DNA of 20,347 bases from a virus. Shown piece by piece: positions 1 through 20,347 of this stretch. A program made the translations under genes and the position numbers. The notes beneath the pieces were generated by a model that was given only the letters and a program-made list of their open reading frames with translations, made no database searches and had not been told where the DNA came from. Location of the stretch: positions 1-20,347 of the IMG/VR virus record IMGVR_UViG_3300032093_001048; one strand, written 5' to 3'. Every line of letters starts with the position of its first letter. Position 1 is the first letter of the stretch.

Positions 1-158
1 TGACTACAGAACAGTTTGAGGGATATTTGAAAGGAAATGTTATCAAATATATAAGCCGATATAATGAAAAGAATGGGATTGAAGATTTACACAAGGCGGA
101 ATGGTATTTATGCAGGCTAATAAACTTAAAAGAAAATTTAAGGGAGATAAAAAAATGA
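1..158 (+). CDS. DUF3310-type protein, 5' end missing
   Basis: The frame is open from the window edge (first complete codon at base 3) to TGA at 156-158, giving 51 visible residues. The stretch reads FEGYLKGNVIKYISRY, then NGIEDLHKAEWYLCRL. This is the typical core of the small DUF3310 family (sometimes labelled nucleotide kinase) found in many phages of Gram-positive bacteria, usually near replication or accessory genes. The family's biochemical role is not firmly known. The start lies upstream of the window. The stop overlaps the next ATG as ATGA (155-158), so the two genes are probably translationally coupled. Confidence 0.75.
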   Translation, partial: TTEQFEGYLKGNVIKYISRYNEKNGIEDLHKAEWYLCRLINLKENLREIKK

Positions 159-343
159 AATTCGTAAAATTTAGTTTCTTTTTTATGATAAGAATACCGT
201 TCATTTTACCTGATTTTTTATATATACGGGAAATGAAAAGACGAGGATACGGTATGTGTGAAGAATGTGGAATTTTAATCATCAGACGAGGTGCAAATTA
301 TTGCAGGTACTGTGGAACAAAAATAACTGTTAAACATGAGTGA
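155..343 (+). CDS. Small zinc-ribbon protein
   Basis: This is a 62-residue protein. I chose ATG 155 because it overlaps the previous stop (ATGA) and follows a purine-rich site, AGGGAG at 141-146. An in-frame ATG at 101 would lie inside the upstream gene. The N-terminal half is hydrophobic and aromatic, perhaps one short membrane-associated helix. The C-terminal half has two cysteine pairs, CEEC and CRYC, about 16 residues apart, which is the layout of a zinc ribbon. Its function is unknown; small zinc-ribbon proteins are common in phage accessory regions. Confidence 0.6.
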   Translation: MKFVKFSFFFMIRIPFILPDFLYIREMKRRGYGMCEECGILIIRRGANYCRYCGTKITVKHE

Positions 344-360
344 ACACTAGGAGGAAAAAA

Positions 361-453
361 ATGAAAGATATATTAGAAAGTATTTTAGCAGGTATTAAAT
401 TAGGGATAATTTTTTCGCTTGCTTATATCATGTTAGATTATTTCTTAAAATAA
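361..453 (+). CDS. One-helix membrane peptide, copy A
   Basis: A 30-codon gene preceded by a near-perfect ribosome binding site, AGGAGG at 349-354, with ATG at 361. The peptide has a short polar start (MKDILES) and then one hydrophobic segment (ILAGIKLGIIFSLAYIML), ending in a lysine. It should be a single-pass membrane peptide. It resembles the peptide at 1046-1135 in length, start and hydrophobic pattern, so the two are probably related. The function is unknown. The strong binding site is the main reason to accept so short a gene. Confidence 0.55.
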   Translation: MKDILESILAGIKLGIIFSLAYIMLDYFLK

Positions 454-478
454 CCATTAAATACGAGGTGAAAAAATA

Positions 479-640
479 ATGGAAGCAGGAGATTTCGAAT
501 TATTTTTTATTGAACATATCAAAGAAATGAAAGGAAGAATAGCAACATTAAAAGATGAACAAATTTTTCTCGAAGGAAAGCTAGAAGCGTATGAGCATTC
601 GTTAAAAACTCTGAAAAAATCGAATTGGAAAAATGACTAA
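479..640 (+). CDS. Small unknown protein, coiled-coil-like
   Basis: A 53-residue protein starting at ATG 479, eight bases after GAGGTG (465-470). The sequence is charged and heptad-like through its middle (EHIKEMKGRIATLKDEQIFL), so a short coiled coil is likely. I do not recognise the family. Its end overlaps the next possible gene by eight bases (633-640). It sits in a run of small accessory genes, all pointing the same way. Confidence 0.5.
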   Translation: MEAGDFELFFIEHIKEMKGRIATLKDEQIFLEGKLEAYEHSLKTLKKSNWKND

Positions 641-731
641 AGACAAAATGGCATTTACAGACAAAAGTGATGACATGACCAATCAAGCAATCAATGCAGT
701 CTATCGGCATATGCAAGAAGAGTTTAATTGA
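633..731 (+). CDS. Small unknown protein, ends at an in-frame TGA
   Basis: A 32-residue product starting at ATG 633 and stopping at TGA 729-731. The ribosome binding site is weak (TTGGAAAA), so translation may be coupled to the overlapping gene before it. The sequence is polar and matches no family I know. The same frame stays open after the TGA for another 29 codons that look coding. The gene may therefore be the first part of a 62-codon frame that is broken, or read through, at this stop. Confidence 0.4.
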   Translation: MTKDKMAFTDKSDDMTNQAINAVYRHMQEEFN

Positions 732-821
732 AACAGGAAGGATGACCCGACTATTATAAATTTAGAGTTTGCTTTTCCAGATGGCGGAAAATTAGTTTAT
801 ATACCAGAAAAAGGAGATTAA
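732..821 (+). pseudogene. Continuation of the 633 frame after an in-frame TGA
   Basis: Directly after TGA 729-731, the same frame runs 29 more codons to TAA 819-821. It contains a protein-like stretch, DDPTIINLEFAFPDGGKLVY. There is no ATG, GTG or TTG in this frame that could start it separately. It is either a decayed gene end, a product made by stop readthrough, or non-coding leader. TGA is a normal stop elsewhere in this window, so a general code change is not supported. Confidence 0.3.
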
Positions 822-824
822 ACA

Positions 825-1049
825 ATGACTGATTATCATATGTATTTTAGCATTATAGCCGAGCCGCTAGAAATCCAATTGAATAAACAAGGTTACACAT
901 TGGGAGAGAATTCCGAAAGATATGACGTGATGCTTAAGCATATATTTGCTTTCCACATGAATGGTATATTGACAAAAAGTGAAGCGGATAAAGCATTACA
1001 AAGATACAACAAATTTATTAGAGGAATAGCAAAGGAGATGAAACAATGA
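825..1049 (+). CDS. Unknown 74-residue phage protein
   Basis: ATG 825 follows AAAGGAG at about 809-815, a good ribosome binding site. The product is soluble and mostly helical in appearance (TKSEADKALQRYNKFIRGIAKEM near the end), with no signal peptide or membrane segment. I do not recognise the family. Its stop overlaps the next start (ATGA at 1046-1049), so it is probably co-translated with the small membrane peptide that follows. Confidence 0.6.
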   Translation: MTDYHMYFSIIAEPLEIQLNKQGYTLGENSERYDVMLKHIFAFHMNGILTKSEADKALQRYNKFIRGIAKEMKQ

Positions 1050-1135
1050 ATGACATAGTAAAAGCAATTATAGCAGGATTGGGATTTGGGTTACTTTTTT
1101 CCGCGGCTTATTTTATCGGGTGGTGGACATTATGA
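1046..1135 (+). CDS. One-helix membrane peptide, copy B
   Basis: A 29-residue peptide starting at ATG 1046, with AAAGGAG (1031-1037) upstream. It begins MNDIVKA and continues into one long hydrophobic helix ending in two tryptophans. The pattern (short acidic start, IxAG, then G, LFS/IFS and AAY/LAY) matches the peptide at 361-453, so the two look like diverged copies. A single-pass membrane location is expected. The function is unknown; a role in envelope or superinfection control would be a guess. Confidence 0.5.
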   Translation: MNDIVKAIIAGLGFGLLFSAAYFIGWWTL

Positions 1136-1557
1136 CAGAAAAACAAATTCCGCATAAAGTCACAGAAAAACAATTACAATTGATTGAAGCAATGAAAACA
1201 ACAGGAAATTTGAAAGAGTTACAAAAGATTGTAAAGTGGCAAGGAAGAGAATTGCACAACATGATCGGATATTTTGTCAGCAGAAAATTTATAAGAAGAA
1301 TATCAAAATCTACTTATGTACTGAATTATAGTTATTTATATGATAACGTCAAAGAATCGTTTGAAGAAGTTGAAACAGATGGATTAAAAATTGATTTGAA
1401 TTTAATACCTAAGGAGATTCAAGATTATTTATGGGAAAACAGACAAAAGACATGCTCCGAATTAAAATTGAAAACAAAATTGCCCAGACTTTATATTCGC
1501 CAATACATATACGAAATGAAGCTAAAACATTTCCCGAGGAACAGCAAATCATTGTAA
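1132..1557 (+). CDS. Possible winged-helix protein, unknown function
   Basis: A 141-residue protein from ATG 1132, which overlaps the previous stop (ATGA). GTG codons at 1120 and 1123 are in frame but lie inside the upstream gene, so ATG is preferred. Residues about 10-60 (QLQLIEAMKTTGNLKELQKI, then a predicted second helix and a RRISKSTYVL strand) look like a helix-turn-helix with a wing, as in small DNA-binding proteins. No catalytic motif is visible. The last 127 bases overlap the nuclease frame, an unusually long overlap. A regulator role is possible but unproven. Confidence 0.55.
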   Translation: MTEKQIPHKVTEKQLQLIEAMKTTGNLKELQKIVKWQGRELHNMIGYFVSRKFIRRISKSTYVLNYSYLYDNVKESFEEVETDGLKIDLNLIPKEIQDYLWENRQKTCSELKLKTKLPRLYIRQYIYEMKLKHFPRNSKSL

Positions 1558-2105
1558 AAATCGGAGAATATCTCGGAGCAAGTGAAGTAAACGTAATCAT
1601 CAATCAAGAATACAGATCAGCATTTAATTTGGCGCAAGAAAAAGTCGGAATCATCGAAAAAAAAGAAATCGATAATCAATTTACACGTTACGGAAGCATG
1701 ATTGAACCGTTGATCATAAATCATATTGAAAAGCATGGTTATATATTCGATGTCGAAAAAAGGCGATGTCATCAATATAAATTAAGCGGTATTGTTGACG
1801 GTATCGATAGACAAAAAAACGTGATCTTGGAAGTCAAGACATATTTCAAGAATCCTAATTTCGAATCATATGTCAACCAAATACATATTTATTTCCATAT
1901 ATGGGGTTTAAAGGATGCGTTGCTAGCAATTTATAGACAAAGCGAAACGTTTGACGCCGAACAAATCGAAGTTTATAATATATTAAGAGATAATTCACGA
2001 ATTGAAAACATATTAGCAAAAGTTGATGCATTTTGGAAAAAGTGCGACATATTGAGATTAAACAGAGATATGAAAAAGAAAGAATTCGACAATTTGGAGG
2101 TTTAA
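1431..2105 (+). CDS. YqaJ-like PD-(D/E)XK nuclease
   Basis: A 224-residue protein with the motif order of the YqaJ/lambda-exonuclease branch of PD-(D/E)XK nucleases: GSMIEP with E92, then SGIVDGID with D123, then ILEVKT with E134 and K136. D123, E134 and K136 would be the metal and catalytic residues. Known members digest or process double-stranded DNA, usually for recombination. No single-strand annealing partner is seen in the window. ATG 1431 has AAGGAG (1411-1416), but 14 bases away. ATG 1452 is another in-frame option, and the first 42 codons overlap the previous gene, so the true start is uncertain. Confidence 0.7.
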   Translation: MGKQTKDMLRIKIENKIAQTLYSPIHIRNEAKTFPEEQQIIVKIGEYLGASEVNVIINQEYRSAFNLAQEKVGIIEKKEIDNQFTRYGSMIEPLIINHIEKHGYIFDVEKRRCHQYKLSGIVDGIDRQKNVILEVKTYFKNPNFESYVNQIHIYFHIWGLKDALLAIYRQSETFDAEQIEVYNILRDNSRIENILAKVDAFWKKCDILRLNRDMKKKEFDNLEV

Positions 2106-2106
2106 A

Positions 2107-2484
2107 ATGTTATTAGACAAAAAAATGTTGATTAATTTTATACTTGATTTAAAAGGTTTCGGATTTGATGAAGAAACAATAAAACAAATAAAAAATGAAA
2201 TTAATGATGGAGCATTCGATTCATACGACCCAAATTTAATTAATAAAAGAATGAAAATATTTGAAAGAATTTCAATTGAAAGAGAAAGACAGGATGATTT
2301 ACACGAATTCCCGACTGAAATACGTTTAGCAGTATTGACTGAAGAAGTTGGAGAAATCGCAAAAGAATTGCAAGAAAGACACTATGAGGGAAAAGACAAA
2401 TTTCATTTGATCATTGAATTAATACAAACAGCCGCAGTATGCGTAAGGTGGATTGAAGAGTTAGAAAAGGAGATGAAACTTTGA
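2107..2484 (+). CDS. MazG-like NTP pyrophosphohydrolase
   Basis: A 125-residue protein starting at ATG 2107 after TTTGGAGG (ends 2100). Residues 52-118 carry the phage MazG-like pattern: ERISIERERQDD, then LTEEVGEIAKEL with the metal-binding EEVGE at 79-83, then ELIQTAAVCVRWIE from E104. These all-alpha enzymes cleave nucleoside triphosphates to monophosphates, often to remove non-standard or surplus nucleotides. The first 50 residues are an extra helical region of unknown role. It is immediately followed, with a four-base overlap, by the ParB-domain gene, so it may work with the DNA-modification genes, though this is only inferred from position. Confidence 0.72.
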   Translation: MLLDKKMLINFILDLKGFGFDEETIKQIKNEINDGAFDSYDPNLINKRMKIFERISIERERQDDLHEFPTEIRLAVLTEEVGEIAKELQERHYEGKDKFHLIIELIQTAAVCVRWIEELEKEMKL

Positions 2485-2966
2485 AAATTATTTATAAACA
2501 AATCAGCGAATTAATCCCGTACATCAACAATCCGAGGAAGAATGATCATGCAGTTGATGCGGTGGCGTCATCTATTAAGAATTTCGGGTGGCAACAACCT
2601 ATTGTTATAGACAAACAAAATGAAGTCATAGCAGGTCACACGAGGCTTAAAGCGGCGCAAAAACTTAATCTTAAGGAAGTGCCTTGCTATGTTGCGGAAA
2701 ATCTAACAGACAGCCAAATTAAAGCGTATAGAATCACGGACAATAGAGTGAATGAAGAATCAAATTGGGATTTCGATTTACTGAAGATTGAATTGCAAGG
2801 AATCGATGAATTTACAGGGTTCAGCAAACAAGATATGAAGATGTTTGAATCATTAAAATATGAAGAAATACCCGAAAAGATATTTGATGAAGTCGATCAG
2901 CCTGAAGAAAAAAAGATAAAATGCCCGAATTGTGGACATGAAGATAAAAAGAGTAAATTCAAATGA
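2481..2966 (+). CDS. ParB-domain protein, possible DpdB-like partner
   Basis: A 161-residue protein starting at TTG 2481, which overlaps the previous stop (TTGA) and follows AAAGGAG by about eight bases. Residues 1-105 form a ParB/sulfiredoxin-like domain: ELIPYINNPRKN, then QQPIVIDKQNEVIAGHTRLK with the GHTR signature at 52-55. A DNA methylase often follows this domain in phages, but here there is only a short tail ending in CPNCGHE, half of a zinc ribbon. It overlaps the DpdA-like gene by four bases (ATGA). In bacterial dpd systems the ParB-like protein DpdB works with DpdA, so this could be a reduced counterpart. Other ParB-like roles, such as DNA nicking, remain possible. Confidence 0.72.
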   Translation: MKIIYKQISELIPYINNPRKNDHAVDAVASSIKNFGWQQPIVIDKQNEVIAGHTRLKAAQKLNLKEVPCYVAENLTDSQIKAYRITDNRVNEESNWDFDLLKIELQGIDEFTGFSKQDMKMFESLKYEEIPEKIFDEVDQPEEKKIKCPNCGHEDKKSKFK

Positions 2967-3706
2967 AAATATTCCTATCAGCACTTGAACAGTCGTTAAG
3001 ATTTCAATACATTGATCAGCGCATTGATGCTTATTATTTTAATCTATTGAGTTATTATTACTTAAAAGTCGATATTATGAAGCGAATAGTGGATAAATCG
3101 CAAGAAGTATTGATTGACAGTGGAGCGCATACATTTCAAAAAGGCAAGAAAGTTGATTGGGAATCATACACGAATAGATATGCTAATTTTATAAAAAATA
3201 ATGATCATGACAAAATTTTAGGATATTTTGAAATGGATATTGACCCCGCAGGATACTCATTAAATTATGTTAATCGACTTAAAATAATTTTACAGTCAAA
3301 AAGCAAAAAAATCATTCAAGTTTGGCATAAAAACAGAGGAATTAAAGACTTTATTGAAATGTGCAAAAACCCGATACACGAAAGAAATGTTGTTTCAATT
3401 TCGGGATTTAAGAATCAAGACATAAAAGACAAGGATTTTATTAAATTCGTTAATTATGCTCATTATTGCGGATGCACAATTCACGGATTAGGCATAACAC
3501 GTAAAGACATATTGAGTTCAGTTCCTTTTGACTATGTTGATTCATCATCTTGGGTTCAATGCGGAATATTCGGTAGAGGGTACAATCACGCGGAAACGTT
3601 GAAATTTAATCGAAATTACACATCAAAAACAAACAATCATTTGCATTTGATGTATAATAATTATCTTGAAGGCATGAAATTGCAAGAAGAATATTTGATG
3701 AAATGA
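2963..3706 (+). CDS. dpdA: DpdA-like 7-deazaguanine DNA transglycosylase (TGT fold)
   Basis: A 247-residue protein with a pattern of the tRNA-guanine transglycosylase superfamily as seen in phage DpdA proteins. It has DSGA at 52-55 (the DSGG/DSGA base-binding motif), EMDID at 90-94, HGLG at 174-177 and YVDSSSW at 191-197. In the family, the aspartate of this last motif is the expected nucleophile (D193 here). The zinc-binding C-terminal cysteine cluster of tRNA enzymes is not evident, and the protein is shorter than bacterial TGT (about 370-380 residues). DpdA enzymes swap guanine in DNA for a 7-deazaguanine such as preQ0. The start overlaps the ParB gene (ATGA), and the preQ0-type transporter follows. 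A tRNA substrate is less likely but not excluded. Confidence 0.8.
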   Translation: MKIFLSALEQSLRFQYIDQRIDAYYFNLLSYYYLKVDIMKRIVDKSQEVLIDSGAHTFQKGKKVDWESYTNRYANFIKNNDHDKILGYFEMDIDPAGYSLNYVNRLKIILQSKSKKIIQVWHKNRGIKDFIEMCKNPIHERNVVSISGFKNQDIKDKDFIKFVNYAHYCGCTIHGLGITRKDILSSVPFDYVDSSSWVQCGIFGRGYNHAETLKFNRNYTSKTNNHLHLMYNNYLEGMKLQEEYLMK

Positions 3707-3746
3707 TGGTTCGTAAAATCCCATTCAAAACTAAGGAGAAGATGTC

Positions 3747-4409
3747 ATGAATACTTTATTGTTTTTTATTACAATTTTATTGAATTTTAGTTTGATGCTA
3801 GTATTTTACAGAATGTTCGGTAAAACAGGGTTATTTGCTTGGGTTGGAATATCAACAATTATATGCAATATTGAAGTACTGAAAACAATTGAATTATTTG
3901 GGATGATCACAACACTAGGAAACGTTATGTATGGAAGCATATTTCTAGCTACAGACATATTAGGCGAAAAATATGGAAGAAAAGAAGGACAAAAAGCAGT
4001 CATTATTGGGTTCGTATCATTAATTGCGTTTACGTTAATCATGCAAGTTAATTTGATGTATATCCCACATACAAGCGATTTCGCAAATCCACATCTTGAA
4101 GCATTATTCTCAATATTGCCTAGGATTGCAATTGCTAGTCTAACAGCTTATATAATATCTCAAATGATTGACACTTATTTATATGATCTTCTGAAGAATA
4201 GATTCAAAAAGCCTTGGGTAAGTACAAATATTTCAACATTGATTTCGCAGTCAATAGACACAACAATATTTACAGCAGTAGCATTTATAGGTGTATTCCC
4301 GAATGATGTATTAATATCGATATGGGTTAGCACATTCGTATTGAAGTTTATAATCACTATTATGGGAACACCATTCTTATATGCGTCATTCAAAATAAAA
4401 AGCAAATAA
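3747..4409 (+). CDS. yhhQ: YhhQ/VUT-family queuosine precursor transporter
   Basis: A 220-residue membrane protein with about six hydrophobic segments. Residues 57-80 (LGNVMYGSIFLATDILGEKY and the following GR) match the conserved core of YhhQ (DUF165, VUT family), and SQSIDT near residue 168 is the second family signature. Characterised members import preQ0 and preQ1, or queuine in some bacteria, across the inner membrane. AAGGAG at 3733-3738 places ATG 3747 as the start. It lies 40 bases after the DpdA-like gene and just before the terminase genes. Its likely job is to feed the transglycosylase with free base when the phage lacks biosynthesis genes. None are seen here, but they could lie outside the window. 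Confidence 0.9.
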   Translation: MNTLLFFITILLNFSLMLVFYRMFGKTGLFAWVGISTIICNIEVLKTIELFGMITTLGNVMYGSIFLATDILGEKYGRKEGQKAVIIGFVSLIAFTLIMQVNLMYIPHTSDFANPHLEALFSILPRIAIASLTAYIISQMIDTYLYDLLKNRFKKPWVSTNISTLISQSIDTTIFTAVAFIGVFPNDVLISIWVSTFVLKFIITIMGTPFLYASFKIKSK

Positions 4410-4419
4410 AGGTGATCAT

Positions 4420-4791
4420 ATGCACACAAAACTTAATGAAGAAATGATTGAGAAATTCAAAAATTATATAAGCCAAGGAAATTATGTCAATGTTGTTTGC
4501 AATTATCTCAATATCAATGAATCAACTTTTTATACTTGGATAAACAAAGCAAAGAAAGAAGAAGAAGAAGGGAAGAACACGATCTATACCAAGTTTCACA
4601 AGGCAATAAAAGAATCAGAAGCCGTTGCAGAAATGCGACATCTACAGAACATACTTAAAACAGCACAAGACGGCACATGGCAAGCAAGTGCATGGTATTT
4701 AGAGCGTAAACATAAACAGCGATGGAGTGCAAAGCAAGAAATTGAACATACAGGAGATAACATAATAAAGGTAAAAATAACCGATGATTGA
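4420..4791 (+). CDS. terS: Terminase small subunit
   Basis: A 123-residue protein starting at ATG 4420 after AAGGTGAT. The N-terminal 40 residues form a helix-turn-helix (NYVNVVCNYLNINESTFYTW), followed by a charged helix (KAKKEEEEGKNTIYTKFHKA) and then the typical tail with WYLERKHKQRW. This is the usual pattern of small terminases in Bacillota phages; they recognise packaging DNA and regulate the motor. It overlaps the large subunit by eight bases, as expected for a terminase pair. Confidence 0.88.
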   Translation: MHTKLNEEMIEKFKNYISQGNYVNVVCNYLNINESTFYTWINKAKKEEEEGKNTIYTKFHKAIKESEAVAEMRHLQNILKTAQDGTWQASAWYLERKHKQRWSAKQEIEHTGDNIIKVKITDD

Positions 4792-5998
4792 ATATCATAT
4801 CAGCAGTAAAAAGTTTAATAAATCATATTTACCTTATATCGATGAACAGATTCCGTTACAAATATTCTTCGGTGGTTCAGCAAGCGGAAAAAGTTATTTT
4901 TTGGCTCAAAGAACAATAATTGACGTGATCAGCAATAAAAGAAATTATTTAATATGCAGAAAGACAGCACGAACAATAAAAAGAAGTGTAATAAATGAAT
5001 TGATGAAAGCAATTGACAGCTTAAAGATGAATAATTTATTTGAATTAAACAAGACAGATAATTCATTAACATGCACAAATGGTTGTCAAATATTGACGGC
5101 AGGATTAGATGATGTAGAAAAGATAAAATCAATTACACCTAGTCGAGGCGTGATCACGGATATTTGGATTGAAGAAGCAACGGAAGTTGACTATGAAGAT
5201 GTTCAACAGCTCAAAAAACGTTTGCGCGGCGAATCTAAACTAACTAAAAGATTGATTATGTCATTTAATCCTATTTATCAAACGCATTGGTTATTTAAAG
5301 AGTATTTTCAAACGTTTGAAGGGACATTTTTCAAAAATGATGATATGATGATCTTGAAAACTACTTATAAAGATAACAAATTTTTAACACAACAAGATAT
5401 TTATAATATGGAAAACGAAAAAGATGAATATTTTTATAACGTTTACACTTTAGGTAATTGGGGAGTATTAGGAAGAACAATATTTAAAAATTATGTCGTT
5501 GAACAATTCGACTATTCAACATTCGATAATTATTTTAATGGGCTAGATTTTGGATTTGCAACAGACCCTTCCGCATTGGTAAGGATACATTATGACAAAA
5601 ACAATAAAATAATTTATATTATAGATGAGTTTGCGGAATTAGAAATGACTAATGACATGTTAGCAGAAAGAATAAGAGAGATAATTGGCAATGAATACAT
5701 CACATGTGACAGCGCCGACCCCAAAAGCATAAGGGAATTGCAAGCATTAGGAATAAAAGCAAAAGCGGCAATAAAAGGTAAAAATTCAGTAAATCAAGGA
5801 ATTGAATGGCTTAAAAAACAAAAAATAGTTATTCATCCTAAGTGTATTCATTTTAAAAAAGAAATTGAAATATATCAATATAAAATGGACAGAAATGGGT
5901 TCTATATCAATCAACCTGTTGATAGAGATAATCACTTGATAGATGCGTTACGATATGCGATTGAAGAATTTTTTGCAGATAAAGCAATTTTATTTTAG
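4784..5998 (+). CDS. terL: Terminase large subunit
   Basis: A 404-residue packaging motor of the PBSX/SPP1-like type. The ATPase half has Walker A GGSASGKS at 30-37 and Walker B VITDIWIEE at 123-131. The C-terminal RNase H-like nuclease half shows GLDFGFATDPSA with D255, then CDSADP with D309, and HLIDALRYA with D387, the usual acidic residues that bind metal. The enzyme drives DNA into the prohead and cuts it. ATG 4784 overlaps the small-subunit stop. The portal gene starts ten bases after its stop, the classic packaging order. Confidence 0.95.
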   Translation: MIEYHISSKKFNKSYLPYIDEQIPLQIFFGGSASGKSYFLAQRTIIDVISNKRNYLICRKTARTIKRSVINELMKAIDSLKMNNLFELNKTDNSLTCTNGCQILTAGLDDVEKIKSITPSRGVITDIWIEEATEVDYEDVQQLKKRLRGESKLTKRLIMSFNPIYQTHWLFKEYFQTFEGTFFKNDDMMILKTTYKDNKFLTQQDIYNMENEKDEYFYNVYTLGNWGVLGRTIFKNYVVEQFDYSTFDNYFNGLDFGFATDPSALVRIHYDKNNKIIYIIDEFAELEMTNDMLAERIREIIGNEYITCDSADPKSIRELQALGIKAKAAIKGKNSVNQGIEWLKKQKIVIHPKCIHFKKEIEIYQYKMDRNGFYINQPVDRDNHLIDALRYAIEEFFADKAILF

Positions 5999-6008
5999 GG
6001 GTGAATAT

Positions 6009-7277
6009 ATGGCATTTTGGGACAGATTCTTGAGGAAGCAGAAATATCAATATGTCAGCGAAGGAAATTATAATCAGCCTTACTGGACAACACAGAAGGA
6101 TAAACAGTTCATCACCGAAGCTTATAACAAAGTTGTATGGGTTTATTCTTGCGTAATGCAGATCAGCTCGGCGACATCATCAGTTCCTTGGTTGTTATAT
6201 CGTAAAGGCAGAAGCGGAAGAATGCTTGAAATCGAATCACACCCGATATTAGAGATGCTCAATAATAAAGCTAATTCATTCATGAGTGGGCGAGATTTCA
6301 TTGATTTATGGGCGACATATTTGGCGATAGAAGGAAAATTTTATGCCGAATATATCAATCCTTCTATGCCTACTCAAATGGTGCCGTTATATCCGCACTA
6401 TATGAAGCCGATACCGAGCAAAGAAGAATTTGTAAGTGGATATCAATATGATATGTTTAAGCCTATTTATTATACACGTGAAGAAGTGCTATGGAGCAAG
6501 TTCAATGACCCACTTGAAATTTATGATGGATTAAGTCCGATAAAAGCATTAAGCAGAACAATCGACACAGAAAACGAAGCGGTAAACTGGAATAAGTCAA
6601 CATTGCAGAATAGTGGAGTCCCTGCAGGGATATTTACAATACAAAACCCATCACCCGAGTTAATCGACAATTTAAGAGATGAATGGCGCAAGAGATACGG
6701 CGGCGGAACAAATGCACGTTTGCCGCTAGTATTAAATGCAGACAGAGCGACATATCAATCTATCGGTATGAGTTCAGTTGACATGGATTTTCTTAATCAA
6801 AGAAGATTGAACCGAGTAGAAATTTGCGCCGCTTTCGGCGTTCCTTCTCAATTAGTCGGAGATCCCGAAGCTCAAACATATTCTAACTTCGGCGAAGCAG
6901 TCAAATCATTTTGGGAAAATACGATCATTCCACGATACCTTGAACATATGAAAGATAAATTAAACAGCGACTTGGTTTCAAGATATGCAGATAATCTATA
7001 TCTAACTTATGATCTATCAACAATAACAGCATTAAAAGAGAGTCAAGACGCATTGACAAAAAGAACAGTTGATCTATGGAAGAATGGATTAATTAAACGC
7101 AATGAAGCAAGGTTTGCGCTTGACTATGAAGATGTCATTGGTGGAGATGTATTTTTCAACGAATTAAGCGGCATGATGCCAACAACACAATCAGAAACAG
7201 AACAAAAAGACTTAAACGCAAAAAAAAACTCTTTAAGCAATTTGAAAGAATCCGAAATCCATTTTATGTTGAAGTAG
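6009..7277 (+). CDS. Portal protein (HK97-type)
   Basis: A 422-residue portal protein. ATG 6009 is chosen because TAGGGGTGA (ends 6003) lies just upstream; the longer frame from 5943 would run into the terminase gene. Residues 1-60 (AYNKVVWVYSCVMQISSATS, then VPWLLYRK) and the core DGLSPIKALSRTID are typical of phage portals. So is the later FLNQRRLNRVEICAAFGVPS. Twelve copies would form the DNA entry ring and the site of tail attachment. Its last 17 codons follow a run of nine A (7220-7228), where ribosomes could slip -1 into the MuF frame and make a joined protein of 947 residues. Confidence 0.93.
   Translation: MAFWDRFLRKQKYQYVSEGNYNQPYWTTQKDKQFITEAYNKVVWVYSCVMQISSATSSVPWLLYRKGRSGRMLEIESHPILEMLNNKANSFMSGRDFIDLWATYLAIEGKFYAEYINPSMPTQMVPLYPHYMKPIPSKEEFVSGYQYDMFKPIYYTREEVLWSKFNDPLEIYDGLSPIKALSRTIDTENEAVNWNKSTLQNSGVPAGIFTIQNPSPELIDNLRDEWRKRYGGGTNARLPLVLNADRATYQSIGMSSVDMDFLNQRRLNRVEICAAFGVPSQLVGDPEAQTYSNFGEAVKSFWENTIIPRYLEHMKDKLNSDLVSRYADNLYLTYDLSTITALKESQDALTKRTVDLWKNGLIKRNEARFALDYEDVIGGDVFFNELSGMMPTTQSETEQKDLNAKKNSLSNLKESEIHFMLK
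7220..7228 (+). promoter_or_regulatory. A9 slippery run, possible -1 frameshift site
   Basis: Nine A in a row near the end of the portal gene. In the portal frame they read GCA AAA AAA AAC. A -1 slip moves into a frame that is open from 7130 to 8851, which includes the whole MuF protein. That frame reads protein-like (KKLFKQFERIRNPFYVEVEK) but has no ATG, GTG or TTG before 7403, and no ribosome binding site precedes 7403. A true tenth A, missed in sequencing, would give the same join permanently. Confidence 0.55.
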
Positions 7278-7402
7278 AAAAACAAATTGCAAAAGCATTT
7301 GAAGAACAGCGGAAGAAAATTGAAAAGAAAAATTTTAATGATGACAATCTTACAAATGAAATATTTGAAATCATTGATGCGGATTTCGATAAATGGCATA
7401 AG

Positions 7403-8851
7403 ATGCTTAAAAACATCTATAAAGACGTGATCAAAGACTTTGGAACACGAACATTTAATGATATTCAGTCAAGAGCGACCGAAATCAAAGCGAATAATAA
7501 ATTCAGTCTATTAACAGAAGATATTCAAAATTATATTGATGATGTCACAGCGGATAAAGTCGTTATGATCTCAGAAACAACAAAGAAAGATATTAAACGA
7601 ATTGTAGCAAAAGCGATTGAAGAAGGTAAAAGCATACCCGAAACTGAAATGATGATTGATGGATTGTATCTTGATCAGATCATTCCTAATAGAAGCAAGA
7701 CAATAGCACGTACTGAAGTCGTATCGGCGTCAAACTATGGGAGCATAGCAGGGGCGAAACAAACGACATCGAAACTAAATAAAATATGGATTCCAACATT
7801 CGATGACAGTACAAGGGAAAGTCACTTGGCAATGGCAAATCATCCGCCTATTGCACTAGATGCAATGTTTAATGTCGGAGGATTTTATGGACAACAGCCA
7901 GGCGATTTTGCATTACCTGCAAGTGAAGTTATTAATTGCAGATGCGCTATAGGTTACGATTATGCGCCTGTTGTTCAGATGCCTCCGCAAGCATTGCCGT
8001 TACCCGAAGTTCAACCTAGAAAAATATCGATAGAAGAATTAGATAATTATGAGGAATTGTTAAAAAATTTAAATCAACCTAATTATTTTTACGGCAATGG
8101 AAAAGAAAATTTATTAAATAAAGCATTATTTAAAAAATTGGGTTATGATGGAAAACCAAATGTTGTTAATACAGAAACTTTAAATAAATATATCGAAGAA
8201 ACTGATTTATTCGGTTACCGTGGTTTACCTAAACAAGAATTTGTAGAATCTTTAAAAAGAGGTGAATATTTTTCGGGTACTGGATATTTTGGTTCAGGAA
8301 CATATTCCACAATAATTAATAAAAAAACATTAAGGGAATTCGGTATAATTGATGATGAAAAAATAAATGAATTGAAAAAAAGTAGATATGGAACGGCGTG
8401 GGGATATGCAGGTAAAAAAGATGAGGGAGTTTCTAAATTTGCTTTATCAAAAACATTTAAATATGCAACGTTTGAAGAAATGACGGAAAAATCTAGAAAT
8501 TTAATTGAAGAAAATGAAAATAAATTAAGAGAAGCATTAAAAAATTTTAATACTAAAGATTTGATAAAAATAAATGAATCATTAGAAGGAATTATCGAAG
8601 AATATGATGAAAAATATATTAAAAAATATATTAGAGCGACTAGAAGAATAAAAGGAATTGAAGAAATAGATAAACTTATAGTTAAATTATATGGGGCGCA
8701 AGATGTTGGTACATTAGCTATACTCGAAGGATATGACGGTTTATATATTGAGGGAAAAGAATTTATGGTAATATTTAATCGAACAAAGATGATTATCGAT
8801 GAAGAAACAGGAAAGAAATGGAGGGTTAATAATGGAGCCGGAATTAAGTAG
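7403..8851 (+). CDS. MuF head morphogenesis protein with C-terminal ADP-ribosyltransferase-like domain
   Basis: The frame from ATG 7403 gives 482 residues, but the same frame is open and coding-like back to about 7229. Residues 95-183 are a MuF/SPP1 gp7-like minor head domain: ARTEVVSASNYG, then the TRESHLAM pattern with H141, PGDFALPASE and the closing INCRC at 177-181. Residues about 223-475 resemble ADP-ribosyltransferases of the kind fused to MuF proteins: GYRGL with R273, GTGYFGSGTY at 292-301, then LEGYDGL near 441-447 and FMVIFNRTKMI. Such proteins enter the head, and the extra domain may be delivered to the host as a toxin or effector. The catalytic glutamate cannot be assigned with confidence. 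The domain is much more A+T-rich than the MuF part. Confidence 0.82.
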   Translation: MLKNIYKDVIKDFGTRTFNDIQSRATEIKANNKFSLLTEDIQNYIDDVTADKVVMISETTKKDIKRIVAKAIEEGKSIPETEMMIDGLYLDQIIPNRSKTIARTEVVSASNYGSIAGAKQTTSKLNKIWIPTFDDSTRESHLAMANHPPIALDAMFNVGGFYGQQPGDFALPASEVINCRCAIGYDYAPVVQMPPQALPLPEVQPRKISIEELDNYEELLKNLNQPNYFYGNGKENLLNKALFKKLGYDGKPNVVNTETLNKYIEETDLFGYRGLPKQEFVESLKRGEYFSGTGYFGSGTYSTIINKKTLREFGIIDDEKINELKKSRYGTAWGYAGKKDEGVSKFALSKTFKYATFEEMTEKSRNLIEENENKLREALKNFNTKDLIKINESLEGIIEEYDEKYIKKYIRATRRIKGIEEIDKLIVKLYGAQDVGTLAILEGYDGLYIEGKEFMVIFNRTKMIIDEETGKKWRVNNGAGIK

Positions 8852-9095
8852 AGAATTAGGTGATTTATTCGCTCATAATTGTTTTTATGTAAATCCTATG
8901 AAGCAAAATGAATTAATTTTAAAATTTGATAAATATAATAATGAAACTGATTTACCTGAAGATTTAAAAAAAGAATTAGATATAGCAAGGAGCCGAAGAA
9001 AGAATAGCAAGAATATTATGAGTAACTATAAAGAAAATAGTTTATTAATGATTTCGGGTTTGATTGATGAAATATTAAAAGAAAGAGGGGAATTT
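8030..9095 (+). other. A+T-rich module within the head genes
   Basis: Hand counts of 60-base rows give 14, 11, 9 and 9 G+C bases (23, 18, 15 and 15%) at 8041, 8101, 8521 and 8881. Rows just outside, at 7741, 7921 and 9181, have 23 each (38%). The low-G+C stretch covers the ADP-ribosyltransferase-like domain and the small gene after it, and ends close to the next gene. Such a sharp change suggests the pair was acquired or exchanged as a unit. Confidence 0.6.
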
Positions 9096-9119
9096 AATGA
9101 CATCAATACCAATGAATAA
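8832..9119 (+). CDS. Candidate immunity protein for the MuF-linked toxin domain
   Basis: A 95-residue protein. ATG 8832 is preferred over ATG 8799 because TGGAGGGT lies at 8819-8825, and the gene then overlaps the MuF gene by only 20 bases. The product is charged and helical, with no signal peptide or membrane segment; I do not recognise its family. MuF polymorphic toxins of Bacillota phages are commonly followed by a small immunity gene. Its position, overlap and shared A+T-rich composition fit that role, but this is inference from context only. It overlaps the next gene by 23 bases. Confidence 0.6.
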   Translation: MEPELSRELGDLFAHNCFYVNPMKQNELILKFDKYNNETDLPEDLKKELDIARSRRKNSKNIMSNYKENSLLMISGLIDEILKERGEFNDINTNE

Positions 9120-9657
9120 CAGCATTCAAACAAGAGGATTCGCACGTAAAACAATGGAATTTGAACACAGCAAAATCCATGATGGGCGCGGATATGATGT
9201 TGATATTGAATTTACACTAACAGGAACAGCGTCTATATATTATCATCTTGAATCAAATGATTATAATTGCCATTTGAAAGATTTCGAATTGACAACAAAT
9301 AAACCTGAAGTAAAAGCGTGGCTATATGTCAATCCTACAGTTGCAAAGTCGACATCACCTCAGGAAGTAACAATATTTAATAGTGATCATACATCGACTA
9401 ATCAAAGTAGTCTGAAAATTTACACTAATTCAACAGTCACAGCCGAAGGAACAAAAAGAAAAATTTATTATGTTGTCGGTTCATCGGGAGTTGGACAAAC
9501 AATGGCAGGTTCTCAAAATAGCTATGACATGTGGGAGTTTATAACTAAGAAAAATGAAAATTATTTATTGAAGATTCAACGTATTGTTGCCGATGGAGAT
9601 ACAACAGGTTTATTGCGTTTGAAATACTATGAGGAAACGCCGATGGGGGTAGTATAA
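9097..9657 (+). CDS. Unknown protein, probably structural (beta-rich)
   Basis: A 186-residue protein starting at ATG 9097 after GAGGGG (9085-9090). It is rich in serine, threonine and aromatic residues, with many alternating strand-like stretches such as DVDIEFTLTGTASIYYHLES and ends in TGLLRLKYYEETPMG. This suggests a beta-sandwich virion protein, perhaps a head fibre or decoration piece, but no family is recognised. Its composition returns to the usual G+C level right after the A+T-rich module. It lies between the MuF gene and the protease, within the head cluster. Confidence 0.6.
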   Translation: MTSIPMNNSIQTRGFARKTMEFEHSKIHDGRGYDVDIEFTLTGTASIYYHLESNDYNCHLKDFELTTNKPEVKAWLYVNPTVAKSTSPQEVTIFNSDHTSTNQSSLKIYTNSTVTAEGTKRKIYYVVGSSGVGQTMAGSQNSYDMWEFITKKNENYLLKIQRIVADGDTTGLLRLKYYEETPMGVV

Positions 9658-9658
9658 T

Positions 9659-10300
9659 ATGCCATTACCTAAACCTAATCTTGATGACAATGAGGAAATA
9701 TTTATAACAAGATGTATGAGTGATGCAGTCATGATTGATGAGTTCGGGAAACTTGATCAAAGGTTTGCAGTATGCGAAATGCAATGGGAATCGTTTAAGC
9801 AAAAAATAAAAGAATTTTATGAAGATATTGAAGAAGATGAAATGGAAAGCGAAACACAAGATGAAGAAGAAATTGACGATGACGAATTAGTGATCATGTT
9901 GAATCAGATCAAAGAAATGACAAACTTTCCACAACAAGGCGATGATCAAACAGTTTCATTGACTAATTCGAAATATGAATTATTTCCGATTGAGTTTGCC
10001 GCGAGAATCAAAGAAAAATATCCCGATGTTTGGAAGTTAGGCGGAAATATTTTAGGCAATGAACAATACAGGCATTTGCTTGAAATAAGAGAAAAGAAAA
10101 TACCAAGTGATCAGTTGACACCCAGACAGAATGAAGCGATTAGATTGCGTGAAGCATGGAGCGCAAGGCATTTCGAGAATTCAAGACCCGCGGGAGTAAT
10201 CGCACAGATTAAATGGCATATGGTAGGGTCGAGAGGGTTGCAGTACATGAAAGATTTAATGAATGAAGAAATCAAAAAACGTTATGGAGATGAGGCGTAA
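9659..10300 (+). CDS. Head-cluster protein with RCMSD/AVC motif
   Basis: A 213-residue protein just before the protease. Its first 45 residues (MPLPKPNLDDNEEIFITRCM, then DEFGKLDQRFAVCEMQW) match a short motif often seen in capsid-region proteins, frequently attached to or next to prohead proteases. A very acidic stretch follows (about 60-80), then a basic second domain near residues 100-213 (LTPRQNEAIRLREAWSARHF). A role in head assembly is likely from place and motif; the exact function is not known. Its stop overlaps the protease start as TAATG. Confidence 0.65.
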   Translation: MPLPKPNLDDNEEIFITRCMSDAVMIDEFGKLDQRFAVCEMQWESFKQKIKEFYEDIEEDEMESETQDEEEIDDDELVIMLNQIKEMTNFPQQGDDQTVSLTNSKYELFPIEFAARIKEKYPDVWKLGGNILGNEQYRHLLEIREKKIPSDQLTPRQNEAIRLREAWSARHFENSRPAGVIAQIKWHMVGSRGLQYMKDLMNEEIKKRYGDEA

Positions 10301-10890
10301 TGCAATTTAAATCAATGAAATTTGAAACAAAAGCATTAAGCGATAATGAATTTGAAGGATACGCAAGTTATTTCAATAATATCGATAGTTATGATGACAT
10401 CATTGAGCGTGGCGCATTCAAAAAGACTATTGCAGAAAATAAAGGCAGAGTCAAAGTGCTATGGCAACATGATGCTTCCGAGCCTATAGGAATCCCGAAA
10501 GAAATGATTGAAGATGACAATGGTCTATATGTCAAAGCTAAAATAAGTATGACAGACACAGGCAAGAAAGCAATGACACTCATAAAAGATGGAGTCATCA
10601 CCGAGATGTCAATCGGTTATGATGTTGTCAAAGACGAATTCAAGATGATGGGAAATCGCAGAGTCAGAATGCTTAAAGAAGTAAGACTATGGGAATTTAG
10701 TCCCGTAACATTTGCCGCTAATGACAAAGCAAAGATCATGAAAATGCGGTCATTGCTTGAAAATATCAAACATGATAATATGGACTTGATTATGAATTAC
10801 ATCAAATCACTTGACAATCAGCCACCGAACGGTACTGATTACATCGAGCCGAATACGATACTTGATATTATAAAACAATTGAAAGGTTGA
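10300..10890 (+). CDS. HK97-family prohead protease
   Basis: A 196-residue serine protease of the HK97/U35 type, which trims the scaffold part of the capsid protein during maturation. The fold is recognisable from FEGYASYFNNIDSYDDIIER, then VLWQHD with H57, then TEMSIGYDV with S104, and VRLWEFSPVTFA with E132. These three residues correspond to the expected catalytic set. It is immediately followed by the major capsid gene, the standard arrangement. The C-terminal 50 residues are helical and may be removed by self-cleavage. Confidence 0.92.
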   Translation: MQFKSMKFETKALSDNEFEGYASYFNNIDSYDDIIERGAFKKTIAENKGRVKVLWQHDASEPIGIPKEMIEDDNGLYVKAKISMTDTGKKAMTLIKDGVITEMSIGYDVVKDEFKMMGNRRVRMLKEVRLWEFSPVTFAANDKAKIMKMRSLLENIKHDNMDLIMNYIKSLDNQPPNGTDYIEPNTILDIIKQLKG

Positions 10891-10893
10891 TGA

Positions 10894-12126
10894 ATGATGT
10901 CTATTAATGAAGTTCAAAAGGCAATTGCAGACGCAATTTCTAATGGCGTCAGCAAAGAAGATTTGAAATCTCTTGAAGTAAAATTTATGGAGATGCTTGA
11001 TCAACGAAACGGCGACCAAAAAGATGTTGAATCGTTATTCTCAAAGTTTCAATCTGACATGGAAACAAAACTCGCAAGCTTGCAGACAAGCCAAGCAAAA
11101 GCGGGTTTCATTGGAGTTCAGAAGAAAGAATCATTTGGTGATTTCCTAGTCAAAGTTCGCAATGGCGATGCAGAATTGAAAGCATTTACGCGCAAAAACC
11201 TCGTTGAAAATACGGGTGATCTCGGCGGATATTTAGTCCCAGATGAATTCATGAATGAAGTTCTCCGAGTTCAGTTGGAAGAAACAGTTGTTCGAAGAAA
11301 TGGCGCACGTGTAATTCCGATGAACAGTCCGATCATGAAGATTCCTGCACTCAATATGGCGAGTAATGCAAGCGGTTCGTTATTCGGCGGAGTGACAGCA
11401 TATTGGAACGGCGAAGCACAAGAAAAAACCGAATCAAATCCGAAATTTAAGCAGATCACTCTTGAAGCTAAAAAGCTAATAGGTTACGTTGAATCTTCGG
11501 ATGAATTAATTGATGATGCTATTGTTTCAATGGGTCAATTGCTTTCCGATGTATTCAGTCAAACAATTGCATTCGAAGAAGATGCGGCATTCTTGACAGG
11601 TAATGGCGTTAATAAACCGCTCGGTATCATCAATGCAGGCGCAACAGTAACGGTTAATAGAGCCGCTACAAATAGCGTACAGACAACAGATTTAATTAAC
11701 ATGCTTGCTAGATTCTATCGCCGCGGCGGAAGTCCTGTATGGGTTATTAATCAAAGTGTACTTCCTGACATCTACAAACTTAAAGATGAAAACAGCAATT
11801 ACATTTTGTTGCCTGGATTTAATGGGAACATTTCGACAGCACTCCCAACAACAATCTACGGCATTCCTGTTGTTGTTACTGAAAAAGTTTCCGCTAAAGG
11901 TACAGCAGGTGATGTGATGCTTGCAGACATGCGTTATTATCTCATCGGTGACCGTCAGCGTCTGACAATTGAGGAATCCATGCACGTTAAATTCAAATTC
12001 GATGAAAAAGCATGGCGTTTCGTACAGCGTGTAGATGGAATGCCTTGGTTAGACAGCGCGATCACTCCTAGAGCAGGCGGACAAACTATTTCACCATTCG
12101 TTATTCTCGGCGATTTCAGCGCCTAA
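10894..12126 (+). CDS. Major capsid protein (HK97 fold)
   Basis: A 410-residue protein with the HK97 layout. The N-terminal 100 residues are helical and charged (the scaffold or delta region). The capsid domain then starts around GDLGGYLVPDEFMNEVLR and includes the usual IPMNSPIMKIPALN, then AYWNGEAQEKTES, FLTGNGVNKPLGI and WVINQSVLPDIYKL. Protease cleavage between the two is expected; the exact site cannot be read. Two adjacent start codons (10894 and 10897) follow GAAAGGT, so the first residue is uncertain. Codons here are more G+C-rich than in the accessory genes, consistent with high expression. Confidence 0.95.
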   Translation: MMSINEVQKAIADAISNGVSKEDLKSLEVKFMEMLDQRNGDQKDVESLFSKFQSDMETKLASLQTSQAKAGFIGVQKKESFGDFLVKVRNGDAELKAFTRKNLVENTGDLGGYLVPDEFMNEVLRVQLEETVVRRNGARVIPMNSPIMKIPALNMASNASGSLFGGVTAYWNGEAQEKTESNPKFKQITLEAKKLIGYVESSDELIDDAIVSMGQLLSDVFSQTIAFEEDAAFLTGNGVNKPLGIINAGATVTVNRAATNSVQTTDLINMLARFYRRGGSPVWVINQSVLPDIYKLKDENSNYILLPGFNGNISTALPTTIYGIPVVVTEKVSAKGTAGDVMLADMRYYLIGDRQRLTIEESMHVKFKFDEKAWRFVQRVDGMPWLDSAITPRAGGQTISPFVILGDFSA

Positions 12127-12144
12127 GAAAGGGGACAATTGACA

Positions 12145-12531
12145 ATGGAAAGAATTTACGAGCGTACAACATTCACTTCGGCGATTGCGGCGACAGCGTC
12201 AACCGTTGCAGTTTCATCTTCCGAGTTAGTCGATATGAAAGACTTTACGGAGTACCTTGCTATTATCAATCAGGGCGTTGCAACAACAGCAGGAGTTATT
12301 ACGGTTACAGTATGGCAATCGACAGCAAGCACATGGGCAGGAGCAGTTGCAACATCGCTTAAGACGTTGACAGGCTCATCTCAAACAGCAAGCCGATTCC
12401 TTACAGTTTCGGTTCTAGAGTCGGAGATTGCAGACGGCAGACGTTATATTGGCGTACATGTTGCAAAAGCAGACACAGCGTCAGGTATTGCGGCAACAAT
12501 AGCACGTGATGGAGATAGATATATAGGTTAA
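12145..12531 (+). CDS. Small probable virion protein after the capsid gene
   Basis: A 128-residue protein rich in alanine, threonine, serine and valine, with strand-like repeats such as TTAGVITVTVWQSTASTWAG. This composition fits a head decoration protein or another small structural part; no specific family is recognised. TTG 12139 is an earlier in-frame option, but AAAGGGG (12128-12134) is four bases from it and ten from ATG 12145, so ATG is preferred. The non-coding structured region follows directly. Confidence 0.65.
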   Translation: MERIYERTTFTSAIAATASTVAVSSSELVDMKDFTEYLAIINQGVATTAGVITVTVWQSTASTWAGAVATSLKTLTGSSQTASRFLTVSVLESEIADGRRYIGVHVAKADTASGIAATIARDGDRYIG

Positions 12532-12538
12532 TCATCTT

Positions 12539-12590
12539 GGCGTGGATAGATTGCGCAATCGAAAAGCGGTTTCCCTGCCGTTTCCACGCC
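12539..12590 (+). ncRNA. Predicted three-way-junction RNA element
   Basis: The sequence between the small virion gene and the glycosyltransferases folds on paper into a closing stem of eight pairs (GGCGTGGA at 12539-12546 with TCCACGCC at 12583-12590). Inside it are two hairpins. One is a perfect 12-base palindrome, GATTGCGCAATC (12549-12560). The other is AGCGG/CCGTT (12565-12569 with 12578-12582, including one G-U pair). No T-run follows, so it is not a standard terminator. It could be an mRNA-stabilising 3' structure, a processing site or an unknown RNA. The whole gene-free gap is 12532-12623. Confidence 0.5.
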
Positions 12591-12601
12591 TAAATAAGGG
12601 A

Positions 12602-12621
12602 TAACATTAAGGGAGATGTTA
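12602..12621 (+). promoter_or_regulatory. Ribosome binding site held in a hairpin loop
   Basis: TAACAT (12602-12607) can pair with ATGTTA (12616-12621), leaving TAAGGGAG as an eight-base loop. The loop contains the ribosome binding site of the glycosyltransferase starting at 12624. The stem is A+T-rich and weak on its own, but a protein or temperature could change access to the site. Confidence 0.35.
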
Positions 12622-12623
12622 AT

Positions 12624-13259
12624 ATGACAAAAGTAATGATCGGCATTCCTGTTCATCGGGCGATTGAGTTTAAGGTGTTTGAAAGTTTTATCAGGATGTT
12701 AAATTTAAGACGTGATCATGAATTCGAATTCTGTATGGTTTCAAATTCGCTTATATATGACGCACGTGAATACATTGCGAATGAATTCTTGAAAAGTCAG
12801 AATGAATATTTGATGTTCATTGATTCGGATATGACGTTTCATCCGCAGTCAATAGACTTCTTATTAAGACATCAAAAAGAATTCGTTACAGCAAAAGCAT
12901 TCAAGCGAGTAAAGCCATATCAACCTTGTTTTTATACAAAAGTCGAATATATCGACAATGTGCCTAATCTTGAAACGCCTGTTCAATACGGAGAAGGATT
13001 ATTGCCTATTGAAGGAGCAGGACTAGCATGCGCACTCATCAGCAGAACAGCATTTGAAAAGATTCAATCTCCTTACTTCTTTCCTTATCCTAATGTCGGG
13101 GAGGACTTGACATTCTGCTTAAAGTTAAAAGATGCAGGGGTTAAAATGTATTGTGACACAACATTGCAATTCGGTCATCTCGGATATGTCGAAATATTCG
13201 AACAACATTTTGTTGAGGAATATACCAAACTTGCACAAGCGCAGGAGAATAAAGAATGA
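12624..13259 (+). CDS. GT-A glycosyltransferase 1
   Basis: A 211-residue protein with a GT2-like (GT-A) pattern. It has a nucleotide-binding start (VMIGIPVHR), a DSD metal motif at 67-69 in LMFIDSDMTFHP, GEDLTFC with E160 and D161, and a late histidine H185 (LQFGHLG) that often binds the metal. Such enzymes move a sugar from a nucleotide donor to protein or another sugar. Its place after the capsid genes suggests glycosylation of virion proteins, as reported for some actinobacteriophages. It overlaps the related second enzyme by four bases (ATGA). Confidence 0.82.
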   Translation: MTKVMIGIPVHRAIEFKVFESFIRMLNLRRDHEFEFCMVSNSLIYDAREYIANEFLKSQNEYLMFIDSDMTFHPQSIDFLLRHQKEFVTAKAFKRVKPYQPCFYTKVEYIDNVPNLETPVQYGEGLLPIEGAGLACALISRTAFEKIQSPYFFPYPNVGEDLTFCLKLKDAGVKMYCDTTLQFGHLGYVEIFEQHFVEEYTKLAQAQENKE

Positions 13260-13990
13260 AAATTCTAATAGGTTCTCCCGTCAAACAAGACGAAAAGATA
13301 TTTAAATATTATCTTAAGTCACTTTCAAACTTAAAATGTGATCATGAAATTGATTGGTTTTTTATTTTGCATAATTCGCCTGAATTAAAAAAATACTTGA
13401 AGCCACATCAATATGAAGAATATATCAATCAAACACAATACGCAGTAGAAAAAACACATATATGGAAAAAAGATAATCTAAAAGACGTTACGATCATGAA
13501 AAATTATTTACTCAAAAAAACACTAGAAGAAAACTATGATTATTTTTTCCTTGTTGATTCGGATATTATCTTGAACCCAAAGACATTACAGCACTTGATC
13601 AATCAACGACAGAAAATCATATCGGAATTATTCTGGACATCTTGGAACCCGAATGAAGAACAAATGCCGAATGCTTGGGATTATGATTACTATGCATTCA
13701 GCAAAGATAGAGATTGGTTAAAATACAAACAAAAAGAAGTTTGGAAAGTCGGCTACAGCGGCGCAGTCATCTTGATTCATCGAGATGTCATTGCCGCAGG
13801 AGTTAATTATACTCCTATATATAATGTATCATTCAGTAATTGGGAAGATAGAGCATTTTGCATACGAGCCGCGGTTCATGGATTTCAAGTCACAATGGAT
13901 ACAAATTATCCTGCTACTCATCTATATAGAAAAGAGGATGTTGAAAAGTATGAAGCACAATGTCATATGCAGATTTCACGGAAAAATTGA
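13256..13990 (+). CDS. GT-A glycosyltransferase 2
   Basis: A 244-residue protein related to the preceding enzyme. It shares the start (ILIGSPVKQ), a DSD motif at 101-103 in FFLVDSDIILNP, an ED pair at 197-198 (NWEDRAFCI) and a late histidine H222 (ATHLY). It is longer in the first third and has tryptophan- and tyrosine-rich stretches around 126-165, probably the acceptor site. The two enzymes may add successive sugars, or glycosylate different proteins. The coupling (ATGA) supports joint production. Confidence 0.78.
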   Translation: MKILIGSPVKQDEKIFKYYLKSLSNLKCDHEIDWFFILHNSPELKKYLKPHQYEEYINQTQYAVEKTHIWKKDNLKDVTIMKNYLLKKTLEENYDYFFLVDSDIILNPKTLQHLINQRQKIISELFWTSWNPNEEQMPNAWDYDYYAFSKDRDWLKYKQKEVWKVGYSGAVILIHRDVIAAGVNYTPIYNVSFSNWEDRAFCIRAAVHGFQVTMDTNYPATHLYRKEDVEKYEAQCHMQISRKN

Positions 13991-14153
13991 AAATCAGGTT
14001 TTTAATATCGGCGATGAGTATGAATCGGATGATCTTGAAAGAATTAAATATCTTCAAAATTTAGGTTTAATTGAAAATAACGATCAGCTTGAGTATGAAA
14101 CAAAGGTGATCAAAACAAGGGGGAGAAAGAGTGCTAACGGAACAATGGGTTAG
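13950..14153 (+). CDS. Small unknown protein between glycosyltransferases and connector
   Basis: A 67-residue protein. ATG 13950 is chosen; the frame extends back to 13785 but that part lies inside the glycosyltransferase gene. A purine-rich site AAGAGGA lies upstream (about 13931-13937), and TTG 13941 is an alternative. The middle reads IGDEYESDDLERIKYLQNLG, followed by a basic tail. Similar short proteins with an 'xGDxYE..D..R...L...G' pattern are common in phage head-tail regions; the function is unknown. It overlaps the start of the next gene by 23 bases. Confidence 0.55.
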   Translation: MKHNVICRFHGKIENQVFNIGDEYESDDLERIKYLQNLGLIENNDQLEYETKVIKTRGRKSANGTMG

Positions 14154-14763
14154 TCAATTCGTCACGATCTCCGAAACCGAACCTTTATATGAACCCGTCA
14201 CAGTCAATGAAGCAAAGAATTATATGAAAGTTGATGACACGACAGACGACGCATTAATAGGACAATTAATAAAGACAGCAAGAAAGATGATTGAAACGCA
14301 AGCGTCACTTGCATTTCATCGTAGAATAGTCACGCAAAAACAAACAGGCGGAATTGAAACTCTTGATGCATTAAGAATACCCGTTTCAACAGTTTCAAGT
14401 ATTCAATACGCAGAAAATTTCGACAGTTCTTATATAACACTTGATGCAGACGAATACAGACTTGCAGGAAATCGATTGTACAGCGATCAATACAAGTTTA
14501 AGCGCGGTCGTGATGCGGATGGTTACGTGATCACATATACAGCGGGAATGGTTGCAGACACGACACCAAGCACATTAAACAATGACATGAAAACAGCTAT
14601 ATTAAGAATAACGGCTTTTTTATATGAGAATCGCCAAGAATTCGCACAAGGTTGGAGCGAACAAGGATTTTCTATAAATTATGAATCGGATGGAGTAGCA
14701 TTACTTAAGGGTATAATAAATAAAATTGTGAATCCTTATGCAAGCGCAAAGGGGATTTTCTAA
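14131..14763 (+). CDS. Head-tail connector protein (HK97 gp6-like)
   Basis: A 210-residue protein starting at GTG 14131 after AAGGGGGAG. The N-terminal EPVTVNEAKNYMKVDDTTDD, then LIKTARKMIE is the signature of the gp6/gp15-like connector family. YVITYTAGM and the C-terminal helix (AILRITAFLYENRQEF) complete it. These proteins form a ring below the portal and prepare the head for the tail. The gene order with the following head closure gene fits. Confidence 0.85.
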   Translation: MLTEQWVSQFVTISETEPLYEPVTVNEAKNYMKVDDTTDDALIGQLIKTARKMIETQASLAFHRRIVTQKQTGGIETLDALRIPVSTVSSIQYAENFDSSYITLDADEYRLAGNRLYSDQYKFKRGRDADGYVITYTAGMVADTTPSTLNNDMKTAILRITAFLYENRQEFAQGWSEQGFSINYESDGVALLKGIINKIVNPYASAKGIF

Positions 14764-15071
14764 TGCTTACTATATTACGCAATAGGGTTACAATACAATC
14801 GATGACAGTAACACCTAGCGGCGGCGGTACATTTGATGAAACTTGGACAACAGTTTCAACAGTATGGGCAAACGTACAGGGAACAGCAAAAGAAGAAACG
14901 ACATTTGATAAAATACAGCAAATTGATGAATATACAATACGCATGCGTAAAAGAAATATAACGAATGAAAATCGTTTAATATATAAGGGACAGGTACTAG
15001 AAATTAAATCCGTTCTAGATGAAACACAACAAAGCAAGATGATCACTATTAAAGCGAGTGCAGAAATATGA
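14763..15071 (+). CDS. Head closure protein (SPP1 gp16-like)
   Basis: A 102-residue protein overlapping the connector stop (TAATG). The pattern LRNRVTIQSMTVTPSGGGTF, then ETWTTVSTVWANVQG and the final strand EIKSVLDETQQSKMITIKAS is typical of phage head-tail adaptors. It seals the connector after packaging and binds the tail. It overlaps the following gene by four bases. Confidence 0.85.
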   Translation: MLTILRNRVTIQSMTVTPSGGGTFDETWTTVSTVWANVQGTAKEETTFDKIQQIDEYTIRMRKRNITNENRLIYKGQVLEIKSVLDETQQSKMITIKASAEI

Positions 15072-15532
15072 GCATAAGAACAAGAGTTATAGGCGGCAAT
15101 AGTTTAAAAGATGAATTGAAGAATCTCAACAAAGAAATCAAAAGTGCAGTATATCAAGAAATCGTTGATGGTGCATTCATCATACAAACAAAAGCGAAAG
15201 AGAACGTTCCTGTAGATACAGCAAGATTAAAAACATCTATCATGACACTAACAAAGGATATTAAGACTTATTCGTATACAGACAGAGAAGGAAACAGCTA
15301 TGACGGAAAATTAAGAACAGTAGAACCTTTCGGATATGATGTTTATGTCGGTTCAAACGTTGAGTATGCAATGAAGATACATGAACAAGGTGGAGGAGGT
15401 CCTTTTAGCGGAAGAACAGCAGGAGGACAAAAGAAGCCTAAAGGATATGGAAGATATTACTTGAAGAAAGCATTTGAAGATGTTATTCCGATGATCATAA
15501 CGAGAGTTCGAAAGATAAAGGGGATAGAATAA
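15068..15532 (+). CDS. HK97 gp10-like neck/tail protein
   Basis: A 154-residue protein with the HK97 gp10 family pattern: a helix (LKDELKNLNKEIKSAVYQEI), then AKENVPVDTARLKTSI, VYVGSNVEYAMKIHEQGG and a final helix starting YYLKKAFEDV. It belongs to the head-tail joining set and is probably at the tail terminator/neck. The start overlaps the previous stop (ATGA), and its own stop overlaps the next ATG (TAATG). Confidence 0.85.
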   Translation: MSIRTRVIGGNSLKDELKNLNKEIKSAVYQEIVDGAFIIQTKAKENVPVDTARLKTSIMTLTKDIKTYSYTDREGNSYDGKLRTVEPFGYDVYVGSNVEYAMKIHEQGGGGPFSGRTAGGQKKPKGYGRYYLKKAFEDVIPMIITRVRKIKGIE

Positions 15533-15927
15533 TGACAGCGATGTGGTCAGTTCAGAAAAGTTTATATACCGCATTGGCATCAAATTCAACCTTTATGACT
15601 AAAATAGGAAACAATCTTTACGATGAACCGCCTACAAACGAACAATATCCTTACGTGACAATAGGAAGCATGACAGAAGCCAATAACAATCGATTGAACA
15701 AAAGCGGTTATTATGTTACATTGGAATTGCGTATATTTACGAAAAACGGGCGCGGCGGATTCAAACTCGCAAAAGAAATTCTTGAATTAACAAACAATGT
15801 TATAAATCTTCAAAAGTTCAGCACGGATAATTTTACGATGGTACAATGTTTTTATAGATATTCAAACACCGAAAGAGATCAAGACAAGCATATTATAAAT
15901 GCAAACTATGACATTATATGTCATTAA
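15532..15927 (+). CDS. Tail completion/terminator protein (DUF3168-like)
   Basis: A 131-residue protein: SVQKSLYTALASNSTFMTKI, then NLYDEPPTNEQYPYVTIGSM, and later YYVTLELRIFTKNGRGGFKL. This is the usual shape of the gp17/DUF3168-type tail completion proteins, which cap the tail tube and join it to the neck. The position between gp10-like and major tail genes supports it. Confidence 0.8.
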   Translation: MTAMWSVQKSLYTALASNSTFMTKIGNNLYDEPPTNEQYPYVTIGSMTEANNNRLNKSGYYVTLELRIFTKNGRGGFKLAKEILELTNNVINLQKFSTDNFTMVQCFYRYSNTERDQDKHIINANYDIICH

Positions 15928-15945
15928 AAAAGGAGAGGTTAAATA

Positions 15946-16347
15946 ATGGCAGGTACATTTGCAAATGGTGCGATATTCAAGCTTAATACAACAACAATCA
16001 GTGAGATCACAACAATTTCCGCGCCAAATCTAACAGCAGAAACAATTGACGTTACAACGCATTCTTCCGCGGGTTCGTATCGAGAATTCATCAAAGGGTT
16101 GCGAGATGGCGGAGAGATTTCAATTGAAGGAAATTTCACAACAGCGAGTGCAAGCGCAACAATCATTCAGCTTGAAACAGCAAGCACAACAACGGTGACT
16201 ATTGACTACCCTACATCACCTAGCGTTACACGATTCACGGCAACAGTATTGACAACAGGTTTCACAATGGAAGCACCTGTTGATGGAGTTATTCCATTCA
16301 CCGCAACATTCAAAGTTACAGGAAAACCTGCTTTAGGACAAATTTAA
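15946..16347 (+). CDS. Major tail protein
   Basis: A 133-residue beta-rich protein (TAETIDVTTHSSAGSYREFI, then GLRDGGEISIEGNF, and the closing PFTATFKVTGKP) typical of tail tube proteins of siphoviruses. It is preceded by a strong AAAAGGAGAGG site, as expected for a highly made protein. It polymerises to form the tail tube around the tape measure protein. It lies immediately before the tail chaperone pair, the standard order. Confidence 0.88.
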   Translation: MAGTFANGAIFKLNTTTISEITTISAPNLTAETIDVTTHSSAGSYREFIKGLRDGGEISIEGNFTTASASATIIQLETASTTTVTIDYPTSPSVTRFTATVLTTGFTMEAPVDGVIPFTATFKVTGKPALGQI

Positions 16348-16362
16348 TAAAGGAGAATCAAT

Positions 16363-16698
16363 ATGCCGCGAGTCAGACAAAGAAATAATAATGTTCAAAT
16401 TCAGCTTGATAAACTTAGATCTTTAAGATTCGACCTAAACGCAATGGCGGCATACGAAGATGCTACAGGGAAAAGCGCATTTGCTATTGGTGATGACATA
16501 AACGCAAAGAGTATTCGCGCTTTACTGTGGGCATGCTTGATTCATGAAGATGAAAATTTAAAGGTTGAAGATGTTGGAGCAATGATTCACACGGGCAACA
16601 TGCAGGAGATCACAACAAAGATTAATGAATTAGTAAAAACATCGACAGATACAGGCGAAGAAGAAGAAGCAGACCCAAACGAGAGCCGCCAAAATTAA
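16363..16698 (+). CDS. Tail assembly chaperone G-like protein
   Basis: A 111-residue protein starting after AAGGAG (16350-16355). It has the G-type chaperone pattern (LRFDLNAMAAYEDATGKSAF, then SIRALLWACLIHED) and an acidic tail. It coats or folds the tape measure protein during tail assembly. Near its end the CCCAAAC slippery site allows part of the ribosomes to shift -1 and make the longer GT protein. Confidence 0.85.
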   Translation: MPRVRQRNNNVQIQLDKLRSLRFDLNAMAAYEDATGKSAFAIGDDINAKSIRALLWACLIHEDENLKVEDVGAMIHTGNMQEITTKINELVKTSTDTGEEEEADPNESRQN

Positions 16699-16988
16699 TT
16701 GAGATTTGGGCATATGGCGTCACGATACTAGGCTTAAATCCGATTGATTGTTGGCGGTTAACGTTAAAGGAATATCATTATCTAGTCAAGGCTTATGAAA
16801 CACAAATGAAAAGAGAAAATTATAGGTTTGCCCTAGTATGTTCAGTAATCGCCAATGCGAACAGAAGCAAGGGCAGACCTTTTCGGGTTGAAGATTTCAT
16901 GCCAAAAGAAAAGAAGAAACGACAGACATGGCAACAGCAATTGCAATTCTTGCAAACGTTCGTTTCCTCTTATGAAGGAAGTGATTAA
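16363..16988 (+). CDS. Tail assembly chaperone GT fusion made by -1 frameshift
   Basis: A -1 slip at CCCAAAC (16674-16680) joins the G frame to a frame open to TAA 16986-16988, giving a 208-residue protein. The T part reads REPPKLIEIWAYGVTILGLN and then runs on through YRFALVCSVIANAN. No start or ribosome binding site fits the T part on its own; the ATG at 16806 lies in the middle. This is the same layout as lambda G/GT and many siphoviruses. Confidence 0.82.
16674..16680 (+). promoter_or_regulatory. Programmed -1 frameshift site CCCAAAC
   Basis: The heptamer has the X XXY YYZ form (C CCA AAC in the G frame). A -1 slip re-pairs as CCC AAA. The G stop follows 16 bases later at 16696-16698, and the new frame stays open to the tape measure gene, which is where such sites are normally found. 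Confidence 0.82.
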
Positions 16989-19900
16989 ATGTTAGATGAA
17001 TTATATGTGAAAATATCTTCGGATTTTAGCGATCTTGATGAAGGTATTGATAAATCACAGCAGAAAATACAAAATTTCGCAGATGAAGTTTCTCAAGTTG
17101 GAACAACAGCATTTCAGCCGATGCAAGAAACAATGACGGGATTGGGTAGTAATCTTGATATTGTTGCTACAGATTTAGGCGGATTAGGCGAAACGTTTAA
17201 TCAAACAGCAACAAAAACAACAACATTCAGCGGAAGCTTAAAAACATTACAAACGGATTTTGATGGATTAAAACAGAAATTTGCAGATCAGCAAGAAGGA
17301 TTGACACGATTTGGCGAAGGCATGGCAAACGTAGGCAGTAAAATGACTATGTTTATGACATTGCCTATTCTTGCGGCAGGCGCGGCGAGTTTCAAGCTTG
17401 CAAGCGATATGGAAGAAACAACAAACAAAGTCAATGTCGCTTTCGGAACATCAGCAGAAAAGGTATTGCAATGGAGTCAAACATCTATTGAGTCAATGGG
17501 ACTTGCAAGTCAAAGCGCACTTGATGCGGCGGCATTGTTCGGCGACATGGCAACATCGATGGGATTTACACAGGAAAAAGCCGCAGACATGTCGATAAAC
17601 TTGACTCAATTAGGCGCAGATTTGGCGAGTTTTAAAAACGTTCCAATAGAACAAGCTATGAATGCGTTAAATGGCGTATTCACAGGCGAAACCGAAAGCA
17701 TGAAGATGTTAGGCGTAGTTATGACAGAAACGAATCTTGAGGCGTTTGCGTTATCTCAAGGCATCGAAAAAAATGTTGCAGACATGACACAAGCAGAAAA
17801 AATAAGTTTAAGGTACGCATATGTACTTGATGCAACAAAAAATGCGCAAGGTGATTTCGCGCGAACATCAGAAGGCGCGGCAAATCAAATGAGAACATTT
17901 AGGGAAACGTTAAAGGAATTGGGAGTGCAATTCGGTCAAGTTATATTGCCATTTGTAACAAAGATGATCTCGGGTTTAAATTCTATGTTGCAAGCATTCA
18001 CAAATTTGCCGACTGGCGTAAAGAAATTGATTGTGGGTCTAGCGGCATTCCTTGCGGTAGCGGGTCCTTTATTGTTGATCACAGGCAAAATATTGATTGC
18101 ACTTCCTTTCCTTAAAGCAGGATTCTTAATGGTTGTTCCTGCCGTCAAAGCTTTAGGAATAGCACTCAAAGGACTTGCACTTAATCCGATGGGCATGATC
18201 ATTACAGCTATAGGACTAGTTATTATTGCGGCGATCTATATGTGGAAAAATTGGGACACTATCAAACTACATTTAATGAAAATAGTTAATGCGATTTCGT
18301 ATGGATTTCAGCAAGGGTTATCGTATCTTAAAACATTGATATTTAAGTATGTTGATATGTATTTAGCCGCATTCCAAAAGCTATTGGGATGGATTCCTGG
18401 ACTCGGCGACAAAATAGATCAAGCCAGAGAAAAGATGTCATCTCTCATAGACGAGGAAAAATTGAAACGTGAAACAAATACCTTTAATTTTCAGACTGAA
18501 CAAGCAGGATTAAGCGCACAATTAGCGGCGGCAGAAATGGAAAAAGCTAAAAAGAAAACAGCGGAATTAGGCGATGAAATTTCGAACACAACAGATAAAA
18601 CATTTGAATATAACGATGGTTTGGGAGATTTAAGCAAAATAACAGCAGATGCTACAGATGCGGCAGAAGATGCAAAGAATACTGAAAAAGACTATAAGAA
18701 AACAGTTGATGACAGCAAAAAAAGCGTAGAAGGATTAACAGACGCAACAGGCGGATTAATTGATTCAAGGGAAGATTTATATAATAAATCGACTGAACAA
18801 TTAAATAAACTTGGCGATGCTTTAATGAAAGCATTGAAGAAGCAGTATGAAGAACAGCAGAAGATTGAAGTTGATGCACTTGAAGCAAGAAGAGATAATG
18901 AAGAAAACGCATTAAAGGAATCATTGAAAACACTTAAAACGAATTATGATAAACAAGTAAAAGCATTAAAGGACAAAGCGAAGCAGGAAATAAACGTATT
19001 AACAGATGCACAAAAAAACAAATTGGCTATAATCGATGCCGAAACTCTTGATCAAGTCAATGCATTGCAAAGGCAGATTGATGCAATAAATAACTTGACA
19101 GATCAAGAAGAAAAGCAGTTGGAAGAGCAGGAATATAATACACGCATAGCAGAATTGCAAAAGGAAATTTTAAGTGCAGACAGCGCGGAAGAAAGATTAA
19201 AAGCACAACAAAGACTAAATGAAGAAATTGCAAAGCGTCAACGTGAATTGTTGCTTGAGGAAAGAAATAATCAAATCGAATCACTTAAAACACAGATTGA
19301 AAATATTCAAGATAATGCAGAGATACGAAAAAATGAAATTGAAAAGCAAACAGAAGCGGAAATAACAGCGATTGAAACAAGGCTTGATAATCAGCTTACC
19401 GCAGAAGAAACCGCATTCGAAGAACAACAAAATATATTGAATCAAAGACTTGAAGCAGTTCAAACTTTTTATGAAAATGAGATTAAATTAGCAAAAGAAA
19501 AATATGATAAACTCATGACAGATGAAGCATTATTTGAAGAAGCGCGGCAGATGGTTATTAAAAACAATCAAGAAGAAATATTGAAGTTGCTAGGAACATA
19601 CAATCCGAAGTGGCAAGATGCAGGACAATCATTTGGGAATAGCCTAATCGAAGGATTGAACAGCACGAAAGCGACAATTCAGCAGACAATAAAAGACATG
19701 ATGAAGATGCTTGACACACTAGACAATGAAAAAAAATATTTAAGTGGTCTAGTACAAACAGGATTAAAAACAAATAATGTCGGGCTAGTAAAATGGGCGA
19801 AAAAACAAGCAGAAATGATGGGCATTCCGATGCTTGCAAAGGGTGGACTAGTAAAAGGTCCTACATTAGCGATGATTGGCGAAAAAGGACCCGAAGCAGT

Positions 19901-20036
19901 CATTCCGTTGAATCGCATGAATGATTTCGCAGGGACACAGCCAATTAACGTCTATCTTGATGGAAGAAAGATCACAGGAACAATTGCGCCTCAAATGGTC
20001 GATATGATTCGTGGAAGAATAGGTTCAGCATATTAA
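16989..20036 (+). CDS. Tape measure protein
   Basis: A 1015-residue protein, the largest in the window, whose length sets the tail length. The N-terminal 100 residues are helical. About residues 140-320 form the TMP core (MEETTNKVNVAFGTSAEKV, then LFGDMATSMGFTQEKAADMS). About 335-425 are hydrophobic (LIVGLAAFLAVAGPLLLITG, then IITAIGLVIIAAIYMW), which may enter the host membrane. Residues about 600-860 are a long charged coiled coil with many K, E and Q. The C-terminus has AKGGLVKGPTLAMIGEKGPE and AVIPLNRM, a common TMP ending. ATG 16989 follows AAGGAAG and touches the chaperone stop. Confidence 0.95.
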   Translation: MLDELYVKISSDFSDLDEGIDKSQQKIQNFADEVSQVGTTAFQPMQETMTGLGSNLDIVATDLGGLGETFNQTATKTTTFSGSLKTLQTDFDGLKQKFADQQEGLTRFGEGMANVGSKMTMFMTLPILAAGAASFKLASDMEETTNKVNVAFGTSAEKVLQWSQTSIESMGLASQSALDAAALFGDMATSMGFTQEKAADMSINLTQLGADLASFKNVPIEQAMNALNGVFTGETESMKMLGVVMTETNLEAFALSQGIEKNVADMTQAEKISLRYAYVLDATKNAQGDFARTSEGAANQMRTFRETLKELGVQFGQVILPFVTKMISGLNSMLQAFTNLPTGVKKLIVGLAAFLAVAGPLLLITGKILIALPFLKAGFLMVVPAVKALGIALKGLALNPMGMIITAIGLVIIAAIYMWKNWDTIKLHLMKIVNAISYGFQQGLSYLKTLIFKYVDMYLAAFQKLLGWIPGLGDKIDQAREKMSSLIDEEKLKRETNTFNFQTEQAGLSAQLAAAEMEKAKKKTAELGDEISNTTDKTFEYNDGLGDLSKITADATDAAEDAKNTEKDYKKTVDDSKKSVEGLTDATGGLIDSREDLYNKSTEQLNKLGDALMKALKKQYEEQQKIEVDALEARRDNEENALKESLKTLKTNYDKQVKALKDKAKQEINVLTDAQKNKLAIIDAETLDQVNALQRQIDAINNLTDQEEKQLEEQEYNTRIAELQKEILSADSAEERLKAQQRLNEEIAKRQRELLLEERNNQIESLKTQIENIQDNAEIRKNEIEKQTEAEITAIETRLDNQLTAEETAFEEQQNILNQRLEAVQTFYENEIKLAKEKYDKLMTDEALFEEARQMVIKNNQEEILKLLGTYNPKWQDAGQSFGNSLIEGLNSTKATIQQTIKDMMKMLDTLDNEKKYLSGLVQTGLKTNNVGLVKWAKKQAEMMGIPMLAKGGLVKGPTLAMIGEKGPEAVIPLNRMNDFAGTQPINVYLDGRKITGTIAPQMVDMIRGRIGSAY

Positions 20037-20049
20037 AGGAGGAGTTTTT

Positions 20050-20304
20050 ATGGTAGTATTCAAAAACGGAATAAAGATAACAAGCATTGACTCATTTTTC
20101 GCAATCACGCCAAGCAATAGCGTTGATTTGGCTAATGAAACAATTGCGATTTACGTAGGCACTCCAGGCGATTTACGTATTGATGATGTAAACGGGAATA
20201 CAGTAACATTCAGTAATTTGGCTAATGGAATATTTCATCCTATTCAGGCTAAAAAAGTATACGTTACAGGCACAAGCGCAACAAACATCATAGGCGGATA
20301 TTAA
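20050..20304 (+). CDS. Small unknown protein after the tape measure gene
   Basis: An 84-residue protein preceded by AAAGGAGGAG (ends about 20044), an excellent ribosome binding site. It appears beta-rich (TIAIYVGTPGDLRIDDVNGN, then VTFSNLANGIFHPIQAKKVY). This type of small protein is found among structural genes of many phages, but its role is not known. A minor tail or head part is the best guess from location. Confidence 0.65.
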   Translation: MVVFKNGIKITSIDSFFAITPSNSVDLANETIAIYVGTPGDLRIDDVNGNTVTFSNLANGIFHPIQAKKVYVTGTSATNIIGGY

Positions 20305-20305
20305 T

Positions 20306-20347
20306 ATGTTTGGGTGGCTAATCGGCAGGAACAAAGGATTTCAACCC
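20306..20347 (+). CDS. Start of the next gene, cut by the window end
   Basis: ATG 20306 is one base past the previous stop and is open to the window edge (14 codons, beginning MFGWLIGRNK). The ribosome binding site is modest (GGCGG at 20292-20296). Too little is visible to name it; a distal tail or other minor protein would be usual here. Confidence 0.45.
   Translation, partial: MFGWLIGRNKGFQP

Follow-up and report, generated by a model that had tools for sequence, protein, structure and literature searches.

The locus studied here raises a simple question: do three adjacent genes of a phage fragment form a system that imports a 7-deazaguanine base and inserts it into DNA, as an earlier note had proposed? 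The window, i.e. the whole stretch of DNA analysed, is an entire IMG/VR virus record of 20,347 bases and represents a fragment of a tailed phage, in which family scans identified an HK97-type portal, protease and capsid as well as a PBSX-type terminase. The host could not be settled: TerL has its closest counterparts in Marinitoga viruses (50%), the capsid its own in a Streptomyces phage (33.6%). The three genes lie on the same strand, upstream of the terminase genes, and were found exactly where they had been placed (2481–2966, 2963–3706 and 3747–4409); their proposed identities as ParB-domain, DpdA-like and YhhQ proteins were borne out by family scans (PF02195, phrog_887 and TIGR00697, respectively). 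A fourth part, a riboswitch-like element at 3702–3740, had gone unreported. The features are as follows:

2481–2966, plus strand: ParB N-domain protein, 161 aa (PF02195, phrog_620, AlphaFold2/Foldseek).
2963–3706, plus strand: short DpdA-type transglycosylase, 247 aa (phrog_887, hhalign to 9g DpdA, AlphaFold2), with residues Asp52, Asp92, His122, His174, Gly177, Asp193 and Trp197.
3702–3740, plus strand: PreQ1-I riboswitch-like element (RF00522, 24.2 bits; gathering threshold 39).
3706–3709 (ATGG) with 3721–3724 (CCAT), plus strand: P1 of this RNA element, with the loop TTCGTAAAATC at 3710–3720.
3747–4409, plus strand: YhhQ/QPTR (Vut_1) queuosine-precursor transporter, 220 aa (TIGR00697, PF02592).

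The start codon of dpdA overlaps the stop codon of the ParB gene (ATGA). Its product matches phrog_887, annotated ‘queuine tRNA-ribosyltransferase’ (E 8e-30), a family also matched by the DpdA of phage 9g (E 2e-98). Direct profile comparison of the window and 9g enzymes (hhalign) yielded a probability of 98.5% (E 1.7e-15) and aligned His174 of the former with His196 of the latter. The motifs reported previously (DSGA at 52–55, HGLG at 174–177 and YVDSSSW at 191–197) are exact and, across 70 aligned sequences, D52, G54, E90, D92, K116, H122, G177, D193 and W197 are invariant, H174 being kept in 69 of them. It had been stated that absence of a TGT fold would refute the proposal; the AlphaFold2 model (pLDDT 93.1) has this fold, an eight-strand barrel with its strands in barrel order, in which Asp52 ends strand 3 and Asp193 ends strand 8, both as aspartates of catalytic type. 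Foldseek alone placed other barrels ahead of TGTs, and re-alignment with VIA-align moved the latter to the top, the best matches being the tRNA-guanine transglycosylases of human, Thermotoga and Zymomonas, with Z 15.4 over 239 residues. When sequence profiles were compared with those of two tRNA TGTs, only the DSG motif was retrieved, so that the TGT assignment depends on the structure and on the relationship to 9g DpdA.

Two other identities were rejected: a tRNA-guanine transglycosylase, as PF01702 (the Pfam TGT model) did not match up to E 0.1 and the CxCxxC zinc motif of tRNA TGTs occurs in none of 70 DpdA relatives; and DpdA2, which is marked by the absence of the conserved histidine (9g His196; PMC6884629), here present as His174. 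Given its fold, its homology to 9g DpdA, His174 and the lack of both zinc motif and PF01702 match, the window enzyme is a short 9g-type DpdA (247 versus 317 amino acids), an identity based on homology and predicted fold from which its activity is inferred. That it acts on DNA is likewise suggested only by kinship with 9g DpdA; deoxyarchaeosine is present in the DNA of that phage (PMC6884629).

The TGT fold is also consistent with a tRNA-directed salvage, in which enzyme and transporter raise queuosine-type modification of host tRNA to the benefit of phage translation and leave DNA untouched. preQ1 riboswitches normally govern tRNA-Q genes (PMC11625349), which fits such a role, and a tRNA TGT is present in all seven host genomes examined. 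However, these hosts thereby already own a true TGT, and the phage enzyme, with neither PF01702 match nor CxCxxC motif, resembles a DNA-acting DpdA and is coupled to the gene of a putatively DNA-engaging ParB protein; this explanation has in our view only a small chance of being right. A different acceptor is suggested by Cap10 (9ntn), the second-best structural match (Z 15.3): a Cap10-type enzyme would act, as in type IV CBASS, on 7-deazaguanine carried by a protein, which here could be the ParB partner, and a TGT-family enzyme remodelled for a protein deazaguanylation task has indeed been described (PMC11996544). Nevertheless, the affinity of the sequence is to phage DpdA (phrog_887) and most cassettes are devoid of a Cap9-like QueC, which leaves this possibility very improbable. 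When PDB sequences were searched with a profile at E values up to 10, neither Cap10 nor any other relative of the window DpdA was returned.

The gene coupled to dpdA starts with TTG, preceded by AGGAG, and overlaps the stop of the preceding gene. ParB_N (PF02195; 37.9 bits versus a cut-off of 26.3) is the sole Pfam match of its product above cut-off; phrog_620 matches at E 2.8e-53. The protein lacks the ParB helix-turn-helix and the C-terminal dimer domain, displays GHTR where ParB has its GERR box and carries a C-terminal CPNCGH knuckle. Its AlphaFold2 model (pLDDT 86; best Foldseek matches to ParB/Noc N-domains, E 1.6e-6) shows an N-domain of the ParB/Noc/sulfiredoxin type that lacks the C-terminal parts typical of ParB, which places the protein in the ParB superfamily. 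A DndB-type (DGQHR) DpdB identity was rejected, on the basis of the sole Pfam match and of the GHTR motif. The nearest isolate-phage relatives of this domain are mostly heads of DNA methyltransferases, and PADLOC assigned the protein to MTase_II only; thus, the domain resembles a module placed in front of enzymes that modify DNA, joined to the methyltransferase in other phages and encoded by a separate gene here. We propose that the protein is a DNA-engaging NTPase partner of DpdA, on adjacency and analogy only. The analogy with DpdB is strong: bacterial DpdA works with this ParB-like ATPase, which is possibly dispensable in some clusters (PMC12839542). If this holds, a similar role as DNA-engaging partners of base-modifying enzymes would be suggested for the many phage ParB-domain proteins.

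Is the ParB gene then a mere neighbour? About 70 relatives were gathered from viral contigs (scanned first with the protein, then with an alignment) and seven from GTDB genomes, the latter in assembly contigs of Clostridia, Lentilactobacillus senioris and Methanobrevibacter. With profiles built from the loci themselves, a ParB gene was found just upstream of dpdA in 61 of the 67 loci with enough flanking DNA, and the ParB stop and dpdA start codons overlap in 48 of 67 pairs measured. It does adjoin dpdA, as had been said, but it is more than a neighbour: it is a member of the cassette. One could still argue that ParB is a packaging or replication gene placed there by chance and DpdA a host-fed relic, as in phages 7-11 and Orion, given that many phages lacking DpdA have ParB genes and that DpdA-only phages exist (PMC6884629). 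Against this stand the overlapping codons, the full set of retained active-site residues, a supply gene within 4 kb of dpdA in 65 of the 67 loci and a gene order that recurs among relatives of 29–60% G+C, in contigs of Clostridia, Lentilactobacillus and Methanobrevibacter, which cannot be put down to chance. We therefore regard a fortuitous association as quite unlikely.

The third gene clearly exceeds the cut-offs of TIGR00697 (203 bits versus 51) and PF02592 (138 bits versus 27). Its product meets the definition of the YhhQ/QPTR queuosine precursor transporters, from which transport of preQ0, preQ1 or queuine is inferred without biochemical evidence. No synthesis gene accompanies it: QueC and QueD were not found in the window by a search in which phage 9g was positive, and neither were QueE, FolE and QueF with our own profiles. 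The reported lack of synthesis genes thus holds for the 20,347 bases and, the window being a fragment, is not established for the phage itself. It had also been singled out as the remarkable part of the locus; on its own it is not new, because DpdA phages that lack such genes, YhhQ being present in some, have been described (PMC6884629). On the host side, canonical QueC was detected in only three of the seven host assemblies, which makes salvagers of several hosts in appearance, subject to the incompleteness of MAGs.

The riboswitch-like element occupies the 40-base gap between dpdA and the transporter gene, its P1 beginning within the dpdA stop codon. The preQ1 type I signature (UU/UC, and C in an A-rich tail; PMC11625349) is complete: UU (3710–3711) follows the 5' strand of P1, UC (3719–3720) precedes the 3' strand and C 3731 stands in the A-rich tail, in which the Shine-Dalgarno AAGGAG (3733–3738) also sits. 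Rfam at gathering thresholds found no riboswitch in the window, and the element surfaced only in a permissive search of the short cassette region; at 24.2 bits it stays below the RF00522 threshold of 39 bits (E 9.8e-5 for the whole record with RF00522 alone; E 0.0051 when all 4227 families were run on 251 nt). The minimum-energy fold of 3698–3750 is unstable (z 1.59) and was excluded from the evidence; such instability is perhaps expected of a ligand-dependent pseudoknot.

In 2.57 Mb of fetched sequence (both strands), the core type I pattern was confined to the window, its near-identical relatives and locus L046, where it lies just upstream of QueT (RF00522 E 0.0031). In other relatives, a type II-like element takes this position at the transporter start, and RF00522 matched all five gaps examined singly, that of the window included. 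A covariance model built from the elements of 11 relatives returned 21 matches at E < 0.05 in 1.0 Mb, those whose positions were checked being located at the transporter start. The count of P1 covariation was restricted to the elements of type II-like form (alignment A6): four of six pairs had changed on both sides, and none of 500 shuffles scored as high. When the element types were all aligned jointly with MAFFT (A5), they fell out of register, and that alignment was discarded. More loosely defined, a hairpin followed by an A-rich stretch and a Shine-Dalgarno was found ahead of 27 of the 54 Vut genes, compared with 11 of the 1565 remaining genes. The RF00522 match in L004, the closest non-identical relative (E 0.0015), was rejected because the 3' strand of P1 is missing; this is a decayed copy, a remnant without P1. 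As no PreQ1 match was detected at E ≤ 1 in the cassette of phage phiFN37 either, the element is common, not essential. The best reading, judged from sequence patterns, is that of a preQ1-I-type riboswitch controlling the transporter, binding of preQ1 being inferred.

With these elements in hand, the most probable answer to the initial question, to which we assign a probability of about three in four, is a cassette for 7-deazaguanine modification of DNA that is fed by salvage and in which the imported base exerts feedback control on its importer. YhhQ/QPTR would take up a base that other cells produce, a queuosine precursor (preQ0 or preQ1). The ParB-domain NTPase would bind or open phage DNA and hand it to DpdA, in the manner of the ParB-like DpdB of bacterial Dpd, and DpdA would excise guanine via a covalent Asp intermediate and install the 7-deazaguanine base. 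Once the base pool is full, the preQ1-I-type riboswitch would fold over the Shine-Dalgarno and turn transporter translation off. DNA modified in this way may resist host restriction. The analysis itself covers gene content and order, predicted folds, conserved residues, the exchange of supply genes and the RNA element with its placement. Both the activities and the exact base are inferred in this scheme, and no biochemical evidence exists for the ligand, the role of ParB, DNA as the acceptor or the resistance. The idea of ‘import and insert’ passed all computational tests; that the base ends in DNA remains an inference. As neither DUF6884, the domain of DpdC, nor QueF occurs in the 20 kb of the window, dPreQ1 or dPreQ0 is predicted in the DNA of this phage. 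Relatives with an added DUF6884 (L061, L075 and phiFN37) may proceed to dADG, and those bearing QueF would make preQ1, dPreQ1 being found in the DNA of Dp-1 (PMC6884629).

Apart from the lack of biochemical evidence and the weak basis of the ParB role, several points count against the salvage reading: the window is fragmentary, and synthesis genes could lie outside it; QueC and YhhQ co-occur in L065 and L075, and YhhQ adjoins synthesis genes in other known phages; the riboswitch match falls short of the Rfam gathering score, and L004 retains only a remnant; and the DNA of the DpdA-only phage Orion is unmodified (PMC6884629).

How does this cassette compare with known systems? It shares with phage 9g a homologous transglycosylase with the conserved His, and with the DpdA-only phages (group 3 of Hutinet et al. 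2019, PMC6884629) the lack, within the window, of synthesis genes. It differs from both by the overlapping ParB gene, the adjoining exchangeable supply gene and the preQ1-type riboswitch element. In that survey, uptake was proposed for 76 DpdA phages without synthesis genes, and YhhQ, present in a subset of phages, was said to show ‘no correlation’ with any group. Like bacterial Dpd (DpdA, ParB-like DpdB and DUF6884 DpdC; PMC12839542, PMC11888242), the cassette pairs a TGT with a ParB-superfamily protein, and the DpdC domain appears in the three relatives cited above. Unlike bacterial Dpd, in which approximately 9% of islands contain YhhQ (PMC11888242), it is phage-borne and compact, with a ParB_N protein displaying GHTR instead of a DndB-type DpdB, and no restriction genes were seen in the window fragment.

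The Fusobacterium isolate phage phiFN37 (OR492271), a complete 85-kb genome, presents the order ParB–DpdA–DUF6884–YhhQ. As in the window, no QueC above cut-off, no QueD and no FolE were found, in this case over the complete genome; the DUF6884 gene is an addition, and its DpdA is approximately 30% identical to the family profile. For mycobacteriophage CRB2 (PMC6392294), an ORF beside dpdA was suggested by the authors to be a ParB-superfamily DpdB homologue. Unlike the window, CRB2 has the preQ0 synthesis genes queC, queD and queE, and no transporter or riboswitch is described in the passage concerned. The RNA element itself resembles the bacterial PreQ1-I (RF00522) that precedes queT or yhhQ (PMC11625349) in its UU/UC, tail C, Shine-Dalgarno within the tail and downstream transporter; it differs in being phage-encoded, paired with a DNA transglycosylase and below the Rfam cut-off.

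Already on record (PMC6884629) are phage DpdA, its occurrence in phages that lack synthesis genes, and YhhQ in phages. What looks new is the conserved cassette of ParB, short DpdA and supply gene in phages of Clostridia, lactobacilli and Methanobrevibacter, the filling of the supply slot by one of three unrelated modules, and the phage-borne preQ1-type riboswitch. If the riboswitch indeed acts on uptake, we know of no earlier phage DNA-modification system gated by one that senses a metabolite. Phages are not mentioned in the preQ1 review (PMC11625349), and no preQ1 paper was among the literature matches listed for phage preQ1 riboswitches, which does not prove their absence.

The supply slot was characterized in 36 records of at least 30 kb: PF02592 (YhhQ) was found in 28, PF06177 (QueT) in three and de novo synthesis (QueD) in five, with FolE in four and QueC over cut-off in four. 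Exactly one supply type was present in each of the 36 records, YhhQ, QueT and QueD never occurring together, a pattern with a chance of 2e-8 if the records were independent, which they are not. QueT stands directly downstream of dpdA in L036, L046, L079 and L081, the last a cassette prophage of Lentilactobacillus senioris, and QueF-II does so in L032 and L037, before QueC/D/E/FolE genes. Exceptions are L065 and L075, two short fragments in which a lone QueC accompanies YhhQ, and L045, without any supply gene. On the DpdA tree, parsimony requires at least seven changes of supply type (four for the synthesis label, three for the QueT label), fewer being forced by the well-supported branches alone, indicating that the slot was refilled repeatedly. 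Thus, the supply slot is exchangeable between YhhQ, QueT and synthesis genes, three unrelated modules. In the better-known phages MS1 and Vid5 (long DpdA), as well as in HCTV-16 and Vibrio 2.275, YhhQ sits beside synthesis genes; accordingly, YhhQ alone does not mean import only, and the exclusive pattern is a feature of the short-DpdA cassette.

Generalizing from this slot is more tentative. At slightly less than even odds, we suggest a widespread cassette in which hypermodification depends on a community-supplied micronutrient: a ParB NTPase would load a minimal DpdA, supply would be freely swapped (YhhQ, the ECF subunit QueT or synthesis), uptake would be tuned by a riboswitch, and preQ1 itself would possibly be inserted. 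If so, phages of anaerobic communities shield their DNA with a base that they do not make themselves, their fitness hanging on the queuosine precursors of other microbes, and a phage preQ1 riboswitch links nutrient sensing to DNA modification. The exchangeable slot would then offer a genetic handle on the base used by each DpdA, and minimal ParB–DpdA pairs may become small tools for DNA base exchange. Finally, according to a 2024 survey, no transporter families besides QPTR/COG1738 and QrtT/QueT were known at the time to salvage Q precursors (PMC11130926); the supply slot of the cassette is occupied by members of each.

The arrangement of the cassette, formed by the ParB-domain gene, the short DpdA-like transglycosylase gene (dpdA) and the YhhQ transporter gene, varies among relatives, whose dpdA-carrying loci are designated here by L-numbers. 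In L039, L042 and L062, dpdA and the transporter gene are separated by a short-chain dehydrogenase gene and an unassigned gene (approx. 279 aa), and the dehydrogenase is likewise found in L011, L067 and L081. In L062, the preQ1 riboswitch-like element remains with the transporter. The inserted genes possibly provide further tailoring of the base. A DUF6884 gene lies immediately 3' of dpdA in L061, L075 and L093 (Fusobacterium phage phiFN37); as this domain is that of bacterial DpdC, amide (dADG) formation would be predicted, by analogy, in these three phages.

Loci L065 and L075 combine YhhQ with a single QueC, and no QueD, QueE or FolE was detected in either, both being available as fragments only. 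An earlier intermediate, 7-carboxy-7-deazaguanine, might thus be imported in these cases.

The cassette was also retrieved in L013, L084 and L085, which are Methanobrevibacter assemblies or close to them, and in L007/L008, where the transporter gene is located upstream on the opposite strand. All these loci are likely to represent archaeal viruses or proviruses.

Near its C-terminus (window about 2898-2966), the ParB-domain protein displays a C-x-x-C half zinc knuckle, present in 58 of the 67 relatives. Since tRNA transglycosylases possess a zinc site that is absent from DpdA, this half knuckle may dock on DpdA. Elsewhere, a PAPS-reductase-like gene (IbrA/IbrB type) adjoins a ParB-like gene in L091 (Faecalibacterium phage FP_Taranis) and in phiFN37 (76807-78595), a further case in which the ParB domain is paired with what may be a modification enzyme.

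Other features of the window are as follows:

7403-8851: Mu gpF-like head protein, in which YRG ... GTGYFGSGTY occurs within the C-terminal part (approx. 270 aa)

12539-12600: int-alpA RNA (RF02996; Rfam score 41.7 bits versus a gathering score of 35.8)

12624-13990: two glycosyltransferase-like genes (phrog_1574), directly after the capsid genes

By eye, the C-terminal part of the head protein is similar to an ADP-ribosyltransferase domain, and none of the Pfam families scoring above their cut-offs extends over it. The int-alpA RNA site is flanked by capsid-region genes on one side and a glycosyltransferase-like gene on the other. Anp1 (PF03452) exceeds its cut-off only in the second glycosyltransferase-like gene, the first weakly matching a phage DNA glucosyltransferase family. 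The substrate of both could be modified DNA or the virion.
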